This document shows, piece by piece, positions 1-64,000 of a stretch of 64,000 bases of DNA. The stretch is taken from positions 3,452,501 through 3,516,500 of the forward strand of contig NZ_CP096670.1 of assembly GCF_023238625.1 (NCBI RefSeq), read 5' to 3'. The notes beneath the pieces are model-generated. The model had not been told where the DNA came from. It saw only the letters and a list, made by a program, of their open reading frames with translations, and searched no databases. Every line of letters starts with the position of its first letter. Positions within the stretch are counted from its first letter, which is position 1. Origin of the DNA: Agarivorans sp. TSD2052. GTDB taxonomy: Bacteria; Pseudomonadota; Gammaproteobacteria; Enterobacterales; Celerinatantimonadaceae. A program made the position numbers and the translations under genes.

Positions 1-1026
1 TTAGGCAAAATCTTTACTCGCTTCAACATTGATCAAACCACCATGTATCAAGTACTAGAAGCCGATATATCGGTGCTAGCGTTAGATACTTTAAGCCTTG
101 GACACCAACTTACATTTACCATTGACCACGATAAGCAAGAGTTACAAGCCTTACAGTTGGCCTTTAACCCTGCTCAGCAAATCGTGTTTAAAAGAGTGGA
201 TGCCACCAGCTTTGAATATGAAACCGTCACTATTGAAGGTCAATGGCAAAAACAAGCCATTAGCGGCACCATTGAAGGTAGCTTTTACGTCTCGGCACGC
301 AAAGCAGGATTAAATGCCAACGAAGTCGACCAAGTGTCCCAAATGTTTCAAGACAAGATTCGTTTTTCGAGAGACTTTAGGGCTGGTGACGTCTTTCAAG
401 TAGTAAGAAATCGCCAGTACATTGACGGGGCGCTCACCGGTCAAAGTGAAATAAGTGCGGTGCGTATTTTTAATCGTGGTAACGAATATAGCGCTTACCT
501 ATTTAGTAACGGTAACTATTACGATAAAGAGGGCGAAAGTTTAGCCCGCGCCTTTATGCGCATTCCATTAAAACGTAAGCAACGTGTTAGTTCGCCCTTT
601 AATCCCCGTCGGAAGCACCCCATTACTGGCCGAATTTCGCCACACAACGGCACTGATTTTGGTGTAGCTATTGGCACCCCTGTATTAGCGGCCGGTGATG
701 GTGTGATCACTCGCATCGAAAACCACCCTTACGCTGGCAAATATATCGTGATTCAGCATGGTGGTAAGTACCGCTCTCGTTACTTACATTTGAATAAGTT
801 TAAAGTGCGGAAAGGCCAGCGAGTCACTCGTGGTCAAGTGATTGCCGAATCGGGCAATACCGGCCGTTCTACCGGTCCGCATTTACATTATGAATTTCAC
901 ATCAATGGTCGAGCAGTCAACCCGATGAAAGCTAAAATTCCGTTGGCATCGGCTATCGACAAGCAGGACCGTATCGCCTTCAATCAGTTAATTACTGATA
1001 TGAACCAGCTAATTGAGTCTAGTTAA
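1..1026 (+). CDS. M23 family metallopeptidase (5'-truncated by window edge)
   Basis: The reading frame is open from base 1 and the residues before the first ATG at 43 fit an OapA-like domain, so the gene starts upstream of the window. The C-terminal half is a LytM/peptidase M23 domain with the zinc motif HNGTDFG and the later HLH in GPHLHYEFH. The family (MepM/YebA type) cuts peptidoglycan cross-links in the periplasm. The end is intact at TAA 1024-1026. A convergent edd gene follows. The signal peptide and any LysM domain would lie outside the window. Confidence 0.9.
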   Translation, partial: LGKIFTRFNIDQTTMYQVLEADISVLALDTLSLGHQLTFTIDHDKQELQALQLAFNPAQQIVFKRVDATSFEYETVTIEGQWQKQAISGTIEGSFYVSARKAGLNANEVDQVSQMFQDKIRFSRDFRAGDVFQVVRNRQYIDGALTGQSEISAVRIFNRGNEYSAYLFSNGNYYDKEGESLARAFMRIPLKRKQRVSSPFNPRRKHPITGRISPHNGTDFGVAIGTPVLAAGDGVITRIENHPYAGKYIVIQHGGKYRSRYLHLNKFKVRKGQRVTRGQVIAESGNTGRSTGPHLHYEFHINGRAVNPMKAKIPLASAIDKQDRIAFNQLITDMNQLIESS

Positions 1027-1087
1027 GGCCAGCTGAACTATTTAAAACGGTACGTTTAACCAAATCGCTTTATATTGATTGTAAGGG

Positions 1088-1114
1088 CTAGATAGCTAAC
1101 ATTCAGCTATCTAG
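1088..1114. repeat. 10-bp perfect inverted repeat between convergent genes
   Basis: CTAGATAGCT and AGCTATCTAG flank a 7-nt loop between the M23 gene and edd. There is no T tract on either side, so it is a weak, possibly Rho-assisted, bidirectional terminator candidate. Confidence 0.4.
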
Positions 1115-1139
1115 CTGCCATAAACCGCCCTCCCTCAGC

Positions 1140-2951
1140 TTAAAACGAGTCAAACAATACCGTGGCCCCTGTTTCAGCACTGCTAATTAAGCGTCGAAAT
1201 GGGCTAAACAGTTCACGCCCAGTGCCAACATGTTGGTCTGGTTTACTATCAGCTTGCGACTCTCGTTGTTGTAGCTGTTGCGCGGTCAGCCTGCAATCTA
1301 AGATCCCTTGGTTAGCATCTAAATGAATAATGTCCCCGTCTCGCAGCTTACTCAATATACCGCCCTTTGCCGTTTCAGGGTTTAAATGAATAGCTGAAGG
1401 GATTTTCCCTGATGCTCCAGACAGACGACCATCAGTCACTAATGCAACTTTAAAACCCTTGTTTTGTAAGTTAGCCAATACCGGCATGAGTTTATGCAAC
1501 TCTGGCATTCCATTGGCCGATGGCCCGTTATAACGAACCACCACCACCACATCTTGGTTAAACTCTCCTTTTTGATAAGCTTCTGCAACATCATGCTGGC
1601 TATCAAACACCCGAGCAGAGGCTGTAATCACTCGCTGCGAGGCCTCTAAAGCACTGGTCTTAATCACTGCCCGTCCTAGGTTACCGGCTAATACCTGTAA
1701 ACCACCGCTATTGGAAAACTGCTGATCGTCGGCGGCAATCACTGCAGGATCTTTAGAGGCGAGCACTGGCACCCAACTTATGCGATTATCTTCCAAGCAA
1801 GCTTGCTTTAAGTAGTCGCTAACCGTGCCGTAAATGGTACTGGCGTCCATATGAATTAGCTTTCGCTGGGCGAGCAAACGCATTAAGCAGGGAACCGCTC
1901 CGGCTTGTTCAAAAGCATTGATATCGGCCGGCCCATTAGGATACATGCGGGTTAATTGAGGCACACAGCTTGCCAGTTTGGCAAAATCATCCCAATTTAG
2001 AATTATCCCTGCGCTGCGCGCTATCGCAATCATATGCAGCGTATGGTTAGTACTGCCCCCTGATGCCATTAAGGCCACTAACCCGTTAACTAGACACTTC
2101 TCATCGACTATCCGATATAGAGGACGATAATCGCCACTCCCCAAAGCAATCGATACCATGTGGCTGGCGAGCTTATCGGTTAGCTTATTACGCAAATTAG
2201 AATTGGTGGGAACAAAGGCGCTACCCGGCAACATCAGCCCCATGGCTTCAAACACCAGCTGATTAGTATTAGCCGTACCATAGAAAGTACAGGTTCCCGG
2301 CGCATGATAGGCTTTACACTCTATGTCTTGTAGGGCTTGGTCTCCTAGCTCACCCGCTGCGTGCTGTTGACGCATAGCCACTTTTTCTTGGTTAGAGATC
2401 CCCGAAGGCATTGGCCCACTAGGCACAAAAGCCGTAGGTAAATGGCCAAAAGCTAAGGCCCCCATTAATTGACCTGGCGCGATTTTGTCACATACGCCAA
2501 GTAGCAAGCAGGCATCAAAGCCTTGATGACTTAAACCAATAGCGGTGCTTTGGGCAATAAGATCTCGTGAGTACAGCGATAGATCCATACCCTCTTGGCC
2601 TTGGGTAACCCCATCACACATGGCGGGCACGCCTCCGGCTACTTGCCCGCTATGCCCTAATTTAATGAGTATTTCTTTAATTTGTTGCGGATAGCTCGCA
2701 TAAGGTTGATGAGCACTTAACATATCGTTATAAGCACTAATAATAGCTACGTTCACCCGAGTAAAATCCAATAGCTGGCCTTTTTGCTCGCTGTTGCACG
2801 CTGCTACAGCATGCGCCAAATTGCCGCAACTGAGACTAGCTCGAGTGCTACCTTGCTCAGCTTGAGCTTGCATTCTCGAGACGTAGGCTTGGCGCAAAGC
2901 AAGGCTACGTTGGCGAATATCTTGAGTGACTTGTTGAATAATTGGATTCAT
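1140..2951 (-). CDS. edd: 6-phosphogluconate dehydratase
   Basis: A 603-residue IlvD/Edd family protein that dehydrates 6-phosphogluconate to KDPG in the Entner-Doudoroff pathway. Cluster-ligand regions are visible as GVCDKIAPG and APGTCTFYGTANTNQ, with the family segment ASGGSTNHTLHMIAIA, and the length is normal. It is the last gene of a minus-strand operon, starting 3 nt after the gluconate kinase stop, so it receives the 6-phosphogluconate made by that kinase. No eda aldolase is seen in the window; it must lie elsewhere. Confidence 0.95.
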   Translation of the reverse strand: MNPIIQQVTQDIRQRSLALRQAYVSRMQAQAEQGSTRASLSCGNLAHAVAACNSEQKGQLLDFTRVNVAIISAYNDMLSAHQPYASYPQQIKEILIKLGHSGQVAGGVPAMCDGVTQGQEGMDLSLYSRDLIAQSTAIGLSHQGFDACLLLGVCDKIAPGQLMGALAFGHLPTAFVPSGPMPSGISNQEKVAMRQQHAAGELGDQALQDIECKAYHAPGTCTFYGTANTNQLVFEAMGLMLPGSAFVPTNSNLRNKLTDKLASHMVSIALGSGDYRPLYRIVDEKCLVNGLVALMASGGSTNHTLHMIAIARSAGIILNWDDFAKLASCVPQLTRMYPNGPADINAFEQAGAVPCLMRLLAQRKLIHMDASTIYGTVSDYLKQACLEDNRISWVPVLASKDPAVIAADDQQFSNSGGLQVLAGNLGRAVIKTSALEASQRVITASARVFDSQHDVAEAYQKGEFNQDVVVVVRYNGPSANGMPELHKLMPVLANLQNKGFKVALVTDGRLSGASGKIPSAIHLNPETAKGGILSKLRDGDIIHLDANQGILDCRLTAQQLQQRESQADSKPDQHVGTGRELFSPFRRLISSAETGATVLFDSF

Positions 2952-2954
2952 TGG

Positions 2955-3503
2955 TTACGCTCTTGGCAAAGGTTGATGGGCTTGCTCACTCCGCGCAATA
3001 GCTGAAATACAACGACTGACTATTTGGCGAACAGAGCCATTGATGTCAGTTCTAAGCACATCAGTTTCTGTTGTAGATGGCACTTCTAAGCTAGCAAATT
3101 GACTGGCCAGTAATTCACTGGGCATAAAGTGCTCGCTACGCCCCGCTAAACGCTGGCTAATTAGCTGGAAAGAGCCATCTAGAAAAATGAACACTACCTC
3201 ATGGCCTGCTTGACGTAGGGTATCTCGGTAGTGCTTTTTAAGGGCAGAACACACAATCACGACACTGTGTTGCTCAGCGAGACATTGCCTAGCCTGCTGG
3301 CGAATACGATTAAGCCAGGGCTGGCGGTCTTTATCATTAAGCGGCTCACCACGGCACATTTTTTTGATGTTATCACTGGGGTGTAAATCATCTCCGTCAA
3401 TAAACGCTATGCCTAAGCGCTCTGCCAAAGCTTGACCAATACTTGACTTGCCTGAGCCTGAAACGCCCATGACAATATACACCTTAGCGACGTTAGCTTT
3501 CAT
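2955..3503 (-). CDS. gntK: gluconokinase (GntK/IdnK type)
   Basis: 182 residues with a P-loop GVSGSGKSS near residue 13 and the family segment FIDGDDLHPSDNIKKM. It phosphorylates gluconate to 6-phosphogluconate in the cytoplasm. It begins 5 nt after the GH94 stop and ends 3 nt before edd, so the three are almost certainly co-transcribed. Placed between a GH94 phosphorylase and Edd, it implies that the phosphorylase releases gluconate. Confidence 0.93.
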   Translation of the reverse strand: MKANVAKVYIVMGVSGSGKSSIGQALAERLGIAFIDGDDLHPSDNIKKMCRGEPLNDKDRQPWLNRIRQQARQCLAEQHSVVIVCSALKKHYRDTLRQAGHEVVFIFLDGSFQLISQRLAGRSEHFMPSELLASQFASLEVPSTTETDVLRTDINGSVRQIVSRCISAIARSEQAHQPLPRA

Positions 3504-3508
3504 ATCAT

Positions 3509-5944
3509 TTAAGCCGCCACGGTTGGGGCTGTGTCAGTGACACCACCTGCTGCTAACTGCACTGTTAAATAGTAATGTTCGGCCTGCATAAACCCACTAA
3601 CGACTACGCCCCTTTCTGTTTGTTTTAAGACTAAATGAGCGCCTTGCGCTGCATTTGGCCAAGTTTGTTGTACCTTGATGGTGTTGTCGCTCAAGGCCTT
3701 AGAACGGCTATAGTTGATATGAAAAAACGCCCCTCGAAAGTGGCGAACAATACTCACTTGATGCCAGCGACTCGGTAGCTGCGGACATATACCTAAGCCT
3801 TGTTCACACCCCTTTAAACCAAACATTTTCTCTATGGTCTGCTGATAAAACCAAGCTCCAGTGCCAGTATTAAATAAGTGACTTGAACGGCCTGCTGTTC
3901 GTGGGTATTGATAATATGCGCCGCGATAATAGTTTGGCAGATAAACCGGCAATTGCCCCCGCCTCTTTAGATCGTCTTGATGATTACTGGGGATCATTTT
4001 GCGTAATACATCAAACGCTCTATCGGCTTCATCACTGGCGTATAACGAGGCAGCATAGAATGCTGCTGCGTGATTATAGACCGACCCATTTTCAGCGCTG
4101 CCAGGCCATTTTTGACTGACCCGGCCTATATCATCATGCATTGTGGTAAAGGCTGGCGCACTCATCATTACGCCATATGGGGTATCTAGCTGCTCGTCAA
4201 TAGCATGTAGGATAAGTTGCTTTTGCTGCTGGCTAGCCGCGCCACATAGCAAGGCCCAACTTTGAGCATTAAGAAAAATTTTGCCTTCGCTGTCGCTGTT
4301 AATGCCAAATAAACGGCCATTATCGGTAATGCCTCGCCCATACCACGCACCATCCCAAAAGTAGTGATTGATCCGTTTATTTAACTGCTCGGCATGCAAT
4401 CTCAATTTAGTCGCTAATTCGCTCTGTTGCTGTTGTTCACAAATCGGAGCCCATAGCTGTAAGGCATAAGAAATGGCCTCTGCTAACCAACCTGATACGC
4501 CTTTACCTTGATAACCCACCATGTTCATGGGGTCACACCAATCTCCCTGAGCAATATAGGGTAAACCGCGTTCATCATTTGCGTCACTTAAAAACAACAT
4601 GGCTTTGCTCACGTGTTCAAATACACTGCTTTGCACATCTTTATCAACCCAGCCTAAGGGTAACTGCAAAAAGGCATAGTCAGCGGTTTCTTGCAGGTAA
4701 GCATTTACTACAATAGACAGCCACACCGGATGGTCAGTGTGCGGAACCTTATTTATGTATTTAAGCTCGGCATCTGCGGTGAGCAATATACCGTCGGGCA
4801 TCGCCCCGCTGAACTTTTGCTGCTGCAGTGCGGTAATAATGGCCGCTTTGGTAGCGCTAGGGTTTAGATACACCATACCCATCGCATCTTGTAAATAATT
4901 GCGGGTTTGCGGATCAGTGGTTAGCCTATTGCTGTCGCCGTGATAAAAGATTTGCCTAGGCAACCAATGATTAACAAAGTGATTAAACTGTTGGTCTGGC
5001 GTTTCTACATTTAGGCAGCCTTGCCCTTGGGCTATATAAGCTTGGTAGGCCTGCTGGTCGCCAGCATGTTGATATAAATAGCGTTGAGTAAGGGCACTAA
5101 TTTCGGCCTTATCTTTTGCTGGCCCAAACAATAACCTTAACGTCTGACTCTGATTAGCGGCCAATGGATAATGAAACTGCATAATCGCCGCTGGCAGCTC
5201 GTAATGGGCTTCACCATTGGCTAAATTTCTTCCTGCTTGCAGTGCCGAAGGATTGTGCAAGCCTCCCTCTCCTTCAAACTCACTTTGCGATACTTCATAA
5301 AAATCGGGCTGGCGATCGGCAGCCAAGAAGGTGATATCTTTAAAATGTTGGTTTTTGAAGTAGTCTGCTACCACTTGATATGGGGTAACGCTACTGCAAA
5401 CAATAGCATTGAGAGCTGCATCAAAATGGCCGCCCATATTCATCCATGAAGCATAGCCAACCGGAAAATAAGGAATGAGAGACAGATCTCGTGGCTGTTT
5501 CGTCAAGTTACTCAGCTTCACTTGCCAAATCTCTACCACATCTTCCTCAGATAAACTTAAGGAAATATCCAACGCAACGCCTAGTTTTTCAAGGTGCCAG
5601 CGGATATCGGCTAAACCGGGTTCAAAGGCAAACTTATCTAGCGCAACCTTCATCGGCTCATACGGCGCTGAAAACATTTCACCGCTTTGATTATCTCGCA
5701 AATAGAAAAAACGACCAGGATGGTGACTAAAATAAGGCTGTTCAGGCTGCATAAAGCTCTGCGCTGCTAGGTTAGGCACATGGGCATATTTTCGTGGTTC
5801 AGGATCCATATATTGGCTCACTGCAAAACCACGGCAGTTCATGTGCACCATCATTTTTCGATTCCATAAGTACCCTGCACTGTTAGGCGCGATGCATGGG
5901 TCATCAAGCTGGTAACGTTGCCCATTTTCTATAAATTTAGCCAT
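3509..5944 (-). CDS. GH94 glycoside phosphorylase, probable cellobionic acid phosphorylase
   Basis: 811 residues with the GH94 plan: N-terminal beta-sandwich, then an (alpha/alpha)6 barrel. The catalytic-acid region reads QGDWCDPMNMVG, where cellobiose and chitobiose phosphorylases usually have GDWND. GH94 enzymes split beta-glucosides with phosphate to glucose 1-phosphate plus an acceptor. Co-transcription with gluconate kinase and Edd points to a glucosyl-gluconate substrate such as cellobionate, giving glucose 1-phosphate and gluconate. A basic stretch near the C-terminal side of the barrel (YYRGAYYQYPRTAGRSS) differs from cellobiose phosphorylases and could bind a carboxylate (inference). 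No signal peptide, so cytoplasmic. An AAGGA ribosome site precedes the ATG. Chitobiose phosphorylase is the alternative reading. Confidence 0.82.
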   Translation of the reverse strand: MAKFIENGQRYQLDDPCIAPNSAGYLWNRKMMVHMNCRGFAVSQYMDPEPRKYAHVPNLAAQSFMQPEQPYFSHHPGRFFYLRDNQSGEMFSAPYEPMKVALDKFAFEPGLADIRWHLEKLGVALDISLSLSEEDVVEIWQVKLSNLTKQPRDLSLIPYFPVGYASWMNMGGHFDAALNAIVCSSVTPYQVVADYFKNQHFKDITFLAADRQPDFYEVSQSEFEGEGGLHNPSALQAGRNLANGEAHYELPAAIMQFHYPLAANQSQTLRLLFGPAKDKAEISALTQRYLYQHAGDQQAYQAYIAQGQGCLNVETPDQQFNHFVNHWLPRQIFYHGDSNRLTTDPQTRNYLQDAMGMVYLNPSATKAAIITALQQQKFSGAMPDGILLTADAELKYINKVPHTDHPVWLSIVVNAYLQETADYAFLQLPLGWVDKDVQSSVFEHVSKAMLFLSDANDERGLPYIAQGDWCDPMNMVGYQGKGVSGWLAEAISYALQLWAPICEQQQQSELATKLRLHAEQLNKRINHYFWDGAWYGRGITDNGRLFGINSDSEGKIFLNAQSWALLCGAASQQQKQLILHAIDEQLDTPYGVMMSAPAFTTMHDDIGRVSQKWPGSAENGSVYNHAAAFYAASLYASDEADRAFDVLRKMIPSNHQDDLKRRGQLPVYLPNYYRGAYYQYPRTAGRSSHLFNTGTGAWFYQQTIEKMFGLKGCEQGLGICPQLPSRWHQVSIVRHFRGAFFHINYSRSKALSDNTIKVQQTWPNAAQGAHLVLKQTERGVVVSGFMQAEHYYLTVQLAAGGVTDTAPTVAA

Positions 5945-5991
5945 TTATTGTCCTTCACTATTTTAATAGCGCCATTTCAGGCTTAATTCAA

Positions 5992-6993
5992 TCAGCGCTT
6001 GGCAGTGCTGGCCCGCTCTACAAAAACAGGCCTGAAATGTTGCTTTATCTGTCCAGTTAAGCCGTAAGCTTGATTAAGCATTTGCCTACAGGCGCTGCTT
6101 GCCATTTCCTCGATGGGGATGCGAACAGTACTCAGGGCTGGCGTGGTATACGCAGCAAAATCGACATCGTCGTAACCGACTACAGAAACCTGTTGAGGAA
6201 CTTTGATTCCAGCGGCTTGTAACATCGACAAAGCCACTAACGCCACCTTGTCGTTGCCACAAAATAGGGCATCAAAAGTCTCACCTTGGTCTAACAAGTG
6301 CTGAATAGCGTGTGCGCAACGCTGATAGTCAAAACTGCCTTCGATGAGTAAGTTGGCAGCTATAGGCTGGCCTTGTTCCGCCAGTTCATCTAAAAACCCT
6401 TGCTGGCGAAGGTAGGCATCTTGGGCGCTTAACCGACCACTTACGCAGGCAATATTACGGTGACCCAAGCTTAATAACGCTGCGGCCGCTAATCGCCCAC
6501 CCGCATAGTGGTCAACACTAAAAGAGTGCCCCGCGAGGGCTTGCACATGGTGATTAATAAACACTAAGGCTGGATAGTGCGCCTGCGCGTTGAGCAGCGC
6601 TTCATCACTAATTTCAGGGCAAACCATTAATACACCATCGCATTCTCGATGAATTAGATAGTTAAGATGTTCAAGACGCTCCTGTTGGCTGTTAGCCCCT
6701 TCTGCGTTGGCTAAAATCAGGTGCTTTCCGTGACTACGTAGCTCTTGCTCTATACTGCGGAGTATTTTGTGGTAGAACGGCCCAGATAAAGACGGCAACC
6801 ACACACCAATAATGTTTGAACGACGGGTAGATAGCGCTCGCGCCATACTATTTGGGCGGTAGTTTAGTTGCGCCATCGCCTGAGTAATTCTAGTTTTCGC
6901 TTTGTCCGACACGCCCCCATTGCCAGATAAGCACCGAGAGACCGTGCCTACCCCTACCTCTGCTAATTTTGCGACATCTTTGATTGTAGCCAC
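5992..6993 (-). CDS. LacI family transcriptional regulator
   Basis: 333 residues with an N-terminal LacI helix-turn-helix (TIKDVAKLAEVGVGTVSR) and a periplasmic-binding-protein-like sensor domain. It is the first gene of the GH94-gntK-edd block, 47 nt upstream of the phosphorylase, and probably controls it. A LacI-type palindrome lies about 85 nt upstream of its start, so autoregulation of the whole unit is likely. The effector is unknown; cellobionate or gluconate would fit the context. Confidence 0.93.
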   Translation of the reverse strand: MATIKDVAKLAEVGVGTVSRCLSGNGGVSDKAKTRITQAMAQLNYRPNSMARALSTRRSNIIGVWLPSLSGPFYHKILRSIEQELRSHGKHLILANAEGANSQQERLEHLNYLIHRECDGVLMVCPEISDEALLNAQAHYPALVFINHHVQALAGHSFSVDHYAGGRLAAAALLSLGHRNIACVSGRLSAQDAYLRQQGFLDELAEQGQPIAANLLIEGSFDYQRCAHAIQHLLDQGETFDALFCGNDKVALVALSMLQAAGIKVPQQVSVVGYDDVDFAAYTTPALSTVRIPIEEMASSACRQMLNQAYGLTGQIKQHFRPVFVERASTAKR

Positions 6994-7076
6994 AACTTCC
7001 TAGCCTCTTTTGCTTTCGCTGATATAGAGTAGATTGCGGCAGTTGAATAGGAGGAACAAGCGAAGGAAAACCAAAA

Positions 7077-7090
7077 TGGAACCGATTCCA
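7077..7090. promoter_or_regulatory. LacI-family operator candidate
   Basis: TGGAACCGATTCCA is a 14-bp near-palindrome with 5-bp arms TGGAA/TTCCA and a central CG, typical of LacI-family operators. It sits upstream of the lacI-type gene that begins the GH94 operon. Confidence 0.6.
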
Positions 7091-7222
7091 AATAACTATG
7101 AAACAAAGTAAATGTGGGCTCGGTTTGTTTCATCCTGTTGGCTGTTTTCGATAATCAAAATCCTTAGGGTTTAATTGGCTCGCCGATCCATACTCAAACT
7201 AAGTTAGCGGGTAAATGTAAAA

Positions 7223-7246
7223 CAAAAAAAGAGCGCCTTAGCGCTC
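7223..7246 (-). terminator. Rho-independent terminator of the cation efflux gene
   Basis: GAGCGC-CTTA-GCGCTC (7231-7246) read on the minus strand is followed by a run of seven T. It lies about 80 nt past the fieF-like stop. Confidence 0.75.
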
Positions 7247-7326
7247 TTCTCTTATCTGCTTTAGAAGGTTTCACCGAACAATCGCTGAAAACGACGTCAA
7301 GGCTTCCTGCTTAGTTTCGAACCGTA

Positions 7327-8262
7327 TTAATTACTTAGCGCCATTTCATCATCACATTCATCACAACAAGGGTTAAGTAAACGTTCAGCACAATTAAACG
7401 GCTCAATGTGAATGATGACATCGACGACTTCGTCGAGTTCTTGCATTAAATGATCTTTAAATTCTTCTGTAATAGTATGGGCCTGTTCCACACTCATAAG
7501 GGGGTCTACTAGCAGATGAAAATCCACCAATATGGCGCTACCTACTCGACGATTACGGATAGCATGCACTTCTTTAATATCTGGGATTAATGCGGCACGG
7601 CTTTGAATCTTATGATCTAATTGTTCGTCGGCTTCTTTCTCGGTGATCTCTTGTAACGCTGGCCAGATAATTTCCCAAGCGGCTTTTAAGATCATCGCCG
7701 TCACCAGCAAAGCAGCTACTTGATCGAGGTAATGTAGGTGCGGGAAAAAGTAGTTAGCCAGCACTGCAACAGCCACCGGTAACGAGCTTAAAGCATCACT
7801 ACGGTGATGCCAAGCGTTGGCATGTAACGCTCGGCTATTCACCTTTTTAGCTTGAACTAAGGTCCAACGATATAAAGCCTCCTTCACTACAATTGAAATA
7901 ATTGCAGCCCATAACGCTAATGCTCCAGGATTAGAGGTTTCTTCAGAAAATGAATTAATTGAATCCCAAGCAATGCCTAAACCCACTATGACTAATATGG
8001 CTCCAATGAAAACATTGGTTAGGGTTTCAAAGCGACCGTGGCCATAGGGGTGTTCTTTGTCTGCTGGGGCCGCCCAGTAACGAGAACCTAATAATATGGC
8101 AGCATCGGTCACTAAATCAGAGAAGCTGTGTACCCCATCTGCTACCAGCGCTTGGCTTCCGGTAATTTTACCTACCGTAATTTTTAATATTGCCAACAGC
8201 ACGTTGGCAATAGAGCCTATCCATGTGGCTTTACGAACAGTTTTTACTTCAAGCTGTCCCAT
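7327..8262 (-). CDS. cation diffusion facilitator (FieF-type metal efflux pump)
   Basis: About 311 residues from the ATG at 8262; the longer frame uses a TTG and is not preferred. The CDF metal-site motifs HSFSD and HRSDA are present among six predicted membrane segments, followed by a soluble ferredoxin-like C-terminal domain and a terminal Cys-rich tail (CCDECDDE), an unusual acidic/Cys addition that may bind metal. The family exports Zn2+/Fe2+ or similar ions by proton exchange across the inner membrane. Single-gene unit with its own terminator. Confidence 0.88.
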   Translation of the reverse strand: MGQLEVKTVRKATWIGSIANVLLAILKITVGKITGSQALVADGVHSFSDLVTDAAILLGSRYWAAPADKEHPYGHGRFETLTNVFIGAILVIVGLGIAWDSINSFSEETSNPGALALWAAIISIVVKEALYRWTLVQAKKVNSRALHANAWHHRSDALSSLPVAVAVLANYFFPHLHYLDQVAALLVTAMILKAAWEIIWPALQEITEKEADEQLDHKIQSRAALIPDIKEVHAIRNRRVGSAILVDFHLLVDPLMSVEQAHTITEEFKDHLMQELDEVVDVIIHIEPFNCAERLLNPCCDECDDEMALSN

Positions 8263-8393
8263 AATAATGTCCGGTATCAAGCAAGTTAATTGCGCAGTCT
8301 ACCGATTCTCGACAAAAAATACGAGCAATGAAGCAACACTTAAGCTGATTAACTAATTGATAATTATTACTATTAACGGAATTAGAGCCAATA

Positions 8394-8421
8394 GAAAATT
8401 GAGCGACATTAACACCGCTCA
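8394..8421 (-). terminator. probable terminator after exonuclease III gene
   Basis: TGAGCG and CGCTCA arms (8400-8421) with a 10-nt loop, followed on the minus strand by AATTTTCTATT. The stem is short, so the call is tentative. Confidence 0.4.
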
Positions 8422-8448
8422 CTTTCAACTAACGCTAACCCGCTGAAC

Positions 8449-9213
8449 TTATAGCGCGATATCAACCTGAACCGGGCAGTGATCTGACCCCATGATATCG
8501 TTAAGTATGTCGGCATCAGTGACTTGGCTGGCAAAGGCTTCACTTACCAAGAAGTAGTCTATTCTCCAGCCAATGTTACGGCCCCTAGCTCCTGCTCGGT
8601 AGCTCCACCAGCTGTATTTAACTTGGTCTTGTTTCGCTAAGCGGAAGGTATCAACAAAGCCTGCTGCAGTTAAGTTATCAATACCGTCAATTTCGGCCTG
8701 CATATAGCCGGCACTTTTGTTGTAGTTAGGCTTAGGTCGCGCCAAATCAATGTCTTTATGGGCTACGTTTAAGTCACCACAAACCAGTACTGGTTTACGG
8801 GCTTCTAGGCCTTTGAGGTAGGCTAAAAAGTCGGCGTCCCACTGTTGGCGATAAGCTAAACGCTTAAGTTCACTGCCTGAATTGGGTGTATACACCGTCA
8901 CCAAAATAAACTGCTGATATTCTGCGGCGATCACTCGACCTTCTTGGTCGTGTTCTTCGATGCCCATATCGTATTCAACATTAATCGGTTTTTCTTTAGT
9001 TAAGATAGCGGTGCCTGAGTAACCCTTCTTAACTGCCGAATTACTATAGATGTGGTAGCCCTCTAGCTCGGCTAAGGCTGTCATGACCTGGTCGTCTTGC
9101 GCTTTGGTCTCTTGTAAACACAACACATCAGTTTGCATAGAGTCTAAGGAGGCCACAAACTCTTTTTTCATTACTGCTCTAATGCCATTCACGTTCCACG
9201 ATACTAAGCGCAT
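8449..9213 (-). CDS. xth: exodeoxyribonuclease III (ExoA/XthA family)
   Basis: 254 residues of the exonuclease-endonuclease-phosphatase fold. Motifs: SWNVNGIRA at the N-terminus, LQETK with the metal-binding Glu, GDLNVAH, and C-terminal GSDHCPV. The sequence resembles the Bacillus ExoA branch ([20 protein letters not shown] region) more than E. coli XthA. It acts at abasic sites in base excision repair. Monocistronic. Confidence 0.93.
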
Positions 9214-9407
9214 TCGCTCTTCCTTAAAATAGTAACTAGTAGTGCTCTGTCCAAGCCTAAAGCGCTGGTCACGAGCTAAATATAAGCGCTATTGTAGCAG
9301 GCTTAAAGCACAGTAAAAAACCTTTAAAACTTAGCGGATTGCTTAGCAGGCTACTTAACAAATAGGCGTGAGATACGCGCCTTATGTAGCGGCCTACTCG
9401 CGTTAAC

Positions 9408-10574
9408 TTACAAAATAATATGCGGCAGGTATCGACTCATATCTTGGGTGACTAAACTACTGTCTTCACGAATAGAGATACCCGCGGCTTGGTCGTCGAC
9501 CAGCCAAGAACCAATTAAGGTGAAGTTGTCGCCAAACTTAGGCAGTTCATGTAAAGCTTGGTAGATATAACCTTCTTCGCCGTAAGGGCCGTGGGTAGTA
9601 GCAATCTTATCCTCACCCCGTAATATCGAGATATTGGCACCTTCGCGAGAGAAGATAGGTTTCTTTACAATGCCAGCACTAAAGTTAGCGTGTGATAACT
9701 GGTCTTCAAAAAAAGACGCTAATAAATTAGGGTGATTAGGGAACATCTTCCACAGCATTGGCAACAAGGCTTTGTTAGATATGATGCTTTTCCAAGCGGG
9801 CTCTAACCAACGAATATTTTGCTGGCCTAAACTATCACCAAATTCTTCGTCAAACATAAATTCCCAAGGATAGAGCTTAAACATCCAGCTAATCACTTCG
9901 TCGTTTAGGTTGGTAAAGCGTTGTTGTTTATCAATACCAATGTCTTCTACAAAAACAAAATTGGTCTCTAAACCGGCGGCTTTGGCGCAATCTTCCATAT
10001 ATTGCACGGTACCGCGGTCTTCGTCGGTGTCTTTACAACAGGCAAAATGTAGCGGCCTACCAGGTGTTAAATACTGCAAATCACTAAAGCGATTAATCAG
10101 CTTTTCTTGCAAGCTATTAAACTGATCGCTCGCCGGGTTCAGCCGGCCTTGGTCAACATTATCCTTTAACCATAACCACTGCCAAAAGCCACTCTCGTAA
10201 ACCGAAGTAGGGGTATCAGCGTTGTTCTCGTATAACTTAGCGTCACCTTTACCGTCGTAGCAAAAATCTAAACGAGAATATAAACAAGGCTCGCCGTTTA
10301 CCCACGATTGACGCACAAAGTCCCAGTGTTTTTCGGGGATACAAAAACGGCGCATCAGTTGTTCGTCGTGCACCACCTTATCAACTACCTCAAGACACAT
10401 TTGGTGAATTTCTTCGGTAGGCGCTTCAATACCGGTTTCGATTTGCTCTAGGGTAAATTGATAATAAGCTGACTCATCCCAGTACTTATCACCGTACATG
10501 GTGTGGTAGTTAAAGCCGTATTCTTTGGCTTGTTGCTGCCAATTAAGTCGTTCTTGAATCGGAACTCGCAGCAC
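9408..10574 (-). CDS. yjfC: glutathionylspermidine synthase-like ATP-grasp protein (YjfC/YgiC family)
   Basis: 388 residues matching the preATP-grasp/ATP-grasp family of E. coli YjfC and YgiC. Visible features include an acidic segment (LYENNADTPTSVYE) and a glycine-rich C-terminal region. These proteins lack the amidase half of true glutathionylspermidine synthetase and their ligase substrate is unknown. It is the last gene of the yjf-type cluster, 2 nt after the YjfM-like stop, matching the E. coli order yjfM-yjfC. Confidence 0.88.
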   Translation of the reverse strand: MLRVPIQERLNWQQQAKEYGFNYHTMYGDKYWDESAYYQFTLEQIETGIEAPTEEIHQMCLEVVDKVVHDEQLMRRFCIPEKHWDFVRQSWVNGEPCLYSRLDFCYDGKGDAKLYENNADTPTSVYESGFWQWLWLKDNVDQGRLNPASDQFNSLQEKLINRFSDLQYLTPGRPLHFACCKDTDEDRGTVQYMEDCAKAAGLETNFVFVEDIGIDKQQRFTNLNDEVISWMFKLYPWEFMFDEEFGDSLGQQNIRWLEPAWKSIISNKALLPMLWKMFPNHPNLLASFFEDQLSHANFSAGIVKKPIFSREGANISILRGEDKIATTHGPYGEEGYIYQALHELPKFGDNFTLIGSWLVDDQAAGISIREDSSLVTQDMSRYLPHIIL

Positions 10575-10576
10575 GT

Positions 10577-11176
10577 TTAACCGCCCCAGCTAGATTTAGA
10601 ACCACCCCAAGATGATTTAGCAGATGCTTTAGCGCCAAACCCACCTCGCGATACCGTTCTTGTTACGGTAGGTTTGCTGTCATAAGCAGAACGGTTAACT
10701 TTATAGCCTCTCTGACCGGCTTTACCAATCACCGAACCGTCGGCGGTAATAATTGAGTCACGGTAAGAGGAACCACGTTGGTTATATTTGTATACCGATG
10801 AAGGTCGACTTGTGTCCATCATTCGACCAAACAGATAACCATACATAATCGGTGTGAATATACCGTTACTACTCGCGCGACAGCCTTCATAACCAAAGGT
10901 CTCTTCACAGTCCTGGCGGTTATTGTATTTTGGCGCGGTGCGCGCGGCTTCAGCTTCAGCGTTTTGGTAAACCGCAACACACTGCTGCTGATTAAGCGTA
11001 GTTTTAGTCACACAGTCATCGACCGACTCAATCACTATCGCATCGTCTTGAGGCTCTGAACAGGCACTCAACATAGCGGCAGATACAGCGACGACCAAGG
11101 GTTTAACTAAAAACGAAGGCTTTGCTGCGGGTAGCTTACGCATCGCCGCCAAGTTGATAAACTTAGAACGTTTCAT
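10577..11176 (-). CDS. yjfM: DUF1190 lipoprotein-like (YjfM/YgiB family)
   Basis: 199 residues from ATG 11176, chosen over an upstream start because AGGAGG precedes it. An N-terminal hydrophobic segment ends in a lipobox-like LSAC, suggesting a membrane-anchored periplasmic protein. The family pattern (CVAVYQNAEAEAARTAPKY, then DCEETFGYEGC) is clear. The C-terminus ends in two KSSWGG units. Function unknown; the partner ATP-grasp enzyme is encoded directly downstream in all known versions of the cluster. Confidence 0.85.
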   Translation of the reverse strand: MKRSKFINLAAMRKLPAAKPSFLVKPLVVAVSAAMLSACSEPQDDAIVIESVDDCVTKTTLNQQQCVAVYQNAEAEAARTAPKYNNRQDCEETFGYEGCRASSNGIFTPIMYGYLFGRMMDTSRPSSVYKYNQRGSSYRDSIITADGSVIGKAGQRGYKVNRSAYDSKPTVTRTVSRGGFGAKASAKSSWGGSKSSWGG

Positions 11177-11184
11177 GGCGCCTC

Positions 11185-11598
11185 CTAGTAGGTCATGCAA
11201 GCTGCGTTAAGTAGTCCTACCGATACACTGGTTGCGGCCAACATAATGCCTGCGCTCACTTCGTTAGCTTCAATGCGCGACACAATGCCAGGAATAAACA
11301 CAAAACGAACAATCACAAATGCAGCAATTTGCGCCACTAACGCAATCACACCCCATAAGGCATAATCAACAAACGAAATTGAGTTACTGGCGGCACCAGA
11401 CAAAGCCAAAGCAAAGCCTAATACAGCGCCACCAAAAGCAATAGCCGCACTGGTGTTTTTACCTTCTTTAATTAATTCCCACTCATCATGAGGGGTAACA
11501 CGCACGTAAATAACTTTAAACAACATTAAGAAAATAATTGATGCGGCGAAGTAAATAGCAAAGTTCGCAACAGCGATGAGTAATTCCGACGATTCCAT
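11185..11598 (-). CDS. yjfL: DUF350 membrane protein (YjfL family)
   Basis: 137 residues from ATG 11598 with an AAAGGA ribosome site; the longer frame starting at 11670 overlaps yjfK and lacks support. Four predicted membrane helices in two repeats typical of DUF350, with the family signature TSAAIAFGGAVLGFALAL. Inner-membrane protein of unknown activity. The gap to yjfM is 8 nt. Confidence 0.87.
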   Translation of the reverse strand: MESSELLIAVANFAIYFAASIIFLMLFKVIYVRVTPHDEWELIKEGKNTSAAIAFGGAVLGFALALSGAASNSISFVDYALWGVIALVAQIAAFVIVRFVFIPGIVSRIEANEVSAGIMLAATSVSVGLLNAACMTY

Positions 11599-11609
11599 TT
11601 TCAGGTCCT

Positions 11610-12257
11610 TTATCCGTGAATAGTAATTTGAGTGGGTGATACAGTCATGCCAGTGCTTATTACTAAACAACGTTCCAGCGCATCATTATTTAGCACTTCT
11701 TCGGCAGACAAAAACAGTGATTCCATCTCTCCATTAGCCAACTCTCTTTCAAACAGCATGGTGAATTGGTCGGTAGTCGAAAAATCACTATTGTCTTGGT
11801 AGGTCTTTTCTTCCATATGCACCGGATTATGGTAATCAGTGGTAGACGTCCATACTCGATGATAAGTATGCCCTTCTAACTGATAAGTACTTGCACCAAT
11901 TTTTGTATTAAGTAGCTGGTCCCATTCGCTTTGGTTAGCGATATCTAAGGTGTCGTAGTAATGGAACATTTTAACATCTACCACATCAGCTTCGCCTTCG
12001 CCATTAGCGACCACTTGTAAAAAGCCTTCGTCATCAGTGTAAAAGCGGTACACCGTGGTACCGTCTAAATCAACAATGCCAGCAGATTGAATAATTTGCG
12101 TCTCTGCAACTTTACTCGCCACCATGTCTGCCATCACCAAGCGCAGTGCGAGGGCGTCCAGCTCAAAACTGCCGCCCAACTTAAGGCCCATAACGCTAGG
12201 CGTACCTGCGTATTTATCTTGTTCGGGTTTATTTCTTTTAAACAGAGACTTAAACAT
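11610..12257 (-). CDS. yjfK: DUF2491 protein (YjfK family)
   Basis: 215 residues, soluble, starting MFKSLFKRNK. The position between PspA-like/K+ channel genes and the DUF350 gene, and the segment RFYTDDEGFLQV, fit the YjfK/DUF2491 family. No enzymatic motif seen. Co-transcribed: 5 nt after the channel gene and 11 nt before yjfL. Confidence 0.82.
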   Translation of the reverse strand: MFKSLFKRNKPEQDKYAGTPSVMGLKLGGSFELDALALRLVMADMVASKVAETQIIQSAGIVDLDGTTVYRFYTDDEGFLQVVANGEGEADVVDVKMFHYYDTLDIANQSEWDQLLNTKIGASTYQLEGHTYHRVWTSTTDYHNPVHMEEKTYQDNSDFSTTDQFTMLFERELANGEMESLFLSAEEVLNNDALERCLVISTGMTVSPTQITIHG

Positions 12258-12262
12258 GCTTG

Positions 12263-13306
12263 TTATCCAATTGTCTTGAAATTAAAACACTCGTCGTCAG
12301 TTAAGCGGCGCTCGGCAATATAATACAAAGAGTCGCCTTGGTTTAACTGGGAATCTAAACTCGGGTTGAGTTGTAGTTGCGCGTCGCCAAGCACTTTCAG
12401 GCCTATGATAGTCGCTTGTAAATCAGTTTTGAAATGGTGAAAGGCATCGGCAAATTTAATCGGTTCTAGGGCTAAATACTGCACCGAATACTGCGTCATA
12501 CCGTGGGTAGTATCCAGCAACTGTTGGTGTACTTGGGCAGAACCAGGGTCCATTGCTGAACGCGCTAACATCTCCACTGATACCGAAGGAATCACTTCAA
12601 CTTTAGGACAATGGCTACGCAATAAATCAGCAATGGTTTGATCTTGTAGATAAGCAGTTTTATGGCAACTGGGATTGAGTTTGGCACAATATAAAGCACT
12701 GGTAAGGGTGACGTCATCTTGGTCGGTATCAATAATGATACGGCTCGCATCAGTGATGTTGGTGCGCGCCATCGTCTCGGCATGAGAATAAGAATCGACT
12801 TGAGCAAACTCAACTTTACCCGGTAAGGGGTTCTCGATATCACTATCTACACACAATAATACCGAGTCTGAAGAACCGTTAGTTGCCGCGGTTAGCAGTT
12901 CAATTAAGCGTAATGTTCTAGCACCGTTCCAACCTATAATGACAGTGTGGTTTGTCAGCTTCAACATGCGATGACCTCGTGTTCCTTTAGTATAAATATC
13001 GTTGATAATAAAACCGGCTTTGGTGATAACAATGGCAAAAATACTGATGCCAACAGGTATCACCCATAAACTCACAATTAAGCGCCCTAAAGGGGTAGAA
13101 GGGCCAAAATCGCCGTAACCAACGGTAGAAGCAGTCACCACCATCCAATACAGAAAGGTTTCACTGTTTACTAAGGCGTGCTCACCTACCAACAATAAGC
13201 TGAAGTATGAGATTAAAACGTACAATAACACCGAGAGGGCTATTGCTGTGCCATTAGCACGAAAAAAAAGCGCCGAAAATAATCGGCGCACTTTATAAAG
13301 CAGCAC
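12263..13306 (-). CDS. K+ channel with RCK/TrkA-N domain
   Basis: 347 residues: two membrane helices around a pore loop with the selectivity filter TVGYGD, then a cytosolic RCK domain (HTVIIGWNGARTLRLIELL) and a second regulatory part. It starts at GTG 13306, directly after the TAA of the PspA-like gene (TAAGTG), so translation is probably coupled. No better start exists without losing the first helix. This gene is absent from the E. coli yjfIJKLMC cluster. A terminator-like hairpin lies within its first 15 codons. Confidence 0.9.
   Translation of the reverse strand: MLLYKVRRLFSALFFRANGTAIALSVLLYVLISYFSLLLVGEHALVNSETFLYWMVVTASTVGYGDFGPSTPLGRLIVSLWVIPVGISIFAIVITKAGFIINDIYTKGTRGHRMLKLTNHTVIIGWNGARTLRLIELLTAATNGSSDSVLLCVDSDIENPLPGKVEFAQVDSYSHAETMARTNITDASRIIIDTDQDDVTLTSALYCAKLNPSCHKTAYLQDQTIADLLRSHCPKVEVIPSVSVEMLARSAMDPGSAQVHQQLLDTTHGMTQYSVQYLALEPIKFADAFHHFKTDLQATIIGLKVLGDAQLQLNPSLDSQLNQGDSLYYIAERRLTDDECFNFKTIG
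13262..13289 (-). terminator. intragenic terminator-like hairpin at the start of the K+ channel gene
   Basis: On the minus strand GCGCCGA-TTATTT-TCGGCGC is followed by eight T. The 7-bp GC-rich stem plus T8 is a textbook intrinsic terminator, yet it lies about 17 nt inside the channel reading frame. It could end most yjfIJ transcripts there and let the rest through when ribosomes cover it. Confidence 0.7.
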
Positions 13307-14002
13307 TTATTTTGCCTGTTTTTGGGCCAATATCTGCTTGAGTTTATCACTACCAGTAGATTGACCGCCAGACTCAATACCCGCTTGCTTTAGTTTCTCG
13401 TCTAAGCTGCTACCGCTATCTTCAGCGGCGAGTTCTTCTGCGGCAGATAACTCAGCACTGCGTAAAGCCTGCTTCTCTTTAATGCGCTCTAAGCTATCTA
13501 AGGCGGTTTTCACTTTAGAGTTAGCACCCACATGGTGTGAAGAACCTGCCACTTGGGCTTTTTGTAAAGACTCTGTCGCTTTTACTTGATCAATTTGAAT
13601 GCCTAAGCGTTTTACGCTGGCTTTCGCTTTAGCAATGTTTGTTTTAAGCGACGTTTCTGTGCCTAAGTAACTCTTGTAAATTTCTTGCTCGGTAGCGAGT
13701 TGCACCTCTAAGTTTGACACGCGCTCGGCACATTCTAAGGCCAAAGCTTCATCAGCTTTTTCACTCGCGGCAATGGCATGCTGAGTGTAAGTATCAATGT
13801 CAGCAGAAATGCTCTCTACTTTGGTTTGCGCTAACTTGCGCTTAGCCATAATAGTAGTTAGGTTTCGGTCACAAGCCTCTAACTCTGTTTTCGCATCACG
13901 CATTTCTTGATCCAAAATACGCATTGACTGGCTATCAGCAACAGCTTCTAGGCCTTCATTAGTGGCGCCTCTAAGTGCGTTCCAAATTCTTTTTAAGCTC
14001 AT
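13307..14002 (-). CDS. yjfJ: PspA/IM30 family protein (YjfJ)
   Basis: 231 residues, almost wholly helical and charged, with the PspA/Vipp1 coiled-coil pattern (LDQEMRDAKTELEACDRN). PspA relatives are ESCRT-III-like membrane-binding proteins that form rods or rings on stressed inner membrane. The start overlaps the stop of the DUF2170 gene by 4 nt (ATGA). The C-terminal residues (KLKQILAQKQAK) are basic. The cluster context, rather than pspF/pspB/pspC, marks it as the YjfJ branch. Confidence 0.9.
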   Translation of the reverse strand: MSLKRIWNALRGATNEGLEAVADSQSMRILDQEMRDAKTELEACDRNLTTIMAKRKLAQTKVESISADIDTYTQHAIAASEKADEALALECAERVSNLEVQLATEQEIYKSYLGTETSLKTNIAKAKASVKRLGIQIDQVKATESLQKAQVAGSSHHVGANSKVKTALDSLERIKEKQALRSAELSAAEELAAEDSGSSLDEKLKQAGIESGGQSTGSDKLKQILAQKQAK

Positions 14003-14403
14003 ACTGACGTCTCCAACTGGGTAAATTCGCTATACAATTCGATAAATTCACTAACATTCGAATAAAGGGTTTCAATTTCTTCTATTACTACAGCATCGAG
14101 GCTCTTAGTTGAAAGCGCACCAAATGCGGTGTAGTAATCTTTGTCGCCAATGTGCTTAATGCCAATCGCCGACAAGGGCAGTAAATGATGAGTACGTAAA
14201 ATCAAGTCATTCAGTTTGGCACTGTCTGTTACCGCATCGCAGCCAAATAAAACAACTTCAATAAGCATCTGTTGCTCGCCAATGTAAGCAAAGGCATCAA
14301 TACCTTCGTCATTGGTGATACACAAACAACCACCGTCATTATCTACTGTCCAATCAGGATGAGCCTGGGCAAGTAATTCAAGTGATGCTGAATTCCACGA
14401 CAT
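13999..14403 (-). CDS. yjfI: DUF2170 protein (YjfI)
   Basis: 134 residues, soluble, first gene of the seven-gene cluster. The family segment LRTHHLLPLSAIGIKHI is seen. Function unknown; in E. coli it likewise precedes the PspA-like yjfJ. The upstream 110 nt hold palindromes and a plausible sigma-70 promoter and are shared with a divergent DUF6471-like gene. Confidence 0.85.
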   Translation of the reverse strand: MSWNSASLELLAQAHPDWTVDNDGGCLCITNDEGIDAFAYIGEQQMLIEVVLFGCDAVTDSAKLNDLILRTHHLLPLSAIGIKHIGDKDYYTAFGALSTKSLDAVVIEEIETLYSNVSEFIELYSEFTQLETSV

Positions 14404-14418
14404 AACGTTTCCTTATGT

Positions 14419-14463
14419 GTTAGTTATAGCTAACAAATGTAGCAGGTTTGACTCTTGTGTCAA
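14419..14463 (-). promoter_or_regulatory. yjfI promoter region with two palindromes
   Basis: On the minus strand TTGACA and TACATT are spaced 16 nt apart. The region holds two inverted repeats: TTGAC-6-GTCAA (14448-14463), overlapping the -35 element, and GTTAG-6-CTAAC (14419-14434), just downstream of the -10. The placement suits repressor sites. Confidence 0.45.
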
Positions 14464-14516
14464 GTTTTACTAACATTCGTTGTATATGATTACAGTCGAA
14501 TGAGTGTCAAAAAGCG

Positions 14517-14792
14517 ATGAACCCAGAACAGAGTATTAGAAATCGACAAGCCTTGCAGCCTTATAAAGACAGTATTAAGCGATATATTCGATCGGCGATG
14601 CAATTAAAGGGGGTTCAATACAAATATTTGTCGGATGAGTTAGCCAAGCGAGACATTGAAATGAAAGAAGGTAATCTTCGTAGTAAGGTGTATGCAGGCA
14701 CCCTGCCCACTGATTTATTTATTGTATTAGTAGAAATTTTAGACATGCCAACACAGGCACTGAGCGACATCATCGCCAATAAAGACAAATAG
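14517..14792 (+). CDS. DUF6471-like small protein
   Basis: 91 residues: an N-terminal helical part, then KGVQYKYLSDELAKRDIEMKEGNLRSKVYAG, a helix-turn-helix-like pattern seen in DUF6471 proteins (family assignment from memory). It is divergent from the yjfI cluster, with 113 nt between the starts, so it may regulate that cluster. No strong ribosome site is visible. Confidence 0.65.
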   Translation: MNPEQSIRNRQALQPYKDSIKRYIRSAMQLKGVQYKYLSDELAKRDIEMKEGNLRSKVYAGTLPTDLFIVLVEILDMPTQALSDIIANKDK

Positions 14793-15113
14793 TAAAACGA
14801 TGTTTACTTCATCCACAGCACCTTATAACCCATCGGCATGTTTAGTTGGTGGAAGCCATCACCGTTAATCGTTCGCTATATCATTAGTGATTGAGCAATC
14901 AGCACAATATCGACCTATGACGCTGGTATCTCAAAGTGCATTAAAACGAAAAACTCTTGGCACTATCGGGCCTAAAACCACCTCTATGAGCGGCTGTCTT
15001 TGCGCTAAACAGCAATACGAGATCTTATTACCTCCAGAGTGCTCAGCAAATTATCGTCTAATAATGTAAACTATCTTTACAAAATCCTATGGAGTTGTTC
15101 TAAACGAGGACCA
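14793..15113. other. 321-nt intergenic stretch before BCCT gene
   Basis: No convincing gene: a 60-codon frame at 14887-15069 has no ribosome site and an unlikely composition. The end carries the AACGAGGA ribosome site of the BCCT gene (about 15103-15110). No clear promoter or riboswitch recognised. Confidence 0.4.
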
Positions 15114-16691
15114 ATGAATACAAATAAAGATAAATATAGTATCGATAATACTGATTACACAGTCGGACAAGATAACGTTCAAAAGTGGGGTTTTGATGTA
15201 CATAACCCGGTTTTTGGGATTAGTGCTTCCTTGATAGGCGTATTCTTAGTTGCCATATTGCTGGTTGACCCGGAAGTCTCAAAAGCCGCTTTAGACGGGA
15301 TCAAATGGCAAATCATTGGCGCCTTTGACGGCTTGTTTATGTGGTCAGCCAACATTTTTGTGCTTTTTTGCTTAGCCATGATTGTCTCTCCCTACGGAAA
15401 AATTCGCTTAGGTGGCGATGAAGCCAAAACCGATTATTCGATGATGTCGTGGATTGCCATGCTCTTTGCTGCAGGTATGGGAATTGGCTTAATGTTTTGG
15501 GGTGTTGCAGAGCCTGTCGCTTATTTCACAGGTTGGTACGAAACACCACTTAATGTAACCGCCAATACACCAGAAGCCGCCAAACTCGCACTGGGTGCGA
15601 CCATGTTTCATTGGGGCCTTCATCCATGGGCTATTTACGGTGTCGTGTCGCTATCGCTGGCATTTTTTGCTTATAACAAAGGCTTACCACTTTCAATGCG
15701 TTCGGTATTCTACCCTATTCTGGGTGACCGCACGTGGGGTTGGCCAGGGCATGTTGTGGATATTTTGGCGGTGCTAGCCACTTTATTTGGTCTGGCTACT
15801 TCTCTGGGGCTTGGGGCTCAACAAGCCGCTAGTGGCTTTCACCATGTATTTGGCATGGATAACGGCTTACTGCTGCAAATTGGCATCATAGTTTTTGTGA
15901 CCCTATTAGCGGTGGTTTCGGTCGTTCGTGGTATTGATGGTGGCGTAAAAGTTATCAGTAATATCAACATGCTACTTGCGCTTGCTTTGGTAGTATTTGT
16001 TGCTTTGGTTACTTTTGCTGTATCAATGGGAACCGTACCGACCACCGTTATGGGCTACCTAGAGAATATTATCCCATTGAGTAACCCTATCGGCCGTGAT
16101 GACCAGGCTTGGATGCATGGCTGGACCGTTTTCTACTGGGCATGGTGGATTTCATGGTCACCTTTCGTTGGTATGTTCATTGCGCGTATCTCACGCGGTC
16201 GTACTATTCGTGAATTTGTAACTGCGGTACTTATTGTACCTACGGTTGTTACCACGCTATGGATGTCGGTATTTGGTGGCGTTGCGATTGATCAAATCGT
16301 CAACAAAGTGGGTACCTTAGGCGAGCAAGGCCTAACAGAAGTTCCCTTGGCTATGTTCCAGATGTTTGATGCCTTGCCAATGGGAAGTATCTTGTCACTA
16401 TTAGCCGTTGTGTTGGTATTGGTGTTCTTTGTAACCTCATCAGACTCGGGTTCATTAGTGATTGATAGCATTACATCAGGCGGTAAAGTTGATGCTCCGG
16501 TTCCTCAGCGTATATTCTGGGCGACCATTGAAGGGGCAATTGCTGCGGCACTAGTATGGGTGGGTGGCACCGAAGCCATTCAAGCCTTGCAAGCTGGCGC
16601 TATATCAACGGCCTTACCGTTCACCATTATTTTGCTGGTGATGTGTGTGAGCTTGCTAATGGGCTTACGTACCGAAAAACGGTTGCGTTAA
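15114..16691 (+). CDS. BCCT family betaine/choline/carnitine transporter
   Basis: 525 residues from ATG 15114, chosen because an AACGAGGA ribosome site lies just upstream; a frame starting at 15039 adds 25 unlikely residues. Twelve membrane helices with the BCCT signature in transmembrane segment 8, WTVFYWAWWISWSPFVGMFI, and a glycine-rich segment AAGMGIGLMFWGVAEPV. It imports quaternary ammonium or related solutes driven by Na+ or H+, normally for osmoprotection. Short termini suggest little osmotic self-sensing. Monocistronic with a strong terminator. Confidence 0.93.
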   Translation: MNTNKDKYSIDNTDYTVGQDNVQKWGFDVHNPVFGISASLIGVFLVAILLVDPEVSKAALDGIKWQIIGAFDGLFMWSANIFVLFCLAMIVSPYGKIRLGGDEAKTDYSMMSWIAMLFAAGMGIGLMFWGVAEPVAYFTGWYETPLNVTANTPEAAKLALGATMFHWGLHPWAIYGVVSLSLAFFAYNKGLPLSMRSVFYPILGDRTWGWPGHVVDILAVLATLFGLATSLGLGAQQAASGFHHVFGMDNGLLLQIGIIVFVTLLAVVSVVRGIDGGVKVISNINMLLALALVVFVALVTFAVSMGTVPTTVMGYLENIIPLSNPIGRDDQAWMHGWTVFYWAWWISWSPFVGMFIARISRGRTIREFVTAVLIVPTVVTTLWMSVFGGVAIDQIVNKVGTLGEQGLTEVPLAMFQMFDALPMGSILSLLAVVLVLVFFVTSSDSGSLVIDSITSGGKVDAPVPQRIFWATIEGAIAAALVWVGGTEAIQALQAGAISTALPFTIILLVMCVSLLMGLRTEKRLR

Positions 16692-16711
16692 TCGCTTAAC
16701 CATTACTCTAT

Positions 16712-16749
16712 AAAAGCCGAGTGACGATGAGTCCTCGGCTTTTTTATTT
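16712..16749 (+). terminator. Rho-independent terminator of BCCT gene
   Basis: AAAAGCCGAG and CTCGGCTTTT arms with a 12-nt loop, followed by a T-rich tail, 20 nt after the stop codon. Confidence 0.85.
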
Positions 16750-16772
16750 TCAATATTGTGCAGCGGCCGCTC

Positions 16773-17489
16773 TTATAGCCACAGTTTGTTAATTGGCGTA
16801 TCCGCGCTGAAATGGTAATTGATCTGTGCTTGTAGCAACTCAGCGGTTGCAATGGCATCAGTCAGCGCATCATGCGGAGGGTAGATGGGCAAGTTGTAGC
16901 GCGCTCGGCTGTTAGCAAGACGAATTGAAAATGGTTGAGGCTTTTTAAACCAGTCGATAATCTTTTTTGGTCGAGCTGCTTGAATATCCGCCTCAATTTG
17001 CATGGTATCTACCAGTGGAAAAACGATGCCTTCGTTAATCAAGCCACGCAGTGCGGCATGCAAAAAATCACGCTCAATTCTGCGGTAATGCACCACCACA
17101 ACCTTACCCGCTAACTCATCCAACAATTGCTCTAAAATACGCAGTAAACTAGGCGCTCCCTGCAAATCAGAATGGGTAATGCCATGAATGACGATCGAGT
17201 CTTCTTGGAGCTTGTCTTGGGGGGTGACAAACCAATGTTTAGCCTCTCTACAGGCTATTCGTTGTAGCGTAAATGGCACCAAGCCAATGCTAATTATGCT
17301 GTTTTTTTTAGCATCTAGACCGGTCGTTTCAAAATCTAAGGCGACAAAATCAATATCCTTAAGCTTTGTTTCCGCCTGGTAAGTGCCCACATTATAAAAC
17401 TTACGTAAGCGGCTATCTTTGCTCTCCAAGGCCTTGATTTTTAAAAATGCTTGCCAATTTAAAACTTCTTGATTAGTGATATTGGGCAT
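16773..17489 (-). CDS. DEDDh 3'-5' exonuclease (DnaQ/PolC-epsilon-like)
   Basis: 238 residues. Exo I motif DFETTG (Asp52, Glu54), a middle HGITHSDLQ segment, and Exo III HDALTDAIAT. An N-terminal extension of about 45 residues precedes the fold. The start ATG overlaps the stop of the DUF294 gene, so the two are coupled; this pair is recurrent in proteobacteria. Its nucleic-acid substrate is unknown. Confidence 0.9.
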   Translation of the reverse strand: MPNITNQEVLNWQAFLKIKALESKDSRLRKFYNVGTYQAETKLKDIDFVALDFETTGLDAKKNSIISIGLVPFTLQRIACREAKHWFVTPQDKLQEDSIVIHGITHSDLQGAPSLLRILEQLLDELAGKVVVVHYRRIERDFLHAALRGLINEGIVFPLVDTMQIEADIQAARPKKIIDWFKKPQPFSIRLANSRARYNLPIYPPHDALTDAIATAELLQAQINYHFSADTPINKLWL

Positions 17490-19378
17490 TATTTACCCTG
17501 CTGCATACTATTGGCCGTATAGCGAAACTTCAAAAAGTTTTGCGCGCTACTTAATACTAGAAAAGCATCTTTCAAATTACGCCTTTCAAAATCAGACATA
17601 TTTTCAGGCTCAATATTGTTATCTGGTTCTTGTTCGTTCTCTATGTCTAAGGCTTGATGGCGAATACGCACTAAAGATATCAGCTCCATCGCATGTTGAA
17701 GATCTTTACCCTTTGATGGCGGTAATATCCCCGCTTCAATAATGTCTTCTAAGCGATCGAAGGAGTTCTGCGATTGAGAACCTATCGCCAAGGCATGCAC
17801 GCGAATAAGGTCAGCTAAAGGCGCGGTACCACGTCGCTTCAAGTTAATTGAATTTTTATGCCGACCATCTTTTTCCATTACAAAATCTTTAAAAAATCCG
17901 AGTGGCGGTGTGCGGTTTAAGGCATTTCTAGCAAGACAAGCTAGAAAGCGATTGTTCTTTTTGGCTTTTCTAAGGATGAAGGCATTTAAATGTTCAGCCC
18001 ATTTAGGTCTGCCATAGACACCATTTAGATCGAAAAAAATCGAGCTATTAAGCAGTGCCTGCGGATTGGGGTTATCAATCCAATCAGAGAAACACTCTTC
18101 CCATTGGCTTTGGGTTTTTCGAAACTCAGGATTAGTCGCCATGATATCGCCTGTACAATAGGTGTAACCACAAGCAGCTAAACCATCACAAACATAAGTA
18201 GCCAGCTGTTTAAAATAGTCACCATGCTGTGACTCCTGATATTGGTCACTTAAAATAATGGCATTGTCTTGATCGGTTACGATTAGTTGCTCATCACGTG
18301 CCATAGACCCTAATGCCAAGAAGCAATAAGGCACCGGCGGCGGCCCTAATTTTTCTTCTGCTAACTCAAGCAAACGCTGCTTAAAACTTCGGCCTATTTC
18401 CGACATGGCCCGCCCCACCATATGCGAATTAGCATCTTCGTTAACCATACGCACGAAGCAGTCTTTAAGTTGACTCGATAATAAAATCAGATCTTCAATG
18501 CTGTTTTGCTGAAAAATACTGCTCACTATTAACAAGCTGTTTTGAGATTCATAGCGAATGATATCGGTAACTTCAATCAAGCCGATGGGTTGCTTATTCT
18601 TAAGAATGGGCAAGTGGTGCACGTTATAGCGAAGCATCAATAACATGGCTTCAAAAATATAGGCGTTATGATCTAAAGAGATAAGCTCGGTAGACATCAC
18701 CTCTACCACTTCGGTATCAACATCTAAACCCTGCGCAATGACTTTGGCGCATAAATCGCGCTGAGTGATAATGCCCACAAAGCTATCCCCCCCTTCATCA
18801 GCAAGATTAGGGTTATTAATTAGCGCTGCCGAGACATTTTCTTCAGACATGATTTTGGCCACTTCTTGAATAGTCGTGGTAGATGCCAGCATCACCGGTT
18901 CGCCGCTGAGTATAGTTTTCACCTTTGAGGTGGTGAGTGAGTTGGCATCGTCGCTATTTTCTTCAACTGCTTGCTGCAATCGAATAGTCCCTTCAATTTC
19001 GACAAAGTCAGCAAACACATCATAGCGCTCACAAAACTCCTCAAAGATATGCTGCGGTATGCAGTACAACAGCGTGTCTTTAATAGACTTAGCGGGAAAA
19101 CGGACTTTATTGTTAGTTAATAGTCCCATTTGCCCAAATAAGCCTCCTTGATCAAGTCGGTTATAAAGCTCACCAGTACGACGATATATCTCAACGACCC
19201 CACTGCGGATCATAAAGAGATCATGTATTTTATGGCCAAATTCAATGATCATGCTATCGGCGCGGTAGTATGAGATTTCGACGCTTTTTGACACTTCGAT
19301 TAAGGCTTCGTCAGGTAACTTGTCAAATGGCGGGTATTGGCAGATGAAATTTCGAATCTCAAGTAGCTCGACTTTCAT
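17489..19378 (-). CDS. cNMP-binding / CBS / DUF294 nucleotidyltransferase-like protein
   Basis: 629 residues: N-terminal cyclic-nucleotide-binding-like domain (about 15-130), two CBS domains (about 155-275), DUF294 nucleotidyltransferase core with LGSMARDEQLIVTDQDNA, and a DUF294 C-terminal helical domain. The GS...D.D pattern of the nucleotidyltransferase is intact. Soluble. Coupled to the exonuclease downstream. The family resembles GlnD-like signal transducers; the target is unknown. Confidence 0.9.
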   Translation of the reverse strand: MKVELLEIRNFICQYPPFDKLPDEALIEVSKSVEISYYRADSMIIEFGHKIHDLFMIRSGVVEIYRRTGELYNRLDQGGLFGQMGLLTNNKVRFPAKSIKDTLLYCIPQHIFEEFCERYDVFADFVEIEGTIRLQQAVEENSDDANSLTTSKVKTILSGEPVMLASTTTIQEVAKIMSEENVSAALINNPNLADEGGDSFVGIITQRDLCAKVIAQGLDVDTEVVEVMSTELISLDHNAYIFEAMLLMLRYNVHHLPILKNKQPIGLIEVTDIIRYESQNSLLIVSSIFQQNSIEDLILLSSQLKDCFVRMVNEDANSHMVGRAMSEIGRSFKQRLLELAEEKLGPPPVPYCFLALGSMARDEQLIVTDQDNAIILSDQYQESQHGDYFKQLATYVCDGLAACGYTYCTGDIMATNPEFRKTQSQWEECFSDWIDNPNPQALLNSSIFFDLNGVYGRPKWAEHLNAFILRKAKKNNRFLACLARNALNRTPPLGFFKDFVMEKDGRHKNSINLKRRGTAPLADLIRVHALAIGSQSQNSFDRLEDIIEAGILPPSKGKDLQHAMELISLVRIRHQALDIENEQEPDNNIEPENMSDFERRNLKDAFLVLSSAQNFLKFRYTANSMQQGK

Positions 19379-19708
19379 TATTCGCTCGATATTGAAGATA
19401 GCGTAAATAGTTAACCGTTAGTATATGGCATCTGCGGCTGAGTTGCAGTTAGCTTGCCCCTCAAATCACTATAATTAATGTTCAATTTGCACGCCAAAAG
19501 CCGCCGACTAAACCTAAGATAAATAGCGTCTAGTTGGACGTTCGATTGCCTTGTTTTCAACCAATAGAATTAGCCACAAAACAGGAAAAACCAAACCATC
19601 AAACCCAAAGCGCCCAATATAATAGCTAAAGCATGTTTATTCTAAACAAGCATTAACCGTAATGGGCACGGATATCTGGCTAGCCGCTCTAAGCTTACAT
19701 CGAGAGCT
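19379..19708. other. 330-nt intergenic stretch
   Basis: No gene seen. It includes a perfect TGTTTA-TTC-TAAACA palindrome (19634-19648) and the promoter side of the DUF294 gene. No clear terminator for the Dcu gene was found. Confidence 0.35.
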
Positions 19709-21010
19709 TTACAAAATAATCTCAGCGAGGACAAAGCCTATCATTACCGAGCTAGCAATGGTGACAATACCGGGCACTACGAAGGGGTGATTAAATACCC
19801 ACTTACCAATGCGAGTCGAGCCAGTATCATCCATTTCAACTGCCGCCAACAAGGTTGGGTAGGTAGGCAATACAAACAGCGCGCTTACTGCCGCAAACGA
19901 AGCAATGGCAGCCTCAGGGCTAACGCCCAACATAAAGGCCGACGGCATTAACGCAGCGGTAGTGGCAGCTTGCGAGTACAACAGCATACTGGCAAAGAAT
20001 AGAATTAGCGCCAGCATCCACGGATGTCCTTCTAGCAAGCCTCCCGATAGCGATTTAATTTCTTCTATGTGACCCGATACAAAGGTGTCGCCCAGCCAAG
20101 CTACGCCTAATACACATATACAGGCGCTCATGCCTGATTTAAAAGTCGCGGCATTAAGTACTTCACCGGTATCTACTTTACAGAACATCGCAATGGCGGT
20201 GGCGGCGGTTAACATAAACACCATAATGGCTTCATTACGAGGCAGGCTTGGATTCTCAATTAGCCCTACCGCATCACTAATGGCGGTGGCATAGAAAACC
20301 ACAGCCACAATCGCAACTAAAAAAATCATTACTGAGCGCTTGGCCCCAGCAGGTAACTCTGTACTAGTGGCATCACGACGGCTCACTAAACCATGCGCTA
20401 AGCGTTCTTGATAAATAGGATCGTCTTTTAGCTCTTTGCCCATAAACTGAGCAACAAAGGCACCTATCATACAGGCAATAAACGTAGCAGGAATACAGAT
20501 CATCAATAAGCTGATATAACCCACACCTTTACTTTCTAACATGCCACTCATCAGTACAACGGCTGCAGAGATAGGTGAAGCTGTTATAGCAATTTGCGAG
20601 GCCACTACCGCAATACTGAGCGGGCGAGATGGCCGAATACCCTGCTCTTTTGCCACTTCTGCAATGACTGGCAAAGTAGAAAATGCGGTGTGCCCGGTAC
20701 CTGCAAATAAAGTCATAATGTAGGTAACAATTGGCGCTAAAAAGGTGACTTGCTTGGGGTTGCTTCGTAACACTCGCTCGGCAATATTCACCAAGAACTG
20801 TAAGCCACCAGCAACTTGCATAGCCGCAATCGCCGCTATCACCGACATAATAATCAGGATCACTTCAATAGGAATAGTGCCCGGAGCCATACCTAAGCCT
20901 AAGGTGAGTACTAATACCCCTAAGCCACCAGCAAAACCAATACCGATACCGCCTAAACGTGCGCCTATAAATATGGCCGCTAATACCACCAGCAACTCAA
21001 TTGTTATCAT
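19709..21010 (-). CDS. dcuA: anaerobic C4-dicarboxylate transporter, DcuA/DcuB family
   Basis: 433 residues from ATG 21010, preceded by GGGAGG; an ORF starting 12 nt earlier begins inside this ribosome site. About ten or more membrane helices, with family blocks GARLGGIGIGFAGGLGVLVL and PVIAEVAKEQGIRP. MQVAGGL is closer to DcuA than DcuB. It exchanges aspartate, fumarate or malate for succinate. With the aspartate genes at 55-59 kb it would fit aspartate-linked metabolism, though the loci are 34 kb apart. Confidence 0.9.
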   Translation of the reverse strand: MITIELLVVLAAIFIGARLGGIGIGFAGGLGVLVLTLGLGMAPGTIPIEVILIIMSVIAAIAAMQVAGGLQFLVNIAERVLRSNPKQVTFLAPIVTYIMTLFAGTGHTAFSTLPVIAEVAKEQGIRPSRPLSIAVVASQIAITASPISAAVVLMSGMLESKGVGYISLLMICIPATFIACMIGAFVAQFMGKELKDDPIYQERLAHGLVSRRDATSTELPAGAKRSVMIFLVAIVAVVFYATAISDAVGLIENPSLPRNEAIMVFMLTAATAIAMFCKVDTGEVLNAATFKSGMSACICVLGVAWLGDTFVSGHIEEIKSLSGGLLEGHPWMLALILFFASMLLYSQAATTAALMPSAFMLGVSPEAAIASFAAVSALFVLPTYPTLLAAVEMDDTGSTRIGKWVFNHPFVVPGIVTIASSVMIGFVLAEIIL

Positions 21011-21248
21011 AAATCCTCCCAAGCTCTAATTGCGACGCACTTTACTTCAAACTCAATCCAACCAATAGATGATCAAATCAAACAAACAACAAAAATCAGA
21101 CTTAAACACCAAAATTTATTAATTTAACAGACTTAATAACCAATAATTTGGTAAGGGAAATATCATCTGCCGTTAACTTAACTGCAATATTTGTTAGTAA
21201 GACTAGCATTAATTATCTGTATGTAATGATTAAATTTTTGACAAAATA

Positions 21249-21743
21249 ATGATAGAAATTTGCCAAGCAGATCCTAATAGCAAACAGAGCCAAAAACTAA
21301 TTGGTGCCTTGTCGGCTTCACTATTAACGTTAAGTGGTACACCCGCCTTTGAATACTTTAACGAAAGCGAATTTAACGATGAGAAAGCGATATTTTTATT
21401 AGCAAAGCGTAACGGGATAGCCATAGCCTGCGGAGGGTTTCGTTATCTACAACCAGGTACTTGTGAAATTAAACGGGTTTACTCGCATCAACGCGGAGTG
21501 GGTAAATGGGTGTTAAAAGAACTGGAGATACTAGCGCTGATAAAGGGTTACCAGCACATTAATTTAGCCACCCGCCAAAGTAATACTCAAGCTGTTCAGT
21601 TTTACTTAAAACACGGCTATCACTTCACCGCACCTTTTGGGCCTTACGTTCACCATAAGCACTACGTCAGCTTTGCCAAAACTGCTACGGCTGTTCAACA
21701 ACAATTAAGCACAAAAAAAGCGCAGTTAAATTACTGCGCTTAG
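21249..21743 (+). CDS. GNAT family N-acetyltransferase
   Basis: 164 residues with GNAT core elements: IACGGFRYLQPGTCEIKRVY and the acetyl-CoA loop HQRGVGKWVLKELE, then NLATRQSNTQAVQFYLKHGY. Substrate unknown. The upstream spacer lacks a clear ribosome site. Its last codons overlap the terminator of the convergent GH14 gene. Confidence 0.85.
   Translation: MIEICQADPNSKQSQKLIGALSASLLTLSGTPAFEYFNESEFNDEKAIFLLAKRNGIAIACGGFRYLQPGTCEIKRVYSHQRGVGKWVLKELEILALIKGYQHINLATRQSNTQAVQFYLKHGYHFTAPFGPYVHHKHYVSFAKTATAVQQQLSTKKAQLNYCA
21711..21741 (-). terminator. terminator of GH14 gene overlapping GNAT 3' end
   Basis: AAGCGCAGT / ACTGCGCTT (21718-21726, 21733-21741), 6-nt loop, followed by T7 on the minus strand. 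It is embedded in the C-terminal codons of the acetyltransferase. Confidence 0.75.
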
Positions 21744-21762
21744 TTGGTTTACTAACTCTGCA

Positions 21763-24426
21763 TTAAGAAATGCGGTTAATTAACTTTCTTAACTCACGCA
21801 TTGGCGTGGGCTCGTCGTCAAAGAAGTTTTGCATTCTCAATAAGGTTAATCCATCGTAACCCGGCGCACGCGTTAAGGCTCGCGCCATTTGCTTCCATCC
21901 TTGTTCGCCATAAAGCTCGCCAGCAAGGGCATTTTCACCCATTAGTGATACTTGGCATTCATCGGCGGCATCTGCCATCCAATCAACGAGGTCAGCGGCA
22001 CGCGAGTAGCCTTCGTAGTCTTTGTTGATCATCTCCAAACAAGTAAAGTGGATTGCAGCTCTAGACTGCTTACCTTCAGGCAACAGGGCTTTAAGTAAAC
22101 CCAAGTATTCCTGCTGATTAGTGCTGCTTAACGTAGGATGCACAGCAATTAAGCCGGCGGTAATTTCAGCTGCACGTGGTAATTCAGGGTCACTCACTAC
22201 CCAATGAATACCAGGGATCTTAATCCCAATAGGCACTTGGCCAAACGCGTCATCGTCAAACACACTTAAGGCGTTTTCAAAAATACGACGGCCATGGGCG
22301 ACTAAGGCTTTGTGATACCAAGTAAGAAACTCCCTCGCCCACGCGTTATGGATATAACGCTTATGACTAAATAGCCATTCTGCATCAGGAATGTCGGCCT
22401 GTTCAAAGCTTTCCCAAGTAAAACCAAAGCTACCATTTAGCGCGGCAATACTATGGTACTTTTGCTTCAGATAATTTAACCAATCCTGCTTAGCTAAACG
22501 ACTGTAACACTGCAAGGTACCGCGGTTAGGGTAATTACCCCAATCATGCGAATTGTAGCTTGGGTAACGTAATTCACCCGCAGGGCCTAAGCTGACGTTG
22601 ATCTCGTCCATTAAACCGGCTTGGTTTATGTAGTGCTGCTTAAACGCTTCCATAAAGCGCTGGTAATAGGGCATCACAAACTCATCAGCCCATAACGAGA
22701 CATACTCCATGGAAGCATCGCCCGTTTCTGATACGTACTGTAAATCTTGTACCGAGTTAAGCTGGTCATTGCTTTCTAGCAACCGGCCCCATAACCAAAG
22801 CGGAATAGCTTGCATGAAGTCGTCATTCACGTTGCCGCCCGCTTGGTGGAAAGACAAAATCGGCACCCATTGCAAACCTAGGCGTTTCAGCAAGGCCACC
22901 ACTCTATCGTAGTAACTCCAATCAAACTTACCGGGTTTATCACCTTCTACTAATCCCCACCAAATGTCGGTAGAAATGGCGGTAACTCCAATGCTACGTA
23001 ACTGTCGTAATTGGGCTTCAAACTGCTTCCAATTCTCTTCGTCGAGCATTTGTTTTTGATTAGCCACTTTAAGGTGAAGCGGACCCATCACTCTAAATTG
23101 CTTTTTACCAAGCTGTTTGGTTTCAGCGACTTGATATTTAAACTTGTTAAGTTGCGACAAACGCCCTTTAACTATCGCTTGCTCGTTGAGCTGCGACATA
23201 TCGTTGAAGATCCAGCCTTGAAAAGCGCTACCGTGAAGTACCGAGTGATACAACTGATCCCAACCAGGGTGACTAGACAGGGCTTGCGGCTGAGCATTTT
23301 GTACCAAAGCGGGTATTTTTAACTTACGTATAGCCGTCAGCAAGGCCTGGTTCACCCGAGTAGCATGGCTCGATTCTGCCCCAGTGGCTACAATCAGCAA
23401 ACGGCCATTAGCCTGTTTATGCCAGAATTCTAATTGCTCAATCTGATAATCTAACAATTGCGGGCGGTCTAGCCATGGCTGTGGATTTACGCCCGTTAAA
23501 CAACCTAACCAAGGATGGTCGCTGGCAGTTAACTCAGGTAAAGGAAGGTTCAAACATAACTGACTATCAGCCCAGCTGTTAATAAAGCAAGCTTGCGCCT
23601 GTTCCAACATGTTACCCACATAGCGTTGCCAGTTTTTGGCATACCAAGTGTTGAATTCTTTGAAGCAAGTATTGCTAGTTTTAGCTTGATAACACCGACT
23701 TAGATTTTCGCTAAGTTGCTGCTGCCAGGGGGTATCGCCACCAAGCTCCCACAAACTTAGCCAAGCTTGCTCTGAGCCATATTGCTGTTGCATGTCGGCC
23801 GCTAAAGCCGCTAATGCGGTAGGGCTAAAGCTTTGATAAATAGGCTGACCATCGCGTTCGCCCCATGGTAAACAGGCATCACCGTTCGGACCAAGACCCA
23901 GCAAAATAGCTTCACAGCGTGGAGCAAACTCACTCATATGCTCAGCAAAACAGCGCATCCACTGACTAAAGCTTTCGATTAAACCAGCTTCTGCCCACAT
24001 ACTGGGGCTTTGGGTATTATCGCGGCCGTATTGGTTTACATATTTAATCGCATCTGCACTTTGCTCAGCGGGCAACATAGCCAGCATAGAACCCCAAAAC
24101 CAATCGGGCAAACGCTGCTCAACGCCTTGTTGAGTATCAGAAGAAAAGAACAATTGATACTGTAGCTTAAAGCCGTGAGAGACTAAATGTGCAGACAAAC
24201 GCTGCAACGAAGACCAATAAACTTCTTCCTCTAATTGCTCTGCGCTAAAAGGAGCAATGTAGCGCCAATGAACAGGAACAACGATTGCGTCAACACCATT
24301 TTGACGTAAGTTACGAAGTTGTGGAGATAAGCCCTGGAGCTGGGCTGCGGTGCAAGAAGCGGCATATTCGGCCAGAGGTAAAGACCCCTTCACCCAAGCT
24401 TTGCGCGCTGTTATCGGATTAGCCAT
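21763..24426 (-). CDS. tandem GH14 beta-amylase-like protein, one active-looking and one degenerate copy
   Basis: 887 residues. The C-terminal half (about 445-887) has GH14 hallmarks: DIWWGLVE, SFHQAGGNVND, LGPAGELRYPSY with catalytic Glu618, and GENAL with Glu831. GH14 enzymes release maltose from starch-type alpha-glucans. The N-terminal half repeats the same layout (LRQNGVDAIVVPVHW, LPDWFWG, LGLGPNGDACLPW) but has Asp183 where the catalytic Glu should be, and no second Glu motif, so it is probably inactive. No signal peptide, suggesting cytoplasmic action on glycogen or maltodextrin. Monocistronic. Confidence 0.85.
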   Translation of the reverse strand: MANPITARKAWVKGSLPLAEYAASCTAAQLQGLSPQLRNLRQNGVDAIVVPVHWRYIAPFSAEQLEEEVYWSSLQRLSAHLVSHGFKLQYQLFFSSDTQQGVEQRLPDWFWGSMLAMLPAEQSADAIKYVNQYGRDNTQSPSMWAEAGLIESFSQWMRCFAEHMSEFAPRCEAILLGLGPNGDACLPWGERDGQPIYQSFSPTALAALAADMQQQYGSEQAWLSLWELGGDTPWQQQLSENLSRCYQAKTSNTCFKEFNTWYAKNWQRYVGNMLEQAQACFINSWADSQLCLNLPLPELTASDHPWLGCLTGVNPQPWLDRPQLLDYQIEQLEFWHKQANGRLLIVATGAESSHATRVNQALLTAIRKLKIPALVQNAQPQALSSHPGWDQLYHSVLHGSAFQGWIFNDMSQLNEQAIVKGRLSQLNKFKYQVAETKQLGKKQFRVMGPLHLKVANQKQMLDEENWKQFEAQLRQLRSIGVTAISTDIWWGLVEGDKPGKFDWSYYDRVVALLKRLGLQWVPILSFHQAGGNVNDDFMQAIPLWLWGRLLESNDQLNSVQDLQYVSETGDASMEYVSLWADEFVMPYYQRFMEAFKQHYINQAGLMDEINVSLGPAGELRYPSYNSHDWGNYPNRGTLQCYSRLAKQDWLNYLKQKYHSIAALNGSFGFTWESFEQADIPDAEWLFSHKRYIHNAWAREFLTWYHKALVAHGRRIFENALSVFDDDAFGQVPIGIKIPGIHWVVSDPELPRAAEITAGLIAVHPTLSSTNQQEYLGLLKALLPEGKQSRAAIHFTCLEMINKDYEGYSRAADLVDWMADAADECQVSLMGENALAGELYGEQGWKQMARALTRAPGYDGLTLLRMQNFFDDEPTPMRELRKLINRIS

Positions 24427-24512
24427 TAGTAGCTTACTCTAAAAAAACTGTGCTAGTTATCCCTAGTCCGCAGCTTAACAGCAAGGCTGCAAAGCCTTTC
24501 AGCTGACAAAAA

Positions 24513-24528
24513 GGAGATGTAGATCACA
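24513..24528. promoter_or_regulatory. weak CRP-like site upstream of GH14 gene
   Basis: GGAGA-6-TCACA: the right half is perfect, the left matches 3 of 5 of TGTGA. It lies about 90 nt before the GH14 start, a plausible catabolite control site only. Confidence 0.25.
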
Positions 24529-24622
24529 TTATGTGTATTTGTAGTGTAACCGAAGTCGCCAATTTTCCAAGTTGATCTGAGATAAGCGGCAACGATAAAA
24601 CCCGCTAAAACCGAAAACCACT

Positions 24623-25093
24623 TTATAGCCAGCGACGAACCTTGCCACAGTATTGCTGATAGGCTTCACCAAAATGTTCACGAAGCGCTACCTCTTCTGG
24701 CTTTATTTGGTATTGGTTAATAGCATAAACAAACCAGGCAATACTGAAAAGACTCAGTATTGCTTGCAGGTGCAAGCACCACGCTAACAATAACATGACC
24801 AAACTTAAATACATTGGATTACGGCTAAAGCGATAAATGCCGTCAACCAACAGGTGTTTACTCCGTTCAGGATGATGGGGGTTAATAGTGGTTCGCGCCT
24901 TAAAAAAACCAAACACGCTAATTGAGGCGATACCACACGCCAGCGTAACAATAGCCCAGCGTAAGCTTATCAGCCACTGCGGAAAATAAATGGCGATAAA
25001 ATGATGATTCAGCCAGCTAAAAACATAAGCCAAGCCCATGGCCATCATTAACCAAACCGGAGGGGGAATTAAGAGTTGCATGCGTGTTAGCAT
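24623..25093 (-). CDS. isoprenylcysteine carboxyl methyltransferase family membrane protein
   Basis: About 157 residues from ATG 25093; a GTG at 25159 would add 22 residues and cannot be excluded. Multiple membrane helices with the ICMT/PEMT signature RFSRNPMYLSLV and C-terminal PEEVALREHFGEAYQQY. The bacterial substrates of this family are mostly unknown. Confidence 0.8.
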   Translation of the reverse strand: MLTRMQLLIPPPVWLMMAMGLAYVFSWLNHHFIAIYFPQWLISLRWAIVTLACGIASISVFGFFKARTTINPHHPERSKHLLVDGIYRFSRNPMYLSLVMLLLAWCLHLQAILSLFSIAWFVYAINQYQIKPEEVALREHFGEAYQQYCGKVRRWL

Positions 25094-25202
25094 AACGAAG
25101 CCTTGTGTGAGAAAAAAGGATAAGCAATCATCAATGCGAGAACCAAAATGTTTATTCACCTTGCAGCAAGTTAAACATTAGCCAAACAATCTCAAGCCTT
25201 AG

Positions 25203-25763
25203 TTAATCATGCTCTTCAGCTTTTGCTGGGTCAATGTTGCTTGGTTCCGCAACTTGAAAAATGTAATGTCCGCGGCTGGTAATGGCTGAGTGAAACAAAT
25301 TTTGAAATGGAAACAAACGCCTTTTAAGATAGTAAGTAAAACCTGCAAATACCGCGCTTAGTAGCAAATTTATGATGCCTTCTAACTGATTAATATAAGG
25401 CAAACTTTGATAAACCGAAAAGCCTGCAAATACCATTAACAGCAAATAGCCATTTGGCGCATTTTTGAAAATCATAAATATAATCAGCAAAGGGATAAGC
25501 GCTGGTAACAACAAGGCCATAAGTAAAGGAACACTCACTTGCTCTGCGGCCATTAAACCAAATACTAATTTACTCAACACCATAAACTGCAATACCGCTA
25601 ACAATAGTGCTTTTTGTTTAGCATATTTGTTAAGTGCCTCGCTATCGGGTTGGCTGGCTAACACTCGAGTAACTCGGCGTAAATTCCAATCTTGCTCTAC
25701 CGCATAATCGTAGATTTCTTGTTTGCTCTTGCCTTGGGCAATCAGGTTTTTAATGTGTTTCAT
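25203..25763 (-). CDS. hypothetical membrane protein
   Basis: 186 residues from ATG 25763, preceded by GAGGAG. A soluble helical N-terminal part (KSKQEIYDYAVEQDWNLRRV) looks like a short helix-turn motif; then about four membrane helices and a cytosolic tail. No family recognised. It is followed by the ICMT-like gene after 109 nt. Confidence 0.75.
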   Translation of the reverse strand: MKHIKNLIAQGKSKQEIYDYAVEQDWNLRRVTRVLASQPDSEALNKYAKQKALLLAVLQFMVLSKLVFGLMAAEQVSVPLLMALLLPALIPLLIIFMIFKNAPNGYLLLMVFAGFSVYQSLPYINQLEGIINLLLSAVFAGFTYYLKRRLFPFQNLFHSAITSRGHYIFQVAEPSNIDPAKAEEHD

Positions 25764-26836
25764 TGTCACTCCTCTAAACCACATAATGTAACCGAGTTAA
25801 GCAACAAACAACATCTGCTCGCTAGCAAACACAAAGAAGCATAAGTTAAAAAGAAGATCCTATAACAACGATCGAGCGCTGCCCCAGCAGTTCTGCGGTA
25901 TCCGAAAAACCACTGAAGATAGCCATTTTCGGTAAACTTATGCACAAAAGACCAAGTTATTAACATTTGCTGAGCCTGTGTAACCAATCAATCGAATTAA
26001 TAGAAAATATTCGCTAACTAATAAAAAGCTTATTCTTCAAAGGAAAACATACTAGTAGAACAGCGCTAAGCGCTAATAAAAAGAGTATTAAGTAACCATG
26101 ATGCACTAAATGCGTTCTTCGACTTACAAAAACTAAGGCCTTGTTATGTTTTTAACTTGCGTAGTATCGCTTCTTAATCAGTCAGTTAAAGCCAAAAAGG
26201 GCCAAAGGTGTGTTTTGGGCTATCAAATTTTAAGGCTTAACTGTCAAAACAAGCATACAAACAACTTTCGAATTTTGTACTTATTTTTACGAAGCAAAAA
26301 AAGTCAACGTTAGTTGACAGAGAAGCGACAAAAAAGAATTTTTTACTAATTTTGGGTGACATTATTGACGCTGAAATTGATAACGCTGTAAGCCACAGTA
26401 CAAATAGCATAGCGAATTTTATCCACAGCTTTGTGCACTGTTTTTGTGGGAAAAGCTGTTTGGTTAAAGCGGCCAAAATCAGTTGATTATATCGCTTATG
26501 GGTTTAGCGGCAGTTGTTACTCTTAATGGCAAGTGAAAATTCAACAAAGGCATCTATTTTTATTTGTGATGACTATCAGCTAGTCCACAAAATGAATCTT
26601 TTTGCCGTCACCATTGGGCTGAGCAAGCGATCGCCGGCGGATCACTTCAACAAAGTTAAGATCTTTTAGGCAGATAAAAATCCGTCACAGTAATTTCACA
26701 TTTCTCTGAGATACTCGACCGTTTGTCGCTTCAGCCCCATAAAACTTGTTAAACAGCAGCGATTTGTACTTTAAAGCGCAAGCGAGCCTACGTACACTGA
26801 CTGCAATGCTGTTTTAACCCATAACATGGTGAAAAT
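25764..26836. other. 1.07-kb non-coding region
   Basis: AT-rich with no credible gene. It contains two TTATNCACA-type DnaA boxes (TTATCCACA at about 26419 and TTATGCACA at about 25938), a minus-strand intrinsic terminator at 26296-26318 that belongs to no annotated gene, and several GATC sites. An unannotated RNA is possible. Confidence 0.5.
26296..26318 (-). terminator. orphan intrinsic terminator
   Basis: GTCAAC-TAAC-GTTGAC followed by T7 on the minus strand. The next minus-strand gene upstream is more than 1.4 kb away and the intervening gene is on the plus strand, so this would end an unannotated transcript. Confidence 0.5.
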
Positions 26837-27769
26837 GTGTTTAGCCCCTCCCCCATTGAATCAGTCCAGTTTATGGGACACCCCGTGTTCGTAAAAAGAG
26901 ACGATCTGCTAGATAAACGCTTTTCTGGCAATAAAGCACGCAAGTTCTATCACTTCTTAGTAAATGAACAGCCGCAAGTCACTCAAGTAGTAAGCAGTGG
27001 CTCGCCACAGGCCAATTCATTGTATTCACTCGCGGCCTTAGCAAAGCTGAAGAATTGGCAGTGTGAGTTTTACGTTGATCATATTCCTAGCTGGCTGCGA
27101 CAAAACCCTAGCGGTAATTATCAAGCAGCCATCGAGCTAGGTGCTCGTATTATTGAGGTGCGAAACTTACTGGGTAAACAAATAGCCAACCTTGATAACT
27201 TTATGCAGCAGTTGGTTAAACCCTGTTTAACCGAGCAGCAATTGTTTGTTCCAGAAGGCGGACGCTGTGAATACGCCAGAGAAGGTGTGGTGCTACTGGC
27301 GCAAGAAATAGAACAATGGCAGTTACAACACGGTATTGCGCGCTTAAATGTAATGCTTCCCGCAGGGACCGGCACCACAGCGTTATTCCTCAGTGAATAT
27401 TTTTGTAAGTTTAACCCAAGCATTCATGTGCTTAGCTGCACCTGCGTAGGCGATGAAGATTATTTACGTTTACAATTTAGTCTGCTAAATAGCGATATCA
27501 GCACACACCCTACAATATTGCCTCGCGCCAAAAAGTTTCACTTTGGCAAACTCTACCTAGAGCATTACCAAACTTGGCTAGCATTAAATCAGCAAACGGC
27601 GATAGAGTTTGACTTACTATATGATCCTATTGGTTGGCAATGCTTAGTGAGCTATCTTGGTGCCCACACTGACAGCACACCAACACTGTATATTCACCAA
27701 GGTGGCTTATTAGGTAATCAAAGTATGCTAGCGCGCTACCAACGAAAATATCCGCAGTTAAGTGCTTAG
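26837..27769 (+). CDS. PLP-dependent ACC deaminase / D-cysteine desulfhydrase family protein
   Basis: 310 residues from GTG 26837, with GGTGA just upstream; no in-frame ATG precedes it. Fold type II PLP enzyme: FVKRDDLLDKRFSGNKARK holds the Schiff-base Lys, and LPAGTGTTALF the phosphate-binding loop. Relatives deaminate 1-aminocyclopropane-1-carboxylate or desulfurate D-cysteine; the exact substrate cannot be told. It overlaps the convergent gene by 4 nt. Confidence 0.85.
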   Translation: MFSPSPIESVQFMGHPVFVKRDDLLDKRFSGNKARKFYHFLVNEQPQVTQVVSSGSPQANSLYSLAALAKLKNWQCEFYVDHIPSWLRQNPSGNYQAAIELGARIIEVRNLLGKQIANLDNFMQQLVKPCLTEQQLFVPEGGRCEYAREGVVLLAQEIEQWQLQHGIARLNVMLPAGTGTTALFLSEYFCKFNPSIHVLSCTCVGDEDYLRLQFSLLNSDISTHPTILPRAKKFHFGKLYLEHYQTWLALNQQTAIEFDLLYDPIGWQCLVSYLGAHTDSTPTLYIHQGGLLGNQSMLARYQRKYPQLSA

Positions 27770-28524
27770 CGCCAATTTAACCAATAGCTGTACTGGAAGT
27801 CTTCAGCTAGATTGACCGTTTCTTGATAACTTTCAGTGGGCGTATTTAGGCATTCGGTTCCATTAAACTCTGGTTCTGCCCAGCCGGTATTTTCATCTAA
27901 AAACTCCCGAACATAACCCCAACGCCCGCAAGACAGAATGCTGTCATAACCCACATCACGCTGACAGACCACGCAAGTTTCAAACTCAACCTGAATATCT
28001 TGCCCTTCTTTACCTAAGGCATCTGACACGAATGGCGTGTCGTAAATGGCCAAGGTCGATGAACGTTTAGGGCGTCCCTGCCAAGGCTTATCTCGATTAT
28101 CTTCTGGGGTATCATGCACCCCGTAACCATGCTCAAGCGGTGCCGCATCATAAAATGGCTCCAGTAACTGCTTCGGAGCATCCACTTGTGAACGCTGCTC
28201 ACCATCGAGTAAACGGCGATTTGTGGTGCGAACTTGCAAGATCCGATATTGGCTGCATTGTGCTTTATTATCTAAATCTAGTTCTCCATCAGTATTGGCG
28301 AATAGGTGTATTTCTATGCCAACGCCTGTCGCGTTGTCGCGGGCAATATAAGAAGCTTGCTGACGACCGCTGTGGTACCAAGCTTTAGAGAAAACCAGTA
28401 TACCCACGTTTTGTTGCTGATAAGTCACCGGACAAACTTTACCCACCAGCAGATCTTCGGCCGACGCCGAATGCCCCAATAGCCACACACCCGTCATCAT
28501 TACCTGTAATAAGTAGCGCTTCAT
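27766..28524 (-). CDS. hypothetical secreted protein
   Basis: 252 residues with a signal peptide (cleavage near SASAED). It has several Cys, including CVVC and paired Cys near both ends, consistent with an oxidised periplasmic protein. No family recognised. The stop overlaps that of the convergent PLP enzyme gene. Confidence 0.75.
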   Translation of the reverse strand: MKRYLLQVMMTGVWLLGHSASAEDLLVGKVCPVTYQQQNVGILVFSKAWYHSGRQQASYIARDNATGVGIEIHLFANTDGELDLDNKAQCSQYRILQVRTTNRRLLDGEQRSQVDAPKQLLEPFYDAAPLEHGYGVHDTPEDNRDKPWQGRPKRSSTLAIYDTPFVSDALGKEGQDIQVEFETCVVCQRDVGYDSILSCGRWGYVREFLDENTGWAEPEFNGTECLNTPTESYQETVNLAEDFQYSYWLNWR

Positions 28525-28696
28525 AAAGGCTCCAATTGCAGATTAATCACTAACCATTATTTAAGTGTAGTGGCTTTTATCAATTTCAATTTGGCCGTTC
28601 TATTTTTTCATCACTGATATTTTTATGACTAAACACTTGGTTTTAACGCCTCGACAATGGCAAGCTAAAGCCAAGTTGAAAAGGATTGGTAAATCA

Positions 28697-29731
28697 ATGG
28701 CTAGAATATCTCAACACGCTCTTAAGCAAGCCGCCCAAGCAGGCATTATTAGTGAGCAACAAGCCGATAGCTTGCACCTGTTTCTCCAGCAGCAAGACAG
28801 CCATACTCCGCGTTTTAACTTTACCCATCTGCTGTATTATTTCGGCGGTTTAATTGCCATTGGCGCAATGACACTATTTATGAATCTTGCATGGGAAGGC
28901 TTTGGTGGTTGGGGAATCGTTAGTATTAGCTTGGGGTATGCTGTATTAGCCTTAATACTGTGCCAACGCTTTAAGAATCAAGGGCTTGTCATTCCTGCTG
29001 GCATTTGCGCCACCTTTGTTATTTGTTTAACACCGCTAGCGATATATGGCTTACAACAGGCTATGGGCTGGTGGCCGTCATCTAGCCAATATCAGGATTA
29101 CCATCGCTATATCCAGTGGCAATGGATTTACATGGAAGTAGCCACCTTAGTAGTGGGGCTGATCCTTAGCTGGCATTATCGCTACCCTTTCATGATATTA
29201 CCTATCGCCGTAACCCTTTGGTATATGAGTATGGATATTGCGGCAATGCTAACGGGGCATCGCCCCGATTACCTATTTAGGGCCTTGGTGTCGCTCTATT
29301 TTGGCTTGGCTATGATACTCATTGCTTTTTGGGTGGATATTCGCAGCCGCCACTGTGGTGACTACGCTTTTTGGCTTTACCTGTTTGGCGTATTGACTTT
29401 TTGGTGTGGCCTCACGATGCAAGATTCAAACAGTGAACTGGCTAAACTTGGCTACTTTGTGACAAACTTAGTAATGATGCTCTGTGGGGTAATTTTGGCC
29501 CGTAAAGTGTTTGTGGTATTTGCCGCCTTTGGCAGCTTTGCCTACTTGTACCACTTAGCCGATAGTGTATTTCAAGACAGTTGGTTGTTTCCAATCTCTC
29601 TCACCATTATCGGTTTAGCCATCGTTTACCTTGGGATCCTCTGGCAGAAACACCAACTGAGTTTAAGCAGTAAACTTCGTGCCTACTTGCCGCTTGCTTT
29701 GCAGGAGCTGTTAGCCAGTAAAGCGCACTAA
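28697..29731 (+). CDS. multi-pass membrane protein, DUF2157-like
   Basis: About 344 residues from ATG 28697 (AAGGA upstream); a start at 28625 would add 24 basic residues and has no ribosome site. A helical N-terminal part (QAGIISEQQADSLHLFLQQ) precedes about nine to ten membrane helices, the DUF2157 layout. Function unknown. Confidence 0.7.
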   Translation: MARISQHALKQAAQAGIISEQQADSLHLFLQQQDSHTPRFNFTHLLYYFGGLIAIGAMTLFMNLAWEGFGGWGIVSISLGYAVLALILCQRFKNQGLVIPAGICATFVICLTPLAIYGLQQAMGWWPSSSQYQDYHRYIQWQWIYMEVATLVVGLILSWHYRYPFMILPIAVTLWYMSMDIAAMLTGHRPDYLFRALVSLYFGLAMILIAFWVDIRSRHCGDYAFWLYLFGVLTFWCGLTMQDSNSELAKLGYFVTNLVMMLCGVILARKVFVVFAAFGSFAYLYHLADSVFQDSWLFPISLTIIGLAIVYLGILWQKHQLSLSSKLRAYLPLALQELLASKAH

Positions 29732-29980
29732 TTCTAGACATAGTTTTAGCCCTTAAACGTTTCCAACGCTAGCTGAACATTCCCATTTTTCAGTACTGCC
29801 AAATGGATTACCTCTTTAGGGTTAAAGCCACTCAGCCATTCGTTTTTTCACAAGAAAAGCTCTTAACAAAACCCACTAACTAAAAAAAACAATCTAAACT
29901 TATAGTCAAGTTACGAGGGTATGGCTTTGTTTTATTTACTTTAATGTCATTAATAATGAAATGTGTGAGTGGTTATAAAC

Positions 29981-31612
29981 ATGAATGTTAAGAGTTTAAG
30001 ATTTAGGTATTCACTGATATTTGCGGTAAATGCATTACTGCTAATAACAGTATCGCTGATCGGATTTAACGTAGGGAAAAGTACTTCTATCAGTTTAGCT
30101 ACGGTAGAAGAAAACATATTACCAGCATTAGCTTCGGTACTTAATGCTGATCGCGACCTCTATCAAGCCAGGGTTGCCGAACTTGAGGCCATTGAAGCAA
30201 AACCTGAAGAGCGAGCAGCCTTTTTGGCCAGTTATCAAGAGAATGCCCAACAAGCCCAGCAGCGGATGCAGAAATTTAAAGATTTGCTGAGTGCTTATCC
30301 TAGCGCTACCCAAGGTCTCGATAGCTTTGGGCAGCGATTTAGTCAGTGGGAAAAGCACAGTTCAGAAGTGTTTACCCTACTTAAAGCAAACAATACCAAA
30401 CAAGCTATCGAATTAAGTAAAGGGCTCAGCCTCAGTAGTTTCGACAGCGTAAGAGATCTTTACAACACAGCGACTGAAGCCGCTGAGCAATTAGCTAATG
30501 ACATTGAACGAGAGTCTAAAGCCACGGTACATAATCAACTTAATGCACTGAGTATTGTAGCCATTACAGCCGTTATTCTATCTATTTTATTGGCCTATTA
30601 CGGCCCTAAAATATTGGTTGATTCGATTACACGTATTACCACCCGAATAAACGATATTTCACAAGGTGACGGCGACTTAACCCAAAGATTAGAAGTACAA
30701 CGACAAGATGAAATAGGCGAGTTAGCAAACAGCTTCAACCAGTTTGTCGAGTTGCTAGAAGGCCTAATCAACAATGTTAATAAGCTGTCTAATGAACTCA
30801 GTGAGTCGATAATTAACATCAGTCAAAAATCAGAGCAAACCACAGAAGTCAGTAAGGAACAAAACCAATCGGTCGAAATGATCGCCACAGCGGTGACCGA
30901 AATGGCAGCCGCTATTCGCGAGGTGGCTAATAACGCCAACCATGCTGCAGAAGAAGTAAATACTGTGAATAGCCAAACTGAACAAGGGCAAAATGTTACT
31001 AAAAAATCCGTAGAGCACATCACCTTACTTTCAAATACCGTGCAAAATGCCTCAGATGTTGTGGAGAGTTTATCTCAAGATTCTGACCGCATTGCTTCAG
31101 TGCTAGATGTTATTCGAGGCATTGCCGAGCAAACCAATTTACTGGCGCTAAATGCCGCGATTGAAGCAGCCCGAGCAGGCGAGCAAGGCCGTGGTTTTGC
31201 GGTGGTGGCCGACGAAGTAAGAAGTTTGGCCAGTAAAACCCAACAATCAACTGAAGATATTCAGAAAATGATTGAAGCTTTACAAAGTGGAGTAACTCAA
31301 GCTGTTGAAGCAATCAACAAAGGATCTACTGTCGCCGAGGGAACGGTAGACTTAGCGAATCAAACCTTAACGGCACTTAATCAAATCCTTGAATCCACCT
31401 CTAGAGTGAGCGAGGTATCTGCATCTACAGCGACTTCTACTGAAGAACAAAGCCATGTAACCGAAGACATTGACCGTAACTTAAATGAGCTAGCGGACAA
31501 AACTAGAATTAACTTAGAAAACTCTACCGAATCTTTAGCCAACGCCCAAAGAGCTTTAGAGCAGGCTGAATCACTTAACCAACAACTCAGTCGTTTTAAA
31601 GTTTCAGGCTAA
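29981..31612 (+). CDS. methyl-accepting chemotaxis protein
   Basis: About 543 residues from ATG 29981. First membrane helix near residues 10-30, periplasmic four-helix sensor to about 185, second helix, HAMP domain with [11 protein letters not shown], then the signalling coiled coil with tip motif [16 protein letters not shown]. The ligand is unknown. No che genes adjacent. No terminator on its own strand is evident; the following hairpins serve the opposite strand. Confidence 0.92.
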
Positions 31613-31623
31613 ATAAACACTAT

Positions 31624-31652
31624 AAAAAAGCAGCACTGAATCTAGTGCTGCT
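31624..31652 (-). terminator. hairpin/T-tract, unit 1
   Basis: GCAGCAC (31630-31636) and GTGCTGC (31645-31651), 8-nt loop, then T6 on the minus strand. Confidence 0.7.
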
Positions 31653-31735
31653 ACAGTCTAATAAAATCCTAGCTTTCTGCTTACGCGGTATTGATGCAAA
31701 GAGAGTACGACTAACCAATGACTCAAAAAAAGCAT

Positions 31736-31766
31736 AAAAAAAAAGCAGCACCAAATCTAGTGCTGC
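31736..31766 (-). terminator. hairpin/T-tract, unit 2
   Basis: GCAGCAC (31745-31751) and GTGCTGC (31760-31766), 8-nt loop, then T9 on the minus strand. Confidence 0.75.
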
Positions 31767-31851
31767 TACAGTCTACTAAAATCCTAGCTTTCTGCTTACG
31801 CGGTATTGAGGCAAAGAGAGTACGACTAACCAATGACTCAAAAAAAAGCAT

Positions 31852-31880
31852 AAAAAAAGCTGCACTAAATCTAGTGCAGC
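31852..31880 (-). terminator. hairpin/T-tract, unit 3 (first met after hutZ)
   Basis: GCTGCAC (31859-31865) and GTGCAGC (31874-31880), 8-nt loop, then T7. It is about 100 nt past the hutZ stop and carries the compensatory base-pair change. Confidence 0.75.
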
Positions 31881-31980
31881 TACAGTCTAATAAGACCCAA
31901 GGTTTCAGCTTACGCTGAGTGTGGAGAGAGTACTTACGTACCAGGGCAGCTAAGCCCCATTGGGTGTAAACCCTGAGCCC

Positions 31981-32493
31981 TTAGGCTCGTTTTTTATGCC
32001 CTTCCTTCAAGTGCACAAAATCTACATCATCAAGCCCCTGAATATCAAAAGCTTGACCAAATCCTTTTACATAGCGACCTTTCACGGGTGATAAAGCAAA
32101 TAAACTAAAGTCGGCTAACTGGCGTAAGTTTCCCACTATTTCGCCATGGCGTTGCTCTAATAAATCCAATACTTGTTCACGAGGTTCACTATCAACTTGC
32201 TTGGCGATAACGTCATAACTTAGCCGCTTTCGCGCATAAATCTGTTTAGTATCAACTTCATCAGCGATCAACATCACAGCGGCCTTTTCGTGAGCACGCA
32301 GGTAATCAGCGTGCTTAGATATATCACTGATTAAAATGTAAAATGCTCCCTGATAACTGACAAAAGGAGAATAAGAACTATGTGGAAAGCCATCTTCCCC
32401 AATAGAAGCAATTAAAATGCTTTGTTGGCTAGCAATAAATTCGGCAATTTCAGGGCCAAGGCGTGATGCTAAACGTTGCTTCTTATCAATCAT
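31981..32493 (-). CDS. hutZ: haem utilisation protein HutZ
   Basis: 170 residues of the split-barrel PNPOx-like fold; opens RLGPEIAEFIASQQSILIAS and contains the C-terminal half GRYVKGFGQAFDI typical of HutZ. HutZ enzymes bind haem and open the ring to release iron in the cytoplasm. The start overlaps hutX by 4 nt (ATGA). Upstream control comes from the Fur-type box at 33.1 kb. Confidence 0.9.
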   Translation of the reverse strand: MIDKKQRLASRLGPEIAEFIASQQSILIASIGEDGFPHSSYSPFVSYQGAFYILISDISKHADYLRAHEKAAVMLIADEVDTKQIYARKRLSYDVIAKQVDSEPREQVLDLLEQRHGEIVGNLRQLADFSLFALSPVKGRYVKGFGQAFDIQGLDDVDFVHLKEGHKKRA

Positions 32494-33008
32494 AACGATG
32501 TGTTCTCTAATTCCGTTAGGGCCATATTCTGTTTCAAAATTTCAAAGCGCTCTACTTGTTTCGGCAACAATACGCGTTTACGGTCCCGCCCTAAATAAAT
32601 TTTAAAAATGGTGTCGCCATTATCATCAAAAAACTGAAAACAGTAGCTTTCTACCCCACGCAAGGGCTTGCTCACTAAAGCAACACTGGCGATATTTTCA
32701 AGTTTAAGGTGACCATGAAGATGGCTTTGCTTATCCATTAGATTGTAATAGCCGTGGCCGGGCTTTCCACATGGAAAGTTGTCTTTTATTTCAAACACCG
32801 AACCAGCAACTTGCACGATGGTCGTCATCGGCCCCCAGCTAGGTAAATCGTACATTAACCACTGTAATTGCTCATGTGGCAACCAACATGCCCAATGTTC
32901 AGGTAAGTGTGCAACGACTTCAGCTTCACTGCACTTAGCTTGTTGAGCTAGCTGAGCCACACTAAGTTCACTGTGTTGCTCAATTACCTCGGCCAGCGAT
33001 AACACCAT
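32490..33008 (-). CDS. hutX: haem carrier HutX
   Basis: 172 residues from ATG 33008 with AGGAG upstream; the TTG one codon earlier is not needed. HutX/HuvX family, with LMDKQSHLHGHLKLENIASVA and a QFFDDNGDTIFKIYLGR segment. It carries haem to HutZ. Divergent from tonB with a shared control region. The radical-SAM partner hutW, usual in Vibrio, is absent here. Confidence 0.9.
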   Translation of the reverse strand: MVLSLAEVIEQHSELSVAQLAQQAKCSEAEVVAHLPEHWACWLPHEQLQWLMYDLPSWGPMTTIVQVAGSVFEIKDNFPCGKPGHGYYNLMDKQSHLHGHLKLENIASVALVSKPLRGVESYCFQFFDDNGDTIFKIYLGRDRKRVLLPKQVERFEILKQNMALTELENTSL

Positions 33009-33111
33009 CAAAATCTCCTATCAATCATTGTTACTCTTTTCGTATCTACCTAAACGCAGCAGTGCGTTGGAGTACTTAACTTGAGATTACCTTAACCGAC
33101 CAAAACACCAA

Positions 33112-33130
33112 ATGCAAATCATTATCATTT
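33112..33130. promoter_or_regulatory. Fur box in the hutX-tonB divergent region
   Basis: ATGCAAATCATTATCATTT matches the Fur 19-mer with core AATCATTATCATT. It lies about 100 nt before hutX and 70 nt before tonB, so iron repression of both units is likely. Confidence 0.7.
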
Positions 33131-33199
33131 GTATTTACAAAGTTTGAATTTACGATTATTCTAAGACCTGTTTTTAGCATTAATGTGTAAGGGTGAAGA

Positions 33200-33970
33200 A
33201 TGAGGAAGCTTAGTTTGGCCGTGCTGATTTCAGCCGCTATTCATGGCTACGTTATATCTAAGCAACCTAAACACGAGGTATTTAGCCCAAGCTCTGGGGG
33301 GCAGGCATCTGCACCAAGTATAGCAGTAATGGCAATCAATACTTCAGTGGCAACGGCTAGCCCTGAGCCCACAGAAATTAAGCCTGAGACGGCTGCTGTT
33401 AAAACAAAATCAGCCACTAAGCCTCGTTCTGAGAAGTTGACTGAAGCGCCAAAAACATTGAAGGAAGAGAACAGTGAAAAGCCAACTGATCAACCAAACA
33501 GCGACTCGCAGCTTGCCCAATCTCAATCGACGCCAACGCAACAAACAGAAAAGGCGCAGCCAGACCCCATTAAGCCTGCAACAAAGCCTGATGATAAGCG
33601 CCAGCCTATCACTGAAGAGCAAGCTGTAAACGCATCAGTAAGCCAACTTGATAGCAAACCTCAATCTGAACAGGGTTTATCGCAAGTTCCTCGCCTGAAT
33701 AGCCAACCAAGATTTTCTCAGCCCCCTGCTGCTCCCATCTACCCGCGTCTAGCGAAAAAGCGAGGCTTAGAAGGAACGGTATTAGTAGAAGTTTGGATTG
33801 ACCAAAAAGGGCAGCAAACCAAGCAGCAAATATCGAGCAGCTCAGGGGTTAAAAGCCTTGATAAAGCCGCGCTCAAAGCAGTGCAAAAATGGCGTTTCAA
33901 AGCACTGATCGTAGAAGGCCAAGCGCAAGCTTCACGCGCGCTTATTCCCATTAAATTTAAACTGAGTTAA
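33200..33970 (+). CDS. tonB: TonB energy-transducing protein
   Basis: 256 residues. N-terminal membrane anchor, a long Pro/Lys/Glu/Gln-rich periplasmic spacer (about 45-175), then the C-terminal TonB domain with YPRLAKKRGLEGTVLVEVWI and SGVKSLDKAALKAVQKWRF. It transmits proton-motive force to outer-membrane haem receptors. First gene of a six-gene operon. Confidence 0.92.
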   Translation: MRKLSLAVLISAAIHGYVISKQPKHEVFSPSSGGQASAPSIAVMAINTSVATASPEPTEIKPETAAVKTKSATKPRSEKLTEAPKTLKEENSEKPTDQPNSDSQLAQSQSTPTQQTEKAQPDPIKPATKPDDKRQPITEEQAVNASVSQLDSKPQSEQGLSQVPRLNSQPRFSQPPAAPIYPRLAKKRGLEGTVLVEVWIDQKGQQTKQQISSSSGVKSLDKAALKAVQKWRFKALIVEGQAQASRALIPIKFKLS

Positions 33971-33974
33971 CCCT

Positions 33975-34715
33975 ATGCAAATTTTATCTTCTGAGCAGCT
34001 TTCCGCTGTAAGCAACATTATTACAGCCGAGCAACTTGGTGATTTACGCTGGCCAATTGTATTTTGCTCCATATTGGCTTGCGCAATTATTGTCGAACGC
34101 ATCGTAACGCTAGCAGTTGTGCATATCTCTAACCATCAGCGAAACTGGTTAAGCCAAGCCACCCATTTACTCGCTAACAAGCAGTCACCTTGCTCAAAGA
34201 ACGCCCCCTGCTTTTCTCGCTCTCGCTGCTTGGCTCGAAAAGCGATTTGCTTACTGCTGGTGCATAAAAACCAAGCTAAATCACTACGCGAAGAGATCGC
34301 AGCGGTGTGGTTACGTCAGCAACAACAAAAGCTAGCTCGTGGGATAAAAGCGCTACACATTTTGGCCCTGATTAGCCCCTTGCTTGGTTTACTAGGCACC
34401 GTGTTAGGACTGATTGAAATGTTTGATGCTTTAGCGAGCAGTGAACAGGCGGTAAACCCTGCCATGCTATCGCAAGGCTTAGGCACCGCCATGTACACAA
34501 CCGCCGCAGGCCTGTTGGTGACAGTTCCCGCTTTAGCTTTTGCTCATGGTTTAAGCCTATGGAAAGAACGCATTATTCATGAACTAGAAACCATGATTAA
34601 CCAAGCTAACTTAATGCTAGAAGGGGTAAATACCTTAGCTGACGACGCTCGCACTCTGTCAGCTTTTCAGCCTAGCGCTGCGCTAACCCCTAGCCTGGAG
34701 CAAGCGTCGGTATGA
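33975..34715 (+). CDS. exbB: ExbB/MotA/TolQ proton-channel protein
   Basis: 246 residues with three membrane helices and the family block LISPLLGLLGTVLGLIEMF. The cytosolic loop between helices 1 and 2 holds five Cys in about 25 residues, which is unusual for ExbB. Forms the TonB motor with ExbD. Overlaps exbD by 4 nt. Confidence 0.92.
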   Translation: MQILSSEQLSAVSNIITAEQLGDLRWPIVFCSILACAIIVERIVTLAVVHISNHQRNWLSQATHLLANKQSPCSKNAPCFSRSRCLARKAICLLLVHKNQAKSLREEIAAVWLRQQQQKLARGIKALHILALISPLLGLLGTVLGLIEMFDALASSEQAVNPAMLSQGLGTAMYTTAAGLLVTVPALAFAHGLSLWKERIIHELETMINQANLMLEGVNTLADDARTLSAFQPSAALTPSLEQASV

Positions 34716-35149
34716 TTCGCTTAGAAGAACAGCATGGCAGCTTTAGCATGGTGCCTGATTTAACCGCCTTGCTGGATATCATCTTCATTGTATTAGTATT
34801 TTTATTGTTAACGGCCAACAATCGTGTCTATCAAATGGATATGAGCTTACCCCCTTCTGAGCGGGGCCAAACCCGTTTAGCCACTGAACCTGCGCAGATC
34901 CAACTGAGCTTATTTCAAGGGAACCCTATTTGGGGGCTAGGCGAACAACGCTATCAGAGCTTTAAACAATTTGAGGTAGCGCTAAACCAACAGGTTCACA
35001 AGCCGGGCACTGCCGAGGAGCAAAAACCCAGTGTCAGCTTAGCCAGTGAACGCCAGGTACCGGTAGAGCATTTATTGAAAATGCTTGAGTTATTGCAACA
35101 ACTCAATATTGAAACAACCCAAATTTTAATGGAAAAAAACCATGAATAA
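34712..35149 (+). CDS. exbD: ExbD/TolR biopolymer transport protein
   Basis: 145 residues: a single N-terminal membrane helix with the essential Asp in PDLTALLDIIFIVLVFLL, then the periplasmic domain. Its end overlaps hutB by 8 nt. Confidence 0.92.
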   Translation: MIRLEEQHGSFSMVPDLTALLDIIFIVLVFLLLTANNRVYQMDMSLPPSERGQTRLATEPAQIQLSLFQGNPIWGLGEQRYQSFKQFEVALNQQVHKPGTAEEQKPSVSLASERQVPVEHLLKMLELLQQLNIETTQILMEKNHE

Positions 35150-35996
35150 GCCCCTACTCTCGCCGCTCGGATCCGCTATTGTCGGCTTCGCTTTGTTGTT
35201 CAGTAGCACATTAGATGCAAAGCCCTTAAGCCGCGTGATCAGTGCAGGCGCTAACATTACCGAAATCATCATTGCTTTAGATGCCCAGCAGCAGCTAGTC
35301 GCTGTAGACTCCACCAGCCAATTACCTAATGGCTCAGCACTGCCAGTAGTAGGCTACCACCGCCAACTCAGCGCCGAAGGACTATTGGCACTGAATCCTG
35401 ACGCCGTCATAGGGAGTGAGGATATCGGACCCGACAGTAGTATTGCTCAGTTAGAGCAAGCAGGTATTGCAGTACACAAGTTAAATAGCCAATCTAGCAT
35501 TGCTAGTCTCAAGCAGCGCATAGATCAGTTAGCGAACTTAATGGGGCACCCGCAACAAGGCCAAGCATTGCAAGTAAACCTCGCCGAACAACTCACGCAG
35601 CTCGAACACCAAGCAGCTTCAGCCAAGGCGGTTAAGACCCTGTTTTTTATTAGCCATGATGCAAAGAAAATGCTTGCCGCTGGCGACCAAACTACCGCCA
35701 ATAGTATTATTGAGCTCGCCGGCGCAGTAAACTTAGCCAAGCCTCACATTAATAGCTACAAGCCTTTATCCGAGGAAGCGATTTTATCCTTACAGCCTGA
35801 ACTATTGCTTTTCAGCCAACGCAGCTTAGATAAGTTAGGTGGCATCGCTGGGGTATTAAAGAGTTTTCCGGTATTAGCTGCAACGCCCGCTGGAAAATCT
35901 AAAGCTATCTATGCTATTGATGGACATGCACTAATTGGTGGCTTAGGCTTGGCAAGCATAGATGAAGCGGTGCGACTGACCCAGCGTTTACAATAG
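35142..35996 (+). CDS. hutB: haem ABC transporter substrate-binding protein
   Basis: 284 residues with a signal peptide (cleavage near TLDAKP) and the cluster-8 binding-protein fold (RVISAGANITEIIIAL). Binds haem in the periplasm and delivers it to HutCD. A 14-bp perfect hairpin follows the stop, as often seen after binding-protein genes. Confidence 0.9.
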   Translation: MNKPLLSPLGSAIVGFALLFSSTLDAKPLSRVISAGANITEIIIALDAQQQLVAVDSTSQLPNGSALPVVGYHRQLSAEGLLALNPDAVIGSEDIGPDSSIAQLEQAGIAVHKLNSQSSIASLKQRIDQLANLMGHPQQGQALQVNLAEQLTQLEHQAASAKAVKTLFFISHDAKKMLAAGDQTTANSIIELAGAVNLAKPHINSYKPLSEEAILSLQPELLLFSQRSLDKLGGIAGVLKSFPVLAATPAGKSKAIYAIDGHALIGGLGLASIDEAVRLTQRLQ

Positions 35997-36021
35997 CTCT
36001 TGTCAGCTTGATGCCCTTAAC

Positions 36022-36052
36022 GAGTAACAATGGCTGCAAGCCATTGTTACTC
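36022..36052 (+). repeat. 14-bp perfect hairpin between hutB and hutC
   Basis: GAGTAACAATGGCT and AGCCATTGTTACTC with a 3-nt GCA loop. No T tract follows, so it is more likely an mRNA-stabilising or REP-like element than a terminator. Confidence 0.7.
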
Positions 36053-36111
36053 AATAAAGATTACCTCTAGTCTGAGTAAAGCTCATGTTAGTGTTTTAGT
36101 AGGTTATATTG

Positions 36112-37176
36112 ATGTCTCTGTTTTCTCAAAATTCTTCTCCAGGTTCAGCATTTTCAGTTTGGCTGATGCCAGTGGCGTTACTGTTGCTGCTTGCTACCGC
36201 GCTGCTGTCGGTAACTCAAGGACCGATGAGTATCCCGGTAAGCGACGCTTTAGCGGCTTTATTGCCCTTTGAGCTGCACAGTGATGCGCCAGCGCATTAC
36301 CAACTCGTGGTCACCGGTATTCGCTTACCACGTACTTTATTGTGCATTGCCGTAGGCGCTATTTTAGCCATGTGCGGTGCGGTAATGCAGGGCTTGTTTC
36401 GTAACCCCTTAGCCGACCCAGGCATTATTGGTGTATCGAGCGGCAGCGCCGCCGGTGCTGCGATAGCCATTGTGTTATTAAGCATGCTGAACATTCAACT
36501 TCCAGAGCTGATCAATACACTTGCGGTGCCTTTATTTGCTTTTCTTGGTGGCTTCATCACAACCATATTGGTATACCGATTAGGCACGACCCCCAATGGC
36601 ACATCAGTAGTCATGATGCTACTCGCAGGTATTGCCGTTGGCGCTTTGTCAGGCGCAGGCATTGGCCTGTTAAGTTATTTAGCCAATGACCAAATGCTAC
36701 GCGATTTAAGCCTATGGCAAATGGGCTCATTAGCAGGGGCCACTTGGAGCAACATCATTTTGGCTTTTGCCACCTTAGCGGTGCTGTGTGTGGTATTTAT
36801 GCGCAAAGCTAAGGCCTTAAATGCACTATTGCTTGGAGAAGCCGAAGCAGGTCACCTCGGCATTCAAGTTCAGCAATTAAAAAGTCAGCTTATTTTTTTC
36901 ACTGCACTAGGAGTGGGTATTGCCGTATCCGTATCAGGCTTAATTGGCTTTGTGGGTTTAGTGGTCCCCCATTTAGTTCGCATGCTAATGGGCCCAAATC
37001 ACCAGCGGCTGATTCCTTTCAGCGCTCTGCTTGGCGCCGCTTTATTATTGCTAGCTGACATTATTTCCCGTTTGGTTATTAGCCCAGCCGAGCTACCTGT
37101 AGGCATTGTCACTGCGCTAGTTGGCGCGCCGTTTTTCATCTTCTTGCTGCTGCAACAACGCCAACGAATAGCCTAA
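36112..37176 (+). CDS. hutC: haem ABC transporter permease
   Basis: 354 residues from ATG 36112; the TTG one codon earlier is not preferred. BtuC/FecCD family with about ten membrane helices, the block GIRLPRTLLCIAVGAILAMCG and GLIGFVGLVVPHLVR. Pairs with HutD in the inner membrane. Confidence 0.93.
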   Translation: MSLFSQNSSPGSAFSVWLMPVALLLLLATALLSVTQGPMSIPVSDALAALLPFELHSDAPAHYQLVVTGIRLPRTLLCIAVGAILAMCGAVMQGLFRNPLADPGIIGVSSGSAAGAAIAIVLLSMLNIQLPELINTLAVPLFAFLGGFITTILVYRLGTTPNGTSVVMMLLAGIAVGALSGAGIGLLSYLANDQMLRDLSLWQMGSLAGATWSNIILAFATLAVLCVVFMRKAKALNALLLGEAEAGHLGIQVQQLKSQLIFFTALGVGIAVSVSGLIGFVGLVVPHLVRMLMGPNHQRLIPFSALLGAALLLLADIISRLVISPAELPVGIVTALVGAPFFIFLLLQQRQRIA

Positions 37177-37184
37177 GGATTAAC

Positions 37185-37967
37185 ATGACAAATTCAATGA
37201 ACAGTGTTCAGCTAACAAATATTGATCTACAGCTAGGGGTGAAGCGGCTTTTTAAACAACTCTCTGTCAGTTTTAGCGCAGGCCAACATACCGCCTTGTT
37301 GGGTGCCAATGGTGCGGGGAAAAGCTCCTTATTAAAGCTGATTTGTGGTGACAGAACGCAACATGCTGGCGTAATAGACATACTTGGCCAGCCACGTGAA
37401 GCCTGGAACAAACCAGCGCTGAGTCGCCACTTAGCAGTGTTACCACAAAGTTCAGAGCTAAGTTTTGCTTTTAGTGTTAGTGAAGTGGTGGCGCTGGGTT
37501 TAATCAACAGCAGTTTGAGCTATCAGCAGCAGCAACACGTGATTAAGCAGCAACTAGACTTGATGGACATTTGGCATTACCGTGATACGCCCTACCCCCA
37601 ACTGTCGGGGGGCGAGAAACAACGGGTGCACTATGCTCGCGTGACGGCACAACTGGCCACAACGCCCATCGAACAGCAAATCTTGTTGTTAGACGAGCCT
37701 ACCAGTGCGCTTGATTTAAGCCACCAGCAAGTATTAATGGAACATGCGTCTCAATTAAGCCAACAGGGCGCTACAGTAATAAGTGTGGTTCACGACTTAA
37801 ATTTGGCCTCGCGTTATTGCCAACGAATTATACTGCTAAAACAAGGCGAAATATGTGCCGATGGCAAGCCAGAGCAAGTACTCACGCAAGCTAATATCAA
37901 CCATGTTTTTGATTATGACGCACAAATTTTACGCCACCCAGAACAAGACTTCCCAGTGATTATTTAA
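37185..37967 (+). CDS. hutD: haem ABC transporter ATP-binding protein
   Basis: 260 residues with Walker A GANGAGKSS, signature LSGGEKQRVHYAR and Walker B LLLDEPTSALD. Last gene of the tonB-hut operon, 8 nt after hutC; convergent with the AraC-type gene 15 nt away. Confidence 0.93.
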   Translation: MTNSMNSVQLTNIDLQLGVKRLFKQLSVSFSAGQHTALLGANGAGKSSLLKLICGDRTQHAGVIDILGQPREAWNKPALSRHLAVLPQSSELSFAFSVSEVVALGLINSSLSYQQQQHVIKQQLDLMDIWHYRDTPYPQLSGGEKQRVHYARVTAQLATTPIEQQILLLDEPTSALDLSHQQVLMEHASQLSQQGATVISVVHDLNLASRYCQRIILLKQGEICADGKPEQVLTQANINHVFDYDAQILRHPEQDFPVII

Positions 37968-37982
37968 GCCTTTAAGCTTAGC

Positions 37983-38885
37983 TTAGACCCGCTCATTATT
38001 ACGGTAAGCCTTGGGACTAAAGCCGGTTAATTGCTTAAAACGCGCGCTAAAGTGAGCCTGTGAAGAAAAGCCCACGTGATAAGCAATCTCAGTCAAACTC
38101 AGTGTAGGTTTGCCTAGCAATTGCTTCGCATAGTCTATTCGACGGATACTTAAATACTGATGAGGGCTATAACCGCTGCTTTGCTTAAACATTCGAGCAA
38201 AATGATAGTCACTCAAGTCCACCAGTTGAGCCAATTGGTGTAAGCTGATGTTGTCAGCCAAATGCGCTTCAATATAGTCTTTACAGCGTTGTAGCTGAAA
38301 TGGTGCTAAACCACCTATGGCCAAACTTGGCAGGTTTTTATCTAAGTACTGTTTAGCGATATGGCCCAGCAATAGCTGACTAATTTGATCTAAAGCTAAA
38401 CGGTCGCCATCATCTTGCCAATTCAGCTTAATGAGCCACTGCTGAATTAAACTGTTTACCGCTTGGTCATCAATAAAAGTGAGGTCTCGCAAATTTAAAT
38501 CTGCTGCATTTTTATCCCAATTATGTTCAATACTGCGGCTTAAATCATCGTCAGAAAAATACAGGTGAACAAACCCCAGCGCTCCATCAACTTGCCAGTG
38601 GGACTCGTGACCTGCTGGCATTAAGCACAACTTACCCGGTGCACCACCGGCGATCTGTTGCTTACCCTGCAGCCGCTTAGTGTTATACCCTCCGCTGACA
38701 TAGACACTTAGAGTATGGTGTTCAGGTTTAAGGTAAGAGGTGCGATCGTCACAATTTGACCAGCGAGCAAAACCCAATTGCGGCCCCAAATTGACACTGT
38801 TATGTAATACGGCACGCGCCTGATTCAAGCGTTCAACAACGTGCCTGCTGTGGATGAGCGGATGGTTTGAATGATTAGATTGCAT
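37983..38885 (-). CDS. AraC family transcriptional regulator
   Basis: 300 residues: cupin-like sensor domain (about 1-190) and two C-terminal helix-turn-helix motifs (SLHQLAQLVDLSDYHFARMF and LSLTEIAYHVGFSSQAHFSA). AGGAGG ribosome site. It is divergent from the outer-membrane operon at 39.2 kb, which it may control; the other neighbour is the iron/haem operon. Confidence 0.9.
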   Translation of the reverse strand: MQSNHSNHPLIHSRHVVERLNQARAVLHNSVNLGPQLGFARWSNCDDRTSYLKPEHHTLSVYVSGGYNTKRLQGKQQIAGGAPGKLCLMPAGHESHWQVDGALGFVHLYFSDDDLSRSIEHNWDKNAADLNLRDLTFIDDQAVNSLIQQWLIKLNWQDDGDRLALDQISQLLLGHIAKQYLDKNLPSLAIGGLAPFQLQRCKDYIEAHLADNISLHQLAQLVDLSDYHFARMFKQSSGYSPHQYLSIRRIDYAKQLLGKPTLSLTEIAYHVGFSSQAHFSARFKQLTGFSPKAYRNNERV

Positions 38886-39000
38886 ACCACCTCCTTATGG
38901 CTGCCCCTTGCTAGCTGACTAGGCGTGCACAGTCGCGACTGGCAGTGACAGAGCAAATATGAATTTCAGTAATTACTAGTATTTAACCAGCGGTTTTCGG

Positions 39001-39136
39001 TATAATCCCGCTTCGATTAATTTAAGAGCAATACTCTAGCGACCTTTAGAGTATGAGTAATACGTAGGCACAAATTTCTTTGCTACGTATCCCCCCTTCA
39101 AACCACGGACGATAATACCTTGCTTACATACAAGGT
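39001..39136 (+). ncRNA. structured 5' leader upstream of outer-membrane operon
   Basis: A TATAAT at 39001-39006 is followed by three perfect-arm hairpins: ATACTCTA/TAGAGTAT (39031-39054), ATACGTAG/CTACGTAT (39060-39090) with an inner CAAA/TTTG stem across a 3-nt bulge, and ACCTTG/CAAGGT (39117-39136). The leader would be about 180 nt. It matches no riboswitch class I recognise. No T tract is present. Confidence 0.5.
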
Positions 39137-39194
39137 GCTTGGGCGACTGCGACTTAACATATTTACCTAACGATTTACCGAGACAAGCTTGTAA

Positions 39195-40055
39195 ATGAAG
39201 ATATTAAACTTTGCTGCTGCCGCTTTATTAACGTCCTTTTTCAGCTTTGCAGAAGAAGTCGAACAAACTTATTTAAACAATCAGCAATACGACGCGTACT
39301 TTCCTATCTGGGCCCAAGAGGCTATCGACTTAGGACATAAGCTACCAAAACCCTATGGGTTTAGCATTAATTATATGAACATGTCACAACCATTAATCGT
39401 CGATAATGTGGCGTTTTCCGGTTTAGGTGCCATCGATAACTTAATAGCAATCAACGGTAGTCACGCCATACAAGAATCTGAAACTATCACCCTACGTGGT
39501 GATATATGGGTGCTGCCTTTTTTGAACGTATATGGCGTGTTAGGTCAAACAAAGGGCAGCAGCGTGGCCAACGTGCAGCTTGCCTTAGCCGGAAAACCTA
39601 TTGGCCAACCGTTCGACTTTAGCTTAGAATTTAGCGGTATAACCTACGGGGCTGGCACCACCTTGGTTGGCGGTGTTGGTAATTGGTTTACCTTGCTTGA
39701 TGTAAACTACACCAACACCGCTCTTGACATACTTGATGGCGAAATAAGCTCGATTGTCGTTACGCCCCGCGCTGGCTATAGGTTTGAGCATTCAGGTCGT
39801 GATATTCAAATTTGGGCGGGTGCCATGTACCAAAATGTAGAGCAAACCTTTAGCGGTAACCTCGATGACATTGGTATTAATTTGCCGCCGCCGTTACCGT
39901 CTGGTGGCAAATTTGTAGTGACTCAACATTTAGAAGAAAAGTGGAATGCTTTACTAGGTGGCCAAGTATCCCTTACTGAACACATGGATGCCCTAGTTGA
40001 AGTGGGCTTTGGTAAACGTAGTAGCTTTATGCTTGGTTTAGGGTATCGATTCTAA
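39195..40055 (+). CDS. outer-membrane beta-barrel protein
   Basis: 286 residues with a signal peptide, alternating polar/aromatic strands and the C-terminal YRF of outer-membrane barrels. No family recognised beyond a surface-protein type. First gene of a coupled operon: TAATG overlap with the next gene. Confidence 0.75.
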   Translation: MKILNFAAAALLTSFFSFAEEVEQTYLNNQQYDAYFPIWAQEAIDLGHKLPKPYGFSINYMNMSQPLIVDNVAFSGLGAIDNLIAINGSHAIQESETITLRGDIWVLPFLNVYGVLGQTKGSSVANVQLALAGKPIGQPFDFSLEFSGITYGAGTTLVGGVGNWFTLLDVNYTNTALDILDGEISSIVVTPRAGYRFEHSGRDIQIWAGAMYQNVEQTFSGNLDDIGINLPPPLPSGGKFVVTQHLEEKWNALLGGQVSLTEHMDALVEVGFGKRSSFMLGLGYRF

Positions 40056-40984
40056 TGAATAGTAGTTTGCAGCTCAGTCGATGGACAGCGGCTTTAGTAT
40101 TAGTACTCAGTATCACTGGCTGCTCAGCTCTATCAGTAAAAGAACAGTTAGATAATAAGCAACTGACCAAAGCGCATTTCACTCAAAGCGAAATACAATT
40201 ATCTGAAGGTGGTCAATTACGCTACTGGATTGGTGGAAAGGGTCAACCATTAGTCATGCTGCATGGTTTTGGCGGCACAGCCACCACCACGTGGTTACCG
40301 ATGATGTTAGCGCTCAGCCAGCATTACCAGGTGATTGCACCAGACCTCGCATGGTTTGGTGATTCCGTTAGCCATGGCCCTGCAAACATCACCACCCAGC
40401 GAGCGGCCGTTAACCAGCTACTTAGCCAGCTTAGAGTTGAACACTACCATTTAGTCGGTATTTCATACGGTGGCTTAGTCGCCTATGACATGATGGCTAA
40501 TCAGCAAAACATTCAGAAAGCGGTGATATTATCCAGCCCCGGTACGTTTATTAGCGACCAAGACTTAGCCGAGCTCAGCCAACGCTTTAGCGTTGAGCAA
40601 CCCGCAGATATTTTTGTACCTGAAAACCGCCTGCAAATGCGCCGCTTATTTGAAGGGGTATTTACCCGTTTCCCACCTCTGCCACACGCGATAGATGAGC
40701 AAATTTATCAACGTTACTTTGCCCCTTGGCAGCCGCAAAAACGCCAGTTAATCGATAGTTTACCGAGTTACCGCGATACCTTAAGCCAACAAGTCAAGCC
40801 AGAAGATATGCCTCCAGTCTTATTAGTGTGGGGAGAGAACGACCAAGTGTTTACACTTGAACAAGGCAAGCAATTATCACGCTACTTACATGCCCCGATG
40901 GTGATTATTCCTGATGCTCCCCATAATATTAGCAACGAATATCCCGATACCGTTAGCCAAGCAATCGAGTTGTTTATTCAATGA
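40055..40984 (+). CDS. alpha/beta hydrolase lipoprotein
   Basis: 309 residues. N-terminal lipobox ITGC predicts a lipoprotein. Alpha/beta hydrolase fold with nucleophile elbow GISYGG, acid in VWGENDQVF and His in PDAPHNISNE; oxyanion region LHGFGGTATTT. Likely an esterase or lipase acting at the envelope. Overlaps both neighbours. Confidence 0.87.
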   Translation: MNSSLQLSRWTAALVLVLSITGCSALSVKEQLDNKQLTKAHFTQSEIQLSEGGQLRYWIGGKGQPLVMLHGFGGTATTTWLPMMLALSQHYQVIAPDLAWFGDSVSHGPANITTQRAAVNQLLSQLRVEHYHLVGISYGGLVAYDMMANQQNIQKAVILSSPGTFISDQDLAELSQRFSVEQPADIFVPENRLQMRRLFEGVFTRFPPLPHAIDEQIYQRYFAPWQPQKRQLIDSLPSYRDTLSQQVKPEDMPPVLLVWGENDQVFTLEQGKQLSRYLHAPMVIIPDAPHNISNEYPDTVSQAIELFIQ

Positions 40985-42294
40985 TGAAGACTATTTCAAA
41001 TTGTGGCATTAGAAAGCCAAACAGCAGCCCCATAGCCCGTATTGGTGGCATTATCCTTATCACCGTGTTGCTAGCATCGTGCTCATCTAAAGATTGGCAG
41101 ACCCGCAGCCGCCCTAGCGAACAGGCAGTGGCCAGCGCGTTAGATGAACTGCCTGATATGGCGCTGCTTACCGAGCAAATACCCGAACAATTTAGTTTGG
41201 CTCGTATGCCTGAAGACGTGCGCCCTTGCTGCGCTTTTGGCGATCACCAAAAAGTGAAAGTCGGTAGCTTAGAAGTGCCCTTATTTCGTTACGCCAACAC
41301 CCTCTCGGTAGATGATATTGGTCCTCATGCCTATGAAGCTGGAACATGGAGCTTTCAACGAGGCGAACCCAATGCTCGCCGCAATAGTGAGAACAACGGT
41401 CAAATCTACACCCTACGTGGCGGCTTCATTGATTTAGCCCATGTGCGCGATACCGCTGACAATACCATTGCTTTATTTCAGCGTATTTATCCACAATTAG
41501 GTGAAGCCTTTAGCATTGAGTTGCCACCAGAAATCGGCCCCAGAGAGTTACGTTTTCAGGCCTTTGATATAGAGCACTTAGCCCCGCAACAGCGCTGGGA
41601 GTTAGCGGCGCAACTAGCCGCACGAATGGCCTTTTCAATGGCTAAGGCCCATGAAATTGCCCAGTGGCATGGCTATCGTAGTTGGAAACCTTGGTCGGAA
41701 GCGGTATCGGCTTACTCGCCTGAAGATCTTTACTCTAATATGTTGGGGGCAAAAATTGGCTTAGCCCTTGTAATTAATAACTTAACCATGAATAAAGAGT
41801 TGTATAACCAACACATGACCCATTGGTTGAAAGCCTCTATCGAACTGCTAGAGCCCGTCTCCAAAGAACAAACCACCGCCTTTTTTGACGTTGTGGATGG
41901 ACTTTGGTGGGACTCTGAAGAACCTCTGCCTAATAAGTTTATGCTGTTAAAACGCCACTACCTCTTAAACTATCAACAAGTCCCTTATCTGGTGCCACAA
42001 ACATTGGCTAGCAAGGATGAAAATTGGCCGCTATTGGCGCCATTGTATGAGCAGCAAGCTCCAATGTTAAGCTTGAGCTTACCTGCAATTATCCACGGTA
42101 TTGAATTGGCTGACGTTAGCGAGCAATGGCTAGAGGTGGCGCCAAACTTTCAAGGCAATTTTGAGCACATCCCTGCTCAGCTATGGCAAAATGGCTTCAG
42201 CAATCAGCAATTCATAGAAATTAGCCAGTACAATCAACAACAAGATGAAATAGAACTACAGAATCATATTTCTGGTAAGACTAGCCATCAATGA
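40981..42294 (+). CDS. DUF4056 lipoprotein
   Basis: 437 residues; lipobox LLASC after the N-terminal helix. The middle holds DUF4056-like segments LRGGFIDLAHVRDTADN and MAFSMAKAHEIAQWHGYRSW, the latter with an HExxxxH metal-site-like pattern (about residue 225), suggesting a hydrolase. Function unknown. Coupled by 4-nt overlaps to the hydrolase and the Omp85-type gene. Confidence 0.8.
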   Translation: MMKTISNCGIRKPNSSPIARIGGIILITVLLASCSSKDWQTRSRPSEQAVASALDELPDMALLTEQIPEQFSLARMPEDVRPCCAFGDHQKVKVGSLEVPLFRYANTLSVDDIGPHAYEAGTWSFQRGEPNARRNSENNGQIYTLRGGFIDLAHVRDTADNTIALFQRIYPQLGEAFSIELPPEIGPRELRFQAFDIEHLAPQQRWELAAQLAARMAFSMAKAHEIAQWHGYRSWKPWSEAVSAYSPEDLYSNMLGAKIGLALVINNLTMNKELYNQHMTHWLKASIELLEPVSKEQTTAFFDVVDGLWWDSEEPLPNKFMLLKRHYLLNYQQVPYLVPQTLASKDENWPLLAPLYEQQAPMLSLSLPAIIHGIELADVSEQWLEVAPNFQGNFEHIPAQLWQNGFSNQQFIEISQYNQQQDEIELQNHISGKTSHQ

Positions 42295-43448
42295 CAAAAA
42301 AATATGGCCTTGCCTTAAGCTTATTATTCAGCCTGAATACCTTTGCCAATCTGTCAGTATCGAACCCGCAAGATGATACCAGCCAAGCTAGTTGGGTGGA
42401 CAATATTCTTGAAAACCTAGGTGCAGATGGCGGTTTTGATAATACTAAAGCTATCGATTTTAGCGTGTTGCCGGGGCCTTTTTACAATCCTGAAATGTCT
42501 TTAGGTGTGGGGATCTCTGCGATTGGTTTATATCAAATTGACGAGCAAGATACCGTTAGCCAAACATCGTCTTTGGTGATTAATGGGTTTGCCTCAGTGA
42601 ATGGCTCTGTAGGTGTGGTCATCGATAATCGCAGCTTTCTAAAAGAAGACCAATGGCGTGTCTATGTGGATGCAGAAATCGCCGATGCGCCCGATGTCTA
42701 TTACGGTATCGGTTACCAACAAAATCGCCAAGACGATAACCGGGTCAATTTTGATCACCGCCAACTCTCGCTGCGACCGATGCTGCTAAAGCGAGTATCT
42801 GAATCAGCCTTTATTGGCGCAGGCTTTGACCTTAGCTATGCCAAGGCCAGCGATATAGATGATGGCGAAAGCTTGGTGGATAGCTCCCTACTAGACGACA
42901 GTTCCAGTGCCGTGGGCGTAAGCTTCCAAGCTAACTTCGATACTCGCGACGTGGTACGAAATCCCTATGAAGGTCGACTATTACAACTTGACCTAGGGCT
43001 TTATCACCCCAGCATTGGCAGCAGCGACAATTTTCAAACGCTGAGTTTTAATTACAGTGAATACCTACAACTTGGCCCCAGAGACAGCTTGCTAGCTTGG
43101 CAATTTAAAAGTCGCTTTACCTATGGCGACACCCCGTGGCACATGTTATCGACCGTAGGCGGGGGGTCGGCTTTACGCGGCTATACAACAGGCCGCTATC
43201 GCGACAAACAAATGGTAATGAGCCAAGCTGAATACCGGTGGGACTTACCGGGCCGTCATGGCATGGTATTTTGGCTAGGAGCGGGAGCCATTGCGCCACA
43301 ACTAAGCCTGTTTAGCAGTGATGAAATTCTTCCAAATGTAGGATTAGGTTACCGCTTTGAAGTGAAAAGCCGCGTTAATTTACGCTTAGATATGGGCTTT
43401 GGCGACGGAGAGAGTGGCTTCTATTTTAATGTTGATGAGGCGTTCTGA
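42291..43448 (+). CDS. Omp85/BamA-type surface antigen barrel protein
   Basis: 385 residues with a signal peptide and a C-terminal barrel; the strand GGGSALRGYTTGRYRDKQM contains the RGY signature of the Omp85 lid loop. No POTRA repeats, so it is a short single-barrel member. Ends the operon and shows the same coupling. Confidence 0.85.
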   Translation: MTKKYGLALSLLFSLNTFANLSVSNPQDDTSQASWVDNILENLGADGGFDNTKAIDFSVLPGPFYNPEMSLGVGISAIGLYQIDEQDTVSQTSSLVINGFASVNGSVGVVIDNRSFLKEDQWRVYVDAEIADAPDVYYGIGYQQNRQDDNRVNFDHRQLSLRPMLLKRVSESAFIGAGFDLSYAKASDIDDGESLVDSSLLDDSSSAVGVSFQANFDTRDVVRNPYEGRLLQLDLGLYHPSIGSSDNFQTLSFNYSEYLQLGPRDSLLAWQFKSRFTYGDTPWHMLSTVGGGSALRGYTTGRYRDKQMVMSQAEYRWDLPGRHGMVFWLGAGAIAPQLSLFSSDEILPNVGLGYRFEVKSRVNLRLDMGFGDGESGFYFNVDEAF

Positions 43449-43558
43449 TAAAATCGGCTTACTGATTGTCGAGTTTTCCACTTAGGAATGCTTTGCATTT
43501 GGTACAATGAATTTATACACTTCGCCCTCGCCATAGGCAGTAGTAATGGAGCCCATTG

Positions 43559-44194
43559 ATGACGCAACCAACAAAAACTAGCAGCATTCGTACTCGAGTG
43601 CCCTTTCAAGTGGGCAGACGTAGTGATATTCCCGCTGAAATGCTCTCGTTTATCGACCTAAACAGCGAAAAAGAACATGTGGCTTTAGTTTTTAAAAATG
43701 CCGATAGCCAACAAGCTACGCCATTGGTTCGCATTCACTCTGAGTGTTTAACCGGTGACGTCTTTGGCTCTTCACGTTGTGATTGTGGCGAGCAACTCAA
43801 CGAAGCGATTGAAAAGATGGCCGAGCAAGGCGGTATTATCCTCTATATGCGCCAAGAGGGCCGTGGCATTGGTTTATACAACAAACTCGACGCCTATCAA
43901 TTACAGATTAAAGGCATAGACACCTACGCGGCGAATAACCAGCTAGGCTTTGATGACGACTTACGTGACTTTAGCGAAGCGGCGCAAATGCTCAAAGCCA
44001 TGGGAGTCGCTCAGCTTAAATTACTCAGTAATAACCCGCGTAAACAAACCGCGCTAGAAGAAAATGGCATTACCGTTAGCGAAGTAGAAAGTACTGGGGT
44101 ATATCGTAAGGTAGACAACCACTACTACCTACAAACCAAAGCCAGCCGCGGTAAGCACCGTCTAAAACTAACTAAAGATATAGTGGCGCCTTAG
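43559..44194 (+). CDS. ribA: GTP cyclohydrolase II
   Basis: 211 residues from ATG 43559 (the TTG one codon earlier is not needed; TGGAG upstream). Zn-binding Cys in [15 protein letters not shown] and [13 protein letters not shown]. First step of riboflavin synthesis from GTP. Stand-alone RibA without a fused RibB; no FMN riboswitch is seen. Confidence 0.95.
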
Positions 44195-44342
44195 CAGCAT
44201 GCTCCTCCGAGCTAGGTAAATAAACGCAGTTATCTGTAAAAAAACCACTCTCACAGCAACATTCTATAATATTTTTCTACCAAGCCTTGAGACACTGTAT
44301 TTTTCGTCATACTCGAAATTTACGTTCACGAGGGGTTCACCA

Positions 44343-45251
44343 ATGATCAGTTTTATCTATTTCGCCACAGTGTTTATTTGGGGAACAACTTGGTTGGCTA
44401 TCGCCTATCAAATAGGCGACGTGCCTATTGCCAACTCCATCATGTATCGTTTTGCTATGGCATCGCTGGTATTAATGATTTTTTTGAAGTTAAGTGGCCG
44501 CTTACAGCAGCTTAATTTGAAGCAACATCTCAGTTGTTTATTGCTCGGCCTGTGCTTATTTAGTTGTAATTTTATGCTGTTCTACCATGCTGCACAGTAC
44601 ATTCCTAGCGGCTTAATCTCTATTATTTTTTCTATTGCTACCATTATGAACATGGCAAACAGCTGGCTGTTTCATCGCCAGCGCCCTAGTTTACGTTTGT
44701 TAAGTGGCGGAGCGATTGGCATTATCGGTATCGTAATGCTGTTCTATCCTGATATGCGGCAAAGTGATACCGCTGGTCAACAATTATTGGGTTTATTGAT
44801 GGCCCTAGCGGGTACTTACTGCTTCTCACTGGGTAACATGTTGTCAGCCAAGCAGCAAAAACAGGGGTTGTCGGTCTTATCAGTAAACGGTTACGGAATG
44901 GCCTACGGGGCAGCACTGTTACTGTTGTGGGGACTACTTAGTGGTGAAAATTTCGCTTTCAGCAGCGCCCCTCTTTACCTGGGAAGCTTAATCTACTTAG
45001 CCCTTGTGGGCTCGGTACTCGGGTTTAGTTTTTACCTTATATTAGTTGGCCGTTTGGGGCCGCAAAAAGCCGCTTATGCTACCGTGCTGTTCCCGGTCGT
45101 GGCTTTAGGTTTATCGACTATTTTTGAAGGCTATCAATGGACACCTTTGGCATTAAGCGGTGTGGCCACAGTACTGCTCGGTAACTTACTGGTATTTACT
45201 AAAGGCAATCCATTCCGCCGATGGACAGCCAAACACACGAGTTCAAGCTAA
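44343..45251 (+). CDS. EamA family transporter
   Basis: 302 residues with ten membrane helices in two EamA repeats (FIWGTTWLAIAYQ in the first, GSVLGFSFYLILV in the second). Metabolite exporter of unknown substrate. Monocistronic. Confidence 0.9.
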   Translation: MISFIYFATVFIWGTTWLAIAYQIGDVPIANSIMYRFAMASLVLMIFLKLSGRLQQLNLKQHLSCLLLGLCLFSCNFMLFYHAAQYIPSGLISIIFSIATIMNMANSWLFHRQRPSLRLLSGGAIGIIGIVMLFYPDMRQSDTAGQQLLGLLMALAGTYCFSLGNMLSAKQQKQGLSVLSVNGYGMAYGAALLLLWGLLSGENFAFSSAPLYLGSLIYLALVGSVLGFSFYLILVGRLGPQKAAYATVLFPVVALGLSTIFEGYQWTPLALSGVATVLLGNLLVFTKGNPFRRWTAKHTSSS

Positions 45252-45418
45252 TCCCTTCCGCAAACCGGTATAAAACGGCGTGTTTGCGGTGATTTCAACA
45301 CCTTCTCTACTTAATATCGAGGCCGTTAAGCCTGCTAAAAACCATTCTATGGTCTAATTAAGAAGATTAATAATATGAGCTATACTGACTAAATTATTAG
45401 TCAGCAGGGATTGCGTTC

Positions 45419-47464
45419 ATGCTTAGCTCTATTTCGATTCGTTACAAACTGTTAGTACTGCCACTGCTTCTTGCGGTAGCTATGTTAGGGGAAGTGGTCC
45501 TAGTAACGTCCTCATTACAACAAAATAATGCAGATGCCTTGATTGTCAATATCGCCGGGCGTCAGCGGATGTTAACTAAAAAATTCTCCGCCGAAGAACT
45601 GTATAGAAGTAGCGCCAAGGAGCAGCAATTTCCAAGTATTCTTAATGCCGATAAAACCGTAGAACTCTACCAACATTCTTTACAAGCCTTGCAGCAAGGT
45701 GGGCAAACCTATGCAGACTTAGGCTTGAAAAAAGCAATCAACTTACCCGCGCCATCTCATCAACCCTTTATCGATCAGCTCAAGCTGGTTGAAAAGCTCT
45801 GGAACGAACAATTACGCATGGCCTTAGCCTTGCAAAATAGCCCCTCGGCCAGCAATTCTGAAGCCTTCTTGGCCGCTAATCATAAAAGCATGGCCGCTAT
45901 GAACAAGGCGGTATTAATTTACGCCGATTATGCTGAACACAAACTCAGCAAGCTAATAAACAGTAGTATTAGCTTAGCGGTGGTCATGGTGATATTAAGC
46001 TCACTGCTGGCCTGGATAGTGATTCGCGATACCACCCGTCCAATTAACTTGCTGGTGGCGATAAGTCGCAAAATCAGTCGAGGTGACCTCAAGTCATCTT
46101 CTGAGCTAAATCAGATCATTAGTAAAAATGAACTAGGCATGTTAGCGCACCATATCGAGTTAATGCGCCAATCGCTGCAGGAAGCACTGAATGAAATACA
46201 ACAAGCCTCAAGCAGTATTAATTTGTCATCCAATCAGGTTTCAGAGCTATCGACCCAAATTAGCCAAGCTAACCGTAACGAACAACAACGCTTCTCAGAT
46301 ATGTACGATAACTCGATGTCTCTAGAAGAATCGACCTCAAAATTGAGCGAAATTGCCGCTGAAACCCTCACCATGGTGACCCAGTGTAATCAATTATCAA
46401 CGAATGCCTCTCACTTAGTGGGTGAGAACATCACGATGATGACCACGACCTCTGAAGAAACCACTAAGGCCAGTAGTTTTATTCAGGAACTTAGCAATAC
46501 GGCAGAAAAGGTATACGGTATTGTTGATGCTATTCGTGCCATTTCAGAGCAAACCAATTTGCTCGCACTAAATGCAGCGATTGAAGCAGCCCGAGCCGGA
46601 GAGCAAGGCCGTGGTTTTGCGGTAGTCGCCGATGAAGTTCGAAGCCTAGCGGCGAGAACCGGCAGCTCTACCGATGAGATAGCCAAGCTGATTACTCAAC
46701 TCACTGAGGGTGTACAGCAGGTAGTGAATAGCATGGGAGAAGTCACCAGCAAAGTTGAACTGAGCCGAGAAACCTCTCAACAAACTGAACAAGGTATTGT
46801 TGAAGTGACAGAAAAAATACAGTTAGTCGCACAAGCTCAGCAAAGCATTGATGAACAAGTCGAACATCAGAATCAGCAGCTTGATATCCTCAAAGAAACT
46901 CAGCGAGAACTACAAACTATTATCGAAGAAAGCCACAACAAGTCTGAAACGTCCGCCTTAGTAGCGGGACAACTGGCACGAGTGTCCAGCAATGTTACCG
47001 ATCTACTACAACGTTTTTCACTCGATGCCACGTTAAAAGCAGAAACCAGGCAAAACAATGAGAAGCGCAGCCACCCTAGAGTAGACACCGGTTTGCACTT
47101 CACGCTGAACCAAGGCACCAAACGCGCTCAAGGATTAACTCAAGATATTAGTATGGGCGGGGTGAAAGTGGTTGTTCCGGGTAATTTGGCGCTGCATAGC
47201 AAACAGCCGCTACTCCTTAATTTGGCTTATTTGCATAAAGGTAAAAACAAGCAGTTTGATATCGCCGGACATATTATTGAACAGCGGGCCAATGATAAAC
47301 AAAACCTACAAATACATGTACGATTTGACCAAACAAACGCAGACCAAAAACACGCCTTAGAGGAGATATTTGAAGCGCATGGTAAACAGAGTAATTATGT
47401 TAGCAGCAGCCCCCAAGAGAGTTATGTAGATCCTCACACGGACGTGATTCGCTTTAACTCTTAG
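45419..47464 (+). CDS. chemoreceptor with C-terminal PilZ domain
   Basis: 681 residues: membrane helix, PilJ-type N-terminal domain ([18 protein letters not shown]), second membrane helix near 185, HAMP, MCP signalling tip [16 protein letters not shown] and a PilZ domain from about 545 (KRSHPR, then DISMGGVKV), with both halves of the c-di-GMP binding motif. It would couple a membrane signal and c-di-GMP to chemotaxis or pilus motility. Confidence 0.92.
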
Positions 47465-47484
47465 CGCTATTGTTCACAAGCAAA

Positions 47485-47502
47485 CCAAGCTGTAATGCTT
47501 GG
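47485..47502. repeat. 6-bp inverted repeat between convergent genes
   Basis: CCAAGC-6-GCTTGG between the chemoreceptor and DUF1513 stops, with no T tract; possible weak bidirectional terminator. Confidence 0.3.
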
Positions 47503-47504
47503 CG

Positions 47505-48620
47505 TTAACTGATGTCTAGCACGCTAAGGTGATTGTCCCATTGCAAAGCTGTTTGCAGGCGTTGTATGGGCTGGGCTTTTTGAATCAACTGTCCTTGGCC
47601 GGTCGACGCCACCCAACCTTTAGCATGGGTGGCCAAGCCGCATACATCATCTACTTGCATCAACTGCGCTAGTTCTCGTTCAGTTTCAGACCAAACCGCC
47701 AGTTTACCGCCACGGGGCGAACTGGCGAGTAACGTGCCATCTACACATTCAATGCTTCCAATATAGTGATTAAACAGAGGCCAATAATCAGCATCGGCAT
47801 CGAGAGCCATGCAAGGCTCCATCGCATGTTGAGAATAGACAAGAGAGCTAACTTCACGCTGAGGGTTTTGCCCCTGACACGCCAACCACACCGTATCACT
47901 ATGTGTTGAGTAACAGAGGTGGCGAATGCTGAGTTGGTTATCCGGCAACTCTCTGGTTAATAAAGCTTGGCCCGTTTCGCTATCCAAATAAACCAAGGCT
48001 GGGCGCATCGTTTCTAGGTTTAGCTTTTCCCTTCCTTGAGTATGGATCCCCCCAACGGCAACGACCAAGCGCTGCTTTGGCAACATCAATAACTGATGCG
48101 GTCCCAAACCTGCTATCGGCCAACGCTGGCTAAGCGACCACCGCTCGGCTTGCTGTTGATACACCAACACCGCCCCTTGGCTGGTATCACTGTCACCAGC
48201 CGTGACATACAACTTACTGGCATCATCAGAAAAACAAGCATGCCCGTAAAAATGCATATTGGCGGGTGGAGTAATATTGCCTAATAGTTGCCCGGTTCGC
48301 GGCTCAAACAGCACAATATAATGACCAGGTCTTCGCCCAACACAGGCCGCGAGGCCGTGGTCTTTTTTTGCCAAAGCCACATGATGACCGCGGGCCGGTA
48401 AAGCCAATTGGTAAGGTAATTCGCCATTGCTAAACATCGCACTAAGCTGGTATTTATCCTGCTGTTTAGTGCAGCCAAGTAACAAATAGTTATTAGCTCT
48501 AGCGCTATCATTGCGCTTAAGAAGTGCATGAGCAACCGCCGGTGCACTAAGCAAACTGGCGCCTAGCGATAGCTGCGCCATTCTTTGCAACAATTTACGA
48601 CGGTTCAACTCAGTCGCCAT
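47505..48620 (-). CDS. DUF1513 Tat-exported beta-propeller-like protein
   Basis: 371 residues with a twin-arginine-type signal (NRRKLLQRMAQLSLG) and repeated WD/YVTN-like strands. DUF1513 proteins recur with imelysin and di-haem genes in iron-regulated operons. Overlaps the previous gene by 11 nt. Role in periplasmic iron handling is inferred. Confidence 0.88.
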   Translation of the reverse strand: MATELNRRKLLQRMAQLSLGASLLSAPAVAHALLKRNDSARANNYLLLGCTKQQDKYQLSAMFSNGELPYQLALPARGHHVALAKKDHGLAACVGRRPGHYIVLFEPRTGQLLGNITPPANMHFYGHACFSDDASKLYVTAGDSDTSQGAVLVYQQQAERWSLSQRWPIAGLGPHQLLMLPKQRLVVAVGGIHTQGREKLNLETMRPALVYLDSETGQALLTRELPDNQLSIRHLCYSTHSDTVWLACQGQNPQREVSSLVYSQHAMEPCMALDADADYWPLFNHYIGSIECVDGTLLASSPRGGKLAVWSETERELAQLMQVDDVCGLATHAKGWVASTGQGQLIQKAQPIQRLQTALQWDNHLSVLDIS

Positions 48621-49581
48621 CGTTATTATTAAACCCTAACTCTATCGACAGAGCCTGCGGTACTTGATTTGCAAATAAACGGTCTAACTTGGCCAACATC
48701 GGTTCAGCCTTAGCCCAATCACTCAACTGAGCGTGTTGGTCATTGGGCTCAATAGTGGGCATGGCCTTGCTTAAAAGAGCAAATTGCGCTGCGGTTTGCT
48801 TGGCTAAGTTTGCATCAATACTGGTTAGGTAAATCGCTAGGTACCGCTGGTAACGTCTCGCTAAGCCAGTGAGTTGCTCAGCTAACAGCTGAGCACTGAG
48901 TTTGGCACGCCAAGCCTCTCCTTGATAGGGGCGTAAACGTTGGTGCTTAGCTGAGTAAATTGCCCGCAGCTTGCGCAGCATAATGCTGGTTTGCAGGCGG
49001 TAACTGTTCAGTACATCACTGCTTAACTGTTCTGGGCTAATAGTCGCCAGATCGCTAGGTAGGTTGTTCGCTACTTGCTCTGCCGCCTGCACGTATTGAT
49101 TCACTACATCAGGCAGCAATACGCAACGCTGCTGCTCACTAAGCGCTTCGAACAATAGAAACTCTTGGCTACGTAAATTGCTATGAGTACTGCTTAAAGG
49201 CTGCTGTCCGGCTAACGCCGCTTTAACTTTACGCCCAGTAGTATCTTTTTTGTCAGGCCAGTAACTTAAGGCCCAGTTCAATTTTAAATCAACCAAAGGG
49301 CCAAGTGCTGAAGCTTGTAGCGGCAGATACGCAAGATAATTTTGTCTCCACAAGCTTTGGCTTATTAGTAAGCCATCATCACTTGGTTTGGCACAGTAAG
49401 CCGTCACATGTTGTTGGTAGGCACGCGCTTCTGATACTAAGTATGCACTTAAACCCACAATATGTTGCTGCTCTTGCTGTAACCATTGTTGCTGTAAAGT
49501 GACGGTATTAGCAATCGCCGAGCTCAGTCCTACCAGCCCCAAAACACCGAGAGTGATTGCTCGATAAAAACACTTATTCAT
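48610..49581 (-). CDS. imelysin family protein (degenerate motif)
   Basis: 323 residues from ATG 49581; signal peptide ending near AIANT. Imelysin-like helical domain, but where the family GxHxxE motif should be it reads SQEFLLFEAL, so the putative metal site is altered. Third gene of the Fur-type operon, between DUF1111 and DUF1513. Confidence 0.85.
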   Translation of the reverse strand: MNKCFYRAITLGVLGLVGLSSAIANTVTLQQQWLQQEQQHIVGLSAYLVSEARAYQQHVTAYCAKPSDDGLLISQSLWRQNYLAYLPLQASALGPLVDLKLNWALSYWPDKKDTTGRKVKAALAGQQPLSSTHSNLRSQEFLLFEALSEQQRCVLLPDVVNQYVQAAEQVANNLPSDLATISPEQLSSDVLNSYRLQTSIMLRKLRAIYSAKHQRLRPYQGEAWRAKLSAQLLAEQLTGLARRYQRYLAIYLTSIDANLAKQTAAQFALLSKAMPTIEPNDQHAQLSDWAKAEPMLAKLDRLFANQVPQALSIELGFNNNDGD

Positions 49582-49591
49582 AGTTGGCCTT

Positions 49592-51001
49592 TTAGAGTGA
49601 GTTAACAAAAGCCACCAGCGCATCGCGCTGCTGTAAGCTTAAATTGGCAAAGGCTTGTTTAGCAGGTTCGGCTTCGCCACCATGCCAAACAATCGCTTCA
49701 GCCACATTACGCGCACGCCCATCGTGTAATAACTGACTGTGGCCATTGACGGTTTCAGTCAGCCCTACTCCCCATAACGGTGGAGTGCGCCATTGCTGTC
49801 CATTGGCTAAGTATTCGCCCCGACCATCTGCCAGTTCAGGCCCCATATCATGTAGCAACATATCGGTGTAGGGGTAAATAACTTGCTCGCTTAAAGCTGG
49901 CAAGTTTGCTCGCTTGGCTGTAGTAAATCGGCGTTTATGACAGCTATCACAGTTAACTTGGCTAAATAACTGGTCACCTTGTTGCACCAACTCTTTGTCA
50001 TTAATGCGGCGCTTAGGCACGGCTAAATGGCGGGTATAGAACTCTACAAAGCCAAGTAGCTTATCACTCACCTCTGAACCATCAGGGTCGACGCCAGAAG
50101 TCGCCACTTGGCATTCTTTTTGGGCGGCCGTGCAGTGATCGTTCGTGAACATTAAGCTCGTAATACCAATATCACCATTAAAGGCAGCGGCATTTTGTTG
50201 CATTAAATTGGGTTGCCCCGCCTTCCAGCCAAAACGCCCTAAAGTATAAGCTTGCTGCTGTTGGTCCCAGACACGGTTAGCCACACCGCGAATACCATCT
50301 TGGTTAATATCATTAGGATCTGCATTGGCCAATATGTCTTGCTCGCTAATGCTTTCTAACAACCCCAAGCCAATCATTGGCGAAGCAATCCGCGGCGAGA
50401 ACAAGGTATCGGGATGCAGCGGCCCATAGCCTAACTGATCGACAAGCAATTCTGGCTTGCGTAACATAAGTAGGCTGCCGTCACTATAAGTAAAAGCTTG
50501 CTTCGTATAGGCAAAACGCACTCGCGCTTCAGGTGCTACCCCAGGAATAGCTTGGTCTTGTATTTGGCCGCCGTAGGTAGGTTCTGGCACCACACCATTT
50601 TGGGCTTCCAGTAATTTTTGCTCATCTGTTACTGCCGGAATACTGATCCTCACTAACATAGAAACAGCGTTATCGGCCCCCACCGGAGCAGGATGCCCGC
50701 GACCATCTTTGAGGTGGCAATTCTGGCAACCGTTAGTATTAAACAGTGGCCCTAGGCCATCTCTAGCGATCGTCGTCGCGGGGGCAACCACCCAAGGATT
50801 ACGAAAGAAACTATTGCCAGTACTAAAATTCAAACGCCCTTCAAAACTCAAATTAGCCGCAGGCAAAGAAAACGCATTGCGATCAATTCGGATAGTCGTC
50901 GTATCGCCGCCCGGCTTATTGGGGTTGGCAAAGGCGACAATATTGGCGCTTAACGCCGCCACTAAGACCAGCTTACTCATCAACTTATTTTTCAAACTCA
51001 C
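49592..51001 (-). CDS. di-haem (DUF1111) thiol oxidoreductase-like cytochrome
   Basis: About 469 residues from GTG 51001 (GGGAGA upstream); ATG 50980 is an alternative that starts at the signal peptide. Two CxxCH haem motifs, CQNCH and CDSCH. Di-haem cytochrome c peroxidase-like fold, periplasmic. Part of the imelysin operon. Confidence 0.9.
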   Translation of the reverse strand: MSLKNKLMSKLVLVAALSANIVAFANPNKPGGDTTTIRIDRNAFSLPAANLSFEGRLNFSTGNSFFRNPWVVAPATTIARDGLGPLFNTNGCQNCHLKDGRGHPAPVGADNAVSMLVRISIPAVTDEQKLLEAQNGVVPEPTYGGQIQDQAIPGVAPEARVRFAYTKQAFTYSDGSLLMLRKPELLVDQLGYGPLHPDTLFSPRIASPMIGLGLLESISEQDILANADPNDINQDGIRGVANRVWDQQQQAYTLGRFGWKAGQPNLMQQNAAAFNGDIGITSLMFTNDHCTAAQKECQVATSGVDPDGSEVSDKLLGFVEFYTRHLAVPKRRINDKELVQQGDQLFSQVNCDSCHKRRFTTAKRANLPALSEQVIYPYTDMLLHDMGPELADGRGEYLANGQQWRTPPLWGVGLTETVNGHSQLLHDGRARNVAEAIVWHGGEAEPAKQAFANLSLQQRDALVAFVNSL

Positions 51002-51035
51002 TCTCTCCCAAGAATGCTGAAACAAGATCCACGAA

Positions 51036-51053
51036 AGGGAGCAAAAGCTCCCT
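51036..51053 (-). repeat. 7-bp perfect hairpin between imelysin and di-haem genes
   Basis: AGGGAGC-4-GCTCCCT; on the minus strand only TTTC follows, so partial terminator or mRNA-stability element. Confidence 0.5.
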
Positions 51054-51073
51054 ATTATGATATTGATGGCTTT

Positions 51074-52315
51074 TTAGAATTCGTGGTCTGCGGTGTCAGG
51101 GTTTAAATTTTCAATGCCTAATACTTTAGCGCTCGCCTCAATGGCGCGAGTTTGCTCAACCAAGGCTAAGATAGTGCCGTTAATTAAGGCATGGCCATCG
51201 CTATTATTGGCCGCGATAAGCTGATCAAAGTACACCCCATTTTGTTCAGCACTCGCCACTAACTTGGCCGTTTCGGACATCGACAGCTCAAACATCATTT
51301 TGTTGTTTTTAGCAATTGCCGGATCCTTTTGTTTGACCAAATCATGCAAGCTAGGGCCGTTTAGCATTGAGCCATTTAAGCGCTTAAACTCACCGAAATA
51401 GACATTGCTAATACCACGGTTATTGTAATAGTGAGAGTTATGGGTGTTGTCACTGAAACAATCATGCTCATCTTCAGTAGAGTTGGCTTCTAATGCCACC
51501 TTCATACGCTCGCCAGCTAACTCACCCAGAGATAAACTCCCCATACCAAACATCACACGGCGTAAGGCTTGCTCGCTCGGCTCTGCCAGCAATTGCTGCT
51601 GATAATCACCACCGTTTGCCCATTGCTGACTCATCCATGCTAAGTCATCAACCAATAATTGGGTAACCGCAGCTAGGTAGGCGGCCCGTCGATCACAATT
51701 ACCGTTGGTACATGCGCTGCCAGAGGCATAATCGGTATAAGCTCGCTCACCCGCGCCAGCATCAGAGCCATGTAAATCTTGTCCCCATAGTAAAAACTCT
51801 ACCGCATGATAACCGGTTGCTACATTGGCTTCAGAACCGGCAAGCTCATTTAATGAGGCGAGTAATTCGGGGTTAATAACACTTAAATCAAGTGTGTTTT
51901 CGCCCACTTGCACATGGGTATTAGCCACAATATTGGCGGTTGCGCCAGGATTACCCAGCTCATACTGGTAATCGGCAGCCACGTAGTCGATGAGGCCCTC
52001 ATCTAATGGCCAGGCATTAAGTTGCCCTTCCCAATCATCAACAATAGGGTTACCAAAACGGAACACTTCACTTTGCTGGTAAAAGCGTCGCGCTTCTTTC
52101 CAAGCAGCCTTGGCAGCCGCTAAGTGTTGCGCTGAGGGAGCAGATATTAGTTGCTGGCTTGCGTTTTGTAAGCTAACAGCGCTGCTGTGCGAGTCGCTAA
52201 ACACGGCATGAGCTAACTCAGCATAATGAGCGACAACTTGATTTTGTTTTACATCTGCGTAGGCAATATTTGCCAATAATAACGTCGAGCTTAATACCAC
52301 TTTAATCAGGCGCAT
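51074..52315 (-). CDS. imelysin (IrpA-type) iron-regulated protein
   Basis: 413 residues from ATG 52315 with AAGGAAG upstream; a 13-residue longer frame would overlap the Fur-type box. Signal peptide, then imelysin domain with intact GYHAVEFLLWG (GxHxxE). Operon leader under a Fur-type site. The family is implicated in iron uptake; the motif suggests metal binding. Confidence 0.9.
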   Translation of the reverse strand: MRLIKVVLSSTLLLANIAYADVKQNQVVAHYAELAHAVFSDSHSSAVSLQNASQQLISAPSAQHLAAAKAAWKEARRFYQQSEVFRFGNPIVDDWEGQLNAWPLDEGLIDYVAADYQYELGNPGATANIVANTHVQVGENTLDLSVINPELLASLNELAGSEANVATGYHAVEFLLWGQDLHGSDAGAGERAYTDYASGSACTNGNCDRRAAYLAAVTQLLVDDLAWMSQQWANGGDYQQQLLAEPSEQALRRVMFGMGSLSLGELAGERMKVALEANSTEDEHDCFSDNTHNSHYYNNRGISNVYFGEFKRLNGSMLNGPSLHDLVKQKDPAIAKNNKMMFELSMSETAKLVASAEQNGVYFDQLIAANNSDGHALINGTILALVEQTRAIEASAKVLGIENLNPDTADHEF

Positions 52316-52336
52316 TGTCTTCCTTAAATTTACGCT

Positions 52337-52358
52337 AATGAGAATACCTATCATTATC
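52337..52358 (-). promoter_or_regulatory. Fur box upstream of imelysin operon
   Basis: Minus-strand GATAATGATAGGTATTCTCA resembles the Fur consensus (GATAATGATAATCATTATC) and lies 20-40 nt before the imelysin start. Confidence 0.65.
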
Positions 52359-52528
52359 TTTACTATTTACAACAAGTAAACAAAAAAAACCTATTTTCTA
52401 AAAATAAAGAAAAATAAGGTTTACAGAGGAAGGTTAAAAAAAACGCCTTTTTAGTGTCATTAAGCTGTCATAGTAATTTTGTTAAATGCTCGCGTTCACT
52501 TGATTCAGCGACTCAGTAGAGATGAGAT

Positions 52529-52702
52529 ATGAGTATCAATACACTTAATGGAAAACAGTTTTGGAAGGTATTACGTAAGAAGGGAATTCCGCCTTCAGTA
52601 TTTGCAATGAAAGCGAATTGTTCGTTAAACAGTGTATACAACTTAAAAGAGCGCAGCTATATTCCAGCCAAATTCGCTCAAGTATTAGACAGTATTCAGT
52701 AA
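52529..52702 (+). CDS. small helix-turn-helix-like protein
   Basis: 57 residues from ATG 52529. The pattern LRKKGIPPSVFAMKANCSLNSVYNLKERS fits a helix-turn-helix. A weak AGAGATGAG precedes it. It is divergent from the imelysin operon. The composition is gene-like; function unknown. Confidence 0.5.
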   Translation: MSINTLNGKQFWKVLRKKGIPPSVFAMKANCSLNSVYNLKERSYIPAKFAQVLDSIQ

Positions 52703-52771
52703 CATAAACTTGTAGTGGTTAGTGAACGCCCACTAGCCGCACTCGCTGACCACTCAAGGAAGTCTGTGTGG

Positions 52772-53119
52772 TTAAGCCGCTGCTGTTACCGACATTTCAA
52801 CTAAAATTTCTTCTCGTGCCATGTGCGCTTGCACACACGCCCGAGCCGGTGGCGTTACGTCACTAATCCATGCATCCCACACTTTATTCATTTCAGCAAA
52901 ATCATCCATAGTGCGCAGATAAATCGTTACGCTTAGCAGCTTAGATTTGTCTGAACCTACGCTGGCGAGCAGCTCTTCGACTTTTTCAATCGTGGTCCGT
53001 GTTTGCTCAGCAATGCCATGTGAAGTGTCTTTAGCAACCTGACCACAAAGATACACAGTATTATTATGGATCACCGCTCGGCTCATTCTGGCTTTACTTT
53101 CAAAGTGTTGGATAGACAT
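52772..53119 (-). CDS. RidA family deaminase
   Basis: 115 residues with the RidA/YjgF signature [20 protein letters not shown] (the Arg contacts the substrate carboxylate). Hydrolyses enamine/imine intermediates released by PLP or FAD enzymes. It follows an FAD oxidase gene, the likely source of imines. AAGGAG ribosome site lies just after a terminator. Confidence 0.93.
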
Positions 53120-53133
53120 GCTAACTCCTTAAT

Positions 53134-53157
53134 AAAAAGGCTAGCAGTGCTAGCCTT
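53134..53157 (-). terminator. terminator between FAD oxidase and ridA
   Basis: AAGGCTAG-5-CTAGCCTT hairpin followed on the minus strand by TTTTTATT, then immediately by the ridA ribosome site AAGGAG. The stem is strong enough to end transcripts before ridA. Confidence 0.65.
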
Positions 53158-53177
53158 GGTGCAAATAGTAGATAGCG

Positions 53178-54635
53178 CTAACGCGCTAAGGATAACGGGT
53201 AATTGCGTTGCTCAGCCAATTGTTCGGCTAACTCAAGTACCTGCGAATAGCCCAATTGTTGGGTACTTGGTAATTCACTCATCACTGAACCTAAGGCTTC
53301 ACCATGAAGTAAACCTAACTCAGCAATGTTCTCAATGATTTGCTCGGCGGCACTTAAGGCCGAAGAAAACTTAACAATTTCGGTACGCGCATAATGGGCC
53401 TTATCAAAAGAGACACTGGCAGCGCGTAAACTAGGATCGCTACCTGGAATCTGCTGCGCCCCAAATAATGGACGGCCAGCCACAGCGGCATTGTTAAAGC
53501 TAGGCAGATAACGCGACATGTGCTTTACCGCCTCAGCAGTGCGCTGCGCCACTTCGTCACTTTGCCAGCCTTGGGTTAACTTGCGAGTCAGTAAGGGACT
53601 AAGCTCAGGTTGAGCACTATTCTCGCTAGATTTAACCAAGCCACCTTTAAACAAAGTGATGGTATCGGTCATACCGTGCAGTTGAAATAAACCATCCGGA
53701 TAAGGGGTTAATTGCGCCATGCCGTTAGTCGTGCCCCGTTCGCCGTGCACAATTAACTCAGGCCAACGGCCATTTTGACTCGGCCAGTTGGCCAAATAGG
53801 CCGCTTTAAACTCTACCATACGGTGACGGCTTAGCTTAGCCATGTCATCAATACTACCACTGCGGTAACCACAGGCATTTATCAAGTAATCCACTTCGGT
53901 ACTTTGGCTGCCCTGCTCTGTTTGATAATCTACTCGCCAACGCGGTTTGTCGCCATTAAGTAACTCAACATGGGTAACCTTAGTGTGGGTAAACACTTGG
54001 CAATTGTCTAAGCCCTCGCTGGCCAGTTTCACCATGGCAGCAATGCGTAACAAACTTAAGCCGTACTCTTGTACCTGCACAAATGGAAATTTAAAGGCCG
54101 ATAAATCCAAGTATTTGGCCACTGGGATCATCCAGTCATCCATACTCTGCGGCTGTTGCATCGGTTCGCGTTTGGCCAGTGCTTCAAGTTGCTCACGGCT
54201 ATACAAGCGGTAGTAATCTTTGGCAGGGCCCAGCTTTTGATTTTGAGGGTCTTGTTGAATCAAATTGGCATAGTGCGCCTGCACTTTTCGCAAGCGAGGC
54301 AAGAGCGCTTCTGGCTCGCCAGGATCATTTAATGGCACACTAATCACAGTAGGGCGCAGATTGACCGCGTGAGGAAACACCCGCAAGGTATTAATCGACT
54401 GCTCTAGCAACTTAAGACATTGCTCATCAGATATCTCGCGATATAAATTGCCACCGGCGTGTAAGTGGCAAGCTGGCGGGCCATTAACTAAACTGGGGCC
54501 AGCCTCAAACAAGCTAACATTGGCGCCGAGTTCGGCCAATTTAAGTGCAGCCGCTGATCCGGCAATTCCACCACCTACTACGGCGACCTGAAGCGAAGCT
54601 GAATTATTCGCTGTCACTGGGTGAGTTTGTATCAC
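53178..54635 (-). CDS. FAD-dependent oxidoreductase (DAO-type)
   Basis: 485 residues; N-terminal Rossmann FAD motif VVGGGIAGSAAALKLAELG and a DAO-like layout. Likely amine or amino-acid oxidase producing an imine for the downstream RidA. No signal peptide. Substrate unknown. Confidence 0.87.
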   Translation of the reverse strand: MIQTHPVTANNSASLQVAVVGGGIAGSAAALKLAELGANVSLFEAGPSLVNGPPACHLHAGGNLYREISDEQCLKLLEQSINTLRVFPHAVNLRPTVISVPLNDPGEPEALLPRLRKVQAHYANLIQQDPQNQKLGPAKDYYRLYSREQLEALAKREPMQQPQSMDDWMIPVAKYLDLSAFKFPFVQVQEYGLSLLRIAAMVKLASEGLDNCQVFTHTKVTHVELLNGDKPRWRVDYQTEQGSQSTEVDYLINACGYRSGSIDDMAKLSRHRMVEFKAAYLANWPSQNGRWPELIVHGERGTTNGMAQLTPYPDGLFQLHGMTDTITLFKGGLVKSSENSAQPELSPLLTRKLTQGWQSDEVAQRTAEAVKHMSRYLPSFNNAAVAGRPLFGAQQIPGSDPSLRAASVSFDKAHYARTEIVKFSSALSAAEQIIENIAELGLLHGEALGSVMSELPSTQQLGYSQVLELAEQLAEQRNYPLSLAR

Positions 54636-54691
54636 TAAATTTCATCCGCAAGATAAAAAAACTATAACGTGATTATTCTAACTGCCGATCA

Positions 54692-54874
54692 ATGACATTG
54701 AAATACAATTCAAACAGTTTACACCGAGCTAAGCTGAAGATTTTTGTAGAGAAAGTGAAAGATAATAAAATGGATGGGGTAATTTATGATGCTTGGTGTC
54801 GTTATTCTTGGCGCTTGAGTAAAAAAGAAGAGAGAGCAAGAACCAAGCACAGAAGTCATTTTAAACGTTTTTAG
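54692..54874 (+). CDS. possible small basic protein
   Basis: 60 residues, basic, with a C-terminal KKEERARTKHRSHFKRF. No clear ribosome site; a shorter 34-residue version from the inner ATG (MDGVIYDAW) is possible. It lies between two divergent/convergent genes. Could be chance. Confidence 0.3.
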   Translation: MTLKYNSNSLHRAKLKIFVEKVKDNKMDGVIYDAWCRYSWRLSKKEERARTKHRSHFKRF

Positions 54875-55005
54875 TGACGTAGCAAAGAGAGTCAAATTGC
54901 CCCCTCAAGCTATCGTAGCTTGCATTCTGTTTGCTTGTGATTGCCTAACAATAATGCCTTTCATGGTAGCTAACACCGTTTGAAAAAATTGAGAAGGTTG
55001 AGAAC

Positions 55006-55029
55006 AACAAGCGCCCTCAGGCGCTTGTT
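55006..55029 (-). terminator. terminator of aspD
   Basis: AACAAGCGCC-4-GGCGCTTGTT, then a T-rich TTGTT on the minus strand, 10 nt past the stop. Nearly the same hairpin follows aspT. Confidence 0.7.
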
Positions 55030-55038
55030 TCTTTGCGA

Positions 55039-56625
55039 TTACTGCGCTTTGTACTCAGCGTAATGCTCGTCGAGTACTTTGCGGGTTTCGCGGCCAATTA
55101 ACTCGTATTCATGGTGAGTTAAGTTCGCTAACGATACACGTACTGAGGCATGTACCGTGTCGAAGCCTTTACCAGGTAATAAAATTACCCCGGTAGACTG
55201 GGCTAAACGGAACAAGAAGTACTGACCTTTGCCACTGTCTTTAAACCAGCGTACAAAGTCTTCGCCGTAAAGTTGGCCACCAATGCGGTCAAGCTCTAAC
55301 AAGGTGTAGTAATCAACACGGTCTTTATCTTCGGTCACTTCTAAACCCATGGCGCTGTATAGTGTTTTGTAACGCTCACGAATAATGCGTTTACAAGCCG
55401 CTTTGTAGTTATCTTCTAAGTCCATTAGGCAAGTCAGTGAGAATAAGGCCATTTGTACTTGTTGTGGTAAGGCCAAACCAGCAGTGTGGTTAAGCGCTAC
55501 TGCGCGGCTATCAGCAACGATACGGTCAATAAATTTAATATCACGTGGGGTTGGGGTTAGCGTTTTGTAACGGTCATCTAAACGTTCTTGATGCGCTTCA
55601 GGTAGTGCACGCATGGCATCGTCAAACACGTTAGTTTCATGAATACCGATGGTGCCTAAACGCCAGCCAGTTGCGCCAAAGTATTTAGAGAACGAGTACA
55701 CACACAAGGTGTTGTAAGGTAAGGTTGCGAACAACGACACAAAGTCGTCGGCAAAGGTGCCGTATACATCATCAGTAATAATGAATAAGTCTTTACGCTG
55801 CTGATTAACAAAGTCAGTGAGCAGGGCCAAGGTGTCGTCAGACATTTTCACTGATGCAGGGTTCGCAGGGTTTACGACACACAGGAGTTTAATGTCGGTA
55901 TCTGCCAGTTTTTCTATTTCTGATTGAGGTAACTGCCAAGTGGTTTCGTCTAGGCGTAGTTCAACAATTTCTAGGTCGTATTCAGCCAACTCAGGAATTT
56001 CTAAGTAAGGGGTGAAAATGGGCGTAATAAGGGCTACTTTGTCGCCTTTTTTCAACAAACCATTGTTGAACATGGTCGCGAAGGTATAGGTCATTGACGC
56101 TGTGCCGCCTTCAGTCGCGAACAAGTCAAAGTTAGTGGTCATGGGGACTGAGCCGTACATTTCTTCACCAATGTATTGCTTAACCACTTTCTCAATGTTG
56201 GTAAGCATGCGTGAAGGAACTGGGTAGTTACAGCCTAAGAAGGCCAATACGAGTTCGTTAAGGAAATCGTGTTTCTCGATACCCAGACGGTCTTTTGCGT
56301 AGCTAAGGGCTTTTTGTAAAAACTGTACGCCATCTTTAGTGCCATATTGTTTTGCAAAGGTATCAAAACGTTCAACAATGCCTTCACCGTTAGGGATACC
56401 GCCAAAGCCGCCATCTAAATAAGCGTAGTTACGCTCTGCTTCTTCAATTGAAAAGTCACCTAAACGTAAAAATGCTTTACGTGGCAAGGTGGCTAAGAAG
56501 TTAGGGTTACCACGACCCGCGTCTAATAATGCACGGTCAGGAACCGTGTTCGCGAGGTCAATCAATTTGTCTTTTAGTTCAAATGGGCTTAGGTCTGCGA
56601 ATTGAGAGAAGTCGATATCTAACAT
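55039..56625 (-). CDS. aspD: aspartate 4-decarboxylase / aspartate transaminase
   Basis: 528 residues, fold type I PLP enzyme with the Schiff-base region YSFSKYFGATGWRLG and ITDDVYGTF. AspD splits aspartate to alanine and CO2; with the exchanger AspT it forms a proton-motive alanine cycle as in Tetragenococcus. Length normal. Separated from aspT by 700 nt, each with its own promoter and terminator of the same sequence type. Confidence 0.92.
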   Translation of the reverse strand: MLDIDFSQFADLSPFELKDKLIDLANTVPDRALLDAGRGNPNFLATLPRKAFLRLGDFSIEEAERNYAYLDGGFGGIPNGEGIVERFDTFAKQYGTKDGVQFLQKALSYAKDRLGIEKHDFLNELVLAFLGCNYPVPSRMLTNIEKVVKQYIGEEMYGSVPMTTNFDLFATEGGTASMTYTFATMFNNGLLKKGDKVALITPIFTPYLEIPELAEYDLEIVELRLDETTWQLPQSEIEKLADTDIKLLCVVNPANPASVKMSDDTLALLTDFVNQQRKDLFIITDDVYGTFADDFVSLFATLPYNTLCVYSFSKYFGATGWRLGTIGIHETNVFDDAMRALPEAHQERLDDRYKTLTPTPRDIKFIDRIVADSRAVALNHTAGLALPQQVQMALFSLTCLMDLEDNYKAACKRIIRERYKTLYSAMGLEVTEDKDRVDYYTLLELDRIGGQLYGEDFVRWFKDSGKGQYFLFRLAQSTGVILLPGKGFDTVHASVRVSLANLTHHEYELIGRETRKVLDEHYAEYKAQ

Positions 56626-56674
56626 ATTAATTTACCTTTTAGTTTACATGTTAATGGTGTTCGCCAGGCCAGTG

Positions 56675-56748
56675 CCTGTTGCGATGGAGGTATAGTAAGA
56701 GGGTTAGGAAAATCGGGTTAATCACCGATGAAGGACGCTATCCTTCAT
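56675..56748 (-). promoter_or_regulatory. aspD promoter/operator block (copy 1)
   Basis: Minus-strand reading: inverted repeat ATGAAGGA-5-TCCTTCAT (56728-56748), then TTAACC and, 18 nt later, TACTAT as -35/-10 candidates. About 62 of 74 bases match the block before aspT without indels. The palindrome sits just upstream of the -35, the position of an activator site. Confidence 0.65.
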
Positions 56749-57143
56749 GGGCCGTTCGCGGCCAATAATGTCTGTGTGATTACGTCGCGCCATGTGAATT
56801 ACGCGGCAAAACAAATAACTTAAGACGTTGATATGTAAAAACTAATGGTAGGTATGGTAATAAACCGCAGGGTGATAGATTGGCGCTAAAAATTCTGTGT
56901 GCGTGTTTTATTTAGCTTCATAGCCGTGAAATAACTGAAAAAAGTGGCTCAGGCATAGCAGGTCTACATAGGCTTGCCCTAGCCCATCAAGCAAAGCTAG
57001 TTCGCCCGCGGGTGTCTATCAGAGAAATGGAATACATGGCGAAACGGCCACTAAAGCCTTATCCAATGCGATATTCACAACATCTTATATAAGGGAGAAA
57101 TGCTATAGCGAGCGCTAGCACCATTCGCGGAACAATAACCTTG

Positions 57144-57178
57144 TTTAACTGAGCCTACAATGTGTAGGCTCAGTTAAA
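57144..57178. repeat. 16-bp perfect hairpin in aspD-aspT gap
   Basis: TTTAACTGAGCCTACA and TGTAGGCTCAGTTAAA with a 3-nt ATG loop. No T tract on either side; not linked to a gene end. Confidence 0.65.
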
Positions 57179-57248
57179 GGAGAACACCACACCGCGCTGA
57201 AAATACTGCTACCCAGATCATTAATTAACTACCAGCTCTTATATAAAG

Positions 57249-57279
57249 CAAAAAAACAACAAGCGCCCTAAGGCGCTTG
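57249..57279 (-). terminator. terminator of aspT
   Basis: CAAGCGCC-4-GGCGCTTG, followed on the minus strand by TTGTTTTTTTG. Stem nearly identical to that after aspD. Confidence 0.8.
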
Positions 57280-57325
57280 CTGTGTTCTCGTGCTTGAGCA
57301 TGATACTCAGCATAAAACTTTTACA

Positions 57326-59038
57326 TTACATGGCTACGTTCGTGGTGATGATACCAATAATCACCGGGCCCCATAACGTCAGTAATACGTTTGCGATGGC
57401 ATAGGTCACAGTGAACGCAAATACCGGTGTTGAGTTACCTGCTTTTTCTAGTAGCGCTGCAAAGCCTGGGTTTGCACTTCGACCACCGGCCACTGCTGCC
57501 AAGGCTTCAATCGGATTTCTTACTCGTAATACATAGTAAGAGAAGAAGAAGCCAACGATTTGTGGAATTAAGGTAACACCTGCACCCAACATCAACAATG
57601 TTAAACCGTGCTCACGGATAGCATCAATTGCTTGAGGACCGGCTTGTAAGCCTACGATACCAACAAATACTGCTAGGCCAAAGTCACGTATGAAGTTTGA
57701 TGCACCCAATGGGAACGCCGCGACTTTAGGGTTTTTACTACGTAACCATCCCACCATTAGACCCGAGATTAAACAGCCTGCGCCTGAGCCGATAGTGACC
57801 GGAATACCTGCAATTTTAAAATGAATCAGGCCGATTAATAAACCTACCGCCATGCCAAGACCGAGCAATACAAAGTCAGTCACATAAGCTGAGCCCAAAC
57901 GCTGACCAATGGTGTTTGCCACACGGTTTAAGTCTGCGGCTTTACCGGTGATTTGAACAATGTCGTGTTTCTCAACCACTAAGTCTGCGCTAATATCTAA
58001 ACTGTTACCGCCACGGGTGATGCTAGTCACATACACGCCACGGGTCAGTGATTTTTGAGCGGCCTGCTTGATTTGACCGAGCGTTTTGCCAATCAGTGTC
58101 GAGTTAGTCGCGATAAGCTGACGATTCTCTTCCACCAATTCTACTGAAGGTGGGATTTCAATTTCATCACCTAACTGGCTAGCTTGTTGTTTCACCGCTG
58201 TGCGACGCCCCGTCACGACAACAACGTCACCTTGTTGAACCCTTAAGGTTTCATCAGCGTCTAACTGTTGACCGTCACGCTGTACCAACTCGATAGCCGT
58301 ATCTATTAAGCTGTCATTGGCTTGTGCAATGGTTTGATTTAATAGTGTGCTGCTTTCGTTGATGCTAAAGGCCCGAGAATCTAAGGCAGTAATGGCGTTA
58401 AATTCACCGGCTGCCAACTCCGCTTTACCGGCGTTATTCTTTTCAGCTAACTCTAGTGCTTCTTTACGGATATCCCATTTCATTAGGGTTGGGATAATCC
58501 AAGTGACCATTAAAATTGGGCCCAAAGAACCAAAGATGTAAGTGACCGCGTAACCCACTGCTACGTTGGTTTGCATGATGTTTTTTGCTTGTTCGGTAAT
58601 ACCGCCCAACTTGCCAATGGCATCACCAGCCGTACCAATAATCGCAGACTGTGTTAACCCACCCGCTGCAAGACCGGCCGCTGTACCACGGTCAAGGTCG
58701 AACATCCAAGCCGCGCCAAGCACCACTAACAAACCCACTGTGGTCATCACAACGGCTGACAGTAATACGTTAACCGTTTTGCGGTTAAGGGCACCAAAGA
58801 ACTGAGGCCCACCTTGGAAACCAACAGCATAAATGAACAAGGCGAAGAAGATACTTTTTACACCAGGGTCAATGCTAACACCTAGCTGACCGACCAATAC
58901 GCCCATAAGCAGAGTACCGGCTACACCACCAAGCACAAAACGGCCAATGGTAATTTTACCCACTAAGTAGCCAAGGGCTAAAGTGATGAATAAAGCGATA
59001 TATGGAGAGCTTTGAATAAGCTGATGGGCGATGCTCAT
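57326..59038 (-). CDS. aspT: aspartate:alanine exchanger
   Basis: 570 residues from ATG 59038 (GGGGGTG upstream); an ATG five codons earlier is possible. AAE family: N- and C-terminal membrane halves with the duplicated exchanger domains and two TrkA_C domains between them. Exchanges aspartate for alanine electrogenically, feeding AspD. Shares promoter and terminator type with aspD. Confidence 0.92.
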   Translation of the reverse strand: MSIAHQLIQSSPYIALFITLALGYLVGKITIGRFVLGGVAGTLLMGVLVGQLGVSIDPGVKSIFFALFIYAVGFQGGPQFFGALNRKTVNVLLSAVVMTTVGLLVVLGAAWMFDLDRGTAAGLAAGGLTQSAIIGTAGDAIGKLGGITEQAKNIMQTNVAVGYAVTYIFGSLGPILMVTWIIPTLMKWDIRKEALELAEKNNAGKAELAAGEFNAITALDSRAFSINESSTLLNQTIAQANDSLIDTAIELVQRDGQQLDADETLRVQQGDVVVVTGRRTAVKQQASQLGDEIEIPPSVELVEENRQLIATNSTLIGKTLGQIKQAAQKSLTRGVYVTSITRGGNSLDISADLVVEKHDIVQITGKAADLNRVANTIGQRLGSAYVTDFVLLGLGMAVGLLIGLIHFKIAGIPVTIGSGAGCLISGLMVGWLRSKNPKVAAFPLGASNFIRDFGLAVFVGIVGLQAGPQAIDAIREHGLTLLMLGAGVTLIPQIVGFFFSYYVLRVRNPIEALAAVAGGRSANPGFAALLEKAGNSTPVFAFTVTYAIANVLLTLWGPVIIGIITTNVAM

Positions 59039-59147
59039 AGTGCACCCCCGCATTGATGTTGTGGCGCTGCAATCGACGTAGATACGCTGATGTGCAAACC
59101 ATGTTGAATGTGTGAATTAAACATATCTACCTCTAGATTAGGATCGC

Positions 59148-59221
59148 CCTGTTGCGATGGAGGTATAATAAGGTGCTAAATACAATCAGGTTAATCGCTA
59201 ATGAAGGACGCTATCCTTCAT
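59148..59221 (-). promoter_or_regulatory. aspT promoter/operator block (copy 2)
   Basis: Inverted repeat ATGAAGGA-5-TCCTTCAT at 59201-59221, TTAACC and TATTAT 18 nt apart on the minus strand. Counterpart of the aspD block. Confidence 0.65.
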
Positions 59222-59516
59222 ATGCTTTCCCCATTCTTTATCTTTTACTCAGCTTGCTCTGTAGGTGCTGTAGACAGGGAACTGTGTTCAATTAACTCTA
59301 GAGTGAATGAAACGCTGGTGTTCAACACGTTATATCCACCCTATTGAATACGGAAACCAAGATCTGGCAAATGTGGTCACATGGGTATACATATCTGAAT
59401 AGTTATCTAAGTTTCCGTAATATCTTGGAGGTGTAACGGTATGATATAACTAAAGCCACCTGTTACAAGTTAAGAGGAAATAGAAATTAGAAGTTCAAAA
59501 CAATATGCTCAGCAAC
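59222..59516. other. spacer between aspT promoter and OmpA-like gene
   Basis: No gene. Two interleaved complementary pairs: TACGGAAAC (59349) with GTTTCCGTA (59411), and CCAAGAT (59357) with ATCTTGG (59422). The crossing order would give a pseudoknot topology. Possibly chance. Confidence 0.35.
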
Positions 59517-60542
59517 TTAGGGGCAGCTGCCATCAGTCCTGATATAAACACGCCGATTAATTTCATCTCTCATCGGAACTAAATCAGTTATTAAAGGTTC
59601 GGATTCTCCCATCGAAATAGCTCTTACTCGATTTCTGCAATCAACATCTCCGCCGCAAATTGTATTTTTGACCGATTGTGCTCGTCGAATACCAAGAGAT
59701 TTGTTGTACGAAGCTAATCCGGTCTCATCCGTATGTCCTACAATACAAAGCTGAGTTAAGTCTATTGCTCCCAATCTTAGCTTCAAGATTTTTAGCTTTT
59801 CTTCATCAGAGAGAAGGGTGCTATCGAAAGCAAAATTGAGCCTACAAGATTCGTATTTTTTAAGCTGTTGCACAGAACAGTTTGATCCATTGCACGGATC
59901 AGTAGCAGGACAAAACACGCAAGGTGGCTGTGAACCATCAGCACAAGTATCAGGAACTATACACGGTGGCTGTGAATCATCCGCACAGATATCAGGAACT
60001 ATACACGGTGGCTGTGAATCATCCGCACAAGTATCAGGAATTATACACGGTGGCTGTGAACCGTTTGCACAAACATCAGGAACGACACACGGTGGCTGCG
60101 AACCATCTGCACAGATATCAGGAACTATACACGGTGGCTGTGAATCATCCGCACAAGTATCAGGAATTATACACGGTGGCTGTGAACCATCTGTACAAGT
60201 ATCAGGAACTATACACGGTGGCTGTGAACCGTTTGCACAAACATCAGGAACGACACACGGTGGCTGCGAACCATCTGCACAGATATCAGGAGCTATACAC
60301 GGCGGCAGTGAGCTATCCGCACATAATGAATTATCGCACGAGTTGAAACAAGGAAAGAGTCGGCCGCTGTTTGAGTCACATGCTAGAACAAAGCAACCTA
60401 TCCAAAATAGCAGCACTAGCGAAAAAAGTATAATTAAAAAAAAACGTAAATATCTAAGCTTTTCAAATGTACTTTTTAAGTCCGTTTTTTCTCTATTCTT
60501 ACTGGAGAGTGCTCTGTGTTTATCAAAATCGTCTTTAAGCAT
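59517..60542 (-). CDS. inner-membrane-anchored OmpA-like protein with Cys-rich repeats
   Basis: 341 residues: about 30 cytosolic residues, a single membrane helix (31-55), ten 14-residue repeats of type TCADGSQPPCIVPD (about 73-212), each with two Cys, then an OmpA C-terminal domain (about 215-341) with GHTDETGLASYNKSLGIRR and NRRVYI that would bind peptidoglycan. A non-cleaved anchor plus OmpA domain resembles MotB/TssL-type layouts. The Cys-repeat spacer is unusual; disulfide-braced rod is an inference. Codon use and neighbours suggest accessory DNA. Confidence 0.85.
   Translation of the reverse strand: MLKDDFDKHRALSSKNREKTDLKSTFEKLRYLRFFLIILFSLVLLFWIGCFVLACDSNSGRLFPCFNSCDNSLCADSSLPPCIAPDICADGSQPPCVVPDVCANGSQPPCIVPDTCTDGSQPPCIIPDTCADDSQPPCIVPDICADGSQPPCVVPDVCANGSQPPCIIPDTCADDSQPPCIVPDICADDSQPPCIVPDTCADGSQPPCVFCPATDPCNGSNCSVQQLKKYESCRLNFAFDSTLLSDEEKLKILKLRLGAIDLTQLCIVGHTDETGLASYNKSLGIRRAQSVKNTICGGDVDCRNRVRAISMGESEPLITDLVPMRDEINRRVYIRTDGSCP
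59907..60326 (-). repeat. ten tandem 42-bp coding repeats
   Basis: Encodes the 14-residue units; units 2-5 and 6-9 resemble each other, giving a higher-order period near 168 bp. The plus strand is also open across it, creating false reading frames. Confidence 0.9.
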
Positions 60543-60889
60543 ACTTCACCATATGGTGTACTTTGAAGTAGGTGCGCAAAATCATTTTGCCAAGTGAAAA
60601 CGCAGCAGGTATTTGCGGAGGTGATATGCATATAGCCATAGTGCGATGACTCGTTTCCAACGAAACACGATCATGAGTGTAGCTTCTATTCGAGCAATCT
60701 CGATACTGTGCCTATGATTCCATAACATTCCAAAATAGTACGTTACAAGACATCAGTACCACCTTGACTTCCACCCAAAAATCCCTTTACATGTCTATTG
60801 GTCAATTATTGCACAGAAATTTCTAACATGGAATTACAATGTTCTAAGCAGAGCATGTCGACGAGCCATACAACCTACGAGGAAATACC
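60543..60889. other. 347-nt divergent intergenic region
   Basis: Between the OmpA-like gene and the divergent secreted-protein gene. No promoter elements or gene convincingly seen. Confidence 0.4.
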
Positions 60890-61471
60890 ATGCTCAAACC
60901 ACTATTCAACGCCTTCACTATCAGCCTATTAATCAATATCCCCAACCTGTCGGCAAAGGAAATAGACCTTTCCAACAAGTCCGACCCCAGTGGTACCCAC
61001 GAGGTTGCCCTTTGCGCTCGTGCCTCCCCGGATAACAAACTGAACTTACCGGGGCACGCCTTTGTATCGTTCACCCATATTAAGAATAACGGCGATGTAA
61101 CCTTAACCAGTATCGGCCATACTCCGAACGCGGGATCCATCTCAGCATTGATGTCCTACTTTGGCACCCCTGTTAGTGGCTATCTGAATAAGGAGAAATA
61201 CACGAACTCGATGCAACGCTGTTTGCGTATAAAAGTGAATAAGGCTGATTACGAGCGCGCTTTTGAATTGACCGAATCGCCTCTCCAGCAACTCGGGCTG
61301 GCTGACGCCAACGACTTAGTACTGCGTTCCTACGATCTTTCAAAGAATGATTGTATAACCTTTATGATAGAAGTGGCTGATGAGCTCAAGCCTATGGGAC
61401 TCAATGTTCCAAAGCGAGGTGCAACAGATCTGCCTCTAGAATATATGGAACGGGTGATAAGCAGTAACTAA
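60890..61471 (+). CDS. secreted putative papain-like (permuted) hydrolase
   Basis: 193 residues with a GAGGA ribosome site and a signal peptide ending near LSAKE. His56 in PGHAFVSF and Cys155 in KNDCITFMIEVAD are in the order His then Cys, the arrangement of permuted NlpC/P60-like enzymes. No family match can be given; the hydrolase call is an inference. Could act on peptidoglycan or amide bonds in the envelope. Confidence 0.55.
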   Translation: MLKPLFNAFTISLLINIPNLSAKEIDLSNKSDPSGTHEVALCARASPDNKLNLPGHAFVSFTHIKNNGDVTLTSIGHTPNAGSISALMSYFGTPVSGYLNKEKYTNSMQRCLRIKVNKADYERAFELTESPLQQLGLADANDLVLRSYDLSKNDCITFMIEVADELKPMGLNVPKRGATDLPLEYMERVISSN

Positions 61472-61494
61472 CAGCGTAGACTCTGCCTTTTTAG

Positions 61495-61527
61495 GTGTTT
61501 TAGGCTGTAAAATTAGCCCAAAAACAC
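61495..61527. repeat. long imperfect hairpin after secreted-protein gene
   Basis: GTGTTTTAGGCT pairs with AGCCCAAAAACAC with one irregularity; no T tract on the plus strand. Confidence 0.4.
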
Positions 61528-61556
61528 TGACTAATCCGCCTGGCACTTTGCTCGCT

Positions 61557-62141
61557 TTAAAACCTCAGCATCGCATCAATGGTACCTGATGTCTTATAAT
61601 TAACTTTAGATTTCTCATTAAGGTCGCCATAGGAGTAGCTTACACGAACTACCATATTCTGGCTGGTGCTCAATAACGAATCCTCTACATGACGGAGCGC
61701 GAACGACTTTAAGGCCTTCAGTCGGTACCAAATAATAACCACCCATACCAATACTATGCCCGGAAGGTTTCAGATACATCAAAGTATCCTGATAATAATT
61801 CAAACGGCAGCTATAGTTTAGAGTTTGATTATTGCGCTGGTGACGCAAATTCTGGGGCGTGTAGACGGTGCTCGGAGCCCAAAGGCTGATCAAGGTGAGG
61901 GCTTTAAGAAACCAATGAGCTAAATGTATTCCCCCCAGGAACCCAATAAAATTCCACGCGTAGAATAGTTCTTCAAGAAATCGGGCACGACCTGCATGGT
62001 CCGCAACACTTCTAAAAAGACTTCATGTGACTTCACCAACAAGCTCTTGTACACGCCAAAGCCAATAAAAATTGAGACATACCTAACTGTACTTTCAATC
62101 TTTTTTAGATTAGTAAAAAACAGCTTGCTCCTACTAGCAAC
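61557..62141 (-). pseudogene. frame-broken gene downstream of the 615-residue protein
   Basis: Three consecutive protein-like segments occur in shifted frames on the minus strand. The first (62141-61920) is in the frame of the upstream ORF and includes VYKSLLVKSHEVFLEVL. The second (to 61618) reads FLEELFYAWNFIGF then GYYLVPTEGLKVV. The third (to 61557) ends VNYKTSGTIDAMLRF in the first frame again. Joins near VPDF and EYG give a continuous membrane-type protein of about 190 residues. No start codon is evident. Either a decaying gene or two sequence errors. Confidence 0.45.
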
Positions 62142-63989
62142 TTAAGGATTCATCGCTTCGCATATCCATTTGCTCGGAAATTCAAGAAAACCCAAATTGG
62201 GTAAATCCTCTGACGGGTAACTGTCATCGACAAATTCCATAGCTATTTGATGTGCACATGCTGAATAATCGTTGCTACAAAGTTTATTAGTATTCATTTG
62301 AGGGAGAATCTTCATCTTTGCATCAATGAAAGTCTTGAATTTTGTCCCTGTCATTACAACCACACCGATGTGACCATCGCAATTTTTTGGTCCATAGTTA
62401 CGAAACAACATTGTCCCACTGGAGCCGCGCAATACCCACGAAGAATTACCAGTGTAATAATGTACTTGCTCTGGGGTTTTGAATAACCTCAATGCAGGGA
62501 GATGGTAATGTTTTGGAAGATATTTTTTATTATCATTCGGGAATACCATTGTGATATCGAACACTTTCACCTCAGGAAGATACAACGCCTTAGATTGTTG
62601 AACTCCGTCCTGAGAAGTACTAACCAATAATAGTGTCCCCTCTTCAGTAACATCGACAATCGTCGACGATCCACACAAACCTTCCTCTTGTAAAATTGTC
62701 AGAAGCTTGTCGGACAAATCTATATATGACGGTAAATAGGCATAGCAACTCCTGTAAGACTCATCAATTGTAGACAGCGACCAAACAATTAAGCTGCCAC
62801 CAGACTCGAGTTTTTGAACTAGGCTTGTCTCACTAAGTTCCTCAGGCGCTCCCTTTAGCTCACAGTATTTATAAATATCGACCGGAAGTGGCATTTTGGC
62901 TGAATAAAATAGAGTCCTGTCCATGCATGAAGCGAAGTACTTTAATACTCCTTGGAATTGAGCATCGCGGTGCGCTTGAGCGTCAAATAACAGATTTTCG
63001 TCAAGGTCATGCTGATCTATAGACCAATCAGGCAGGGAGATGATACTAGGAGGAATGTGGTCGATTGACTCAGGTATAGTGGGCAAAGTTTCTTCTCTAA
63101 AAAGTACGCTCCAATCACCCAATGTGACTTTGGGCAAAGCCTTTTCCGAGATCGGCTGATGTAGCACCACTATCCTTAGTGTCCCATCCTTTTCGAGAAT
63201 CACCGGTAGTCCTTTTGAGAGGTCATCAATAATAGCGACACCGAGCAAGGGGTTAGATTCATTCGACAGATCAAGCAAGGGTTGTCCATCTGGAAGTTCT
63301 GTTGGCGCCCACCATGAGTTATTTCCAAAGTGTAAAATAGCACCTTCTGTACCTACTTTTTTGACTTTCAGAGTAAATGGCGTAGGGCCTGACTCCCTGG
63401 TCATAATGTGTATGCCTGAAGAAGATTTTTTGACCAACTTTTGATAGGCAGGTGTATCCGGATCATCTCTTTCCCGCAGGTCCTGCTTCAGACTTCTTGG
63501 TATTAGTCTTTCGATGGTACCTTCAGATAGCTCTTTAATTGGACCAAGGCTAAGGTGGGTATTATGCTGAATTTTTCGCCATTGGTGCTTTGGCACAATT
63601 GGCCGATCATCTCTACAAGGAAGTTCGGTACAGACCTCAGGGCCATCACAAGGTTTAACTGAACAGGCGATCGGGCCATCACAGTTTCCATCTATATCAC
63701 ATTGAAAAGCCCCCTTGATTGCATTGCTGCCTTCATCCGAAGTTTGAGCAGTTCTAGAACCACTATTTTCACCGGCAGCATTAACATCCCCCCCAGAGCC
63801 GTTTGCTGCGTTACCAATATTTCCTTCACCGTCATTACCATCAGCGTTCATCTCACCACCGCCATTGCCAAACGCAGCAAAAGGATTCATCGTTATGTCC
63901 CCAGAGAGTAGAGCTTCGAGTAATTTTTCCAGATCTATGTCCGGGAAAAGCAAACGAAGGATCATTTCTTCTATGTGCTCTTTCTTCAT
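62142..63989 (-). CDS. hypothetical protein with Cys-rich segment
   Basis: 615 residues. Helical acidic N-terminus (1-35), Asn/Gly-rich linker (about 40-90), then six Cys spaced 5-6 residues apart (97-125; pattern CDGPxxC...PC) resembling the repeats in the OmpA-like protein 2 kb away. The remaining 480 residues look like a globular domain with scattered Cys; no family recognised and no signal peptide. The start ATG has a weak ribosome site and lies 11 nt from the window edge; upstream extension is possible. Confidence 0.75.
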   Translation of the reverse strand: MKKEHIEEMILRLLFPDIDLEKLLEALLSGDITMNPFAAFGNGGGEMNADGNDGEGNIGNAANGSGGDVNAAGENSGSRTAQTSDEGSNAIKGAFQCDIDGNCDGPIACSVKPCDGPEVCTELPCRDDRPIVPKHQWRKIQHNTHLSLGPIKELSEGTIERLIPRSLKQDLRERDDPDTPAYQKLVKKSSSGIHIMTRESGPTPFTLKVKKVGTEGAILHFGNNSWWAPTELPDGQPLLDLSNESNPLLGVAIIDDLSKGLPVILEKDGTLRIVVLHQPISEKALPKVTLGDWSVLFREETLPTIPESIDHIPPSIISLPDWSIDQHDLDENLLFDAQAHRDAQFQGVLKYFASCMDRTLFYSAKMPLPVDIYKYCELKGAPEELSETSLVQKLESGGSLIVWSLSTIDESYRSCYAYLPSYIDLSDKLLTILQEEGLCGSSTIVDVTEEGTLLLVSTSQDGVQQSKALYLPEVKVFDITMVFPNDNKKYLPKHYHLPALRLFKTPEQVHYYTGNSSWVLRGSSGTMLFRNYGPKNCDGHIGVVVMTGTKFKTFIDAKMKILPQMNTNKLCSNDYSACAHQIAMEFVDDSYPSEDLPNLGFLEFPSKWICEAMNP

Positions 63990-64000
63990 CCTGTGAAGGT

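Follow-up and report, generated by a model that had tools for sequence, protein, structure and literature searches.

RyhB follows this regulatory logic: a Fur-linked RNA pairs with the ribosome-binding site of sodB. Two further systems are close to the locus described here. BrrF (ncS63) of Burkholderia cenocepacia is apparently cut from the 3' end of the hemP mRNA and is Fur-controlled via hemP; it is reported to have no Fur box of its own and no sequence similarity to known Fur-regulated sRNAs, to occur in one order only, and to have predicted targets that include sdhC and sodB as well as detected, iron-regulated transcripts that end before the predicted terminator (PMC7377471). PrrF1 and PrrF2 of Pseudomonas aeruginosa are iron sRNAs arranged in tandem, and read-through of the first terminator creates the longer, haem-linked PrrH (PMC4211561).

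The locus lies in a stretch of 64,000 nucleotides from Agarivorans sp. TSD2052 (the window) and contains three tandem units, A, B, and C, behind the haem utilisation gene hutZ. Judged by its sequence, unit A is very probably a small RNA gene. It is best read as an iron-sparing sRNA that resembles RyhB and BrrF in its logic and belongs to a new sequence family, a proposal that as a whole appears fairly probable. Herein, new refers to the sequence family; the functional kind, an iron-sparing sRNA, is already known. With RyhB, unit A shares the proposed action of a Fur-linked RNA on the sodB ribosome-binding site, whereas its core is another sequence, unrelated to that of RyhB. Like BrrF, unit A lies 3' of a haem gene linked to a Fur-like site while no Fur-like site adjoins it, has sodB and sdhC as predicted targets, shows no match to known iron sRNAs, and is found in one order only. 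Unlike BrrF, it has another sequence and another host, follows hutZ instead of hemP, appears to run into its terminator, and is known here from sequence alone. The tandem duplicates resemble the PrrF arrangement, and a read-through RNA is predicted to be possible from the A-B-C layout as well; however, there are three units compared with two in PrrF, and the bodies of B and C are much changed and have no recognised promoter. Among the papers listed for Agarivorans sRNAs, for RyhB/hutZ, and for UTR-derived and iron-responsive sRNAs, no title or opening of an abstract mentions the unit A RNA.

Known families do not account for the locus in the searches made. The RyhB model (RF00057) yields no match in the window at its gathering score and is absent from the 10 matches obtained at E 10 for positions 31600-32000, as are the models of PrrF and NrrF, which we take to be RF00444 and RF01416. 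Above the cut-off, RyhB occurs in none of the 12 genomes of the family, compared with 9 of the 60 genomes searched, with the stricter filters applied for that many genomes. Two 25-bit RyhB look-alikes (G001 and G003) were rejected, being overlapped by higher-scoring Trp-leader-like matches that are themselves under the cut-off, and Rfam gave nothing credible, its mir-15 match (E 0.009) being far under the gathering score. If the proposal is right, iron-sparing sRNAs have had a further independent origin, which lies 3' of a haem gene as in the case of BrrF and in a marine lineage where RyhB was not detected.

Layout of the locus

The units are named in the order met by transcription coming from hutZ. 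The three direct copies start at 31611, 31726, and 31840, with the units on the minus strand; the spacing of 115 and 114 nt and the terminal hairpin with T tract of each unit, described before in a sequence-only reading of the DNA, are confirmed by copy alignment and a terminator scan. The array is bounded by hutZ (31981-32493, minus strand; TIGR04110 with 190.6 bits, under its cut-off of 225) and by a convergent chemotaxis-receptor gene ending at 31612; on the far side of hutZ follows hutX (32490-33011, minus strand; TIGR04108 with 173.4 bits, cut-off 110). Unit A (31852-31943, minus strand), delimited by BLAST, the model R1 introduced below, and the centroid fold, covers some 90 nt, counted from its first hairpin through the T tract, and lies about 40 nt downstream of hutZ on the same strand. 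Unit B (31739-31828, minus strand) is a diverged tandem duplicate and unit C (31624-31713, minus strand) a near-copy of unit B, both delimited by copy comparison and fold. Over the 115-nt register, identity to C, the first copy, is 92% for B and 63% for A. A body assumed earlier to be common to all units is shared only by B and C, which are nearly alike with nine mismatches in 115; that of A is different, and it is the A body that relatives conserve.

Terminator-like hairpins occur on the minus strand at 31881-31858 in unit A (31852-31881 with the T tract), 31767-31744 in unit B, and 31652-31629 in unit C. In the scan of 31400-33300, both strands yield five terminators in total versus 1.6 (sd 1.3) in shuffles. 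The stem consists of AGCTGCAC/GTGCAGCT in unit A and of AGCAGCAC/GTGCTGCT in units B and C, meaning that one stem pair is T:A in A and A:T in B and C. The compensatory change noticed before is therefore real, but the third unit is not the one that changed: according to the relatives, A carries the ancestral pair, and B and C share the derived one. As a sign of selection on RNA structure, the swap says little about function by itself because it sits within the terminator stem. The T tracts comprise 7 T in A, 9 in B, and 6 in C, as well as 7 in five other Agarivorans (G001-G005) and 8 in the outer genera G007 and G011; neither of the two copies in G006 is followed by a T tract. Hfq-dependent sRNAs are characterised by a terminator followed by at least seven T (PMC5558911), a length present in units A and B and not in C. 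On the plus strand, a terminator at 31974-31989 reaches into the end of hutZ; transcription of the chemotaxis-receptor gene may therefore continue to this point, antisense to all three units.

Sigma-70–type promoters were searched in 31400-33300, where seven sites are found and 3.8 expected; no minus-strand match lies inside units A, B, or C. The nearest one on this strand (32048-32019) is located within hutZ, upstream of unit A, and its -10 hexamer reads TAGATT here and TCGATT in the other six Agarivorans. A Fur-box–like site, CCAAATGCAAATCATTATCATTTGTATTTA, is situated between hutX and tonB (33108-33137) and agrees at 14 of 19 positions with GATAATGATAATCATTATC, which we take to be the Fur consensus. 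Scores of at least 14/19 in either orientation are reached at 7 of 63982 positions of the window, and all seven Agarivorans exhibit a site upstream of hutX at 14/19. No Fur-like site adjoins unit A, the best score there being 9/19. The site at 33108-33137 is proposed to be the control point of both hutXZ and the RNA. Elsewhere in the window, another Fur-like site (14/19) near 52334 stands at the head of an operon-like run on the minus strand (47505-52354) that encodes an imelysin, a di-haem oxidoreductase, a second imelysin-like protein, and a DUF1513 protein.

Fold of unit A and pairing with predicted targets

The centroid fold of unit A comprises four hairpins. Going from 5' to 3' on the minus strand, these are hairpin 0 (31930-31941; GUAC-GUAA-GUAC, with a GNRA loop), hairpin 1 (31906-31917; CAGC-GUAA-GCUG), hairpin 2 (31885-31896; GUCU..AGAC), and the terminator, the first three resting on the comparison of relatives and the fold. 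Between hairpins 0 and 1 lies the exposed core UCUCUCCACACU (31918-31929, minus strand), which is proposed as the seed from its place inside the most conserved stretch and its unpaired probability. Six homologues (G003, G004, G005, G006a, G007, and G011) were folded together with unit A, and the centroid shape common to A and five of them consists of GUAC-GNRA-GUAC, the open core, CAGC-GNRA-GCUG, a small GUC/GAC hairpin, and the terminator; the fold of G011 deviates at the first and third hairpins. The loop of hairpin 0 is GAAA in Alginatibacterium, and this hairpin is not formed in Aliagarivorans. In hairpin 1, the loop is GUAA, GAAA, or GCAA across Agarivorans, so the GNRA type is kept. When A, G003, G004, and G005 are folded for minimum energy, three core bases are also paired to the linker. 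The mean unpaired probability of the 12 nt starting from CUCUCU amounts to 0.72 in A and to 0.74-0.90 in the six relatives, with 0.44 in B and 0.40 in C, and the folding-energy z-scores against shuffles are -2.98 for A, -0.78 for B, and -0.70 for C (86-nt piece without the complete first hairpin). Of 33 predicted pairs, two are changed on both sides yet still paired within Agarivorans, a genus too uniform for more.

As classic targets of RyhB, sodB (PF02777), sdhC (PF01127), and ferritins (PF00210) were picked beforehand and compared with 394 control start regions, drawn from the window and from another 400 kb of this genome. For sodB, with jointly optimised sites and the opening cost of both RNAs included, the controls that are as good number 1, 1, 1, 1, 1, 2, and 4 of 394 in the seven Agarivorans; as roughly one gene in ten is represented among the controls, the whole genome may hold some 10-40 further genes with pairing equal to that of sodB. 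With accessibility included, the corresponding counts are 0 of 394 in G011 and 9 of 394 in G007, compared with 57 and 51 in G008 and G010, two relatives without the RNA. Over all nine RNA-bearing genomes, this target prediction, a kind of check suggested before, leaves 0-9 of 394 controls as good as sodB. By duplex energy alone, sodB reaches -12.6 to -15.3 kcal/mol in these nine genomes, where 12-43 of 394 controls and 12-49 of 500 dinucleotide-shuffled cores are as good; the orthologues in G008 and G010 reach -8.6 kcal/mol (157 of 394 controls as good), and the second sod genes -12.4 kcal/mol in G010 (47 controls) and -5.9 kcal/mol in G008 (290 controls). A version with fixed-site accessibility retains the split between sodB and sdhC and ranks sodB of G008 and G010 at 13 and 12 of 394, so that whether relatives without the RNA stand apart is a matter of the method used. 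G009 is without the RNA, yet its sodB site is kept.

The opposite profile is exhibited by sdhC. Its duplex of -20.1 to -20.9 kcal/mol beats all 394 controls in all seven Agarivorans and is reached by 1-5 of 500 mononucleotide- and 3-10 of 500 dinucleotide-shuffled cores. With predicted structure taken into account, however, the controls that do as well rise to 151-212 of 394 in Agarivorans; G011 has 36 such controls and G007 has 48. In Aliagarivorans (G011), the sdhC duplex (-16.1 kcal/mol) is matched by 10 of 394 controls but by 206 of 500 dinucleotide shuffles. Because sodB is strong with accessibility and sdhC drops back when structure is considered, these models make sodB a good candidate target of unit A and leave sdhC an open candidate. 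In Alginatibacterium, sdhC was discarded as a candidate (-8.9 kcal/mol; 161 of 394 controls as good). The start regions of ferritins and bacterioferritins reveal no consistent pairing across species (21 loci, duplex energy only).

Of the 394 start regions sampled, that of the di-haem oxidoreductase forms the strongest duplex with the core; the true start of this gene probably lies further downstream, and it was dropped as a conserved target since only G005 among the relatives matched its piece at E 1e-6. An exploratory lead is petB (cytochrome b; L195, 13067-14278), whose start region gives core duplexes of -12.7 to -17.0 kcal/mol in eight of nine relatives, one of which (G009) is without the RNA.

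Unit A would probably act as an iron-sparing regulator of sodB and perhaps of other iron enzymes. A real small RNA with main targets other than iron enzymes, for which sodB is just one of many GGAG-type ribosome-binding sites, is rather unlikely, though several results suit it. The core holds CUCUCUCC, which is complementary to Shine-Dalgarno sequences, and there is no genome-wide surplus of long complements: 15-nt core complements with at most two mismatches occur 31 times outside the RNA versus 33 times for the reversed control, and among 18 of the 31 viewed in context none has a same-strand frame of at least 70 aa starting within 70 nt downstream. The 1-4 of 394 sampled genes that equal sodB, the failure of sdhC once accessibility is counted, and the high fixed-site rank of sodB in relatives without the RNA fit as well. 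Against this, sodB and sdhC had been chosen beforehand and each is best on one of the two measures, site optimisation gives a poorer sodB match in the two relatives that lack the RNA, and unit A resides in a haem/Fur location.

Conservation and genomic context in relatives

By BLAST against 60 genomes, unit A is detected in all six other Agarivorans, 3' of hutZ, with E 9.1e-24 or better, and its core in Alginatibacterium (G007; E 1.7e-8) and Aliagarivorans marinus (G011; E 2.2e-4), which represent two other genera of this family. The body is present in 9 of 12 family genomes. R1, a covariance model of the 40-nt core, matches the nine at E 2.6e-10 or better among 394 genomes sampled from the order, the 12 of the family included; six of the nine (unit A and five of the other eight) were used to build the model, so that only G001, G002, and G004 are independent. 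In the remaining 382 genomes of the order, six have matches, whose E values of 5.9e-4 to 0.04 are at chance level for that number, and no credible match exists in the family genomes G008, G009, and G010. A covariance-model search for further copies, proposed before, thereby found them in eight more family genomes, five of which had built R1. A match in G207 (28.4 bits), adjoining the 5' side of a response-regulator gene, was rejected as it is at chance level for 394 genomes and has no terminator in view. Among the named genomes, the pattern GTACTCTCTCCACACNCAGC is found only in Agarivorans sp. Toyoura001, Alginatibacterium sediminis, and Aliagarivorans marinus; since about two exact matches to its 19 fixed bases are expected by chance (our estimate), the weight rests on all three being in the family and at iron genes. 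In viral contigs, the exact core pattern was not found.

In the two outer genera, the terminators are replaced by GGCAAGC..GCUUGCC (G007) and CGCCCUUG..CAAGGGCG (G011), while the core GUACUCUCUCCACAC and the CAGC..GCUG hairpin are retained. A hairpin kept in relatives that have lost the body had been named as evidence against an sRNA; the reverse is seen here, with the body kept and the hairpin changed. The comparison also bears on a reading of the array as stacked terminators only, placed between hutZ and the convergent chemotaxis gene, with the body as a passive spacer. The three good minus-strand terminators agree with it, as do B and C, which sit between convergent genes and have lost the body structure; yet it is the body and not the hairpin that relatives conserve, and in two genera this body is not beside hutZ and has a different terminator. 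Comparison therefore argues against this reading for unit A, and the reading as an account of the whole is very unlikely; B and C could fit it.

The RNA is located behind hutZ in seven of the nine genomes and divergent from a FecCD-family permease gene in the other two (G007 and G011), where hutZ lies on other contigs. The two permeases are 56 and 58% identical to the permease of the window (36109-37176), which adjoins tonB and a haem-type binding protein; the FecCD-family permease would carry haem. The interval between RNA and permease contains a Fur-like site of 15/19 in G007 and of 12/19 in G011, the latter being at chance level, and the next gene in G011 encodes a Fur-family regulator. That the unit is merely a cis-acting 3'-UTR structure of the hutXZ mRNA, a stability or processing signal without a trans-acting RNA, would suit its place about 40 nt past hutZ in all seven Agarivorans with further predicted hairpins between, but is highly improbable given that, in Alginatibacterium and Aliagarivorans marinus, the core and a permease gene point away from each other, with hutZ on another contig, and given an exposed, near-invariant single-stranded core that suits pairing in trans. 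Two Aliagarivorans genomes (L101 and L102) contain another conserved stretch in which a terminator comes after ACTCAGCGAAAGCTG; this may be a small RNA of a different kind.

Proposed mechanism and the duplicates

For the iron-sparing sRNA, transcription, processing, Hfq binding, iron response, and target repression are proposed here from what the DNA itself shows: the conservation and location of the unit, its predicted structure, the Fur-like sites, and its complementarity to targets relative to controls. The unit A RNA would be made under iron scarcity, either cut from the hutXZ transcript, which Fur would control, much as BrrF apparently is from the hemP mRNA, or transcribed from a promoter of its own of a kind that the scan does not recognise. 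It would end at its own terminator, with a 7-T tract that suits Hfq binding. The exposed CU-rich core between two small hairpins would then pair with the ribosome-binding site of sodB, possibly also with those of sdhC and other iron enzymes, and block translation, sparing iron. In this way, the RNA would fill the job of RyhB in a lineage where no RyhB was detected. Units B and C would be reachable by read-through of terminator A, with the predicted sodB pairing kept.

By the sequence comparison, unit A is the ancestral copy, and B and C are later tandem duplicates of it in one strain. No B- or C-like copies appear elsewhere among the matches listed (whole-array query, 60 genomes, best candidates of each scored). 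In both units, hairpin 0 is lost, hairpin 1 is down to two pairs, and the seed reads GUACUCUCUUUG. Their sodB pairing is moderate by duplex energy (62 of 394 controls as good for B and 32 for C) and strong with accessibility (6 and 2 of 394). Tandem sRNAs next to iron/haem genes had been suggested; comparison supports unit A well, but not all three as working sRNAs, as B and C are found in one genome, have lost hairpins and changed seeds, and have no recognised promoter. B and C may serve as backup terminators, may be copies in decay, or may be sibling RNAs with sodB as their sole remaining target. A possible, though tentative, extension is that the Agarivorans lineage, having lost RyhB or been without it from the start, built a substitute out of the 3' end of its haem operon; after the tandem duplication, the seeds of the sibling RNAs would have drifted toward sodB alone, and read-through of the first terminators would yield a long, haem-responsive RNA like PrrH. 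If right, the locus is a compact case for sRNA copies losing structure and changing seed, as most species have a single gene and two have duplicates. The second such species is represented by G006, where a further copy of the RNA unit lies past an IS110-like transposase gene (L014, 1672-2706; gene named by eye); it carries G006's own terminator changes, which points to a separate duplication.
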